46,664 bases of DNA. Source: Gammaproteobacteria bacterium (lineage in GTDB: Bacteria; Pseudomonadota; Gammaproteobacteria; Eutrophobiales; Eutrophobiaceae). Position numbers and translations under genes: made by a program. A model generated the notes under the pieces. The model did not search any database. It was not told where the DNA came from and worked only from the letters and a program-made list of their open reading frames with translations. How positions within the stretch are numbered: the first letter of the stretch is position 1; each line of letters starts with the position of its first letter. The DNA lies in NCBI GenBank assembly GCA_016193395.1, contig JACPSH010000024.1, positions 1 through 46,664 of the forward strand. The letters run 5' to 3'. Of this stretch, positions 1-46,664 are shown piece after piece.

Positions 1-3
1 GCA

Positions 4-1158
4 ATGGAATCGAAATCTCCAGTCCCATTCTCTCAGTCATTCGTGTCCGAGAAGGAAATAGCATACGCGACGGAATCCCTTCAATCTACCCGCACGGCTG
101 GTAATGGTGTGTTCACCCATCGCTGCGAAAGACTTATGCGGGACTTGACGGGCGGCGCGCAGGTATTGTTGACCTCCTCGTGCACGGCTTCCCTGGAGAT
201 CGCGGCGCTCGCGCTCGATGTCCGGCCCGGCGACGAAGTAATAATGCCTTCGTTTACTTTCGTATCCACCGCAAACGCGTTCTGTCTGCGCGGTGCAGTG
301 CCCAAGTTCGTGGATATTGAAACAGACACGCTCAACATTGACATCGACGCGGTGCAAGCCGCGATCACGGATCGGACCCGCGCAATCGTTCCAATCCACT
401 ATGCCGGCATTTCATGCGACATGGATCGCCTCCTGGAAATTGCACGCAGGCGCGGGATACCGGTAGTCGAAGACGCGGCCCAGGCCTTCCTGTGCGGCTA
501 TCGCGGGCGGCCGCTTGGGACGATCGGCGAGTTGGGTTGCTACAGCTTTCACGAAACCAAGACATTTAGCGCGGGTGAATGTGGCGCGATTGCAGTCAAT
601 GATTCCGCGCTGCTCGGGAAGATCGAGATCATCCGGGAGAAGGGCACGAACCGGAAGGCATTCTTCAGCGGCCAGGTAGACCGTTACACGTGGATGGATT
701 TGGGCTCCTCATATCTGCCCAGTGACATCATCGCCGCCGTATTACTCGCACAACTCGAACAACGGGACGATATACTCGAGCGTCGGCGCTGCGTTTTTGA
801 GAAGTACGATCGTCTGCTTGCGCCGCTCTATGAGCGGGGACTACTGCGCGGCCCGGTTGTTCCGCGCTGGATGCAAATCAACTATCACATCTACTACGTC
901 CTGACGGAAGACGCCGAAACTCGCCGCGGTCTGCTCGATTTTCTCAAGGCACGCGGTATCCTGGCGACGTTTCATTTTGTGCCACTGCACCAGTCCGCCT
1001 ATGCACAGCGTGCCGGGATTGATGAGCGACTGCCCCACACGGAGGACCTGGCCGCGCGCCTTGTTCGCCTGCCGTTGTTCTCCGAAATGACGGACCAGCA
1101 GCAGGGGCTCGTGGTGGACAGGATCCTGGAATTCTTTTCCGGGCCGAAGGGCCATTGA
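4..1158 (+). CDS. wecE: WecE/RffA-family dTDP-4-amino-4,6-dideoxygalactose transaminase
   Basis: A PLP-dependent sugar aminotransferase of the DegT/DnrJ/EryC1 superfamily, 384 aa. It should transfer an amino group to a dTDP-4-keto-6-deoxyhexose, giving dTDP-Fuc4N for a cell-surface glycan. It follows E. coli WecE closely along its length: LLTSSCTASLEIAALALD near residues 55-72, PGDEVIMPSFTFVSTANAF at 75-93, VVEDAAQ at 154-160, and SFHETK, whose Lys186 is the expected Schiff-base lysine. IREKGTNR and the DLGSSYLPSD segment are also conserved. The ATG at 4 is very close to the window edge, so its ribosome binding site and any upstream operon partner cannot be seen. The next gene lies on the opposite strand, so this is the last gene of its own unit. 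The family call is firm; the exact sugar is inferred. Confidence 0.9.
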   Translation: MESKSPVPFSQSFVSEKEIAYATESLQSTRTAGNGVFTHRCERLMRDLTGGAQVLLTSSCTASLEIAALALDVRPGDEVIMPSFTFVSTANAFCLRGAVPKFVDIETDTLNIDIDAVQAAITDRTRAIVPIHYAGISCDMDRLLEIARRRGIPVVEDAAQAFLCGYRGRPLGTIGELGCYSFHETKTFSAGECGAIAVNDSALLGKIEIIREKGTNRKAFFSGQVDRYTWMDLGSSYLPSDIIAAVLLAQLEQRDDILERRRCVFEKYDRLLAPLYERGLLRGPVVPRWMQINYHIYYVLTEDAETRRGLLDFLKARGILATFHFVPLHQSAYAQRAGIDERLPHTEDLAARLVRLPLFSEMTDQQQGLVVDRILEFFSGPKGH

Positions 1159-1267
1159 CGGCGGGTGCGGCTTGATGCCAATCGCGCTTCGGTCCCGGCT
1201 GACCTCCGTTTCCGGCGCCGGCCGACGGTCGCAGCAGACATTGCCGCCCACCTTCGGTCGCAGATAG

Positions 1268-2680
1268 TCAGTTGCTGAAAATGTTGAGACGATTGTCGCG
1301 CAACACACGGAGTGCATCATTGCAGGCGGGCCCCTTGCGGCAGTACCACGATGGAACCGGCGCATCGGGATCCTCTTTCACTCTGGCAATGGCCTGTTCG
1401 GCACGCAGACGGTAACTGGCTTTCGCTATCAGGATATGACGGGCATTTACCGCCTGCGCGGCAGTGAGCGCGGCAAACAGCAGTACCGCCGGAAGGATCG
1501 ATGTCGCCGGCCGCGCGGAACTGCGCCATTGATCAAGGAAGGCGTACGACAATGTCCAGACGGCGCCAATCATCCCTACCTGCGGGTCGCCGGCATACGA
1601 TCCGCGTAACGGTCCCCCGAAGTGGTAACCGTAACGCGCCTGCAGAAGTTCGGCGATATAGAGTAGCGAATACAGCATGAACATGAGCGGAAGCCAGGTC
1701 CTGTGCCACACGCGCAGACGGAAATACAGGAACAGGCTGAGCCCGTAAAGTGTCAGGACAATGGTTCCCATCGCCAGTTGCAGCGTTTCCCCGGCCCGAA
1801 TCAGAATATCCCGGTGAATGGTCGCGCTCGCCAGGATGGTCAACACGTATTGCAGCGCGCCGCCGGGATTGGAGATGAATGGCGGCAGCCCGACGGTGAC
1901 AAAGGTGCGGCCGGCCCACAGGCGGACGGACAGCAAATATCCCGCCACAAGGAGGGCGGAGATACCGCACAGTTTGGCCAGGTACCACAGCCTGGATTTG
2001 CGTTCTCCGGTTCGAAGGTGAATGTTCAGAACGGCTGCGGCCAACGCGGCGCCAATGACGGCCGGCGATTTGTCTCCGGAAAATCCGAAGACGATCAAGA
2101 AAAGTATCAGGAACTGGATGATCAGAGAGCGGCGGTCTTCGCCACGGCGGAGCGAATTCTCCACGGAAGTCCAGAACACGAAAAATAGCAGCCATCCCAC
2201 GAAAGTATTCACGCAAAGCGCGGAATAAATGAAGAATACATTCTTGCTCAGGCTGAAGATCAACATCAGCATCATAAGGAACAGTAGTTGCGCGCCAAGC
2301 GCGTTATCGAGACCCGTCAGGGATTCGAGGTAACGCCGGTAGACCAGCACGACAAATATCAGCAGCGCGGTCAGGCCTACGAAGATTTCGACATGGACGT
2401 TGAGATCGAAAAGGATCGCGTTCAGGAGAAAAAGCGTTTTGTACCCGATGCGAATGTGAGAAGTCTCGTTAGCGACCAGGTCGAGAACGGAGAACTGACC
2501 GGAGTAATAGCGGGCGAGCATTCCGACTACGAACCGCCATTGGTCCAGCAGGATGGTATTCGGGACGTACGTCAGGGAGTGGTAGAGAATCAGGCCGAAT
2601 GAAATGAAAATGGCCCCCAGACCGAGCCGCCGCTGGCCCGCGAATCGTCCGATTGCCTCCCACACTGGGAACCGAGTCAT
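1268..2680 (-). CDS. polytopic membrane protein, unknown function
   Basis: 470 aa with about ten hydrophobic segments spread from residue 20 to about 410 (for example IFISFGLILYHSL, LLIFVVLVY, LLFLMMLMLIFSL, FLILFLIVFGFSG, ALLVAGYLLSV). It ends in a short soluble tail of about 60 residues with two or three Cys. There is no signal peptide beyond the first membrane helix. I do not recognise a family. The topology and place within polysaccharide genes would fit a GT-C-like glycosyltransferase, polymerase or flippase-associated protein, but no diagnostic acidic motif was found. It is the only minus-strand gene in the first 15 kb and is divergent from the operon beginning at 2844. The ATG at 2680 is the most likely start. 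Confidence 0.7.
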   Translation of the reverse strand: MTRFPVWEAIGRFAGQRRLGLGAIFISFGLILYHSLTYVPNTILLDQWRFVVGMLARYYSGQFSVLDLVANETSHIRIGYKTLFLLNAILFDLNVHVEIFVGLTALLIFVVLVYRRYLESLTGLDNALGAQLLFLMMLMLIFSLSKNVFFIYSALCVNTFVGWLLFFVFWTSVENSLRRGEDRRSLIIQFLILFLIVFGFSGDKSPAVIGAALAAAVLNIHLRTGERKSRLWYLAKLCGISALLVAGYLLSVRLWAGRTFVTVGLPPFISNPGGALQYVLTILASATIHRDILIRAGETLQLAMGTIVLTLYGLSLFLYFRLRVWHRTWLPLMFMLYSLLYIAELLQARYGYHFGGPLRGSYAGDPQVGMIGAVWTLSYAFLDQWRSSARPATSILPAVLLFAALTAAQAVNARHILIAKASYRLRAEQAIARVKEDPDAPVPSWYCRKGPACNDALRVLRDNRLNIFSN

Positions 2681-2843
2681 CAGTGACGTTTCCGTGAGAC
2701 TTCGGATTGGGCCGCCGATTGAGCCGTCAGCCGGGTGTGCGCATTCTCGACGGGCAACCGGATGGAGTCACTCAGTGTCCGGTCTCGGGAACCCCAAGTC
2801 GCCCGGTATACATATACAATGAGTGTGTGCTTGGGACCGGGTC

Positions 2844-3572
2844 ATGCAGGCGGTCATTCTAGCAGGCGGAAGGGGAACGCGGCTCGGCACGCTGACCGAG
2901 GCGATGCCCAAGCCGATGCTGCCGGTGAACGGCCGTCCATTCCTCTCCTATCTCCTGGACGCACTGGTCGGACAGGAGATATCCAGGATCATCCTTTCCG
3001 TAAGCTACCGGCATGAGCTCATCCGATCGCATTTCGGGGGCCGCTACGGGACGGCCGCGCTGGACTACGTCGTGGAGGATGAACCGCTCGGCACCGGCGG
3101 CGCGGCGCGGTTTGCCCTGCAGAGGGCGTCTCCGGGAACGGTATTCCTCCTGAACGGCGACACACTGTTTGCAGTTCCCCTTTCTGAAATGATCGCGGTG
3201 CGGGATCGGGAGAACGCGGATCTGGTCATGGCGCTTCGCCGCGTGCGCGACGGCGGCAGGTACGGAAGCGTCGTGGAATCCGGAGGCCGGATCGTGGGAT
3301 TCGAAGAGAAGTCGGCGCGCGCGGAAGCCATCATCAACGGCGGCGTTTACCTCCTCGGGCGGCGCGATCTCCTCGACGGATTCCCGGCGGGGCCGCGTTC
3401 GCTGGAGCTCGACATGTTCCCCGCGCTGCTCAAGACCCGCCGCGTCGTGGGACTGCACTCCGATGCGACGTTCATCGACATCGGCGTGCCGGACGACTAC
3501 GAAAAGGCGCAGGTTCTGCTGCGGGGTGACACGAGGGCGGGCGGCGCCGGGGCCGCCGGAACAGGGGCCTGA
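2844..3572 (+). CDS. HddC-like sugar-1-phosphate nucleotidyltransferase
   Basis: 242 aa from ATG 2844; a GTG 21 bp upstream is also open, but the family N-terminus begins directly at MQAVILAGG. It has the nucleotidyltransferase signature GGRGTRL (8-14) with K23 in PKPMLPV, and NGD (104-106) as the metal-binding triad. The closest remembered family is D-glycero-alpha-D-manno-heptose 1-phosphate guanylyltransferase (HddC) and related NTP_transferase proteins of about 230-240 aa. It would make an NDP-activated sugar for the glycosyltransferases that follow. No GmhA, HddA or GmhB partner for the heptose pathway is in the window, so the substrate is uncertain. First gene of the operon; the next starts 8 bp after its stop. 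Confidence 0.8.
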   Translation: MQAVILAGGRGTRLGTLTEAMPKPMLPVNGRPFLSYLLDALVGQEISRIILSVSYRHELIRSHFGGRYGTAALDYVVEDEPLGTGGAARFALQRASPGTVFLLNGDTLFAVPLSEMIAVRDRENADLVMALRRVRDGGRYGSVVESGGRIVGFEEKSARAEAIINGGVYLLGRRDLLDGFPAGPRSLELDMFPALLKTRRVVGLHSDATFIDIGVPDDYEKAQVLLRGDTRAGGAGAAGTGA

Positions 3573-3579
3573 GTCCGCC

Positions 3580-4569
3580 GTGTCCGCAGCGCAGGGCCAG
3601 GGCGTCGGCGTCGCCATCGTCAATTGGAACAGCGGGGAGTACCTGCTGCACTGCCTGGAATGCCTGAGATCGCAGTCGCGCCCCGCGCAGGGCGTGCTCG
3701 TCATTGACAATAACAGCAAGGATGGCTCATTGGATACGGCGCAGGGCCGGTTTGCGGACGTCACATTTGTCCGTCTTCCGCGCAATGCCGGCTTCGCCGA
3801 AGCCAACAACCTCGCGGTGTCCATGCTGGCAGAGCGCGAGTGGATCCTCCTGGTCAATCCCGATGCCTTTCTCCACGGAGACTGTCTCAATCAGCTTCTG
3901 CGTGCCGCGGAGGCGAACCCCGGCGTCAGCGTCTTCACACCATTGTTGCTGCAGGCCACGGAGCCGCCGACCGTCGCCTGTGCGGGGGATGATTACAGTC
4001 GCGGAGGGATCGCCGTTCATCGGGGCTCGGGCCGGCCGGTTGCGCCGGAAGACGCGTCCCCCGCGCCGGTGTTTTCCGGAAGCGGCGCGACGCTGCTGCT
4101 GCGCCGGCAGGTATTTCTCGACGCCGGGGGTTTCGACACTGATTATTTCTGTTACTACGAGGATGTGGATCTCGGATTCCGGCTCCAGTTGCTGGGTCAG
4201 CGCTGCCTGTTCGTGCCGGGCGCGGTGGCGCGGCATGTCGGCGGCGGCACGACGGGCGGCATGGGTAATGACTACAGTCTCTTTTATTGCCATCGGAACT
4301 GCATCTGGACCTACGTGAAGAACATGCCGAACCCGCTCTTTCTGCGTTACCTTCCCCTGCATCTGCTGGCGCTGGCGAAAAACATCGCGGCCGCGGCGCT
4401 CCGGGGCAGATCTCGGCTCGTCATGAAGGCGACATGGGAGGCCCTGCGGCTGCTGCCGAAGAAGTTCCAGGAGCGGAAGCGGATGCAGTCCCGCAGGAGA
4501 GTCAACGCAGCGTACATCGATTCGCTGCTGTTGCGCAGCGGCATTCCGGGAATTTCGGTCCGTGGATGA
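3580..4569 (+). CDS. GT2 family glycosyltransferase
   Basis: 329 aa from GTG 3580, the first start after the upstream stop at 3572. A longer open frame reaches back to 3463, but that part overlaps the previous gene out of frame and has no glycosyltransferase character. The GT-A fold is evident: VAIVNWNSGEYL (11-22), VIDNNSKDGS (41-50), and LVNPDAF (91-97) as the DxD-like metal site. FDTDYFCYYEDVDLGFRL follows, with the usual ED pair, around residues 186-203. It resembles WbbL-like rhamnosyl- and hexosyltransferases that act on lipid-linked intermediates at the inner face of the cytoplasmic membrane. It overlaps the next gene by 8 bp, suggesting coupled translation. Donor and acceptor are not deducible. 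Confidence 0.85.
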   Translation: MSAAQGQGVGVAIVNWNSGEYLLHCLECLRSQSRPAQGVLVIDNNSKDGSLDTAQGRFADVTFVRLPRNAGFAEANNLAVSMLAEREWILLVNPDAFLHGDCLNQLLRAAEANPGVSVFTPLLLQATEPPTVACAGDDYSRGGIAVHRGSGRPVAPEDASPAPVFSGSGATLLLRRQVFLDAGGFDTDYFCYYEDVDLGFRLQLLGQRCLFVPGAVARHVGGGTTGGMGNDYSLFYCHRNCIWTYVKNMPNPLFLRYLPLHLLALAKNIAAAALRGRSRLVMKATWEALRLLPKKFQERKRMQSRRRVNAAYIDSLLLRSGIPGISVRG

Positions 4570-5485
4570 GAACGTATACGGTGTCGTGGTCTGCTACCGG
4601 CGCGATCCTGAAGCCATCATGCAGCGGCTGCGGGCGCTCAACGCGGAAGCCGCCGGCGTTATCGCCGTGGACAATTCGCAACCGGCGCCGGAAGACGCAT
4701 GGGCGCGGATCGCGTCCCGATACGCCACGCTGCACGTCATCCTGAACGGACACAACCTTGGCGTGGGCAAGGCGCTCAACCAGGGCATTGCGGCGGCGCT
4801 GGAGCGGGGCGCCAGTCTCGTCCTGCTCCTGGACGATGATAGCGAACCGGCGGCCGGCATGCTGCAGGCGCAGCTTGCCGCGCTGCGGGCCTTGCGTGGC
4901 GCGGGCGGGAAGGTTGCGGCCATTGGCGCCGACTACACCAGTCATCCTCTTTCACGGCGGACGCTGTATCCGCAGTTTCTCGGGATGCGTGTCCGGCGCG
5001 TCGGCTGTTCCGGCGTGGGAACCTTGCCGGTGGAATACATGATGACTTCGGGCAGCCTGATCCCGGCAGAGGCGTTGGGCCGGATAGGCCCGATGCGCGA
5101 GGATTTCTTCATCGACTGCATCGACACGGAATGGTGTTTCCGGGCGCGCGCCGCCGGCTATGGACTGTTTGTCGCCTGTGCGGCAAAGCTCGAACATTCG
5201 CCGGGCGAAGGCGCGCTGTTCGGCTGCCGGCTCGCCTATCGCAAGCCGCTGCGCCAGTATTTCGCGTTCCGCAACAGCGTTTACACGCTGCGGCTCGCGC
5301 ACTGTCCATGGCCGTGGCGCCTGATGCAGACGTGCCGGTTGTTCGGCATGGCCGGTGCGTACCTGTTATTTGCGCGCGACCGGTGGCGGCAGCTTGGGAT
5401 GATGGCAAAGGGCGCCTGGCACGGGTTGCGTGGACAGCTCGGTGCTCCCGATGATCCAGACCATGGTGAGGCCATCCGCTCGTGA
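4562..5485 (+). CDS. GT2 family rhamnosyltransferase-like protein
   Basis: 307 aa from GTG 4562, overlapping the preceding gene by 8 bp. Motifs: VVVCYRRD (8-15), VDNSQ (36-40), LLLDDDSEP (88-96, metal-binding DDD), YMMTSGSLI (159-167) and FFIDCIDTEWCFRARAAGYG (182-201). The last segment is typical of RfbF/RfbN-type dTDP-rhamnosyltransferases. The product is cytoplasmic and likely membrane-associated, adding a deoxyhexose to the growing O-antigen repeat. The C-terminus has a hydrophobic stretch around residues 255-275. It shares GTGA with the next start (4 bp overlap). Confidence 0.85.
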   Translation: MDENVYGVVVCYRRDPEAIMQRLRALNAEAAGVIAVDNSQPAPEDAWARIASRYATLHVILNGHNLGVGKALNQGIAAALERGASLVLLLDDDSEPAAGMLQAQLAALRALRGAGGKVAAIGADYTSHPLSRRTLYPQFLGMRVRRVGCSGVGTLPVEYMMTSGSLIPAEALGRIGPMREDFFIDCIDTEWCFRARAAGYGLFVACAAKLEHSPGEGALFGCRLAYRKPLRQYFAFRNSVYTLRLAHCPWPWRLMQTCRLFGMAGAYLLFARDRWRQLGMMAKGAWHGLRGQLGAPDDPDHGEAIRS

Positions 5486-6549
5486 CTGCCATGACCCGTG
5501 TCCTCGCGTTGACCCGATACGGCAGGCGGGGGGCAAGCAGCCGGATCCGTTTCATGCAATTCCAGCCGCACCTTGCGCGCGCGGGCATTGATTCGACCGT
5601 GTCGGCGTTCCTGTCGGATCGTTACCTGGAACGGTTGTACGCCAACGGCCGCCGCGACTGGCGCGAAGTGATCCGTGCGTACGCCCGGAGGCTGAAGGCG
5701 TTGCGATCGACGGCGGGATACGACCTGGTCTGGATAGACAAGGAACTTTTGCCGTGGCTGCCGTTCGCCGTGGAGCAACACTTCTTTCCGCGTGGCGTCA
5801 GGACGATTCTGGATATGGACGACGCCATATTCGTCCGCTACATGGAACACCGCAGCGCTTTCGTGCGGCGTTTCCTTTCGGGCAAGTTTGCCCGCCTGCT
5901 GCAATTACCCGCTCATGTCATCGCCGGCAGCGCGTTCCTGTGCGATTACGCCAGGTCGCAGGGTGCGCGCCAGGTGCATTATGTCCCCTCGGTCGTGGAT
6001 CTGGAGAAGTATCCCGCGCCGGGCGCCAGGACGCCGGGCGGCCCGCTGGTCATCGGCTGGATCGGGTCGCCCTCCACCCAGCATTATCTGCACGGGATCC
6101 GCGATTGCCTGGCGCGTGTGGGAAGAGCGGGCGGTGTCAAACTGCTCGCCATCGGCGCGCGCGGACTGCATGAGCTGCCGCTGGAGGTGGAATTGCGATC
6201 ATGGTCGGAGGAGACCGAGGCCGCGGACCTCCGCGACTGCGACATCGGCATCATGCCGCTGGCCGACAGCAACTGGGAGCGCGGGAAATGCGGTTACAAG
6301 CTGGTGCAGTACATGGCCTGCGGGTTGCCGGTGGTCGCCACTGCCATTGGCGCGAACAACAGCATCGTCCGGCACGGGGTGGAGGGCTATCTCGCGCGGA
6401 CCGACGTGGAATGGTTTGAACACCTCGGCGCGCTCCTGCAGGATCGGGAGTTGAGGTTGCGCATGGGCAAGGCGGGCAGGGCGCGGGTAGAGAGTGAATA
6501 TTCATTGCAGTCGGTGCTGCCGCGCATCATTGCGCTCATCCGCGACTAG
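5482..6549 (+). CDS. GT4 family glycosyltransferase
   Basis: 355 aa from GTG 5482, overlapping the upstream stop by 4 bp; ATG 5491 is an alternative three codons in. It has a GT-B fold. The N-terminal half contains a YDLVWIDKELLPWLP segment and the acidic ILDMDDAIF motif near 110. The C-terminal half has IGWIGSPSTQHYL near 191, IGIMPLADSNWERGKCGYKLVQYMACGLPVVAT (the sugar-nucleotide site) and a GVEGYLA segment. It is a retaining transferase of the GT4 type. Acceptor and donor are unknown. The gene after it begins 57 bp downstream, behind a structured segment. Confidence 0.85.
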   Translation: MTAMTRVLALTRYGRRGASSRIRFMQFQPHLARAGIDSTVSAFLSDRYLERLYANGRRDWREVIRAYARRLKALRSTAGYDLVWIDKELLPWLPFAVEQHFFPRGVRTILDMDDAIFVRYMEHRSAFVRRFLSGKFARLLQLPAHVIAGSAFLCDYARSQGARQVHYVPSVVDLEKYPAPGARTPGGPLVIGWIGSPSTQHYLHGIRDCLARVGRAGGVKLLAIGARGLHELPLEVELRSWSEETEAADLRDCDIGIMPLADSNWERGKCGYKLVQYMACGLPVVATAIGANNSIVRHGVEGYLARTDVEWFEHLGALLQDRELRLRMGKAGRARVESEYSLQSVLPRIIALIRD

Positions 6550-6570
6550 CGTGATGCGTCAATTAAAGAT

Positions 6571-6622
6571 GTGGGGCCGGATTGACCCGGCCATCCAGGC
6601 GGCGGGATGAATCCCGCCCCAC
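6571..6622. other. tandem hairpins over a translation start
   Basis: Two perfect hairpins lie side by side. GGCCGG (6575-6580) pairs with CCGGCC (6587-6592) across a 6-nt loop. GGCGGGA (6601-6607) pairs with TCCCGCC (6612-6618) across a 4-nt loop. GTGGGG (6571-6576) is also complementary to CCCCAC (6617-6622), so the whole could close into one larger structure. The second hairpin contains the ATG at 6607 and its candidate ribosome binding site AGGCGG (6597-6602), so it could restrict initiation. The only other intergenic space in this operon is short. Confidence 0.6.
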
Positions 6623-7797
6623 AGAATATGAATACCCCGCGAAGTGGCAGGCAACTGGTCCTGCTGATTGCGGAGCACGCCTATTTCCTTTCGCACCGCC
6701 TGGCCCTGGCGGAAGCGGCGGTGCGGCAGGGCTACGAGGTTTGCGTCTTTACACGCGTGCCGGCCGGTGAAACGCCAGCGCCGCGCGCGGGGGTGAACGT
6801 CATTCCTGTTCCCATCCGGCGCTCGTTCGGGAATCCCCTGGCGGATCTTGCGCTGGTTGCCACGCTGACGCGCGAATGGCGCCGGCTGCGACCCGCGATC
6901 GTCCATAACGTATCCGTCAAGCTGTGCGTTCTGGGATCGATCGCCGCCTGGCTCGCCGGTGTCCCGGGCGTCGTCAACGCCTTTACCGGGCTTGGTTATG
7001 CATTTCGGTCTCGAGGCCCGCTGGCCGCGCTGCTGCGCGCCGTGGTGACGCCGATTCTGGGACTCGGCGCGCGGCGGCGCGGAACCTGGGCGCTCTTTCA
7101 AAACGGGGACGATCTCGAGTACTGTCGCAGGCGCGGGCTGGTTAACTATTCGCGCAGCATCGTGATCGAAGGCAGCGGCGTTGACCTGCGGCGGTTCCAG
7201 CCGGCGCCGGAGCAGGGCGGTGAGCCGCGCATCCTGTTCGCGGCGAGGCTGCTATGGGACAAAGGAATAGGCGAATTCGTGGAGGCCGCCCGGATGCTGC
7301 GCGGGCGCGGTGTGCGGGCGCGATTCACGGCGGTCGGCGATCCCGATCCGGACAACCCGAGTTGCGTGGACGAACCCACGCTGGCCGCCTGGCGCAGCGA
7401 GGGGATCGTGGAATGGCCCGGCTACCAGGAGGACATGGCCGCGTGGATGAATCGCGCTCACGTATTCTGTCTGCCGAGCCACCACGAGGGGCTGCCAAAG
7501 GTGCTGCTCGAGGCGGGGGCGTGCGCACTGCCGATCGTGGCATCCGATATACCCGGGTGCCGGGCGGTCGTTGAGCCGGGCGTCAACGGGCTGCTCGTGC
7601 CGGTGGGCGATGCCGCGTCGCTGGCGGCGGCGCTGGAGAAGCTGGTGCAGGATGGTGGCATGCGCAGCGAGATGGGGCGGATGGGGCGTCACATCGTGGA
7701 AGAGCGGTTCGGGGTCGAAACGATTAACGGGAAAATACTGGCATTGTATGAACGGGTGCAGGGTCGGCTCGCGGCTCCGGATCGGGTAAGCGCATGA
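6607..7797 (+). CDS. GT4 family glycosyltransferase
   Basis: 396 aa from ATG 6607, with AGGCGG four bases before it; ATG 6628 is an alternative that lies outside the overlapping hairpin. GT-B fold of the CapM/WbpY-like group. The N-terminal domain has LIAEHAYFLSHRLALAEAA and HNVSVKLCVLGSIAAWLAGVPGVVNAFTGLG. The C-terminal domain has ILFAARLLWDKGIGEFVEAA, FCLPSHHEGLPKVLLEAGACALPIVASDIPGC (the E-x7-E donor-binding loop) and a GVNGLLVPVGD segment. Related enzymes add the second sugar to the undecaprenyl-linked intermediate. Its stop overlaps the manC start by 4 bp (ATGA). Confidence 0.87.
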   Translation: MNPAPQNMNTPRSGRQLVLLIAEHAYFLSHRLALAEAAVRQGYEVCVFTRVPAGETPAPRAGVNVIPVPIRRSFGNPLADLALVATLTREWRRLRPAIVHNVSVKLCVLGSIAAWLAGVPGVVNAFTGLGYAFRSRGPLAALLRAVVTPILGLGARRRGTWALFQNGDDLEYCRRRGLVNYSRSIVIEGSGVDLRRFQPAPEQGGEPRILFAARLLWDKGIGEFVEAARMLRGRGVRARFTAVGDPDPDNPSCVDEPTLAAWRSEGIVEWPGYQEDMAAWMNRAHVFCLPSHHEGLPKVLLEAGACALPIVASDIPGCRAVVEPGVNGLLVPVGDAASLAAALEKLVQDGGMRSEMGRMGRHIVEERFGVETINGKILALYERVQGRLAAPDRVSA

Positions 7798-9254
7798 CTA
7801 GCGTCGCGCCCATCGTCGTCGCGGGCGGCAGCGGCACCCGCCTCTGGCCCTTTTCGCGCGAGCATTACCCCAAGCAGTTCCTTGCCATCGGCGATGCCCA
7901 TTCGTTCCTGCAACGGACCCTGTTGCGCCTGCGCACGGCGCCGGCCGGCCTCGAGTTCGAGCCGCCGGTCGTGGTCGGCAACGAGGAACACCGTTTCCTG
8001 ATCCGCGATCAGGCGGCGAAGATCGGATTTCCATTGCAGTCCATCGTGCTTGAACCGGAGGGGCGCAACACCGCGCCGGCGCTGGCCGCCGCCGCGCTGA
8101 CGCTGGAAGGGGATCCCGTGTTCGCCATGTTTCCGGCGGATCAGCAGATCGACAATCCGGGGAGTTTCATGACGTGCCTGCGGTTGGCCTGCGAAGAGGC
8201 CGCTCGTGGGTGCATCGTGACACTCGGCGTCGTGCCGGTCCGCGCAGAGACGGGGTACGGCTACATTCATGTCCGGGGCGATGCCAGGACGGCAGGCGCC
8301 GGCCCGATCGCGCTCCCGACTGACGGTTTCGTCGAAAAGCCGGATGCCGCACGGGCGGAAGAATACCTGCGCTGCGGCGAATATCTGTGGAACAGCGGCG
8401 TATTTGTCATGCGCAACAGCGTCTGGCAGCGGGCGCTGCAACGTTACCGGCCGGACGTTCATGCGGCCTGCGCCGCCGCGGTGGCGGGTGGGGCGCGCGA
8501 CGGAGAATTCTTCCGCCTGGAACGGGACCGGTTCACGGCGTGTCCCGCAATATCCATTGATTATGCCGTGATGCAGCCGGCGATCGGTGACGCATCATTC
8601 GAATGCAGGGTCGTGCCGTTCTCCGCCGGCTGGTCCGATGCCGGTTCGTGGTATGCGTTGTGGGAGAACGGGAAGCGTGACCGGGAGGGGAACATCCTCG
8701 GCGGCGATGTCATCGCGCGCGATACCCGAAACTCCATGGTCCTGGCGCAGGACCGCCTGGTCGTGGCGCTCGGGTGCGAGGATCTGGTCATTGCCGAGAC
8801 GGCGGATGCCGTGCTGGTCGCATCCCTCGGCTCCTCGCAGGCATTGTCCGGCCTCGTGCGCGATCTGAAAATCGACAACCGCCACGAGACTGTCACGCAC
8901 AGGCGCGTGTACCGGCCGTGGGGCAGTTATGAGCCTGTCGCCGTGGGACGCCATTACCAGGTCAAGCGTCTGACGCTGGATCCGGGCAAGAGGCTGTCGC
9001 TGCAGTTGCACCACCGGCGGGCCGAACACTGGGTCGTGGTGCGTGGCGTGGCGACGGTGATCCGCGGGGATGAGACCATCAGGCTGGCGGAGAACGAGTC
9101 GATCTATATTCCCCGGGAGACGCGCCACCGCCTGGCGAACGACGCCGTGGACCCGCTCGAAGTCATTGAGGTGCAGACGGGCGATTATCTCGGGGAGGAT
9201 GACATCGTCAGGTTTGACGACGATTTCGGCCGCGCAGTCCCGAAGGACCCCTGA
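7794..9254 (+). CDS. manC: bifunctional mannose-1-phosphate guanylyltransferase / mannose-6-phosphate isomerase
   Basis: 486 aa, the usual size of ManC/XanB/AlgA type II enzymes. The N-terminal GT-A-like domain has VVAGGSGTRLWP (8-19), YPKQFL, EPEGRNTAPA and FVEKPD, the guanylyltransferase active site that makes GDP-mannose. The C-terminal cupin domain has LHHRRAEHWVVVRG near 402-415 and PLEVIEVQTGDYLGEDDI, the phosphomannose isomerase metal site. It converts fructose-6-P to mannose-6-P and mannose-1-P to GDP-mannose. The phosphomannomutase step (ManB) must be encoded elsewhere. GDP-mannose probably feeds one or both GT4 enzymes upstream. Confidence 0.95.
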   Translation: MTSVAPIVVAGGSGTRLWPFSREHYPKQFLAIGDAHSFLQRTLLRLRTAPAGLEFEPPVVVGNEEHRFLIRDQAAKIGFPLQSIVLEPEGRNTAPALAAAALTLEGDPVFAMFPADQQIDNPGSFMTCLRLACEEAARGCIVTLGVVPVRAETGYGYIHVRGDARTAGAGPIALPTDGFVEKPDAARAEEYLRCGEYLWNSGVFVMRNSVWQRALQRYRPDVHAACAAAVAGGARDGEFFRLERDRFTACPAISIDYAVMQPAIGDASFECRVVPFSAGWSDAGSWYALWENGKRDREGNILGGDVIARDTRNSMVLAQDRLVVALGCEDLVIAETADAVLVASLGSSQALSGLVRDLKIDNRHETVTHRRVYRPWGSYEPVAVGRHYQVKRLTLDPGKRLSLQLHHRRAEHWVVVRGVATVIRGDETIRLAENESIYIPRETRHRLANDAVDPLEVIEVQTGDYLGEDDIVRFDDDFGRAVPKDP

Positions 9255-9259
9255 AGCGC

Positions 9260-10240
9260 ATGTCGTCCGCGCGCATCCTGGTGACAGGCGCCACTGGGTT
9301 CATCGGCAGGGCGGTTACCGATCGGCTCGTGAACGCGGGCTTCCTGGTCCGCGGCACGCGCCGCGGGATAGGGCCGACGTCGCATCCCAACGTGGAATTC
9401 GCGCACCTTGACTTGGAGTCGCACGATCCGATCTCCAGGCACTTGTTTCGCGACGTCGCGGCCGTCGTGCACTTGGCCGCCCACGTGCACGCGAGCGGAT
9501 TGCGCGGCCTGTTTTGGCGGCGCTTCTGGCGTGTGAACGCTTTGGGTACTCTACGTTTGGCCGAGGCCGCAGCGCAATGCCGCGTGCGCCGCTTCGTGTT
9601 CGTGAGCACCATCGGCGTGAACGGCGGGGAACAGCCGGAAGACGGTCCCCCTTCGAGACGTTATACCGAAGCCGACCGCCCGAATCCACGGACGTACTAT
9701 GCGAAGAGCAAACGCGCGGCGGAGGACGGGCTGGTTCAACTTTGCATGACGAGAAACAGGGAGTTCGTGATTCTTCGCCCGCCGCTGGTGTTCGGTCCCG
9801 GGGTGCCGGGATCCTTCCTGCGCCTGCTCCAGGCGGTGGATCACGGCCTGCCGCTGCCGTTGCGCGGCACCGAGGCATGGCGCAGCATCCAGTATGTCCA
9901 CAACCTGGCGGATCTGATCCTTCAGTCCTTGGTCCAGCCGCAGGCAATGAACCGCATTTTCCTCGCATCGGATTATGACGTTCACATTCCCGCGCTGGTT
10001 TCTCAACTTGCCGTGCTCATGGGGCGCCCGGACCGGATGTGGAAGTGTCCGCGCCTGCTGCTCAGGGCGTCAGCGTGCCTCCCGGTGTTGGGGCCGCCGC
10101 TCCGGCGTCTGACCCGATCCCTGCTGATCAACAGTTCCAGCGTGCAGACTGCGTTGGATTGGTCTCCACCAATCGACCTGGAAACGGCCCTGCAGAGCAC
10201 GGTGAACTGGTATCTCGCGCGGCAGGTCGCCGTGGCGTAA
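9260..10240 (+). CDS. WbpV-like NAD-dependent sugar epimerase/dehydratase
   Basis: 326 aa extended SDR. The Rossmann motif GATGFIG is at 10-16, Ser116 lies in VFVSTIGV, and the catalytic YxxxK is Y147-A-K-S-K151. RPPLVFGPG is the usual substrate-domain segment. Its place directly before a WbpL-like and a WbpM-like gene mirrors the Pseudomonas aeruginosa wbpV-wbpL-wbpM block. There WbpV completes UDP-N-acetylquinovosamine synthesis from the WbpM product. I therefore infer a UDP-HexNAc 4-keto reductase or epimerase role; a UDP-glucose 4-epimerase-like role is possible. It starts 6 bp after manC. Confidence 0.82.
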   Translation: MSSARILVTGATGFIGRAVTDRLVNAGFLVRGTRRGIGPTSHPNVEFAHLDLESHDPISRHLFRDVAAVVHLAAHVHASGLRGLFWRRFWRVNALGTLRLAEAAAQCRVRRFVFVSTIGVNGGEQPEDGPPSRRYTEADRPNPRTYYAKSKRAAEDGLVQLCMTRNREFVILRPPLVFGPGVPGSFLRLLQAVDHGLPLPLRGTEAWRSIQYVHNLADLILQSLVQPQAMNRIFLASDYDVHIPALVSQLAVLMGRPDRMWKCPRLLLRASACLPVLGPPLRRLTRSLLINSSSVQTALDWSPPIDLETALQSTVNWYLARQVAVA

Positions 10241-10245
10241 CGAAC

Positions 10246-11268
10246 ATGGCCGTGGCCCTGGCCGTATTGTCCGCCGCTGCCGCGCTGCTCCTGACCGGCT
10301 GGGTGCGACACTACGCACTGCGCGCGGGCATGGTCGATCGGCCGGGGGAACGCAGCTCGCACACGGCACCTACGCCACGCGGCGGCGGGCTCGCGATCGG
10401 TGCCTGCCTGCTCGCGGCTACAGTCGTCCTGTTTCTCGCCGGGATCGTCGACGGCCGACTGGCCGCCGCGCTTGTCGTGGGCGGTGCGCCGGTCATGCTG
10501 GTCGCGTGGCGCGAGGATCGTGCCGGCGTGCCGGCGCCGCTGCGCGCTGTTGTGTACGTCGCCGTCGCCGCTCTCGGCCTGTTCCTCCAGGGCGGCGTGG
10601 ATTCCCTCGCTGTGGGCGAAACGCGGATCCCGTTCGGCCTCGCTGGGAACGCGCTGCTGGTCATCGGCCTCGCCTGGCTGATCAATCTATACAACTTCAT
10701 GGACGGCACTGACGGGCTGGCGGCGACGCAGGCCGTCACCGCCTCGGTGGTCGCCGGTGGGTTGTTCCTTGTCGGAGGGGAGAGCGGCGCCGCGTGGGTC
10801 TGTCTGATCCTGGCATCGGCGTGCGTGGGTTTCCTGTACTGGAACTGGCCGCCGGCGAGGATCTTCATGGGCGATACGGGAAGCTGCCTGCTCGGATTCA
10901 CTTTCGGCATGCTGGCGCTGGCGGGGGAGAACAGCGGCGCGGTTCCATTACTGGCGTGGCTGATCCTGCTGTCGTTGTTCGTGTGCGACGCGACCCTGAC
11001 CCTGCTGAAACGGTTCATGCGGGGGCAAAAGTGGTACAGCGCGCACCGTTCGCATGCCTACCAGCTTCTGGTGCAGGCCGGAATCAGCCACCGGCAACTC
11101 GCCATCGCCGTTCTGGCGGTCAACGCCTGCCTGCTCTGCCCCCTCGCGATCCTGGCCGCCTTGCGCAGGGATTATCTGCTCCCCGCCGCGCTGGCCGCGC
11201 TGGCTCTCGGATCCGCGTTGTGGATCATCGTGCAATGGCGATGCCGCCCGCGTCCGGAAGCGGGATAG
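10246..11268 (+). CDS. WbpL/WecA-like undecaprenyl-phosphate glycosyl-1-phosphate transferase
   Basis: 340 aa from ATG 10246. The open frame extends upstream, but that part overlaps the epimerase gene. It is a polytopic membrane protein of the MraY/WecA family with about ten hydrophobic helices. Diagnostic loops are VDRPGERSSHTAPTPRGGG near the N-terminus, LYNFMDGTDGLAATQ (catalytic aspartates), RIFMGDTGSCLLGF, and HRSHAYQ. The enzyme transfers a HexNAc-1-phosphate (in WbpL relatives, GlcNAc, FucNAc or QuiNAc) onto undecaprenyl phosphate, starting the O-antigen unit. The adjacent epimerase and dehydratase are probably its sugar suppliers. Family call firm; substrate inferred. Confidence 0.9.
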   Translation: MAVALAVLSAAAALLLTGWVRHYALRAGMVDRPGERSSHTAPTPRGGGLAIGACLLAATVVLFLAGIVDGRLAAALVVGGAPVMLVAWREDRAGVPAPLRAVVYVAVAALGLFLQGGVDSLAVGETRIPFGLAGNALLVIGLAWLINLYNFMDGTDGLAATQAVTASVVAGGLFLVGGESGAAWVCLILASACVGFLYWNWPPARIFMGDTGSCLLGFTFGMLALAGENSGAVPLLAWLILLSLFVCDATLTLLKRFMRGQKWYSAHRSHAYQLLVQAGISHRQLAIAVLAVNACLLCPLAILAALRRDYLLPAALAALALGSALWIIVQWRCRPRPEAG

Positions 11269-11327
11269 ATTTCAGCGTGCCGTTTTCCCTGCCTTCGGGG
11301 GCAAGCCCGTCCCGCCTCGCGCAAAGG

Positions 11328-11336
11328 TGGTATATT
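11328..11336 (+). promoter_or_regulatory. possible extended -10 promoter for wbpM
   Basis: TGGTATATT fits the extended -10 pattern TGnTATAAT with one mismatch; no -35 box is evident. It sits in the longest gap inside the polysaccharide operon (11269-11456). It would give a leader of about 110 nt containing a hairpin with arms CGCCCA (11382-11387) and TGGGCG (11394-11399). This may let wbpM and galU be expressed apart from the upstream genes. Confidence 0.35.
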
Positions 11337-11456
11337 GCCTGACGTTTACATGCCAATTCATTGTTTATACGGGCCGAAACGCGCCCACTGCGATGGGCGT
11401 GACAGCGGGCGGGTCAATCCGTCTTTCCTTTCGTGCCCGGTAGTGGCGGTTGTCCG

Positions 11457-13328
11457 ATGTTGATCAGCAAGCGCACCATCATCATTCTTCACGACCTGTT
11501 CATGGCGGCGCTCGCCTGGCAGTTCGCCTGGTGGGCCCGCTTTAACTTCGAAATTCCGTTCCCCGGGTTCCAGCTCAGCCTGTACACCATCCCGGTGGTG
11601 GTCCTCATCCAGGGGTTCATTTTTTCGATGTTTCACCTCTATCGCGGCATGTGGCGCTTCGCGAGCCTGCCGGATCTGTGGAACATCGTTCGCGCCTCCG
11701 TGCTCGGCGCGCTGGGCATCACCCTTGCCCTGTTCATCCTGTTCCGGCTGGAAGGCGTGCCCCGTTCCATCCTGGTCCTCTACCCGATACTGCTGATCTT
11801 CTTCCTCGGCGGTCCGCGCCTGAGCTACCGCTACCTGAAAGACCGCAAGCTCAGCCTGCAGCCGATCGGCCAGGCGAAGCGCGTGTTGATCATCGGCGCC
11901 GGCCGCTCCGCGGAGATGCTGGTCCGCGAAATGCTGCGCGACGGGCAGTACTTCCCTGTCGGCTTCGTCGATGACCGCCCGGACCTGCGGCATTCGGAAA
12001 TCCACGGCGTGCGCGTGCTGGGACCGGTGGATTCCATCGCCGAATTCTGCCGGCGCACCTCCCCGGAGGTCATCGTCATCGCAATCCGCTCCGCGACCGG
12101 CGCGCAGATGCAGCGCATTGTCGAGAAATGCGAGGAGACCGGCGTGCCGCTGCGCACGCTGCCGGGTCTGGACGAAATGGTGGCGGGGGCCCCCGTGCTG
12201 CGCGAATTGCGTGAGGTGTCGGTCGAGGACTTGCTGGGCCGCGAACGCGTCGAGCTGGACTGGAAAGCGATTGAATCGGGCCTGGCGGGAAAGGTCGTGT
12301 TGATCAGCGGCGGGGGCGGATCGATCGGTTCGGAGTTGTGCCGGCAGATCGCGCGTCTTGCTCCCGCGCGCCTCGTCGTGCTGGATCGGAGCGAATTCAA
12401 CCTCTACCGGATCCACCGGCAGGTCGGCCGGCTCAACCCGGCGCTCCGGGTGCACGCCGAACTCGGAGACATACGCGACGGCGCGGCGGTGGAGCGCCTG
12501 CTGAAACGGCACCACCCGGAAGTGGTGTTCCACGCCGCCGCCTACAAGCATGTGCCGATGCTCCAGGAACACGTCCGCGAGGCGGTGCTCAATAATATAT
12601 TCGGCACCATCACCCTTGCCGACGCCGTGCGCCGGCAGGGGTGCGAAAAGTTCGTGCTGATCTCCACTGACAAGGCGGTCGCGCCGGCCAATGTGCTCGG
12701 CGCCAGCAAGCGCGTCGCAGAACTGCTCTGCGAGGCCAGGAATAGCGGCGCCGGGACCAAGTTCATTACGGTGCGTTTCGGAAACGTGCTCGGTTCCGAC
12801 GGCAGCGTCATACCGCTGTTCCAGGAGCAGATCGACGCCGGCGGGCCGGTCACGGTGACTCACCCGGAAGTCAGCCGCTATTTCATGACCGTCAGGGAAG
12901 CCTGCGAACTGATCCTGCAGGCCGGCGCGATGGGCCGCGGCGGCGAGGTATTCGTGCTCGATATGGGCAATCCGGTGAAGATCGCCTACCTGGCGGAACA
13001 GATGATCCGGCTGGCCGGCGCTGTACCGGGCCGGGACGTCCGCATTGAATTCACCGGCTTGCGGCCGGGGGAGAAGCTGTTTGAAGAGCTGTTCCATTCC
13101 TACGAGCAGCGCGAACAGACGGCGCACAGAAAGATCTTCCTGGCCCGGCATCCCGAGATCGATCGCCAGTTCCTGGAGGCGCGCCTGACCGAACTGCGTG
13201 CGGCCTGCGACCACTTCGACGAGGAGGCGATAGCCGGACTCCTCAAGACGCTGACCAGCGGCGCGCCGCTGCGCGAGGCGCGCGCGAGCAACGTCGTTTC
13301 GATCGTTCCGGGCGGCGGCTCGCCATGA
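11457..13328 (+). CDS. wbpM: WbpM/FlaA1-family membrane UDP-HexNAc 4,6-dehydratase
   Basis: 623 aa from ATG 11457; an upstream GTG at 11433 is less likely. Four hydrophobic helices lie within the first ~120 residues, then a first Rossmann-like domain (VLIIGAGRSAEMLVREML near 142-159). The catalytic SDR domain follows, with LISGGGGSIGSEL near 282-294, AAYKHVPMLQEH, and the ISTDKAVAPANVLGASKR segment near 401-418. This domain order is that of WbpM, CapD and PglF, which make UDP-4-keto-6-deoxy-HexNAc, the precursor of QuiNAc and FucNAc. It likely feeds the epimerase at 9260 and the initiating transferase at 10246. Its stop overlaps galU by 4 bp. Confidence 0.92.
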   Translation: MLISKRTIIILHDLFMAALAWQFAWWARFNFEIPFPGFQLSLYTIPVVVLIQGFIFSMFHLYRGMWRFASLPDLWNIVRASVLGALGITLALFILFRLEGVPRSILVLYPILLIFFLGGPRLSYRYLKDRKLSLQPIGQAKRVLIIGAGRSAEMLVREMLRDGQYFPVGFVDDRPDLRHSEIHGVRVLGPVDSIAEFCRRTSPEVIVIAIRSATGAQMQRIVEKCEETGVPLRTLPGLDEMVAGAPVLRELREVSVEDLLGRERVELDWKAIESGLAGKVVLISGGGGSIGSELCRQIARLAPARLVVLDRSEFNLYRIHRQVGRLNPALRVHAELGDIRDGAAVERLLKRHHPEVVFHAAAYKHVPMLQEHVREAVLNNIFGTITLADAVRRQGCEKFVLISTDKAVAPANVLGASKRVAELLCEARNSGAGTKFITVRFGNVLGSDGSVIPLFQEQIDAGGPVTVTHPEVSRYFMTVREACELILQAGAMGRGGEVFVLDMGNPVKIAYLAEQMIRLAGAVPGRDVRIEFTGLRPGEKLFEELFHSYEQREQTAHRKIFLARHPEIDRQFLEARLTELRAACDHFDEEAIAGLLKTLTSGAPLREARASNVVSIVPGGGSP

Positions 13329-14212
13329 TTGTGCGCAAGGTCGTATTTCCGGTCGCAGGGCTCGGTACGCGCTTCCTGCCGGCCACCAAGGCGGTTCCCA
13401 AGGAGATGCTGCCGGTCGTGGACAAGCCGCTCATCCAGTACGCGGCGGAAGAAGCCGTTCGTGCCGGCATCCACGAACTTATTTTCGTGGTATCGCCCTC
13501 GCGCACGGCCATTCAGGATCACTTCAGCCCCTCCGCGGAACTCGAGACGCTGCTCGAACGCAAGGCGAGGCATGATTTGCTCCACCAGGTCCGTTCCGTG
13601 CTCCCGGCCGGCGTGTCCTGCCATTTCGTCAGTCAGGCGGAACCGCTTGGCCTGGGCCACGCGGTATTGCGCGCGCGCGAGCTGGTCGGTGATGAGCCCT
13701 TCGCCGTGGCCCTGCCCGACGATTTGATCGAAGACGGCAGCCGGGGCGTCCTCGCGCAGATGGTCGCGTTGTTCCAGGAGCACCGCCGCAGCATCATCGC
13801 CGTCGAACCGGTGCCGCGGGAGGAAACGCACAAGTACGGTATCGTCTCCATGGAGTCCGGCGCCGATGGACTGGGCGCGATCAAGGCAATAGTGGAAAAG
13901 CCAAAGCCGGCCGACGCGCCCTCGAATCTCGCGGTCGTGGGCCGTTATGTCTTCACGCCGAAACTGCTCGAGTGTCTCGCCCGGACCGCGGCGGGTTCCG
14001 GCGGCGAGATCCAACTGACCGACGCCGTGGCGATGCTGTTGTCCTGCGAAGAGGTATTCGCCTTCAGTTTTGCCGGGAGGCGTTTCGACTGCGGCTCGAA
14101 GCTCGGTATGCTGCAGGCGACAGTCGCCTTTGCGCTCCAGGATCCGGAAATCGGCGAACAGTTTGCCGATCACCTCGAGAAGGTGCGTGGAGAACCGGGA
14201 CAGCGTAATTGA
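13325..14212 (+). CDS. galU: UTP-glucose-1-phosphate uridylyltransferase
   Basis: 295 aa, typical GalU length. It has the FPVAGLGTRFLPATKAVPKEMLPVVDKPLIQY N-terminal block (nucleotide site and catalytic Lys), FVSQAEPLGLGHAV, LPDDLIE, the EKPKPADAPSNLAVVGRY segment and RRFDCGSKLGML near the C-terminus. It makes UDP-glucose from glucose-1-phosphate for surface glycans. It is the last gene of the operon and is translationally coupled to wbpM by an ATGA overlap. No terminator with a T-run is visible before the tRNA gene 38 bp downstream. Confidence 0.96.
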   Translation: MIVRKVVFPVAGLGTRFLPATKAVPKEMLPVVDKPLIQYAAEEAVRAGIHELIFVVSPSRTAIQDHFSPSAELETLLERKARHDLLHQVRSVLPAGVSCHFVSQAEPLGLGHAVLRARELVGDEPFAVALPDDLIEDGSRGVLAQMVALFQEHRRSIIAVEPVPREETHKYGIVSMESGADGLGAIKAIVEKPKPADAPSNLAVVGRYVFTPKLLECLARTAAGSGGEIQLTDAVAMLLSCEEVFAFSFAGRRFDCGSKLGMLQATVAFALQDPEIGEQFADHLEKVRGEPGQRN

Positions 14213-14250
14213 CCGGCTAGGATGCGATGAGTACCATACGCAGCCCTGAT

Positions 14251-14326
14251 TCCCCGGTAGCTCAGTCGGTAGAGCGGGTGGCTGTTAACCACTAGGTCGG
14301 CGGTTCGAGCCCGTCCCGGGGAGCCA
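14251..14326 (+). tRNA. tRNA-Asn (GTT)
   Basis: 76-nt cloverleaf. Acceptor arms TCCCCGG and CCGGGGA pair, the D-loop carries the usual AGTCGGTA, and the anticodon stem GGTGG/CCACT encloses loop CTGTTAA with anticodon GTT. The T-loop is TTCGAGC and the 3' CCA is encoded. It stands between the polysaccharide operon and the methyltransferase/sulfotransferase genes. No repeat of its 3' end was found near 19450, so there is no direct sign that it served as an integration site. Confidence 0.96.
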
Positions 14327-14404
14327 ATCCATGACCATCGGCCGTCACTGACATCGCGCGCAGGTTTCCGCGAGCGTCAGCGCCCCACGAGATCCGAGTT
14401 TCCA

Positions 14405-15280
14405 GTGGAACCGCAGACATCGCTTCCTTTCCCGTCGCGGCCTTTCCCCGACATGGCGGCGTTCCTCGCCCGGCGCACGGAACTCGGGAACGAGATCCGG
14501 CTGCGCACCGAGCGCGAGTTCACCCTCATCAGCGGAAAAAAGCCGATCCGGATGGAGGGGCAATGCGGTCTGTGCGACAAGCCGGTGGTGTTCAGCGCCG
14601 ACTGGCAACATTCACGAACGCGCCCGGATGGCCGCGAAATCCCCAACTGGCGCGAACGGCTGGTGTGTCCCTGCGGGATTAACAACCGGCTGCGCGCGTC
14701 GCTGCATTTCATGAAGTCGAATTGCGGCCTGACCCCGGACAGCAGCGTCTATCTCACCGAGCAGGCCACGCCGTTTTACGACTTGGTGAAGGGCCGGGCG
14801 CCGCACACGGTCGGCAGCGAGTTCCTCGGAGACGGCACCGCACCCGGCGCCACCAACGGCCGCGGGCTGCGGAATGAAGACATGACGCGGCTCTCGTTTC
14901 GTGACGGCCAGTTCGAGATTGCCGGTTCGTTCGACGTCCTCGAGCACGTTCCGGATTACCGGTCAGCCCTGAAGGAATTATGCAGGGTGCTGAGTCCCGG
15001 AGGCAGTCTGGTTCTGACCGCGCCATTCCGTCTCGACCTGGCGCAGACGCTGGCGCGTGCCCGTATACAGGCGGATGGAAGCATCGAGCATCTGCATCCA
15101 CCCGAGTATCATGGAGATCCCCTGAACCCCGACGGCGTGCTCTGCTACTACCATTTCGGCTGGGACCTGCTGGATGACATGCGCAACGCCGGCTTCGCGC
15201 AGGCGTTCTGCCACCTGTACTGGTCCTGGGAACTGGGCTATCTGGGCGGGATGGGGATCCTGTTTCACGCCGTCAGGTGA
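14405..15280 (+). CDS. class I SAM-dependent methyltransferase (Methyltransf_11 type)
   Basis: 291 aa from GTG 14405; ATG 14453 is an alternative. The N-terminal part has a possible zinc knuckle, CGLC (55-58) with CPCG (about 89-92). The methyltransferase half has the post-motif pattern LRNEDMTRLSFRDGQFEIAGSFDVLEHVPDYRSALKELCRVLSPGGSLVLTAPF. Motif I is degenerate: VGSEFLGDGTAPG takes the place of a GxGxG loop. Relatives with this layout are commonly found among glycan-biosynthesis genes, but the acceptor is unknown. Its last 8 bp overlap the end of a convergent sulfotransferase gene. Confidence 0.75.
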   Translation: MEPQTSLPFPSRPFPDMAAFLARRTELGNEIRLRTEREFTLISGKKPIRMEGQCGLCDKPVVFSADWQHSRTRPDGREIPNWRERLVCPCGINNRLRASLHFMKSNCGLTPDSSVYLTEQATPFYDLVKGRAPHTVGSEFLGDGTAPGATNGRGLRNEDMTRLSFRDGQFEIAGSFDVLEHVPDYRSALKELCRVLSPGGSLVLTAPFRLDLAQTLARARIQADGSIEHLHPPEYHGDPLNPDGVLCYYHFGWDLLDDMRNAGFAQAFCHLYWSWELGYLGGMGILFHAVR

Positions 15281-16274
15281 CGGCCCCCGGGCGTTTGACC
15301 CCGATCGCGCTGCACAGCTTCCGGTAGAGCTTCATGACCTTCGAATGCGCGGCCACGGCGCGTTCTCCAATGCGTCCGGCCGCGACCAGATCGTCAAAAT
15401 CCTTTGACATCTCCTGCATCTCGGTCTCGACCGGGATCGAGGGCGGTGAATTTTCCTGAAGGATCTGCGTGTACCAGGTGTCGGCGTCCTGTACCCAGGC
15501 GGGAGGGGTGCCGCCGCCGCTGCGGCCCGATTCAAGATCCTCGACCTTGGAGCTGTTGATCTTTCTGGCCAGCGGCAACAGGCACTCGGCGCTGTACGGC
15601 TCGCCGAGAAATGCCATGCACTTCCGCAAGGCGACCTCGCTGTTCTCCACCAGGTCCCGGTAGGCCAGCCGGTGGACACGGGCGGCGCCCAGCGCCCGTT
15701 CCGTGCGCACCGCGGCGCGGGTGAGCCGCAACCAGGCTTCATAGGCCTCCTGCTGTGCATAATCCTTTGCGCCGCCGGCCTGCGAGAAATTCTCCAGCGA
15801 GCGCGCGACCTCGTGCGGGTCACGCAGGATATGGATGAACTGCGCGTCCGGGAAGAGGCGCAGCAGGCCTGGTACGTAGTGAGTATTCTCGGGCGTGGCA
15901 TCGACCCAGCGGGTCTTGGGATCCCATTCCGACCGGCGACGGCGCAGTTCGCTGCGGTTCTGGTTCCCGCGCTCGACCTTGTTGATGAGAATGTCGCGGG
16001 TCGATTTGATGAAGGCATCAATGCCGGTGCCCATGCGCCGGTAGAACTCATCCTTGCTGAGGCCCATCTGGCCGAGGTGGGAGAAGCGGCCGTTGCGGAT
16101 GCCGAGCGAGTAGGTCGAATCCAGGTCGACCGAGAGTTTCGCGATCCAGTAGGTTTCCGGAAGGTGAAACAGGTTGGGGTGCTGGCTCAGGCACCAGGCG
16201 AGGATGCTGGTGCCGGATCGGTAGCTGCCGATGACAAAGACCGGACCGCTCGAAGGTGAATCGACCGTGGACAT
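15273..16274 (-). CDS. sulfotransferase family protein
   Basis: 333 aa from ATG 16274; a GTG 24 bp further upstream would give 341 aa, and neither has a clear ribosome binding site. The N-terminus has the PAPS 5'-phosphosulfate loop VFVIGSYRSGTSILAWCL followed by SQHPNLFHLPETYWI. FIHILRDPHEVARSLENF is the 3'-phosphate-binding region with the conserved R and S. A cytoplasmic sulfotransferase of this type would move sulfate from PAPS to a hydroxyl on a glycan or small molecule. It converges with the methyltransferase gene and is divergent from the methyltransferase at 16442. Acceptor unknown. Confidence 0.8.
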   Translation of the reverse strand: MSTVDSPSSGPVFVIGSYRSGTSILAWCLSQHPNLFHLPETYWIAKLSVDLDSTYSLGIRNGRFSHLGQMGLSKDEFYRRMGTGIDAFIKSTRDILINKVERGNQNRSELRRRRSEWDPKTRWVDATPENTHYVPGLLRLFPDAQFIHILRDPHEVARSLENFSQAGGAKDYAQQEAYEAWLRLTRAAVRTERALGAARVHRLAYRDLVENSEVALRKCMAFLGEPYSAECLLPLARKINSSKVEDLESGRSGGGTPPAWVQDADTWYTQILQENSPPSIPVETEMQEMSKDFDDLVAAGRIGERAVAAHSKVMKLYRKLCSAIGVKRPGAVT

Positions 16275-16313
16275 TCGCAGCGGCCATTCTAACACCACGG
16301 CGCGCGCGGCGGC

Positions 16314-16342
16314 TTACCACGGCCGGCGTCGTCGGTTACACT
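16314..16342 (+). promoter_or_regulatory. candidate sigma-70 promoter
   Basis: TTACCA (16314-16319) and TACACT (16337-16342) are separated by 17 bp. Each matches the consensus at four of six positions. It would start the plus-strand genes from 16442 onward and lies in the divergent gap 16275-16441. Confidence 0.35.
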
Positions 16343-16441
16343 GTGCGCCGCAAACGGCATGAACAGCCCGCCAGATGAACAGGACGGCTCCCGGGCCAGG
16401 CATCGAGTGACGGCCCGCGTCCGCGAGACGGAGAACTCCCC

Positions 16442-17173
16442 GTGACGGAAAGCCCCGGCACTCTGACCATCAGGACCGATCTCGACCGCGAGAGACTCGT
16501 CGAACGGCTCCGCAAGTGGCAGCCGTGGCGGCACGAGATATGCTTTTCCAACGGCGTCAAGACAAGCGATTTGGAAACGACCACGCCGTTCACGCGCACA
16601 CCATTGAACAAGATCAATGTTCTCGAAGCGCACCTGCCCATGTCGTCCCTTTCCGGCGGTACCGCCCTCGATATTGGGTTCAACGCCGGATACAACTCCG
16701 TTTACTTGGCTTCCCGCTACGGCATGCGCGTCACCGGAGTGGACGTCTGGGAACGACACAAGGAGGTGGCGGAGTTCCTGGCCGGGCAAGCCTCGTGCAA
16801 ATCGACTGAATTTCTCCTGCGCGACGCAACGACGTTTCTCCGACCGGATTATTTCGATCTCATTCTGCATTTCGGCACCCTCTATCACCTCCCCAATCCG
16901 CTGTTGTCCCTGGAAAACTGCGCGCGCAGCCTGCGCAAAGGCGGTTACCTTGGACTGGAAACGACGTGCTACCTCGGTTCGGATCCCACGCTCTGCAAGT
17001 TTGTCTGGGGGTTCAACGGCGACCGCACCAATTTCTGGGCGCTGAGCAAGCCCGTTCTCGAGAGCGTGCTACGGTATTACGGGCTCGGGGAGATCTGTCT
17101 GCTGAAGGAAGCCCGGATGGAGATCTACAAGGGGGAGATGTCGCGGGTGCTTTACGCGGCCCGCAAAATATAA
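16442..17173 (+). CDS. SAM-dependent methyltransferase (CmoB/DUF1698-like)
   Basis: 243 aa from GTG 16442, with GGAG (16430-16433) eight bases upstream. Motif I is present as ALDIGFNAGYNSVYLASRYG near 75-94. It is followed by VTGVDVWERHKEVAEF, the acidic FDLILHFGTLYHLPNPLLSLENCARSLRKGG region, and an ETTCYLGSDPT segment. The pattern of a long N-terminal arm before motif I and the YHLPNPL motif resembles CmoB-like and DUF1698 enzymes. It lacks the full length and context of the tRNA-modifying CmoB. Given the neighbouring sulfotransferases, a glycan or lipid substrate seems more likely, but this is inference. Confidence 0.72.
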   Translation: MTESPGTLTIRTDLDRERLVERLRKWQPWRHEICFSNGVKTSDLETTTPFTRTPLNKINVLEAHLPMSSLSGGTALDIGFNAGYNSVYLASRYGMRVTGVDVWERHKEVAEFLAGQASCKSTEFLLRDATTFLRPDYFDLILHFGTLYHLPNPLLSLENCARSLRKGGYLGLETTCYLGSDPTLCKFVWGFNGDRTNFWALSKPVLESVLRYYGLGEICLLKEARMEIYKGEMSRVLYAARKI

Positions 17174-17223
17174 ACCCGTTCCCGGGGGGGGCAGCGTGTC
17201 GCCGGAACGAAGTCTGGTGCTGC

Positions 17224-18015
17224 ATGACAACTAAGCGGATCAACTTTGCCATCATTGCGCCTGCCCGCAGTGGCAGCACCATGCTGATCCACGCGCTCAA
17301 CTCGCATCCGGCGATCTGCTGTCACAGCGAAGTCTTCGGCAGGTACCGCGTGTCGGGCTTTTCACCCAAAGCGCGGCAGGCGGTCCTGCCGGAAAGCGAT
17401 AACATGGAGAAAGAGGCATACTGGGACTTCCTGTTGCGGCTGCGCGAACAGTGCCACCCGGCGTTCCTGCGGGATTGCATCTACTCGGCGAAGATTGCGA
17501 AACGCGCAGTCGGTTTCAAGATTCTTTATACGCAATTCCTCGATCTCCACTTTGCCGATCTTGCCGCGTCGCTATCCGAGGACATGGACATCAAAATCGT
17601 GTACCTGCGCCGGAGGAACATGTTCAGACGGCACCTCTCGGAGCAAATTTTCATGGACAGGCGCCTCAAAGAGGGGTCAGCCGAACCCGCGCCGGGAACC
17701 ACGCGCGTGAATATCGATCTGGACCGTTTCGTCCAGGATGTCCGGAACCACGAAGCGGCTCTGCGGCGGATTCAGGCTGCACTGGAAGGCCATAAAAACA
17801 TGACCGTCTTTTATGAAGATCTGGTACATAATAAGGCACAGACCGTGTCGGCTCTTCTGGCGTATCTCGCAGTGACACCCCGTGACCTGGTGTTCCGGAC
17901 GGAAAAGGTGAGCAGCGATGATCTGGAATCGATGATTACAAACCTTTCCGAGGTCAGGAACAGGGTAAAGGATCCGAAATACGCCCCCTACTTGGCGGAG
18001 ATTGATCTGTCGTAA
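17224..18015 (+). CDS. sulfotransferase family protein (Stf0/NodH-like)
   Basis: 263 aa from ATG 17224. The open frame runs further upstream, but that part overlaps the methyltransferase gene out of frame. The PAPS loop is near the start: FAIIAPARSGSTMLIHALNSHP (8-29), then CHSEVFG. A central IKIVYLRRRNMFRRHLSEQI is the likely 3'-phosphate-binding helix, and MTVFYEDLVHN follows. The arrangement resembles Stf0, NodH and LPS-type sulfotransferases. It lies 50 bp after the methyltransferase, on the same strand. Composition begins to fall here compared with the upstream operon. Acceptor unknown. Confidence 0.75.
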   Translation: MTTKRINFAIIAPARSGSTMLIHALNSHPAICCHSEVFGRYRVSGFSPKARQAVLPESDNMEKEAYWDFLLRLREQCHPAFLRDCIYSAKIAKRAVGFKILYTQFLDLHFADLAASLSEDMDIKIVYLRRRNMFRRHLSEQIFMDRRLKEGSAEPAPGTTRVNIDLDRFVQDVRNHEAALRRIQAALEGHKNMTVFYEDLVHNKAQTVSALLAYLAVTPRDLVFRTEKVSSDDLESMITNLSEVRNRVKDPKYAPYLAEIDLS

Positions 18016-18097
18016 TGTTGCTTACCTGGAGGGATGAACAAATGCGAGATGCGGGCCGGAAGGCTTTGCAAGGCGGGAGCTGAAGAGGGGTAGTCAA

Positions 18098-19447
18098 ATG
18101 CCTGAAGGAAAATTTTGCGCGTCACCCTGGATTGAAGGTGTCCTGTTAATGAAGGGGAACATGAATCCTTGTTGCCGGAATCCTTTGCCCATGGGCGACT
18201 GGATTGCTGACGGCCTGGAGCAGAGTTGGAATTCGGACACCGCTATACAGTTCCGGAGAGATATTGTCGCCGGGCGATTCCCGGACAACTTTTGCAAGGC
18301 GTGCTACAACAACGGTACGCCAACCTCATTGCGCAAATTGATACTTAAACCGCTGGTTGCCAACTGGCAAATTGTTAAAAAGTACGATCTCAAGAATCTT
18401 CCGCCATTGTCGCGGATTCAGGATTTGTTCAATGAAAAGGAACTGACCGATGACGGCAGGAAGATCCTGGAATCCTACGGTAAGGCAATTGTCACCTTGC
18501 AGGGGCAGACCGGGGATCGCCCGGAAGAATTCCGACTCGCGGTGGAAAAGCTGCGTGTTATCGGCGAGATCGTTGAGGATTTCCTGGCCGGCGAGGTGCG
18601 GCCCCGTAATGTCGCGCCGCTGCGTGAGACGAACCTGATCGCGGTTTGCAATGCCCGATGTGTCCAATGTCCGGGCAAATACAACGGCGTTATCGAACAC
18701 GGTGTGGAAATGCCGGACGGGACTTTCCTTACCGAAATGGAAAGCGAGAACATAGACAAGAGTTTTGCACGAAGTGAAAGCATCATCGATTTTTTCACCA
18801 ACGGCAGTGAACTGTTGATGTTGAAGTCCTGGGAGCAAGTTGCCCGACGTCTGAAGGAGGTAGGGTCAAGTCTGAGGATGTCGACGAACGGGATGTTGTT
18901 GACCGAGCAGAATGTGAGAAAGCTAATCGACAACCAGTATATCGACAAGCTCAACATGAGCCTGGACGCGGCCACGCCTGAGCTCCTCGAAAGCATCCGG
19001 GTAAGGGTCAAATTCGACCGTATCGTGCGAAACATCAAGTTTCTTTACGAATATATTGAGCAAGAATCCTATCCTCTTTCGACGTCCTTCACGTTTTGTC
19101 TGATGAAACGGAATTATGCGGATCTCCCTCTGTTTGTAGGCTTGATCCAGGAACTTCTGGCGGGCAGAAACGTGCCGATGCCAAACATTATGGTTCAGCC
19201 GTTAGCTCTGAAAGGCCACCCTGACTATCGCGAGTTCGTGTCGAAAGAGCACCATACGTTGATTAATCGAGACGAGCTGGTGGAGAAATTTCACGCGTTG
19301 CAGCGAAAGTCGCGGGAGTCCCGGATACCGGTCTACGTCTTCTTCAAACATACGATTGACGAATTTATCGAGAAGGGTTGCCCTCTTCCGTCGTTCACAT
19401 TCGTGGAACGTCGCGAGGTGGAAGAGGAGCTCGACGGTATCGCCTGA
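18098..19447 (+). CDS. twitch/SPASM domain-containing radical SAM protein
   Basis: 449 aa from ATG 18098, with GAAGAGGGG about 10 bases upstream. The N-terminal ~75 residues look like a twitch/SPASM segment: FCASPWIEGVLLMKGNMNPCC, later MGDWIADGLEQSWNS, and FCKACYNNG, giving Cys residues suited to an auxiliary Fe-S cluster. The radical SAM cluster motif CxxxCxxC follows (CNARCVQC, near 183-190). IDFFTNGSELLML and STNGMLLT are typical of the barrel. SPASM before the radical SAM core matches the family annotated as twitch domain-containing radical SAM proteins; substrates are unknown. G+C is far below the neighbours: 25 of 60 at 18361-18420, against 42 of 60 at 20161-20220 in uvrB. Confidence 0.8.
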   Translation: MPEGKFCASPWIEGVLLMKGNMNPCCRNPLPMGDWIADGLEQSWNSDTAIQFRRDIVAGRFPDNFCKACYNNGTPTSLRKLILKPLVANWQIVKKYDLKNLPPLSRIQDLFNEKELTDDGRKILESYGKAIVTLQGQTGDRPEEFRLAVEKLRVIGEIVEDFLAGEVRPRNVAPLRETNLIAVCNARCVQCPGKYNGVIEHGVEMPDGTFLTEMESENIDKSFARSESIIDFFTNGSELLMLKSWEQVARRLKEVGSSLRMSTNGMLLTEQNVRKLIDNQYIDKLNMSLDAATPELLESIRVRVKFDRIVRNIKFLYEYIEQESYPLSTSFTFCLMKRNYADLPLFVGLIQELLAGRNVPMPNIMVQPLALKGHPDYREFVSKEHHTLINRDELVEKFHALQRKSRESRIPVYVFFKHTIDEFIEKGCPLPSFTFVERREVEEELDGIA

Positions 19448-19495
19448 AGAATTTCCTGGTTTCATACCGGATTCCGGAAGTCGGAGTACTATCCC

Positions 19496-21534
<2,039 letters not shown>

Positions 21535-21538
<4 letters not shown>

Positions 21539-23817
21539 AGGACGAACTGCGCAACGAGGCCCTGGACTACCACCGTGGCGACCCGCCGGGCAAACTCGCC
21601 ATCCACGCGACCAAGCCGCTTGCGAACCAGCACGATCTGGCGCTGGCCTATTCTCCCGGCGTCGCCGCGGCCTCTGAAGAGATCGAACGCGATCCGGCGC
21701 AGGCCCCGCTGCTCACGGCGCGCGGCAACCTGGTGGCCGTGATTTCCAACGGCACGGCCGTCCTCGGCCTCGGCCCCATCGGCGCGCTGGCCGCCAAGCC
21801 GGTCATGGAAGGCAAGGCGGTGCTGTTCAAGAAATTCGCCGGCATCGACGTCTTCGATCTGGAGATCGACGAACGCGATCCGGATCGGCTGGTCGAGATC
21901 ATCGCGAGCCTGGAGCCCACCTTCGGCGGCATCAACCTCGAAGACATCAAGGCGCCGGAGTGCTTCATCGTCGAGCGGAAGCTGCGCGAACGGCTGAAGA
22001 TCCCGGTCCTGCACGACGATCAGCATGGCACGGCGATCATCGTCTGCGCCGCGATACTGAACGGCCTGCGCATCGTGCAGAAGAAGATCGAGCAGGTCCG
22101 GCTCGTGACCTCGGGCGCCGGCGCGGCGGCACAGGCCTGCCTGAGACTGTTGCAGTTGATCGGCCTGCGGCGCGCGAACATCGTCGCGACCGACATGGCC
22201 GGCGTCATTTACCGGGGCCGCAGGGAGCATATGGATCCGTACAAGTCGGCCTACGCCGCCGACACGCCCGCGCGCACGCTGGCGCAAGCCGTCGAGGGCG
22301 CGGACATCTTCCTGGGGTTGTCGGCCGGCAATGTCCTGACGCCGGACATGGTGGCGCGGATGGCGCCGCGGCCGCTGCTGCTGGCGTTGGCCAACCCGGA
22401 CCCCGAGATCCTGCCGGAACAGGTCAAGCTCGTGCGCCCCGATGCGCTGATCTGCACGGGCCGTTCCGATTATCCGAACCAGGTGAACAACGTGCTGTGC
22501 TTCCCGTACCTGTTCCGCGGCGCGCTGGACGTGGGCGCCACGACGATCAACGATGCGATGATGCTCGCCTGCGTGCAAGCAATCGCCGATCTGGCGCTCG
22601 CGGAGCCATCCGAGATCGTGGCGAAAGCATATGGCGCGGGCAACTGGAAGTTCGGGCCGGAGTACCTGATCCCCAAGCCGTTCGACCCGCGGCTCATCGT
22701 GCGTCTGGCGCCCGCGGTCGCGAAGGCAGCCATGGACAGTGGCGTCGCGACGCGTCCGATCGCCGATTTCAGGGCCTACCGACAGCGCCTGACGCAGTTC
22801 GTTTTCCGTACCGGTTTCCTGATGAAGCCCGTGTACGACCAGGCCAGGCAGGTGGCGCGACGCGTGGTCTATGCCGAAGGGGAGAACCCCAGGGTACTGC
22901 AGGCGGTGCAGCAGGTCCTGGACGAAGGCCTCGCCGTGCCGATCCTGATTGGCCGGCGCGAAGTCATCCGCGAGCGCATCGCCGAGCTGGTTCTGCGCAT
23001 CGATCCGGAAAAGGGAGTGACGGTCATCGACCCGCTGCATGACGAGTGTATCGACCGCTACGGGCAGCGCTACCACGAACAGATGGGGCCCAAGGGCGTC
23101 TCGACGGAACAGGCCCGGCATGCCGTGCGCACGCAGAACACCGTGCTCGCCGCACTGTTGTTGCAGGCCGGCCAGGCGGATGCACTGCTGTGCGGGACCA
23201 CCGGGGAGTTCAACACGCACCTTCGCCACATCGGTGATGTCATCGGCAGGGGCGCCGGCGTGCACGACTTCTCGACCGTCACGGCCCTGGTGCTTCCGAG
23301 CGGCACGTTCTTCGTCTGCGATACGCACGTCACGCCCGATCCGGACGCCGAGGAGATCGCGGCAATGACCGTGCTCGCCGCCGGTCTCGTGCAGCACTTC
23401 GGGATCCGCCCGCGCATCGCGCTGTTGTCGCACTCCAGCTTTGGCTCGCACGATGATCCTTCCGCCCGGAAAATGCGCGAGGCGCTCAGGCTGCTGCGCG
23501 AGCGCCATCCGGAGTTGAACGTCGAAGGGGAAATGCGCGCGGATGCGGCCGTGTCGCAGGAGATCCGGAACCAGGTCTTGCCCGTTGCGCGTTTCAAGGG
23601 GCCCGCGAACCTGTTCATCATGCCGAACGGGGATGCGGCCGATATCTCCTGCAACCTGCTGAAGATGCTGGGCGGAGGCGTCACCGTCGGCCCCATGCTG
23701 GTCGGAGCGGCACGACCGGCCCACGTGGTGACGACATCCATCACCGTGCGCGGCCTGGTGAACATGACCGCCCTGGCGGTCGTCGAGGCGCAGTCGATGC
23801 AGAGTGTCGCGGCCTAG
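21535..23817 (+). CDS. maeB: NADP-dependent malic enzyme with phosphotransacetylase-like domain
   Basis: 760 aa from GTG 21535, preceded by the strong site GGAGGAGGG; the frame is open further upstream only as an overlap with uvrB. The first ~420 residues are malic enzyme: [42 protein letters not shown], and [15 protein letters not shown]. The C-terminal ~320 residues resemble phosphate acetyltransferase ([21 protein letters not shown]-like [26 protein letters not shown]). In MaeB this domain is regulatory. The enzyme decarboxylates malate to pyruvate and yields NADPH. A terminator follows immediately. Confidence 0.95.
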
Positions 23818-23819
23818 TC

Positions 23820-23845
23820 TGCCGCGGGGGTGAGCGGCATTTTTT
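23820..23845 (+). terminator. rho-independent terminator after maeB
   Basis: A 6-bp stem TGCCGC (23820-23825) with GCGGCA (23834-23839) and an 8-nt loop is followed directly by six T. It ends the uvrB-maeB unit before tRNA-Val. Confidence 0.8.
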
Positions 23846-23895
23846 GTTCTTGAGGCGTGCTGTCGCGGCGGCTATCCTATGACCCGGTTTTCCAC

Positions 23896-23972
23896 AGGCG
23901 CGTAGCTCAGCTGGTTAGAGCACCACCTTGACATGGTGGGGGTCGTTGGTTCGAGTCCAATCGCGCCTACCA
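23896..23972 (+). tRNA. tRNA-Val (GAC)
   Basis: 77-nt cloverleaf. Acceptor arms AGGCGCG and CGCGCCT pair, anticodon stem CCACC/GGTGG encloses loop TTGACAT with anticodon GAC, the T-loop is TTCGAGT, and CCA is encoded. The body is nearly that of E. coli tRNA-Val(GAC). A hairpin-array repeat begins 9 bp downstream. Confidence 0.96.
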
Positions 23973-23980
23973 TTGTTCTC

Positions 23981-24094
23981 CCCGGAAAAGGCCGTCCATG
24001 GCCTTTTCCGGGACGGAACGCGAAAAGTGTGATTTTCGCGTTCCTTCGTTCCGCAATCGCAGGGCGATTGCAGAACGCCGTACCTCCTGTACGG
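23981..24094. repeat. hairpin-array repeat, copy 1
   Basis: Four hairpins run head to tail. CCCGGAAAAGGCC (23981-23993) pairs with 24000-24012 around GTCCAT. GGAACGCGAAAA (24015-24026) pairs with 24033-24044 around GTGTGA. GCAATCGC (24053-24060) pairs with 24064-24071 around AGG. CCGTAC (24078-24083) pairs with 24089-24094 around CTCCT. The second, third and fourth modules recur in the same order in the array at 45394-45639. The array separates tRNA-Val from the thrS leader; the first hairpin could also act as a processing or termination structure, although no T-run follows. Confidence 0.75.
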
Positions 24095-24116
24095 AGTAGC
24101 ACCGTTTGAACTCTGC

Positions 24117-24168
24117 GCGGCCTATTGTAGGGGCCGCTGGAACGCAAGTGACCTCTTGTGCGGGTCAC
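24117..24168 (+). promoter_or_regulatory. thrS translational operator with two tRNA-Thr anticodon-arm mimics
   Basis: Two hairpins of the same design precede the thrS ribosome binding site. The first has GCGGCC (24117-24122) pairing with GGCCGC (24132-24137), closed by a U-G pair around the 7-nt loop ATTGTAG. The second has GTGACC (24148-24153) pairing with GGTCAC (24163-24168), again closed by U-G around CTTGTGC. In both 7-nt loops position 33 is U and positions 34-36 read UGU, a threonine anticodon. The AAGGAG site is at 24180-24185. This matches the E. coli principle in which ThrRS binds anticodon-like operator domains and blocks ribosome binding. The structures are seen; repression is inferred. 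Confidence 0.68.
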
Positions 24169-24191
24169 CTCTGTATTTTAAGGAGCGAAAC

Positions 24192-26117
24192 ATGCCGAGA
24201 ATCACGCTGCCCGATGGCTTGCAGCGCACTTACCCGGAACCCGTCACGGCCGTCGAGGTTGCGGCCGACATCGGCCCTGGCCTGGCGAAAGCCACGCTCG
24301 CCGTCGAAGTGGATGGCAAGCTTCGCGACGCGGACTTCCTCATTCGGGATGACGCAAAGCTGCGTGTCATCACGGAGCGCGATCCGGAAGGGCTGCAGAT
24401 CATCCGGCATTCCTGCGCACACCTGCTTGCGCAGGCGGTCAAACAGCTGTTCCCGGAAGCCCAGGTCACCATCGGGCCGGTGGTGGAAGACGGCTTCTAC
24501 TACGATTTCGCGTTTCCGCGCCCGTTCACTCCGGAGGACCTCGAGGCCATCGAGGCGCGGATGAAGGAACTGGCGCGCCAGGACCTGGTGGTGTCCCACC
24601 AGGTCATCGACCGTTCCCGGGCGATCGCTTTTTTCCGTTCGGCGGGGGAGGAATACAAGGCGCGGATCATCGAGTCCATCCCGGAGGCCGAACCGCTCAC
24701 CCTGTATTCGCAGGGGGACTTCACCGATCTGTGCCGCGGGCCGCACGTGCCGAGCACGGGCCGGTTGAAGGCCTTCAAGCTCACCAAGCTCGCCGGGGCC
24801 TACTGGCGCGGCGATTCGCGCAACGAGATGCTGCAGCGGATCTACGGTACTGCCTGGCCGGACAAGAAGGCGCTGAAAGAATACCTGCAGCGTCTGGCCG
24901 AGGCCGAGAAGCGCGATCACCGCAAGATCGGACGCCGGCTCGGGCTGTTCCATTTCCAGCCCGAGGCGCCTGGCATGGTGTTCTGGCACGACCACGGCTG
25001 GCGCGTTTACCAGGAAATCGAGAACTACATCCGGGCCCAATTGCAGAGCCGCGGCTACCAGGAAGTCCGCACGCCGCAGATCATCGACCGCTCGCTGTGG
25101 GAGAAGTCCGGTCACATCTCCAAGTTCGGCGAGGTGATGTTCATGACTCAATCCGAGGAGCGGGAGTTCGCCATCAAGCCGATGAATTGTCCGGCGCACA
25201 TCCAGATTTTCAATCAGGGTCTGAAAAGCTACCGCGATCTGCCGCTGCGCATGTCCGAATTCGGCTCCTGCCACCGCAATGAGCCCTCCGGCGCGCTCCA
25301 TGGCCTGCTCCGCGTGCGCGGCTTCACCCAGGACGATGCCCATATCTTCTGCACCGAGGGTCAGATTCAGGACGAAGTCAGCGGGCTGATAGACCTGGTC
25401 TTCGCGGTCTACCGCGACTTCGGTTTCAGCGACGTGCAGATCCGCCTGGCCACGCGGCCGGAAAATCGGGTCGGGTCGGACGAGCTCTGGGACCAGGCGG
25501 AAAACGCCCTGCGCGCCACACTGGAGGCGACCAAACTGGAGTGGAGCCTGAACCCCGGGGATGGGGCGTTCTACGGGCCGAAGATCGATTTTTCCCTGCG
25601 CGATTCGATCGGCCGTGTCTGGCAGCTCGGCACGATCCAGCTCGACTTTTCGATGCCCGCGCGCCTGGATGCCAGTTACGTGGCGCCGGACGGCAGCCGC
25701 AAAGTCCCGGTGATGATCCACCGCGCGGTCCTGGGCTCTCTGGAGCGCTTCATCGGCGTCCTGATCGAGCACCATGCCGGGGCGCTCCCGCTCTGGCTTG
25801 CGCCGTTGCAGGCCGTGGTCCTGAGCCTGACGGAAAGGCAGGCGGAGGCGGCTTCCACCGTTGCAGAAATCCTGAAAAATCAAGGCTTCAGGGTTGAGTC
25901 CGACTTGAGAAATGAAACCATCAGCCTTAAAATCCGCGAACACGCAATGCAGCGCGTTCCCTACCTGCTGATCGTCGGGGCGCGCGAAGCGGAAAACCGG
26001 ACCGTGGCCGTGCGTACGCGCAGCGGCGAGGACCTGGGGGCGATGCCGTTGGAGCAATTCCTCAGTCGTCTTCGCAACGAGATCGCGTGCCGCGGCCGAA
26101 ATGTTTTGGAGGGATAG
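24192..26117 (+). CDS. thrS: threonyl-tRNA synthetase
   Basis: 641 aa from ATG 24192, with AAGGAG six bases upstream; the open frame extends to 24156 without support. Domain order is TGS (1-60), the editing domain with [24 protein letters not shown], the class II catalytic core and the anticodon-binding domain. The core has [56 protein letters not shown], including the zinc-site Cys. The last ~100 residues bind the anticodon. It charges tRNA-Thr and probably represses its own translation through the leader hairpins. First gene of thrS-infC-rpmI-rplT-pheST-ihfA. Confidence 0.98.
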
Positions 26118-26120
26118 AAG

Positions 26121-26636
26121 ATCGCACTGGAAAAACAGAACCGTCTGAACGAGGAAATCAACGCACGGGAAGTGCGATTGATTGGCACAACAGGGGAACA
26201 GATCGGGATCGTGTCCCTGAACCAGGCCCAGACGATGGCGCAGGAAGCGGAACTGGACCTCGTGGAGCTGGTGCCGAACGCGAGCCCGCCTGTCTGCCGC
26301 ATCATGGACTACGGTAAATTCCTGTTCGATCAGAGCAAAAAGAAACAGGCGGCGAAGCGGAAACAGAAACAGATCCAGGTCAAGGAAATCAAGTTTCGCC
26401 CCGGCACGGAGGAAGGGGACTACCAGATCAAGCTGCGCAACATCATTCGTTTCCTGACAAACGGGGACAAGGTCAAGGTGACGCTGCGCTTTCGCGGGCG
26501 CGAGATGGTGCATAAAGAGCTGGGCAGCAAGATGCTCGACAGGATCGAGTTGGACCTGGGCCCGTACGGGATCATCGAGCAGCATCCCAAGCTGGAGGGC
26601 CGGCAGATGATCATGGTCATGGCGCCTAAGCGTTGA
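26121..26636 (+). CDS. infC: translation initiation factor IF-3, ATC start
   Basis: 171 aa starting at ATC 26121. GGAGGG (26108-26113) is seven bases upstream, and the predicted start [22 protein letters not shown] fits the IF-3 N-terminus. The first standard start in frame is GTG 26172, which would cut off the conserved INxEI segment. [25 protein letters not shown] marks the N-domain end and linker, and [19 protein letters not shown] the C-domain. Rare AUU or AUC starts on infC are well known and let IF-3 repress its own mRNA. The start is three bases after the thrS stop. Confidence 0.95.
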
Positions 26637-26690
26637 CGTTTGGATCTGATGAATTGTGACTTTGTGAATTGATGCCAGATGGAGTGAGGT

Positions 26691-26888
26691 ATGCCGAAGT
26701 TGAAAACCAATCGTGGGGCGGCCAAGCGTTTCAAGAAGAACGCCGCGGGCAGACTCAGCCACCGCCAGTCGCACCGCAACCACATTCTGACCAAGAAGAG
26801 CACGAAGCGTAAACGCCATCTCCGTTCGATGGCCGAAGTACACGGCAGCGATCACAAGGCCGTGAAGCGCATGTTGCCGTCCATTTGA
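26691..26888 (+). CDS. rpmI: 50S ribosomal protein L35
   Basis: 65 aa, the full length of L35. It is highly basic, [21 protein letters not shown] at the N-terminus and [25 protein letters not shown] at the C-terminus. It lies between infC and rplT as in most bacteria. In E. coli this pair is autoregulated by L20 binding upstream of rpmI. The 54-bp gap before it contains ATCTG (26645-26649) and CAGAT (26675-26679), which could close a hairpin, but I cannot confirm an L20 site. Confidence 0.98.
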
Positions 26889-26903
26889 CCGGAGTTTCTT
26901 CCC

Positions 26904-27263
26904 ATGCCCAGAGTTAAACGCGGAGTGACCGCGCGCGCCAGACACAAAAAGGTCCTCAGCAAGGCCAAGGGATATCGCGGGCGTACCAAGAACGTCTTCC
27001 GGATCGCCACTCAGGCGGTCACGCGCGCCGGCCAGTATGCGTATCGCGACCGTCGCCGTCGCAAGCGCGAGTTTCGTTCGCTCTGGATCATCCGGATTAA
27101 CGCCGCCGCGCGGCTGCACGGCCTGTCATTCAGCCGTTTCATCAGCGGGTTGCGCAAGGGCGGCGTGGACATCGACCGCAAGGTACTTGCGGACCTGGCG
27201 GTGTCGGACGCGAACGCGTTCGCGCGGTTGGTGCAACAGGCGAAGGCCAGTCTTGCACGCTGA
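26904..27263 (+). CDS. rplT: 50S ribosomal protein L20
   Basis: 119 aa, the usual L20 size. It starts [27 protein letters not shown], the long basic N-terminal extension that enters 23S rRNA, and continues with [22 protein letters not shown]-like text (here [22 protein letters not shown]). It begins 15 bp after rpmI. L20 is needed early in 50S assembly and is the usual autorepressor of this cluster. Confidence 0.98.
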
Positions 27264-27284
27264 GCCGCGCCGCTGACACGCTAG

Positions 27285-28411
<1,127 letters not shown>

Positions 28412-28412
<1 letters not shown>

Positions 28413-30784
28413 TGAAATTCAGCGAACGCTGGTTGCGCGAATGGGTGGATCCGCCGCTCTCCACGGCGGAGCTGGCCGAACAGCTGACCATGGCCGGACT
28501 GGAAGTGGAAGCCACGCTGTCGCTGCGGCCGGAATGGGGACCGGTGGTGGTAGGCCTGGTCGAGACCGTCGCGAAGCACCCGTCGTCAGGCGATCTGAAG
28601 ATCTGCACGGTGAGCACAGGCTCGGGTGCGTCGATGCAGGTGGTTTGCGGCGCGCCGGGTGTCGCCGCGGGCGGACTTTATGCGCTGGCCTTGCCGGGCG
28701 CGCGCGTCGGTGACAGCCGGGCCCTGGACGCCGTCACCATCCGTGGTGTTCGATCCGAAGCCATGTTGTGCTCGCGGGCGGAGCTCGGCCTGGGTGAGGA
28801 GTCCGGGAGTCTGCTGGAATTGAAGCCCCCCGCGATGGCCGGAATGCCCCTGGATCGTGCGCTGGAGCTTGACGATCACATTTTTGATCTGGCCGTGACT
28901 CCGAACCGGGGCGATTGCCTGAGCATCAGCGGCATTGCGCGCGAAGTCGCGGTACTGAACTCGAGCAAGGTCCGCCATCCGCAAACACCGGCGGTGGCCG
29001 CGACCTCAACGCGGCGCCGGGAAATCAGCCTTCCCGTTCCGGATGCCTGTCCTCGCTACCTTGGCCGAGTCATTGAAGACATCGATGTCCGCCGTCCCAC
29101 GCCCCTGTGGATCGCCGAGCGCCTGCGGCGCGCCGATGTGCGTGGAATCAACATCGTGGTCGATATCACGAACTACGTGATGCTCGAACTGGGCCAACCC
29201 ATGCATGCTTTCGACGATGATCGGCTCCAAGGTGGGATCAACGTGCGCCGGGGCCGCAGTGCTGAAGCGTTGAAGTGCCTGGATGGTTTGACGCGGACCC
29301 TGGCGGACGACGTGCTCGTGATTGCCGATGCTTCCGGGGCCGTAGCGCTCGCCGGGATTATGGGCGGAGAGTACACCGCCATCGACTCCCACAGCCGCAA
29401 TGTATTTCTCGAGAGTGCCTTCTTCATGCCCGAGTACGTACGCGGACGGGCCAGGCGCTTCGGCTTGCAGACGGATGCCTCGCAGCGATTCGAGCGCGGC
29501 GTCGACCCGGCTCTGCCGGCGCCGGCACTGGAAAGGGCGTCCGCGCTGATCCTGGAGTCCTGCGGCGGACGCGCCGGACCGGTCATCGAGGCGGTCAGCC
29601 CGGGGCACCTCCCGGCGGCACCGGAACTGACACTCCGGCGCAAGCGGCTGGAAACGCTGCTGGGATTGGCCGTGCCCCCGGAGCGAGTTTCGGGGATCCT
29701 CGAACACCTGGGGTTCAGGGCGCGGGAGACGGATGGCGGCTGGCGTGTGGTTTCCCCCTCCCACCGCTTTGATGTGACGCTGGAGGCGGATCTGGTCGAG
29801 GAGGTCGCGCGCATTCATGGGTACGATCGCATCCCCAGCCGCAGGCCGGACGGCCGGCCCGCCATGCATCTCCAGGGACCGGATCCGCGCTTTTCAGCCT
29901 GGCGCCGGATCCTGGTCGACCGTGGCTATTTCGAGGCGATCACCTACAGTTTTGTGGATGAAACCGTTCAGGCGGGCCTCTTCGAGTCACCGGCCCCCAT
30001 TCGCCTGCAAAACCCCATTGCCGAGGACATGGGCGCCATGCGGGTCAGCCTCCTGCCGGGCCTGCTCCAGGCTCTCAATTACAACCTGAATCGGCAGCAG
30101 GGGCGGGTCCGGTTATTCGAGATCGGGCGGGTTTTCCTTGCCGAGCCCGGATTGACGCAGGACTTTCGGGTTGCCGCGGTTACATTTGGAAATATATATT
30201 CAGAACAATGGGATAGAAGTAATAGGTTAGCTGAGTTCTTCGATTTGAAGGCGGATGTCGAGGCGCTTCTGACGGAGCTGCGCCTCAACGCTGAAAGCAC
30301 CTACCAGCCCACCGACCGCGCTCCCTTCCAGCCGGGCCAGGCTGCTAATATATTGCTTGATAAACAATTGGTTGGCGTGGTTGGGGCACTCCATCCCAAG
30401 AGATTGTCCAAGGCCGGAATCGAGGTTCCTGTTTATGCATTCGAGCTGGATGCGGAACGCCTGGCTGTCGGGCCGGAGCGCCCGTTTGCCGAGTTTTCAC
30501 GGTTTCCCTCGATGCGGCGTGATCTGGCCCTGGTCGTGGACCGGGATCTCCCAGTCGGAGACCTGCTGATAGTGGTGCGCGCCAGCGGGGGGGAATTACT
30601 GACTAACCTAGAGTTGTTTGACGTATATGAGGGCGAAGGTGTTGATCTAGGGAAAAAAAGTCTCGCTTTGGGCTTGACCTTTCAGAAATCTTCCAGCACT
30701 CTTATAGAGCTTGAAGTCGAGGCTGCGCTGGATGGGATACTGGGGGCTGTCCAGGGAAAATTCGGAGCCAAATTGAGAAATTAA
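28412..30784 (+). CDS. pheT: phenylalanyl-tRNA synthetase beta subunit
   Basis: 790 aa from ATG 28412; an open frame back to 28241 overlaps pheS and is not used. The order is the usual one: an OB-fold tRNA-binding domain in the first ~150 residues ([33 protein letters not shown]), B3/B4, B5 with an [13 protein letters not shown] start, the catalytic-like core, and a C-terminal FDX-ACB anticodon domain ([27 protein letters not shown]). Base composition changes abruptly inside the 3' third: 30181-30240 has 18 G+C in 60, 30241-30300 has 36 in 60, and 30601-30660 has 25 in 60. The frame stays intact. Confidence 0.98.
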
Positions 30785-30786
30785 TC

Positions 30787-31089
30787 ATGGCGGCACTTAC
30801 CAAAGCCGATATGGCCGAACGGCTTTACGAAGAACTCGGCCTCAACAAGCGCGAAGCCAAGGAAATTGTGGAAATGTTTTTCGAAGAGGTGCGGGCGGCG
30901 TTGGAGTCCGGTTACCAGGTGAAACTTTCTGGTTTCGGCAACTTCGATCTTCGCGACAAGAACCAGCGCCCGGGACGGAATCCGAAAACAGGCGAAGAAA
31001 TCCCCATAAGTGCCCGCCGGGTAGTGACTTTCCGACCCGGACAAAAGTTAAAGGCGCGCGTAGAGGCCTATGCTGGAAGCGTCCAGTAG
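30787..31089 (+). CDS. ihfA: integration host factor alpha subunit
   Basis: 100 aa, the size of Ihf[43 protein letters not shown] is the dimerisation part. [40 protein letters not shown] holds the DNA-minor-groove arm with its intercalating Pro. It bends DNA as a heterodimer with IhfB and is a classic co-activator at sigma-54 promoters, which is of interest beside the sigma-54 regulator at 33590. It begins two bases after pheT. Confidence 0.97.
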
Positions 31090-31426
31090 CGCTGAACTCC
31101 CGGCGATCCCGGGCAAGCGCTACTTCACTATCGGCGAAGTCAGCGACCTGTGCGCCGTCAAGCCGCACGTGCTGCGCTACTGGGAGCAGGAATTTCCGCA
31201 GCTCAAACCTCTGAAGCGCCGCGGCAACCGGCGTTACTACCAGCGCCATGACGTCATCCTCATCCGCCAGATCCGCAGCCTGCTTTACGAACAGGGGTTC
31301 ACCATTGGCGGTGCGCGGCAGCGCCTTTCCGGCGAGGAAGCCCGCGAGGATTCCAATCAGAGCCAGCAGATTATTCGCCAGTTGCGCAACGAGCTGGAGG
31401 AAGTGCTGGATATTCTGAGGCGGTAA
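31070..31426 (+). CDS. MerR-family transcriptional regulator
   Basis: 118 aa. The winged-helix motif is [62 protein letters not shown] (residues ~18-79). A C-terminal helix of about 25 residues ([22 protein letters not shown]) serves for dimerisation. There is no metal or ligand Cys motif. It overlaps ihfA by 20 bp, and the pair ihfA plus this MerR gene is widely conserved in Gammaproteobacteria. Its regulon is unknown. Confidence 0.92.
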
Positions 31427-31579
31427 AAAGTGAAAAGTTGAAGGTGAAAAGTAAAAAGTAAGAATTCAAGGGATTCTGTCCGAAGGTAGGGCCCGCAGGT
31501 TGAATCCTCGGCGAGCCTGCCCCAGTTCGAATGTTCGTAGTTTTCCCACTTGTAACTTTCCACTTTTCACTTATAACTG
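31427..31579. repeat. A/T-rich imperfect inverted repeat with GTGAAAAGT tracts
   Basis: The segment between the MerR gene and tRNA-Pro starts with purine-rich text repeating the word GTGAAAAGT or close variants (31430-31462) and ends with its complement (31545-31575). AAGTGAAAAGT is the longest exact inverted match. The inner part has smaller complementary pairs: GGATTC (31470-31475) with GAATCC (31502-31507), and GCAGG (31495-31499) with CCTGC (31516-31520). No gene is evident. It could be a small non-autonomous element or the remains of one. Confidence 0.5.
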
Positions 31580-31585
31580 TCTTTA

Positions 31586-31662
<77 letters not shown>

Positions 31663-31744
31663 TTCCCTTCGCGTCGCGACGCGCGCGTCCCTAAGCTAAA
31701 ATACCCGCAAATCAAACTGTTAAAACCGGTCACTCGCAAGGATT

Positions 31745-33574
31745 ATGTGTGGCATCGTAGGCGCCATCGCGCAGCGTGACGTCAGCGGCATCCTGCTGGA
31801 TGGCCTGAAGCGGCTCGAATACCGCGGCTATGATTCCGCGGGTATCGCCATCCTGAACGGCGATCGCAGGCTGGAGCGCGTTCGCGTCTGCGGCAAGGTG
31901 CGGGAGCTGACCGACCTGCCGGCGGTGCGTTCCCTGCATGGCGGGATCGGCATCGCGCACACGCGCTGGGCGACGCACGGCGAGCCGAGCGTCAATAACG
32001 CCCATCCGCATGTCTGCTCGGACATCGCCCTCGTGCACAACGGCATCATTGAAAACCATGAGCAGTTGCGCCGCTCGCAACGTACGGCCGGATACCAGTT
32101 CCAGTCCGAGACCGATACCGAAGTCATCGTCAACCAGATCCACCGCCACGCGCGGGAGGGCGGCGATCTGCTGACCGCCGTGCAACGTACACTCGCGGAG
32201 CTCAACGGCGCCTACGCCATCGGTGTGATGAGCGCCAGCGAGCCGAAGCGTCTCGTGGCCGCGCGCTCGGGCAGCCCGCTGGTCATCGGCATCGGCCGGG
32301 GCGAACACTTCATCGCTTCCGATATCCTGGCGCTGTTGCCCGTCACCCGGCGTTTCATCATTCTGGAAGATGGGGATGTCGCGGATGTGAGCAGCAGCGG
32401 TGTGGTGATCTACGACCGGAACGGCAGGAAGACCACCCGTCCGATCGTGACCTCGGAACTCTCGGCGGAGGCGACGGACAAGGGCGGATACCGTCATTAC
32501 ATGTTGAAGGAAATCTACGCGCAGCCGGTCGCCGTCGCCGAGACGCTCCGGGATCGCACGGGTGACGGGCGGGTCCTGGACGAGTCCTTCGGCGCCGGTA
32601 TTTGCGCGCTGCTGGATCGCACGCGGGCCGTGCAGATCGTCGCGTGCGGCACGAGTTACCACGCGGGTCTGGTGGCGCGCTGCTGGTTGGAGACGATGGC
32701 ACGTGTGCCGTGTTCGGTCGAATACGCCAGCGAATACCGTCACCGCCGTCCGCTTGTCCCCCCGGGGACGCTGCTGGTCGTGATTTCACAGTCCGGAGAG
32801 ACGCTGGATACGCTCGCCGCGCTCCGCGGCGCACAGGGCAGGGACTATGTCGGCAGTCTCGCGATTTGCAACGTCGATGGAAGCTCACTCACGCGCGAGG
32901 CGGATCACGTCCTGCTCACGCGTGCCGGCCCCGAGATTGGCGTGGCATCGACCAAGGCATTCACCACGCAGCTGGTCGTGCTGTTACTGCTGGCCATCAT
33001 GCTCGGCCGCCGGCAAGGCCTTGCGGCCGCAGACGAGAGGGCGCTGGTCGAGCACCTGTCCGGCCTGCCGGACGCCATCCGCCGCGCGCTCGAGCTCAAT
33101 GATTCGCTCGCGGAACTGGCCCGCAGGTTCGTGGGAAAGCAGCACGCCCTGTACCTGGGCCGCGGACCCATGCTGCCCGTGGCGATGGAGGGGGCGCTCA
33201 AGCTCAAGGAGATTTCCTACATCCATGCGGAGGCGTATCCCGCCGGCGAGCTGAAGCACGGCCCGCTGGCGCTGGTGGATGACACCATGCCCGTCGTCGC
33301 GGTGGCGCCCAATGACGACCTGCTGGAGAAGCTGAAGTCGAATCTGCACGAAGTGCGGGCGCGGGGCGGCGAACTCTACGTATTCAAGGACGCCGCATGC
33401 AACGTTGAGCCCGCCCAGGGCATGCACGCGGTTGACATTGCACCGATCGAAGGTTGTCTCGCACCCATCGTCTATACGGTTCCACTCCAACTCCTTGCGT
33501 ATCACGTCGCCATCCTGAAGGGCGCTGACGTGGACCAGCCGCGCAATCTGGCCAAGTCAGTCACCGTGGAATAA
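31745..33574 (+). CDS. glmS: glutamine-fructose-6-phosphate aminotransferase (isomerizing)
   Basis: 609 aa as in E. coli. The start is ATG 31745 with AAGGA just upstream, which leaves Cys at position 2 as the N-terminal nucleophile (MCGIVGAI). LKRLEYRGYDSAG and HTRWATHGEPSVNNAHPH are glutaminase motifs. Two SIS isomerase domains follow (ACGTSYHAGLVARCWLE, SQSGETLDTLAALR, GRGPMLPVAMEGALKLKEISYIHAEAYPAGELKHGPLAL), ending in PRNLAKSVTVE. It makes glucosamine-6-phosphate for peptidoglycan, LPS and amino sugars of the O-antigen genes in this window. The response regulator gene starts 15 bp downstream. Confidence 0.98.
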   Translation: MCGIVGAIAQRDVSGILLDGLKRLEYRGYDSAGIAILNGDRRLERVRVCGKVRELTDLPAVRSLHGGIGIAHTRWATHGEPSVNNAHPHVCSDIALVHNGIIENHEQLRRSQRTAGYQFQSETDTEVIVNQIHRHAREGGDLLTAVQRTLAELNGAYAIGVMSASEPKRLVAARSGSPLVIGIGRGEHFIASDILALLPVTRRFIILEDGDVADVSSSGVVIYDRNGRKTTRPIVTSELSAEATDKGGYRHYMLKEIYAQPVAVAETLRDRTGDGRVLDESFGAGICALLDRTRAVQIVACGTSYHAGLVARCWLETMARVPCSVEYASEYRHRRPLVPPGTLLVVISQSGETLDTLAALRGAQGRDYVGSLAICNVDGSSLTREADHVLLTRAGPEIGVASTKAFTTQLVVLLLLAIMLGRRQGLAAADERALVEHLSGLPDAIRRALELNDSLAELARRFVGKQHALYLGRGPMLPVAMEGALKLKEISYIHAEAYPAGELKHGPLALVDDTMPVVAVAPNDDLLEKLKSNLHEVRARGGELYVFKDAACNVEPAQGMHAVDIAPIEGCLAPIVYTVPLQLLAYHVAILKGADVDQPRNLAKSVTVE

Positions 33575-33589
33575 CCGCGGCCGCCGCGC

Positions 33590-34993
33590 ATGCCAAACCG
33601 GCCGCATCGACAACACCGGATCATGGTCGTCGACGACGATCCCGAGATCCTGTCGCTCCTGTCCACGTGGCTGACCCAGGACGGCTTCGAAGTCCTCACG
33701 GCCAGCTCCGGCAAGGAGGCGCTCGCGCGCGTCGACGTGGCACATCCAGGACTGGTCATTACTGACCTCAAGATGGACGAAGTGAACGGCATGGACGTCC
33801 TTGCCGCGATCCACCGCGGCAAACCGCTGTTGCCGGTGATTATGCTGAGCGGACAAGCCGAGATCCCGGACGCGGTCAAGGCGACGCACATGGGTTCGGC
33901 GGCATTCCTGACGAAGCCGGTGAAGCGCGAAGTGCTGCTGGACAACGTGCGCAGGACATTGCGGATCTCCGGCCAGGACAGCGGCATTCGCCGGGAGTTT
34001 GCTCCCGGGCTCGTGTACCGGAGCCACGCCATGGAGGAAGTCATGGAACTGGCCGAGTTGGTCGCCGCGACCGACGTCACCGTGTTCATTACGGGGGCGA
34101 CCGGGACAGGCAAGGAAGTGATTGCGCGTGCGATACACGATGCCAGCGCGCGGCGCGAGCGCCCGTTCATTGCCGTGAATTGCGGCGCCATTCCCGAACA
34201 GCTGCTGGAATCGGAACTCTTCGGCCATGAGAAGGGCGCCTTCACGGGCGCGCACCAGCGCCACGAAGGTCTGTTCAAGGCCGCGGACGGCGGAACCCTG
34301 TTTCTGGACGAGATAGGCGACATGCCGTTGACACTGCAGGTGAAGCTCCTGCGTGTGTTGCAGGACTTCGCCGTCCGGCCGGTGGGGTCTGTACGCTCGT
34401 ACCCGATCAACGTGCGCGTCATCTCGGCGACGCACCGGGACCTGGACCGGGCCGTGGTGGAAGGTGAATTCCGGGAGGACCTGTTCTACCGGCTCAAGGT
34501 TGTTCCCCTCCATGTCCCGGAACTTTCGGCGCGCGGGGAAGACATCCCGGCATTGGCCGCCCATTTCCTCCAGTCCTTCGCGCACCAGAACAATGCGGAG
34601 GCGAAGCTGTTCGCCCCGGACGCCATGGAGTTTCTCGTGGCCGCATCGTGGCCGGGCAATATCCGCCAGCTCAACAATGTGGTAAACGTCTGCGCCGCAT
34701 TGTGCAAGACGAAGACCATCCCCCTGAGCCTGGCAAGACGCGCCCTCCAGGATCAGCCCGGGGAGATCCAGACGCTGAAGGAGGCCAAACAGAATTTCGA
34801 GCGCAAATACCTGATGACTGTATTGCGGATCACGCACGGGCAGGTCGCCAACGCGGCGCGCATCGCCGGGCGGAACCGCACCGAGTTTTACAAGTTATTG
34901 GCCCAGAACGGGATCGATCCGGCCGATTTCAGGCAGTCTCCTGACGATCCCGCGGTGGAGTCGCGGCAGCGGAGAACAGACCATGACGGCTGA
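33590..34993 (+). CDS. glrR: GlrR-like sigma-54-dependent response regulator
   Basis: 467 aa. The receiver domain has MVVDDDPEI (DD at 15-16) and LVITDLKMDE with phospho-acceptor D59, and K near 108 in FLTKPV. The AAA+ domain has Walker A GATGTGKE near 170 and GAFTGA near 216, which contacts sigma-54, plus GGTLFLDEIGDMP. The Fis-type helix-turn-helix HGQVANAARIAGRNRTEFYKLLAQ is near-identical in pattern to E. coli GlrR/QseF. In E. coli GlrR drives the GlmY sRNA that raises glmS, which makes its place right after glmS notable. It overlaps the Hpt gene by 11 bp. Confidence 0.88.
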   Translation: MPNRPHRQHRIMVVDDDPEILSLLSTWLTQDGFEVLTASSGKEALARVDVAHPGLVITDLKMDEVNGMDVLAAIHRGKPLLPVIMLSGQAEIPDAVKATHMGSAAFLTKPVKREVLLDNVRRTLRISGQDSGIRREFAPGLVYRSHAMEEVMELAELVAATDVTVFITGATGTGKEVIARAIHDASARRERPFIAVNCGAIPEQLLESELFGHEKGAFTGAHQRHEGLFKAADGGTLFLDEIGDMPLTLQVKLLRVLQDFAVRPVGSVRSYPINVRVISATHRDLDRAVVEGEFREDLFYRLKVVPLHVPELSARGEDIPALAAHFLQSFAHQNNAEAKLFAPDAMEFLVAASWPGNIRQLNNVVNVCAALCKTKTIPLSLARRALQDQPGEIQTLKEAKQNFERKYLMTVLRITHGQVANAARIAGRNRTEFYKLLAQNGIDPADFRQSPDDPAVESRQRRTDHDG

Positions 34994-35288
34994 GAAGATA
35001 ATCGTAACGGTGGATCCGGATCTCGAGGAACTGATCCCGGGATTCCTGGAAAACCGCGCCAGGGACGTGCAATCATTGCGCGACGCCCTGGCAAAATCGG
35101 ATTGCAGGGCCATCCAGTCGATCGGGCACAGCCTCAAGGGCGTAGGCGGCGGCTACGGTTTCAACGGCCTGTCGGAACTCGGCGCCAAAATTGAATCTGC
35201 GGCCAAGGCCGGCAACGTCGAGCCACTGGCGGGTCTCATCGATGGCGTTGCGGATTATCTGCAGCGCGTCCAAGTTGTCTACGGGTAA
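34983..35288 (+). CDS. Hpt domain protein
   Basis: 101 aa, a single histidine phosphotransfer domain of about the usual size. The phospho-acceptor is His49 in IGHSLKGVGGGYGF, followed by LSELGAKIESAAKAGN. It has no membrane segment. It is coupled to the regulator gene by an 11-bp overlap and stands before a hybrid kinase, so a phosphorelay kinase-receiver-Hpt-regulator is likely. An isolated hairpin array separates it from the kinase gene. Confidence 0.88.
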   Translation: MTAEKIIVTVDPDLEELIPGFLENRARDVQSLRDALAKSDCRAIQSIGHSLKGVGGGYGFNGLSELGAKIESAAKAGNVEPLAGLIDGVADYLQRVQVVYG

Positions 35289-35325
35289 ACGCGCGGCGGC
35301 GCATGATCCGGACAGCTAATAGGCT

Positions 35326-35436
35326 GATGCAAAAGTCCGTCCATGGACTTTTGCATCGCGCTTCGGCCAAAGCGGAGCTTCGGCCTCGCTCCATTTATCA
35401 AGCACTGGCGTGCTTGATAAATGCTGCGTCCCATCC
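35326..35436. repeat. hairpin-array repeat, copy 2
   Basis: A 13-bp perfect hairpin, GATGCAAAAGTCC (35326-35338) with 35345-35357 around GTCCAT, comes first. A G/C-rich segment with the word GCTTCGGCC twice (35360-35368, 35378-35386) follows. A 12-bp perfect hairpin, TTTATCAAGCAC (35394-35405) with 35410-35421 around TGGC, ends it. Positions 35369-35436 are identical to 46546-46613 except for one base (67 of 68). The repeat runs into the first five codons of the kinase gene. Confidence 0.85.
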
Positions 35437-37871
35437 CGTGGAACAATGCCCTTGACCGTAACCGCCGCGACTTTTCGCTGGAGTCCATCGCGCTGGAATC
35501 GGCGGTGTTCGGCAATGTCCGCGCCGCGCAGAACGCGCTTGAGAACGTGGCGGCATTCCTGGTAGTCAAGCCGGATCTCGATCAGTCCGAGTTCATGGCC
35601 ATCGTCCACGAATTGCTCGACCAGCATCCCTATCTGCACGGCGTGATCTATTGTCCCGCGGTATCCGGAGCGCAGCCGGACTGTCGCAATGGTCCGCATG
35701 TCGCCCGAGACGATTCCGGTGAAGAGCGCTTCCGGACCGGTTCTCCCGTCGCGGACAACCCTCAGCTCGGGACCCTGATCGCACGTTACCTCGACGTGGC
35801 GGCAGCGGTCGCCAAGCCCGGAGGCGCTGCGCGGGAACTCTGGCTGTTCAAGCCGATCGGCGCGCAGCCGGCGCCGGCGGAGGACATGCCGGTCATCCAT
35901 TTCGGCGGCGGCCTGGTTGCGGTGGTCCTGGATATCGGGCAACTCCCGGGGAATTCCGCCCTGGCTTCTTCGCTGGTCATCACGTTATCCAGCGATCTGG
36001 CGGGACTGGGAGGTCGCGAGGTGCTGCTGTCGCGGCCGCAGGAACGGAAACCCGGACAATGGGGGGTCACCGAACTGGTCAGAGAGGGGGCGCTCCAATT
36101 TCCCCTTTATTCCATGCATCTACGCATCAGCCGGACCGTCGCCTGGCAGGAAGTCGACCGGGAGACCGTCTACACGGCGCTCCTCATAGGCATCGGCGTG
36201 ACGTTGCTGCTGGTCGCCCTGGTGCGGGCGCGAGATTTGCAGGCGCGCGTGCTGCGCGAGCGCAATATCGTGATTGAACAGCAGGTCGAGGAGCAGACCA
36301 AGGAGCTGGCGCTCGCCCGGGACCAGGCGCTGGATGCCTCGCGCGTCAAATCCGAATTCCTGGCGAGCATGAGCCACGAGATCCGCACGCCGCTCAATGC
36401 GATTATCGGCATGGCGGAACTCCTCTCAGAAACGCCGTTGACCGGCGAGCAGAAGAAGTACATCGACGTGTTCAGGAAAGCGGGCGATACGCTTCTGAGC
36501 CTGGTCAATGACATCCTCGACCTTTCCAAGATCGAGGCGCGGCAGCTCGACCTGGAGGACATTGCCTTCGATCTGTATGAAACCGTCGAGGAATCGGTCG
36601 ACATCTATGCGTTGAAAGCGGCGGCCAAGGATATCGAGCTCGTGTGCTGCATCGATCCGCGCCTGGAGCCGACTCGGCGCGGCGACCCGGCGCGTCTGCG
36701 GCAAATCATCCTCAACCTCATCAGCAACGCGCTCAAGTTCACGGACCGGGGCGAGATCGTCGTGCACGTCGCGGCAGGCGCGGATGGCAGGCTGGAATTC
36801 GCCGTGAACGACACCGGGATTGGCATCCCGGCGGACAAACTCGAGGCGATTTTTGCGAGCTTCACGCAGGTGGATTCGTCCATCACGCGCCGGTATGGCG
36901 GAACCGGACTGGGGCTGACCATCTCGCGCAGCCTGGTTGACATGATGGGCGGACGCATCTGGGTCGAGAGCGAGCTGGGGCGGGGCAGCGCCTTCCGCTT
37001 TTCGGTCCGGCTGCCGCCGGTCGCGGATGGAAGGCGCCGGCGCCTGGAGCTGCCGCACCTGGATGGCTTGCGGATACTGGCGATCGATGACAACGCCAGC
37101 AGCCTGGAAAACGTCTCCGTCCATCTGCGCCGGGCCGGCGCCGCGGTCACGGGCGTGTCTGGGCCAGAAGCGGCGTTGCAGGCGCTGGAGGGGGGTGCGA
37201 CTTTCGACCTCATTATCGCGGATTGCCGTATGCCTGCACGCGGAGGGTTTGATCTCGTCGCGGACTTCAGGCAGCGGGGCATCCGGACCCGTACCCTGAT
37301 GATGCTCAGCGCCACCGATCTGAAGCAGCACATGTCCCAGCTCAAGAGTCTGGGCGTCAGCGCTTACCTGCTGAAGCCGGTCAAGGCGGCCGAACTACTG
37401 AACCAGGTGCGGGATGTCCTGGGCGGGCAGCAGGTGGAACAGGCCGCCGCGTCGCCGGCGGCGGGAGAAGAAACCCTCACGCGGCCGCTGCGGATCCTGC
37501 TGGTCGAGGACAATCCGGATAACCGCCTGCTGGTCCGTTCCTATCTCAAGAAGCTGCCGTGGGAGATCGATGAAGCTGAAAACGGTCAGATCGCCGTGGA
37601 TAAATTCTCCAGCGGCACCTATGACCTCGTGCTGATGGACGTTCAGATGCCGGTGATGGACGGCCACCTGGCGACGCGCACGATCCGCCAATGGGAAGGT
37701 CGGAACGGACGCGCGCCGACGCCGATCATTGCGTTGACCGCCCACGCCATCAAGGAGGAGATAGACAAGTGCATCGCCTCGGGCTGCAATGCCTGCCTGA
37801 GCAAGCCCGTCAAGAAGGCCGTGCTTGTGGAGGCGATACAGGCCGCGGCCTCAGGCCGGAGCGGCGCCTGA
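35421..37871 (+). CDS. hybrid sensor histidine kinase, N-terminus possibly truncated
   Basis: 816 aa as annotated from ATG 35421. Residues ~20-248 resemble an extracytoplasmic CHASE-like sensor, one membrane helix is at 249-268, and a coiled coil at ~285-305 follows. HisKA has SHEIRTPLNAIIG (H319); HATPase_c has NLISNALKF, DTGIGIP and GGTGLGLTIS. Two receiver domains follow, AIDDN/IIADCRMP and LVEDN/LMDVQMP. No N-terminal membrane helix precedes the sensor, which is expected for this topology. The codon before the ATG is TAA, and the ATG lies inside the repeat with no ribosome binding site. Its stop abuts the tolC stop with no gap. Confidence 0.85.
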   Translation: MLRPIPWNNALDRNRRDFSLESIALESAVFGNVRAAQNALENVAAFLVVKPDLDQSEFMAIVHELLDQHPYLHGVIYCPAVSGAQPDCRNGPHVARDDSGEERFRTGSPVADNPQLGTLIARYLDVAAAVAKPGGAARELWLFKPIGAQPAPAEDMPVIHFGGGLVAVVLDIGQLPGNSALASSLVITLSSDLAGLGGREVLLSRPQERKPGQWGVTELVREGALQFPLYSMHLRISRTVAWQEVDRETVYTALLIGIGVTLLLVALVRARDLQARVLRERNIVIEQQVEEQTKELALARDQALDASRVKSEFLASMSHEIRTPLNAIIGMAELLSETPLTGEQKKYIDVFRKAGDTLLSLVNDILDLSKIEARQLDLEDIAFDLYETVEESVDIYALKAAAKDIELVCCIDPRLEPTRRGDPARLRQIILNLISNALKFTDRGEIVVHVAAGADGRLEFAVNDTGIGIPADKLEAIFASFTQVDSSITRRYGGTGLGLTISRSLVDMMGGRIWVESELGRGSAFRFSVRLPPVADGRRRRLELPHLDGLRILAIDDNASSLENVSVHLRRAGAAVTGVSGPEAALQALEGGATFDLIIADCRMPARGGFDLVADFRQRGIRTRTLMMLSATDLKQHMSQLKSLGVSAYLLKPVKAAELLNQVRDVLGGQQVEQAAASPAAGEETLTRPLRILLVEDNPDNRLLVRSYLKKLPWEIDEAENGQIAVDKFSSGTYDLVLMDVQMPVMDGHLATRTIRQWEGRNGRAPTPIIALTAHAIKEEIDKCIASGCNACLSKPVKKAVLVEAIQAAASGRSGA

Positions 37872-39212
37872 TCAATTCAGCCAGCCGTTGACGTGTGACA
37901 GGTCCTGATCTGACAGCGTGCCGGCCGCCTGTCTCAGGCGCAACGTGTTCAGCAGGTAATCGTAACGCGCGCGCGCATAATCGCGGCGTGCCTGCAGGGT
38001 GGCCCGTTCCGCGGCAACCACGTCGACCGCGGTGCGCGTGCCGACATCGAAACCCGCCTGCGTCGCCTCGAGCGCGGTCTCCGTCGAAACCAGCGCCTGT
38101 TTCAGCGCTTCCACCTGGCTGATGCCCGAAATGACGCTCAAGTACGACTCACGCGTCGTACGCTGCGCCGTGCGGCGGGTGAATTCCAGGACTTCGAGGC
38201 GCTCGTCCAGGCGCTGTTGCGCCTCCCGGGTCTTGGAGCTGACGAAGCCCCCCTGATAGATGGGTACATTCAACTCGATGCCGACTGCCGTACTGTGGAT
38301 CTTGGTGTCGCTGAAACGGCCGCCGGTCTTGTCGTAGCCGCCGCGGGCCTGAAGGTCGAGAGTCGGGAAATGCCCGGATGACTGAACGCTGATCTCCTGC
38401 CGGGCCACGTCCACGGCATGCGTAGCGGCAGTCACGTCGAGATTCTGCGTGAGGGCCGTCTCGGTCCACTGATCAATGTCCTGTGGGTCGGGCGCGAGCA
38501 GCGGCATTTTCTCACCCAGAATCAGCAACTCGGTGAGGTACTGGCCGATCACTTCGCGCAGGCGCTCGCGTGCACCATCGAGCAGGTTGACGGCCTCGAT
38601 TTCCTGGGCAACCGCCCGGTCATAACCGGCCTGCGCCTCCTGCACGTCGGTGATGGCGGTCAGCCCCACGTCGAAGCGCTGCCTGGCCTGTTCCAGCTGC
38701 CGGCCCAGGGAGCGCTTTTCCGCCTGGGCAAACTCGAGATTGTCCATGGTGCCAAGGACGAGGAAATACCTTTCCGCGACGCGCACGATCAGATCCTCCT
38801 GCGCGGCCATCAGTTCGGCGTCGGCCTGCTTGATCTGACTGCCGGCCTGCCGGTACCGAAGAAAGCGGTCGCGCCGGAAAATGGGCTGGGTGAGATTCAG
38901 GGAATAGCCGTGGCTGTTGAAATTGAGTTCCGAGCCCTGGCCGCCGACGATGAAGGCCGAACTGATATCCTGGTCGTTCTCAAAGGTGTTGGCCGTGCCA
39001 TTGAGCGAGGGCAGGAGTTGCGCCAGGGCCTGCGGACGCAGCTCAAGCACTGCGCGCTTGGCAGCGGCAACGCGCCGGAAAGTCGGGTCACTGTCCACCG
39101 CGAGCGCATAGACTTCCATGAGATCGGCCGCGTGTGATTGCGGAATCACCCCGGCCAGCAGGAAGGCCAGGAAGGCGCAGCAGCGCCTCTTCGTCGTAAC
39201 GTGCTCGTGCAT
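37872..39212 (-). CDS. tolC: TolC-family outer-membrane channel protein
   Basis: 446 aa, including a signal peptide of about 28 residues (CCAFLAFLLAGVIPQSHA, then ADLMEVYALA). Two outer-membrane efflux repeats are visible: residues ~29-240 with LMEVYALAVDSDPTFRRVAAAKRA, and ~250-440 with ALTQNLDVTAATHAVDVARQEI. VGLTAITDVQEAQAGYD and FDVGTRTAVDVVAAERATLQARRDYARARYDYLLNTLRLRQAAGTLS are the repeated helix signatures. It forms the trimeric exit duct for type I secretion and RND pumps. It is the last gene of pcm-rhodanese-tolC. Confidence 0.93.
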   Translation of the reverse strand: MHEHVTTKRRCCAFLAFLLAGVIPQSHAADLMEVYALAVDSDPTFRRVAAAKRAVLELRPQALAQLLPSLNGTANTFENDQDISSAFIVGGQGSELNFNSHGYSLNLTQPIFRRDRFLRYRQAGSQIKQADAELMAAQEDLIVRVAERYFLVLGTMDNLEFAQAEKRSLGRQLEQARQRFDVGLTAITDVQEAQAGYDRAVAQEIEAVNLLDGARERLREVIGQYLTELLILGEKMPLLAPDPQDIDQWTETALTQNLDVTAATHAVDVARQEISVQSSGHFPTLDLQARGGYDKTGGRFSDTKIHSTAVGIELNVPIYQGGFVSSKTREAQQRLDERLEVLEFTRRTAQRTTRESYLSVISGISQVEALKQALVSTETALEATQAGFDVGTRTAVDVVAAERATLQARRDYARARYDYLLNTLRLRQAAGTLSDQDLSHVNGWLN

Positions 39213-39250
39213 CGCGTTTCGGTCCTTATCAATTAGCGGGTGGTCGTTCT

Positions 39251-39571
39251 TCAGTACTGCTGCATATCAGGGTCGACGGATTGGGCCCACGCGTCAACCC
39301 CCCCGTTCAGGTTCAGCGTCCTGGAGAACCCCCGGGTTTCCAGCCAGCTTGCCGCCTCCTGGCTGCGCATTCCGTGGTGGCAGATGAACACGGTATCCCG
39401 ATCGCGATCCAGCTCGCCGGCGCGCGCCGGCAGTTCCTCGATCGGAATGTTCTCCGAACCGGCAATTTTGCAGATCGCGAACTCCCAGGGTTCGCGGATG
39501 TCAATCAGCCGCGGCGGGCCATTGCCGCCGTCCAGCCATTCCTTCAGTTCTTCCGGGCTGATGGTCCGCAT
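39251..39571 (-). CDS. rhodanese-like sulfurtransferase
   Basis: 106 aa, a single rhodanese domain like GlpE. It has LIDIREPWEFAICKIAGSENIP (CH2A-type) and the active-site loop CHHGMRS, with Cys at about residue 64. HHGMRS is the loop of a small-thiol sulfurtransferase. It has no signal peptide. It lies between pcm and tolC on the same strand, an arrangement I know from several gammaproteobacterial genomes. The sulfur acceptor is unknown. Confidence 0.92.
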   Translation of the reverse strand: MRTISPEELKEWLDGGNGPPRLIDIREPWEFAICKIAGSENIPIEELPARAGELDRDRDTVFICHHGMRSQEAASWLETRGFSRTLNLNGGVDAWAQSVDPDMQQY

Positions 39572-39619
39572 CGGCGCCGCGTTCGGTCAATGTGAACGGA
39601 AATCCGCGCCTGGCCGCCG

Positions 39620-40273
39620 CTAAAAGCGGAACCGGGACGGCTCGGGCAGGCCGTGCAGCGGTGGCAGCTCCGTTTCGAACAGGGGTTCACGCGACCACTC
39701 GCTCTCGCCCAGGCGCGTGATCAGCATCGCCTCCATGACGGGCGCCGCGCCGACGATGACAAACAGACGGCCGCCGACGGCGAGTTGCCGTTCGAAGTCG
39801 TCGCTGAGGACGGGGACCGATCCGGTCACGGCGATCGCATCATAGGGGGCGTCCGTGGGCCAGCCGCGGCAGGCGTCTCCGCTGTGCAGGGTGACGTTGG
39901 GCAGGCCGCAGCGGGCAAGTTTCGGACGCGCGGCCTCGGTGAAATCGGCGAACAGTTCGACGCTGACTACGGCGCCGCCGTGGCTGGCCAGCAGCGCGGT
40001 GACGAATCCGCAGCCCGTCCCCACTTCCAGCACGCGTTGTCCGGGCTCGATGGCCAGGCTTTGCAGCATGCGTCCCTCGACCTTGGGGGTCATGGTGACC
40101 TGGTCGTGGCCGATGGGAATGTTCACGTCGGCGAGCGCCAATTGCCGGTACGCGGCCGGCATGAAATCTTCCCGATGTATGGAGGAAAAGGCATCGAGCG
40201 TGCGTTGATCCAGGACCTCCCAGGGCCGGATCTGCTGCTCGATCATGTTGAAACGGGCCTGCTCGAAATCCAT
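39620..40273 (-). CDS. pcm: protein-L-isoaspartate O-methyltransferase
   Basis: 217 aa from ATG 40273. An upstream ATG at 40333 gives 20 extra residues that do not fit the family, because Pcm proteins start close to ARFNMIEQQIRPWEV. HREDFMPAAYRQLALADVNIPIGHDQVTMTPKVEGRMLQ is the substrate region. LEVGTGCGFVTALLA is SAM motif I, and DAIAVTGSVPVL is the motif II area (a Ser/Val replaces the commoner A-P). It repairs isoaspartyl residues in ageing proteins. It is divergent from the thiC riboswitch. Confidence 0.92.
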   Translation of the reverse strand: MDFEQARFNMIEQQIRPWEVLDQRTLDAFSSIHREDFMPAAYRQLALADVNIPIGHDQVTMTPKVEGRMLQSLAIEPGQRVLEVGTGCGFVTALLASHGGAVVSVELFADFTEAARPKLARCGLPNVTLHSGDACRGWPTDAPYDAIAVTGSVPVLSDDFERQLAVGGRLFVIVGAAPVMEAMLITRLGESEWSREPLFETELPPLHGLPEPSRFRF

Positions 40274-40342
40274 GCGGGGACCGGATGTTGTGACGCCGCG
40301 GCGCGCGCGTTGGAGCGTGTTATTATACAGCATACAAGTGCA

Positions 40343-42346
<2,004 letters not shown>

Positions 42347-42416
42347 TCCGTGCTGCCCGCCGTGGCATCCGGGCCCGGCGCGCGTCAGGTCCCTCGCTGA
42401 CGGCGGCCGGCCGCAG

Positions 42417-45047
42417 ATGTCGCGACTCGATGATTGCATAGCGCTCGCGCCGGATCCGCAGGCGGCCGCGCGGCGACTGGAAAGCATGCACGACGTCGCC
42501 CCGCTCATGCGGGCCGTGCACCATCTGCCGCCGCGGCCACTCCAGGAATTCGTTGCCGTTGTCAGCGTCTCCGCCTTCCTGTTCCGAACCCTGTGCCGAC
42601 ACCCCGAGCTCGTCCCGCTCACGGGCAGCCCGCCGATCGTGGCGGATCTGGATCGGTGCGAGGGCGTTGCGGAACTGCGGCGCGCCAAGTATCGCGAGTT
42701 GTACCGGATCGCCTGCATGGATCTCGGAGCGCAGGTCGATTACGGGGAGGTGTTGCGGGCGCTGAGCGCGCTCGCGGACGGTATCGTGAACCGCGCCGTC
42801 GCGCTGGACGTCGTCGGGACTGATGACTGGATCTGGCGCGACGCGCTGTGCGTGATGGCGCTCGGCAAGCTCGGCGCACGGGAGCTGAACTTCAGTTCCG
42901 ACATCGATCTGATCTTCGTCAGCGACGGCCATGAACCCTCGGGGCACGACATCGGCCCGTTCCAGGAGCGGCTGCTGCAATCCGCGCGCGGACTGTCGCG
43001 GCTGCTGGAAGAGAAGGACGACGCGGGATTCCTCTACCGCGTCGACCTCAACCTGCGACCCTGGGGCCGGAGCGGCCCGCTGTTCATGTCGGTGGACGGA
43101 ACGGAGCACTACTACGAATCCAGCTCCGATATCTGGGAACGCTACGCCTGGCTGCGGGCCAGGCCCCTGGCCGGCGCGGTCGCGCTCGGCCAGGACCTGC
43201 TCGAGCGCTTGCGCCCGTTCCGCTTCCTGCGCTCGCTAAGTGGCGGTGATCTGGAACGGTTCGTCGACATCAAGTCCGAAATGGGCAGGGCGCGCGTTCG
43301 GCACGGCCACTGGAACGTGAAGGTCGGCGACGGCGGCATTCGCGATATCGAGTTCTTCATCCAGACGCTGCAGCTGTTGAACGGCGCGCGCGACCCCGGG
43401 CTGCAATCGACCAATACGCTCGAGGCCCTATCGGGTCTGGCGGCGGCGGGATTGGTAGGAGCGGAGGATGCGCAACGCATCCGCAGGAGTTATTTGTTCC
43501 TGCGCCGCCTGGAAAACCGACTGCAGATGATCGACGAACAGCAGGTGCACGAATTGCCCGACGATCCGGAGCGCAGGACGGTGCTCGCCCGTTCGATGGG
43601 CGTTGCCCGCGGGGAGGGATCAGATGTCCTCGAAAGGTTCGAAGGGGTGCTGGAGGAGGCGCGTACCGTTGCCCGCAACTGCTTCGAAAGCATTCTGCCG
43701 GATCGGACTCCACTGGCGGCCCCGCGCGACGCGGAGGTTCGCACGGCGCTGCGCAAAGCCTGGCACGTGGATGCGGCCGAATCGAGCCTGGAGCGCTGGC
43801 ACCAGGTGTGCGCGCAGGAAGAATGGGGGCCCGTTCCACGCGATTTGCCGACGCTGGTCCGCGTATTCGGCAGCAGCTGGTACCTCACGCGGTTCATGTT
43901 TTTCCGCGGCTTGGATGCGGCGCAGCTTCTGGACACGCCGCCGGCAACGGGCCTGTCCAGTAATGAACTGCGCCGCTGGATCGAAACCGTTTCTGTGGAC
44001 GGCGACGCGGAGCAGCGGCTGGAATCGCTGCGCATCGCCAGGAACGAGATCCTGCTGCTGCTACTGGCAGCGTGGCTGAATGGCCGGCTCGATCAGGAGC
44101 AGCTGGAACAGGCGTTGAGCGTACTCGCGGCGGTCGTGATTCAGGCTGTGCTCGGCTTGTTCGGCGTCGGTTCCGGCGCGGGACAGGAGAACCTGGCGGT
44201 CCTCGGCATGGGCCGCCTCGCCGGGGGCGAAATGACCTTCGGATCGGATCTGGACCTGATCTTTCTGTATGGCACCGGCGAGCGTCGCGAGCCGGTGGAG
44301 CTTTCCCGGCGCGTGCGCAGGCTGCTGCGCCATATTGCCGCCGCGACACCGGCGGGCATGCTGTATGACGTGGACATGCGGCTGCGGCCCCACGGCAGCG
44401 CCGGGGCGCTGCTCACCTCAACGGAATCGTTCGTCCAGTACCATGCGGGACGGCGCGACGTGTGGGAGCGGCAGATGATGACCCGTTGCCGGCCGGTGTT
44501 CGATCCGGACGGCCTGGGTCAGGCGGCCGTCGCGGCGATTGAGCCGCATGTCTACGCAAAATGCGAAGACCGGGTTTTGCGCGGGGAGATCGCATCCATG
44601 CGCCTGCGGGTCGAACGGGAACTCGGCCGGCCGCCGGGGCGGATCGAGCTGAAGCGCGGGCGGGGCGGACTGATGGACGTCGATTTCACCGCGCATTACC
44701 TGCAACTCGCGCAGGGTCATGCCGATCCCGGGCTGCGCGTGTGCAGCACACGGCAGGTGCTGCGCATCGCGCGCGACCGGCAGCGCCTCCCGGCGGACGC
44801 CGCGGTGGATCTGCTCGAGGGTTATGAATACCTGAAACGCATGGAGACTTGCCTGAGACTATTCGATCTGAAAAGCATCAGCGCATTTGCTCCGGAATCC
44901 GAGGCCGGCCACGCGCTGGCGCGCGCGATGGGTTGCGCGGATTCGGGCAATGAGGGACTGGTTGAACAGCACCGTGCCGTCAGCGAACGCGTGCGGCAGC
45001 GCTTCGAGGAAGTCGTAGGTGGCGGCGAACTCGCGGTCAAGGCCTGA
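42417..45047 (+). CDS. glnE: glutamine synthetase adenylyltransferase/deadenylase
   Basis: 876 aa from ATG 42417; an open frame extends back to 42267 but overlaps thiC. It is somewhat shorter than E. coli GlnE (946 aa). Two nucleotidyltransferase domains are seen: LGKLGARELNFSSDIDLIFV (near 148-167, deadenylylation) and LGMGRLAGGEMTFGSDLDLIFLY (near 596-618, adenylylation), each with the DxD pair. The linker and C-terminal helical bundles (PPGRIELKRGRGGLMDVDFTAHYLQL) complete the usual order. It controls glutamine synthetase activity in response to nitrogen through PII. It converges with the cupin gene, overlapping by 11 bp. Confidence 0.96.
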   Translation: MSRLDDCIALAPDPQAAARRLESMHDVAPLMRAVHHLPPRPLQEFVAVVSVSAFLFRTLCRHPELVPLTGSPPIVADLDRCEGVAELRRAKYRELYRIACMDLGAQVDYGEVLRALSALADGIVNRAVALDVVGTDDWIWRDALCVMALGKLGARELNFSSDIDLIFVSDGHEPSGHDIGPFQERLLQSARGLSRLLEEKDDAGFLYRVDLNLRPWGRSGPLFMSVDGTEHYYESSSDIWERYAWLRARPLAGAVALGQDLLERLRPFRFLRSLSGGDLERFVDIKSEMGRARVRHGHWNVKVGDGGIRDIEFFIQTLQLLNGARDPGLQSTNTLEALSGLAAAGLVGAEDAQRIRRSYLFLRRLENRLQMIDEQQVHELPDDPERRTVLARSMGVARGEGSDVLERFEGVLEEARTVARNCFESILPDRTPLAAPRDAEVRTALRKAWHVDAAESSLERWHQVCAQEEWGPVPRDLPTLVRVFGSSWYLTRFMFFRGLDAAQLLDTPPATGLSSNELRRWIETVSVDGDAEQRLESLRIARNEILLLLLAAWLNGRLDQEQLEQALSVLAAVVIQAVLGLFGVGSGAGQENLAVLGMGRLAGGEMTFGSDLDLIFLYGTGERREPVELSRRVRRLLRHIAAATPAGMLYDVDMRLRPHGSAGALLTSTESFVQYHAGRRDVWERQMMTRCRPVFDPDGLGQAAVAAIEPHVYAKCEDRVLRGEIASMRLRVERELGRPPGRIELKRGRGGLMDVDFTAHYLQLAQGHADPGLRVCSTRQVLRIARDRQRLPADAAVDLLEGYEYLKRMETCLRLFDLKSISAFAPESEAGHALARAMGCADSGNEGLVEQHRAVSERVRQRFEEVVGGGELAVKA

Positions 45048-45345
45048 CGGCGTCTATGCTCACAACGGGTTCTTCGCCCACCACCTCGGCGCTGTGCAAC
45101 CGTCCTCGGGGTACCGCAATGCAGTCTCCGGCCTCCAGCACGCAGGCCATGCCGTCCATGCAGATCCGAAAGCGGCCGCGCAGCACGCCGTCGATCTTGT
45201 CCTGCGCGTGCGCGTGCGGGGCGAAGTAGGTCCCCGGCGGGTAGGTATAGATCGCGCACGCGTAGCCACGCGCCTCGAGCTTGGCGCGGAAACCGGGTTC
45301 CGACAGGGGCCCATCGCGCACCGTGTTCCAGTGTTCAATCTTCAA
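45037..45345 (-). CDS. small cupin-domain protein
   Basis: 102 aa from TTG 45345; no ATG or GTG lies in frame upstream. It is a single cupin barrel. YTYPPGTYFAPHAHAQDKIDGVLRG gives the metal ligands (HxH and a later D/E), and GDCIAVPRGRLHSAEVVGEEPVVSIDAV is motif 2 with its His. Its function is unknown; similar proteins bind a divalent metal and a small ligand. Its 3' end overlaps glnE by 11 bp. Confidence 0.75.
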   Translation of the reverse strand: MKIEHWNTVRDGPLSEPGFRAKLEARGYACAIYTYPPGTYFAPHAHAQDKIDGVLRGRFRICMDGMACVLEAGDCIAVPRGRLHSAEVVGEEPVVSIDAVRP

Positions 45346-45393
45346 GACCGTTCCCGCCGGAGGGCCGGCTGCATCAGGTCATCGTTCATGGAT

Positions 45394-45639
45394 GCTCTGA
45401 ACAAGTCCGTCCGGGACTTGTCAGAGCACGGCAGAAATGTGCTGCTGCGATTTCTGCATTCCCGCCATCCGTGGCGGTCAGCGCGAAAAGTGTGATTTTC
45501 GCTTTCCTTCATTTTCCAATCGCTTACGCGATCGGAACGCAGAAAGCCGCTCCTGCGCCTTCTGCATTCCCGCCATCCATGGCGGTCATGGCCGTACGTC
45601 CTTGTACGGCAGGAACCTCTGAACTTGTTCAGAGGTTCC
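45394..45639. repeat. hairpin-array repeat, copy 3 (nine hairpins)
   Basis: The gap from 45346 to 45677 is filled by nine consecutive hairpins; 45346-45393 shows nothing. They are: 45394-45427 (ACAAGTCC around GTCCG), 45431-45457, 45462-45477 (CCGCCA around TCCG), 45483-45502 (GCGAAAA around GTGTGA), 45519-45532, 45539-45565, 45570-45585 (CCGCCA around TCCA), 45591-45610 (GCCGTAC around GTCCTT), and 45612-45639 (12-bp stem GGAACCTCTGAA around CTTG). Modules shared with copy 1 occur in the same order. The pair GCAGAA-type plus CCGCCA-type hairpins occurs twice and looks inserted. Confidence 0.85.
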
Positions 45640-45640
45640 C

Positions 45641-45646
45641 TATAAT
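45641..45646 (+). promoter_or_regulatory. -10 box of the SDR gene promoter
   Basis: TATAAT is a perfect -10 consensus directly after the last 12-bp hairpin of the array and 32 bp before ATG 45678. No good -35 is placed at 17 bp (TTGTTC at 45625 is too close). Transcription would begin near 45653. Confidence 0.45.
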
Positions 45647-45677
45647 GCAGCGCATCTTAAGGCTGTTGTAAATCAAA

Positions 45678-46433
45678 ATGTCGCGACTACATGCCAGGAC
45701 CGCGGTGGTGACGGGCGCGAGCAGCGGGATCGGCCGGGCCATTGCCCTCGCGTTTGCGCGGGAAGGCGCTGACCTTGTCATCGGGTATCGTAGTTCGCGC
45801 GAGCGAGCGCAGTCGGTGGCCGACGAGATCCGCAAGCTCGGGCGATCGGCGACGGCCGTGGCGGCCGATCTGGCGCTGAGCGGTTCGCCGGAGACTTTGC
45901 TGGCAGCGGCGCGTTCCACGTTCCCGCGGATCGACATCTGGGTCAATAACGCTGGCGCCGACATCCTCACTGGCGACGCCGCGCGGCTGAACGATGCCGA
46001 GAAGCTCGATCGCCTGCTCGCGGTTGACCTGAGGGGAACAATCCACTGTTGCTGGGCGGTCGCGCCCGTCATGCAGCGGCAGGGCAGCGGGACCATCATC
46101 AACATGTCCTGGGATCTGGCCATGCACGGTTTCCCGGGGCGCAACCCGCAGATGTTTGCCGCGGTCAAGGCGGGCGTGCTGGGTTTCAGCAAGGCCCTGG
46201 CCCGGGAGTGCGCGCCTGCCGTGCGCGTCAATGTGCTCGCGCCGGGCTGGATCAAGACGGCCTTTGCCGAGGCGATGATGGAGAGCGCCTTCCACGATGC
46301 GCGCGTGGGGGAAATTCCGCTGGGGCGGTTCGGCGAAGCCGCGGACGTCGCGAATGCCGCCGTATATCTGGCCTCCGACGAATCGCGCTACATCACGGGA
46401 CAGGTGCTCAACGTCAATGGCGGGGTAGTGTGA
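45678..46433 (+). CDS. short-chain dehydrogenase/reductase-like protein, catalytic Tyr replaced by Phe
   Basis: 251 aa, normal SDR length. The cofactor site is VTGASSGIG (11-19) and NNAG is at 90-93. Ser144 in INMSWD is present. The active-site pattern reads F160-A-A-V-K164 where classical SDRs have YxxxK; the codon is TTT. PGWIKTAF and the C-terminal SDESRYITGQVLNVNGG are retained. FabG-like text suggests an NAD(P)H-linked oxidoreductase fold, but without the proton-donor Tyr the activity is doubtful or altered. The gene is flanked on both sides by hairpin arrays. The product role is unknown. Confidence 0.85.
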   Translation: MSRLHARTAVVTGASSGIGRAIALAFAREGADLVIGYRSSRERAQSVADEIRKLGRSATAVAADLALSGSPETLLAAARSTFPRIDIWVNNAGADILTGDAARLNDAEKLDRLLAVDLRGTIHCCWAVAPVMQRQGSGTIINMSWDLAMHGFPGRNPQMFAAVKAGVLGFSKALARECAPAVRVNVLAPGWIKTAFAEAMMESAFHDARVGEIPLGRFGEAADVANAAVYLASDESRYITGQVLNVNGGVV

Positions 46434-46454
46434 TGCGCCTGCGGTTAGCAGATT

Positions 46455-46664
46455 GATGCAAAAGTCCGTCAGACCGCCATGGACGGCGGGAATGCAGAAA
46501 ATGCAGGAGCAATTTTCTGCCGGACTTTTGCATCTCGCGTCAAGCAAAGCGGAGCTTCGGGCTCGCTCCATTTATCAAGCACTGGCGTGCTTGATAAATG
46601 CTGCGTCCCATCCGACCGCCAGGGATGGCGGAAGTGCAGATTTCGCAGGAGCAGGAAATCTGCC
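46455..46664. repeat. hairpin-array repeat, copy 4 (runs to window edge)
   Basis: A 13-bp stem GATGCAAAAGTCC (46455-46467) pairs with 46522-46534. Its loop holds a 49-bp unit with two more hairpins (46474-46489, 46494-46520). After that come GGAGC (46551-46555) with GCTCC (46565-46569), a 12-bp stem TTTATCAAGCAC (46571-46582) with 46587-46598, CCGCCA (46616-46621) with 46626-46631, and GCAGATTTC (46636-46644) with 46655-46663. The stretch 46546-46613 matches 35369-35436 at 67 of 68 bases. The window ends in the last hairpin. Confidence 0.85.

Follow-up and report, generated by a model that had tools for sequence, protein, structure and literature searches.

Tandem threonine anticodon-arm mimics in a Eutrophobiaceae thrS leader point to a compact ThrRS operator

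Results

The thrS locus

We analyzed a 46,664-nt stretch of DNA (the window) from a Gammaproteobacteria bacterium of the Eutrophobiaceae (GCA_016193395.1, contig JACPSH010000024.1, positions 1 to 46,664, forward strand). The window contains uvrB, a malic enzyme gene, tRNA-Val(GAC), thrS, infC, a ribosomal protein gene (rplT type), pheS and pheT; the gene names were read from the ORF translations, and thrS was additionally confirmed. The thrS gene (24192..26117, + strand; ATG at 24192) encodes a 641-aa ThrRS with TGS, SAD editing, class II core and anticodon-binding domains, the presumed repressor in what follows. All four domains are present, 369 of its 641 residues are identical to those of the E. 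coli enzyme, and its close relatives in the PDB include E. coli ThrRS core structures, among them 1kog, which we take to be the complex of the E. coli enzyme with its operator.

Upstream of thrS lie tRNA-Val(GAC) (23896-23972) and, between the two genes, a dispersed palindromic repeat (23973-24115), which partially matches 17 other places in the genome, one of them in the window at 45482-45523. A CCGUAC-CUCCU-GUACGG hairpin of this repeat could pair with the Shine-Dalgarno (SD) sequence of thrS. The repeat also gave a sub-threshold Rfam match to RsmW on the minus strand (23975-24101; 36.7 bits with a gathering score of 52, E 7.5e-5), which is probably due to its GGA-containing hairpins; six other loci with repeat copies gave no RsmW match. 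A tRNA-Val gene stands directly 5' of thrS in most family leaders and in many other gammaproteobacteria, co-transcription of the two genes is possible, and a scan for sigma-70 promoters from tRNA-Val to thrS in the window found none. Downstream of thrS, infC probably starts at a non-standard AUC at 26121 with GGAGGG upstream, the listed GTG ORF at 26172 being likely too short; infC of E. coli also has a non-standard start, AUU. A TPP riboswitch is located at 40336-40428 (Rfam RF00059, 76.1 bits).

Two anticodon-arm mimics precede the Shine-Dalgarno sequence

The thrS leader holds two hairpins on the + strand. Hairpin A (24117..24137) reads GCGGCCU-AUUGUAG-GGGCCGC, with its stem at 24117-24123/24131-24137, its loop at 24124-24130 and UGU at 24126-24128. 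After a 10-nt linker (24138..24147) follows hairpin B (24148..24168), which reads GUGACCU-CUUGUGC-GGGUCAC, with its loop at 24155-24161 and UGU at 24157-24159. In each, six Watson-Crick pairs closed by a U-G pair make up a 7-bp stem, and the 7-nt loop has U33 followed by UGU at positions 34-36, so that direct reading bears out, at the same coordinates, the pair of putative Thr anticodon-arm mimics described in the initial annotation. The loop of the genome's own tRNA-Thr(UGU) is CUUGUAA, compared with CUUGUGC in hairpin B and AUUGUAG in hairpin A. Hairpin B is followed by a 3' flank, CUCUG (24169..24173), placed by an alignment of 92 elements, and ends 11 nt before the SD sequence AAGGAG (24180..24185, read directly), the presumed target of occlusion. 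Below an internal loop, two bases of the linker, C24145 and A24146, probably form pairs with G24173 and U24172, respectively.

When the 219-nt stretch from tRNA-Val to thrS was shuffled with its dinucleotides preserved, one such hairpin appeared in 123 of 20,000 sequences and two in none, in line with the earlier impression that the duplicated design is clearer than chance. The folding energy of the leader is not unusual relative to shuffles (z 0.07). In single-sequence folding, hairpin A has a pairing probability of 0.94-1.0 and hairpin B one of ~0.45 to 0.92, depending on the stretch folded; competing folds, some joining the SD sequence to the upstream CUCCU repeat, are also allowed. Because the leader is no more stable than its shuffles and the pairing of hairpin B varies with the stretch, the case made here rests on conservation and not on folding energy. 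Rfam searches at gathering and permissive thresholds (E up to 10) returned no family for the window hairpins, and thrS leaders of this type may therefore go unannotated.

Hairpin B corresponds to domain 2 of the E. coli operator

In E. coli, ThrRS binds the domain 2 hairpin of the thrS operator as a mimic of the anticodon arm and thereby blocks 30S binding (PMC11088916, PMC3858243, PMC9976931). The E. coli K-12 leader reads GUGAUCU-UUCGUGU-GGGUCAC-CACUG, with AAGGA 10 nt past the stem, and hairpin B aligns with domain 2 without gaps. The alignment makes hairpin B a homologue of that domain, and the homology extends to the 3' flank (CUCUG here, CACUG there).

We searched for further elements with R1, a covariance model of the hairpin B element. 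The family comparison took in every family genome with a match to thrS, 40 in total; two of them were set aside because what they show of thrS is limited to 3' fragments (residues 147-640 and 202-640). R1 matches upstream of thrS in each of the 38 genomes with an accessible thrS 5' end, so relatives that keep thrS without the hairpins, which had been named as the finding that would speak against the operator, did not turn up for hairpin B. The copy in the window is somewhat divergent, with CUCUG for CACUG and 38.2 bits versus 41-49 in most relatives. Across the class, 51 of 149 sampled genomes contain strong matches (E 1.7e-6 or better), and the 50 besides the window's own all lie directly before thrS, as checked one by one. 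No thrS follows four other matches (L201, L202, L204 and L205; E 4e-4 or worse), which were taken as chance. The element is not universal, since it is missing from betaproteobacterial leaders and from several others of the wider set. Five leaders of the Methylophaga type (L006, L007, L009, L014 and L032) carry a shortened GGCC-CUUUGUAU-CGGYC hairpin without CACUG (R1 14.2 bits), which may be a cut-down version of the operator. In L099 (G017) and L107 (G015), extra sequence of about 160 nt and 25 nt, respectively, separates the operator hairpin from the start codon of thrS. We found no report on the class-wide distribution of this operator in the open-access literature, though one may exist. 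The proposal that the E. coli-type mechanism extends to this lineage is supported in that hairpin B matches domain 2 in sequence, but the element is not special to the lineage, being found in many gammaproteobacterial families.

The loop is Thr-specific and the stem covaries

A profile that ignores the loop also finds the leaders and gave 104 distinct elements. G35-U36 is present in all 104 and U33 in 94, position 37 is a purine in every element, and any of the four bases can stand at position 34 (C 47, U 33, G 18, A 6). G35-U36 is the part common to all Thr anticodons, and this pattern is what would be expected if ThrRS reads the two bases that they share. The stem shows both-side changes in five of nine pairs (42 cells versus 8.1 in shuffles, with none of 500 shuffles as high), including U-A/C-G, C-G/U-A and G-C/A-U replacements. 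Two further pairs, C2-G30 and A3-U29, lie below the internal loop, with a few U-A and U-G changes at C2-G30 as support. Invariant G35-U36 next to a free position 34, together with the conserved place upstream of thrS, argues that hairpin B is an old, selected anticodon mimic for ThrRS, spread over many gammaproteobacterial families.

The 3' flank is nearly as constant: CACU occurs in 89 of 92 aligned elements, usually followed by G, and alignment column 28, the second C of CACUG, is C in all 92. E. coli strains evolved in the presence of the ThrRS inhibitor borrelidin have been reported to carry a G-to-A SNP at genome position 1,802,589, which the authors propose, as a proposal only, to reduce or abolish autorepression (PMC13148393). 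By our own column mapping, the SNP is a C-to-U change at column 28. That it falls on an invariant column suggests that the CACUG flank matters for repression.

Hairpin A is confined to a small clade

Of the family leaders, just three have a second UGU hairpin, those of the window genome, G004 and G005, and the ThrRS tree unites these genomes in a single clade with strong support. Hairpin A, which was outside the training set of R1, scores 20.4 bits (E 0.0017). Its stem sequence differs among the three genomes while pairing is kept (GGCCC/GGGCC in G004, GGCUC/GAGCC in G005), and the UGU loops are intact in both relatives. The CACUG flank is lost from hairpin A in the window. The upstream copy in G004, in contrast, resembles the flank of hairpin B (GGGCCACCAAUGA versus GGGYCACCACUGA) and has a profile score of 12.5, far above background; on these grounds hairpin A is most likely a tandem duplicate of hairpin B, and we regard it as a recent, lineage-specific addition. 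The pair had initially been likened to the two operator domains of E. coli. This stands for hairpin B, which corresponds to domain 2, but not for hairpin A, which is recent, restricted to three family genomes, separated by a 10-nt linker and not simply domain 4.

Extra hairpins were also observed in seven other leaders (L030, L171, L182, L186, L187, L193 and L203), those of L187, L193 and L203 being recognized by eye and carrying a bulge, G33 or closing mismatches. In all ten multi-hairpin leaders, neighboring mimics are 31-37 nt apart from loop to loop. The leader L203 (G085) has three successive Thr-anticodon hairpins (CGU, GGU, CGU). Upstream UNGUR loops with a stem occur in 6 leaders, with 0.31 expected and a maximum of 3 in 300 shuffles; in a scan without the R37 restriction, GU loops were weakly enriched, partly swamped by tRNA-Val arms further upstream. 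Comparable second copies occur in no fewer than six other families and keep a nearly uniform spacing, so that the two-site design of E. coli recurs in compact form. A quick ThrRS tree of all sampled rows with hairpin B counts 8 changes between one- and two-mimic states, gains and losses pooled.

The main rival to the operator reading of the whole leader is that hairpin B alone is functional, with hairpin A a tandem duplicate that is neutral or in decay, which we consider possible but distinctly the less probable. Hairpin A scores low and has no CACUG flank, it is absent from all other family leaders, and the majority of leaders in the class sample contain one canonical hairpin, where single means no canonical second mimic, as our scans miss E. 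coli domain 4 with its long stem and larger loop. Moreover, no more than 28-60 nt separate the end of tRNA-Val from the B element in several leaders of the family, so that a domain 4 of the E. coli kind would hardly fit. This rival, however, sits poorly with the perfect 7-bp stem, U33 and UGU that hairpin A has kept in the window, with the changed but paired stems in G004 and G005, and with second mimics that recur at the same spacing in other families.

Other readings of the leader

A terminator scan flagged hairpin B plus CTCTGTATTT as terminator-like, and the leader might accordingly be an intrinsic terminator or attenuator that stops transcription before thrS. This is very improbable, because the U stretch does not adjoin the B stem and is missing in relatives, where CACUGA and A-rich sequence follow, and because a terminator has no need of the conserved G35-U36; a U run directly after the stem and conserved in relatives is thus not found. 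Still less credible is a T-box riboswitch sensing uncharged tRNA-Thr. T-box leaders are known upstream of aminoacyl-tRNA synthetase genes in other phyla, but here no T-box family matched at gathering or at E up to 10, the loops hold the Thr anticodon itself where a T-box would hold the codon, and the leader has no antiterminator domain.

Equally remote is an origin by chance or from the palindromic repeats just upstream, given that the segment 24085-24191, both hairpins included, occurs just once in the genome, which led us to reject a dispersed-repeat origin of hairpin A, that A and B lie in different upstream sequence in G004 and G005, and that the deep conservation of hairpin B contradicts chance.

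Discussion

We propose that the thrS leader is very probably a translational operator at which ThrRS represses its own synthesis by binding hairpin B and probably hairpin A. Free ThrRS would bind hairpin B, and probably also hairpin A, through its anticodon-binding domain as it does the anticodon arm of tRNA-Thr, reading G35-U36, and the bound enzyme would keep the 30S subunit off the AAGGAG downstream. Translation of thrS would then fall when ThrRS is in excess of tRNA-Thr and rise again when tRNA-Thr takes the enzyme away. For the E. coli operator, control is reported to pass to MetRS once the loops are changed to CAU. Hairpin A would probably offer a second contact to the dimeric ThrRS, one subunit per hairpin, or raise its local concentration. 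As the 10-nt linker is much shorter than the 31 nt of E. coli, one dimer holding both hairpins is only a guess.

The element behind the textbook case of tRNA mimicry in E. coli thus appears to be both ancient and widespread, and its signature is clear: the wobble position is free, both Thr identity bases are fixed and the CACUG flank is nearly fixed. We regard as evenly balanced the broader proposal that the ancestral gammaproteobacterial ThrRS operator was a single mimic, that two- and three-site operators arose repeatedly, the compact ones for the most part through tandem copying of domain 2 with a constant spacing of 31-37 nt that fits the ThrRS dimer, and that the symmetrical operator of E. 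coli is one late solution among several. If this is true, operator copy number would tune repression. Leaders with one, two and three hairpins offer natural variants for asking whether a dimeric repressor needs two sites.

Among known systems, the mRNA elements by which yeast aminoacyl-tRNA synthetases are bound (PMC6542539, PMC9956033) likewise imitate the anticodon arm of the synthetase's own tRNA, but they are eukaryotic and unrelated in RNA, and hence an analogue without kinship. The single-hairpin thrS leaders of the same family and of other gammaproteobacteria share hairpin B and the CACUG flank directly before the SD sequence; they have no canonical second mimic, and several family members have little room between tRNA-Val and hairpin B. 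The compact tandem leaders of other families share at least two Thr-anticodon hairpins 31-37 nt apart, the last being the conserved hairpin B, while their loops are GGU, CGU, AGU or UGU and they stand apart from the window clade on the ThrRS tree.

The window leader has the features of a domain-2-type operator, namely a site before the SD sequence, a 7-nt NGU loop with U33, homology to domain 2 with CUCUG for CACUG, and a ThrRS with an anticodon-binding domain. In both the window and E. coli, a full-length ThrRS with TGS, editing, catalytic and anticodon domains is preceded by two mimics in total, of which the 7-bp/7-nt one with U33-N34-G35-U36 shares the stem and CACUG flank sequence and lies at a similar distance from the SD sequence (11 nt here, 10 nt there). 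The two differ in that the E. coli loop has CGU where hairpin B has UGU, and in that the second E. coli mimic is the long-stem domain 4 whereas hairpin A is a B-type copy. The symmetrical four-domain layout of E. coli is matched by the upstream anticodon-like hairpin, but its U-rich single-stranded domain 3, which is part of the ribosome site, has no counterpart in the window. Because the linker is 10 nt here and 31 nt there, we do not assign the window leader to the four-domain layout; it is a probable operator of a known kind in a compact tandem arrangement.

Follow-up and report, generated by a model that had tools for sequence, protein, structure and literature searches.

The loop of hairpin H, whose 13-bp stem is part of a MITE-like family of elements, is occupied in four known copies by a second repeat, here called X. 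The two repeats are distinct: X, which is 49–51 bp long, is a different and widespread repeat that is conserved by its structure. Our preferred reading, to which we give a probability of about 0.6, is that of nested small repeats: a MITE-like host copied in trans, and a guest, X, which settled once in an H loop and likewise in other loops. The window (the whole stretch of DNA analysed, 46,664 nucleotides) is contig C58 of a 2.7 Mb genome and contains a filled as well as an empty copy of H.

In the filled copy, the 5' arm GATGCAAAAGTCC at 46455–46467 and its reverse complement, the 3' arm at 46522–46534 (both + strand, located from the sequence by arm search), form a perfect 13-bp stem around 54 nt. 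This loop (46468–46521, +) reads GTCA, then X (46472–46520, +; 49 bp with two hairpins), then C. The same stem encloses only the six bases GTCCAT at 35326–35357 (+; arms 35326–35338 and 35345–35357). Both hairpins and the full 49-bp unit inside one loop are thus as described in the original prediction. Four arm copies with up to two mismatches are present in the window, just those of the two hairpins, where 0.73 are expected (1 of 100 shuffles reached four). The exact arm occurs 69 times in the genome, its reversed control not at all, and the filled stretch folds much better than its own shuffles (z −6.4). The unit recurs in the window at 45431–45479 and 45539–45587 on the strand opposite to the H-loop copy, and as a 50-bp variant at 46614–46663 on the same strand. 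The predicted reverse orientation of the unit in the loop therefore applies relative to the copies at 45.4–45.6 kb only, and not to the copy at 46614–46663. Collections of plasmids and phages gave no match to window positions 46440–46664.

For a census of H in the window's own genome, all places with an exact arm and all sites found by DNA similarity were fetched; hairpins were accepted with at most three mismatches per arm and at most four in total. Among the 50 loops in these sampled loci, 45 have 6 nt, one has 5 nt and four have 54 nt, the latter being filled by X. The 6-nt loops have a common consensus. A pattern scan of contigs, with the loop length set to 5–61 nt, gave six H hairpins in other genomes, and all six are empty. 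Among named records, the hairpin has exact copies in two Gammaproteobacteria MAGs, one of which is from groundwater according to its isolate name; the organism of the window is probably of this kind too. Because 46 of the 50 own hairpins and all six elsewhere are without X, the empty H is ancestral and the filled H derived. This agrees with the predicted pair of a filled and an empty site; the count proposed along with it gave four filled copies and 46 without X, and not a genome in which all other copies carry the insert.

The four filled copies (the window copy, L044, L053 and L056) have identical junctions, one orientation and 0–3 differences in 80 bp, and their flanks show no similarity to one another. 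As junction and orientation are shared, the sequences near-identical and the sites unrelated, these copies are the result of one filling event that was later propagated, not of repeated targeting of the H loop. The pair of filled and empty hairpins, from which targeting had been concluded, does not demonstrate it by itself. The small target duplication that was to be looked for (GTC on the left, C on the right) does not flank X: GTCA stands on the left and C on the right, and the six loop bases are replaced at the junction and not merely interrupted. On inspection by eye, a template switch via the shared word CCATGGAC was discarded, as the observed junction does not fit. L053 is a solo filled hairpin of 100 bp with ATAG on both sides, which speaks for mobility of the filled unit. 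Its joined flanks were compared with relatives and an orthologous empty site was not found; the right flank matches on the gene side, the left one in short dispersed stretches only. Pairs of empty and filled sites are seen between repeat copies, none between orthologous sites. In a tree of 22 full-length elements, the window copy and L044 are neighbours (82/85) and L056 is placed apart; outside hairpin H, 14 of 79 positions differ between the window copy and L056. These differences require exchange of modules besides transposition, and by sequence comparison the filled H module has probably passed from one element to another in addition to travelling with its carrier.

The host, which has no gene of its own, is either a solo hairpin of 43 or 52 bp or a modular element of about 170–273 bp. 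Its size classes (give or take one or two bases) correspond to the end hairpin alone (43 bp), H alone (52 bp), H with X (100 bp), the series H, B, Hp4 and end hairpin (170 bp), X in the Hp4 loop (221 bp), X in both H and Hp4 (270 bp) and two X in Hp4 (273 bp). The filled H of the window lies in a copy of the H-B-Hp4-h type (46445–46664, +), which starts with TTAG-CAGATTGATGC and is cut by the contig end; its complete relatives, L044 and L056, have 270 bp each. Hp3 of module B (CATTTATCAAGCAC-TGGC-GTGCTTGATAAATG) was placed at 46569–46600 (+) from the sequence and the fold of L056, and its stem, judged by eye, changes on both sides between copies. The 5' arm of Hp4, GCGTCCC, and the loop start ATCC follow at 46603–46613 (+), the 3' arm being beyond the contig end. 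The second X copy (46614–46663, +) is in this Hp4 loop, and the contig ends one base later. Besides the window (46614–46664), L063 also has a contig end (C44) in or just past a repeat copy; in such places X or the host element interrupts the assembly. The element with the empty H (35316–35436, +) is truncated inside the Hp4 loop, where it breaks off after GCGTCCCATCC, exactly X's place in other elements.

The ends of the host read YTAR-CAGG...CCTG-YTAR, with the end word CAGG..TGATGCAAAA. The terminal inverted repeats characteristic of a MITE are present as CAGG...CCTG, with no more than one mismatch per end, in 60 of 64 curated elements, and 185 end-like sites compare with 7 control sites. 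The 4-bp target duplication is exact in 25 of 60 elements (mean of permutations 8.1; none of 2000 reached this count), and the 52 elements with a non-palindromic left end have 22 direct versus 2 inverted 4-bp matches. The four terminal bases of the host have thereby been shown to be a target duplication. The usual terminal words, CTAA and TTAG, represent YTAR, which is the target reported for IS5 (PMC10359306). When the window's own genome was searched for DDE_Tnp_1 (PF01609), the one DDE family used, there was no match; a transposase acting in trans would copy the host, which is IS5-like in its target only. The plan of the host element recurs in a sister family whose ends are GTTGAAAAA. As a separate observation, the stop codon of an open reading frame of at least 80 codons is located exactly in the terminal 4 bp in 34 of 63 elements, always at bases 2–4 (own-genome loci include L040, L044, L053, L056 and L093); for control YTAR sites in the same loci the figure is 25 of 75. 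Stop codons seem to serve the MITEs as docking places.

X consists of two hairpins, CCGCC-ATGGAC-GGCGG followed by GCAGAAAAT-GCAGGAGCA-ATTTTCTGC. A profile built from eight own copies identified 119 full-length X among the loci examined, in which some places are represented twice. In 20 chosen copies, paired cells amount to 93.6%, nine of 14 pairs are changed on both sides, and covariation is 0.430 compared with 0.149 for shuffled data (0 of 500 as high) and at most 0.113 when slid. The conserved letters are those of the loops, CATGGA or CAGGGA and GCAGGAGC. In an Rfam scan, every match of X was far below the gathering score. A DNA query including X has matches in 34 of 96 genomes, the own genome included; beyond this genome and G003, coverage of the query among the matches listed is almost confined to the X parts. 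The contexts of X are numerous and unrelated to one another, and they include genomes in which the H arm word is rare or missing. In the own and most related copies, inspected by eye, the ends are GACC...CTGC, and no GTAG or CGTC word is present there. The bases to the left of X vary (ATAC, GGAC, ATCC, CCAT, GTCA, CGGT), so that X has no fixed target word, unlike IS200/IS605.

That X goes into loops gains support beyond the H copy, because it occupies other loops as well and is enclosed by stems more often than expected. The empty form of Hp4 is GCGTCCC-ATCCCT-GGGGCGC; in the filled form, X stands between ATCC and CTGGGG. Six of the 22 full-length elements have an empty Hp4 (170–171 bp) and the others are filled once or twice at the same junction. 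Placed on the tree, the two states need three changes, two of them forced by starred branches. L083 has an X-less Hp4 within an X-bearing clade (97/92), and the tree suggests precise loss of X from this loop. At a place homologous to Hp4, the loops of the sister family are either empty and CCGGTGCATCCCTGCACCGG-like or filled with X, and this filling and that of Hp4 may be one old event. X also lies in the hairpin-1 loop of another X, just 5' of the 3' arm of the latter (L097, L170 and L172 of relatives). In L104, X is inside an outer stem CCTCC/GGAGG, which is a different pair from that of the inner X, so the outer copy is a different X. Across the 96 genomes, the opener-opener word was counted 26 times in G003 and five times in G019, both of genus g4, and once each in the own genome and G006. 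The outer hairpin in G006, AAAGCCA-GGGAC-[X]-TGGCTTT, is not an X. Openers and closers of nested X are unbalanced in genus g4 (five and two in L171, one and two in L168), which suggests that slippage also acts. L087, at about 939–1240 (C55:81564–81843), holds an array of X copies with extra 13-bp GACCGCCMGGGAT openers, 10 openers and four closers in all.

A stem of at least 5 bp directly encloses X in 11 of 46 contexts (permuted 3.0, maximum 9) and one of at least 7 bp in five (permuted 0.35), with 0 of 500 shuffles as high in either case; the same-genome contexts L182 and L183 among the 46 are not fully independent. An earlier, looser stem test had given only a weak signal in its counts, with scores of at least 6 in nine of 31 contexts compared with 6.6 expected, although the mean score was above every permutation. 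A folding test with 115 of the 119 X was suggestive, with a mean of 7.5 enclosing pairs versus 3.8, from a clustering that had merged unlike contexts. The original prediction, that X moves and targets the loops of other modules, is partly supported by Hp4, the sister family, hairpin 1 of X and unrelated hairpins together with this excess. It does not hold throughout, however: no stem of 5 bp or longer directly surrounds X in 35 of the 46 contexts, and one X site, of which empty versions exist, lies at the base of a stem. That site belongs to a third composite family, present in the window at about 45390–45640 (−) with ends near TAAGGAACCTCTGAACAAG ... CTTGTTCAGAGC; its hairpins are unlike H in sequence and similar in plan, and it carries X at two sites, site 1 (45431–45479, −) and site 2 (45539–45587, −). 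At least six copies are empty at site 2 (L088, L090, L091, L092, L094, L159) and four are filled, X having entered at the stem base and not in the loop.

Under the nested-repeat reading, the MITE-like palindrome would be copied by a trans-acting transposase with duplication of a 4-bp YTAR target. One X would once have settled in the tip loop of one H, without target duplication, by which the loop became GTCA...C. As its stem and ends were kept, the filled H would have stayed mobile or exchangeable and could reach four unrelated places. Further X copies would have entered the loops of Hp4 and of X itself, as well as unrelated hairpins, typically near the 3' arm. The route of X may lead through the single-stranded DNA of an extruded or lagging-strand hairpin, the loop of which would be the exposed target; or it may be that a host is able to spread further only after an insertion into a loop. 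The observations are compatible with either. X might even be a minimal mobile element that lands on a structure, the single-stranded hairpin tip, and not on a sequence, docking on palindromic repeats of the host and also on hairpins of X itself, and so spreading with the carrier MITEs; we put this joint proposal forward tentatively and think it unlikely to be the full truth.

The prevalence of loop sites could also result from survivorship, a serious competitor to which we give a substantial chance, if well short of even. X would then land, or be illegitimately joined, anywhere, and the loop copies alone would keep the palindrome that the host needs to spread. The filled H and Hp4 copies are multi-copy because the host spread, and both the 35 contexts without an enclosing stem and the stem-base insertion of the third family speak for this explanation. 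Enclosing stems, however, are also found in contexts met only once, in other genomes (L114, L121, L122), and X is nested in X, where amplification by a host MITE is no reason.

Alternatively, X might be immobile itself, exchanged between composites by recombination or template switching, with nesting arising from slippage at hairpins. The filled H units are indeed near-identical although the remainder of the window copy and L056 is not, and the X-less Hp4 of L083 and the unbalanced openers and closers of L168, L171 and L087 fit as well. We nevertheless consider this account doubtful in view of the many unrelated contexts of X, some in genomes nearly or entirely devoid of H arm words, and of L104, whose differing outer and inner stems were not built by simple homologous exchange.

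That a RAYT moves X as an ordinary REP is improbable. X is palindromic and dispersed, and Y1 transposase genes are present in 54 of 96 genomes, but a search for X in 31 Y1-transposase loci (91 kb; 29 among the relatives' matches listed and two loci of one own gene) gave no significant match (best E 0.16), and the RAYT idea was rejected on this absence. The ends of X lack GTAG and CGTC words, and the single Y1 gene found in the own genome is flanked by a repeat other than X. This gene is at 1215–2125 of L165 (C22), between inverted copies of the repeat GGGGACAGATTTATTTT. The analysis found no transposase for X. An ancestral filled hairpin from which the 6-nt loops arose by deletion, as X-bearing Hp4 loops next door and the precise loss suggested by the tree might intimate, is very improbable given the H census, the common 6-nt consensus and the near-identity of the filled units.

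A guest repeat in a palindrome is in itself already known, since REPs were described within palindromes of three species: GTAG-15 in A. variabilis, GTAG-23 in T. roseum and CGTC-1 in H. neapolitanus (Di Nocera et al., 2013; PMC3733652). Unfilled target palindromes are reported there for T. roseum only. Like REPs of the GTAG and CGTC superfamilies, X is a short palindromic repeat found inside palindromes; unlike them, it combines two different hairpins and lacks both a GTAG/CGTC tag and a RAYT close by, its host hairpins are present both empty and filled, and X nests in X. To that description our analysis adds that several hairpins exist in an empty as well as a filled state, that the guest nests in itself, and that enclosing stems are in statistical excess across contexts. 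The host resembles bacterial MITEs with an IS5-like target (PMC10359306) in its terminal inverted ends, 4-bp YTAR duplication and absence of a gene; it differs in having several hairpins in exchangeable modules and solo end hairpins, and no DDE_Tnp_1 gene was found. Insertion sequences use REPs as targets, so that palindromic repeats are landing sites (PMC1525189), whereas the guest studied here is a 49–51-bp non-coding unit. Word searches for the arm, X and end words, in open-licence literature, retrieved no relevant paper. BOX elements of streptococci are modular, with a variable number of internal units. This plan is common to BOX and our host element, in which, unlike in BOX, the variable unit sits in loops and is a dispersed repeat itself.

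Loop choice by X, if real, would provide a natural example of structure-guided insertion of non-coding DNA and would shed light on the way in which nested hairpins build up mosaic palindromic repeats. The X copies supply pairs of empty and filled sites, which make the question of loop choice testable. If survivorship alone is responsible, the copies still suggest that the spread of bacterial palindromic repeats depends on an intact stem.
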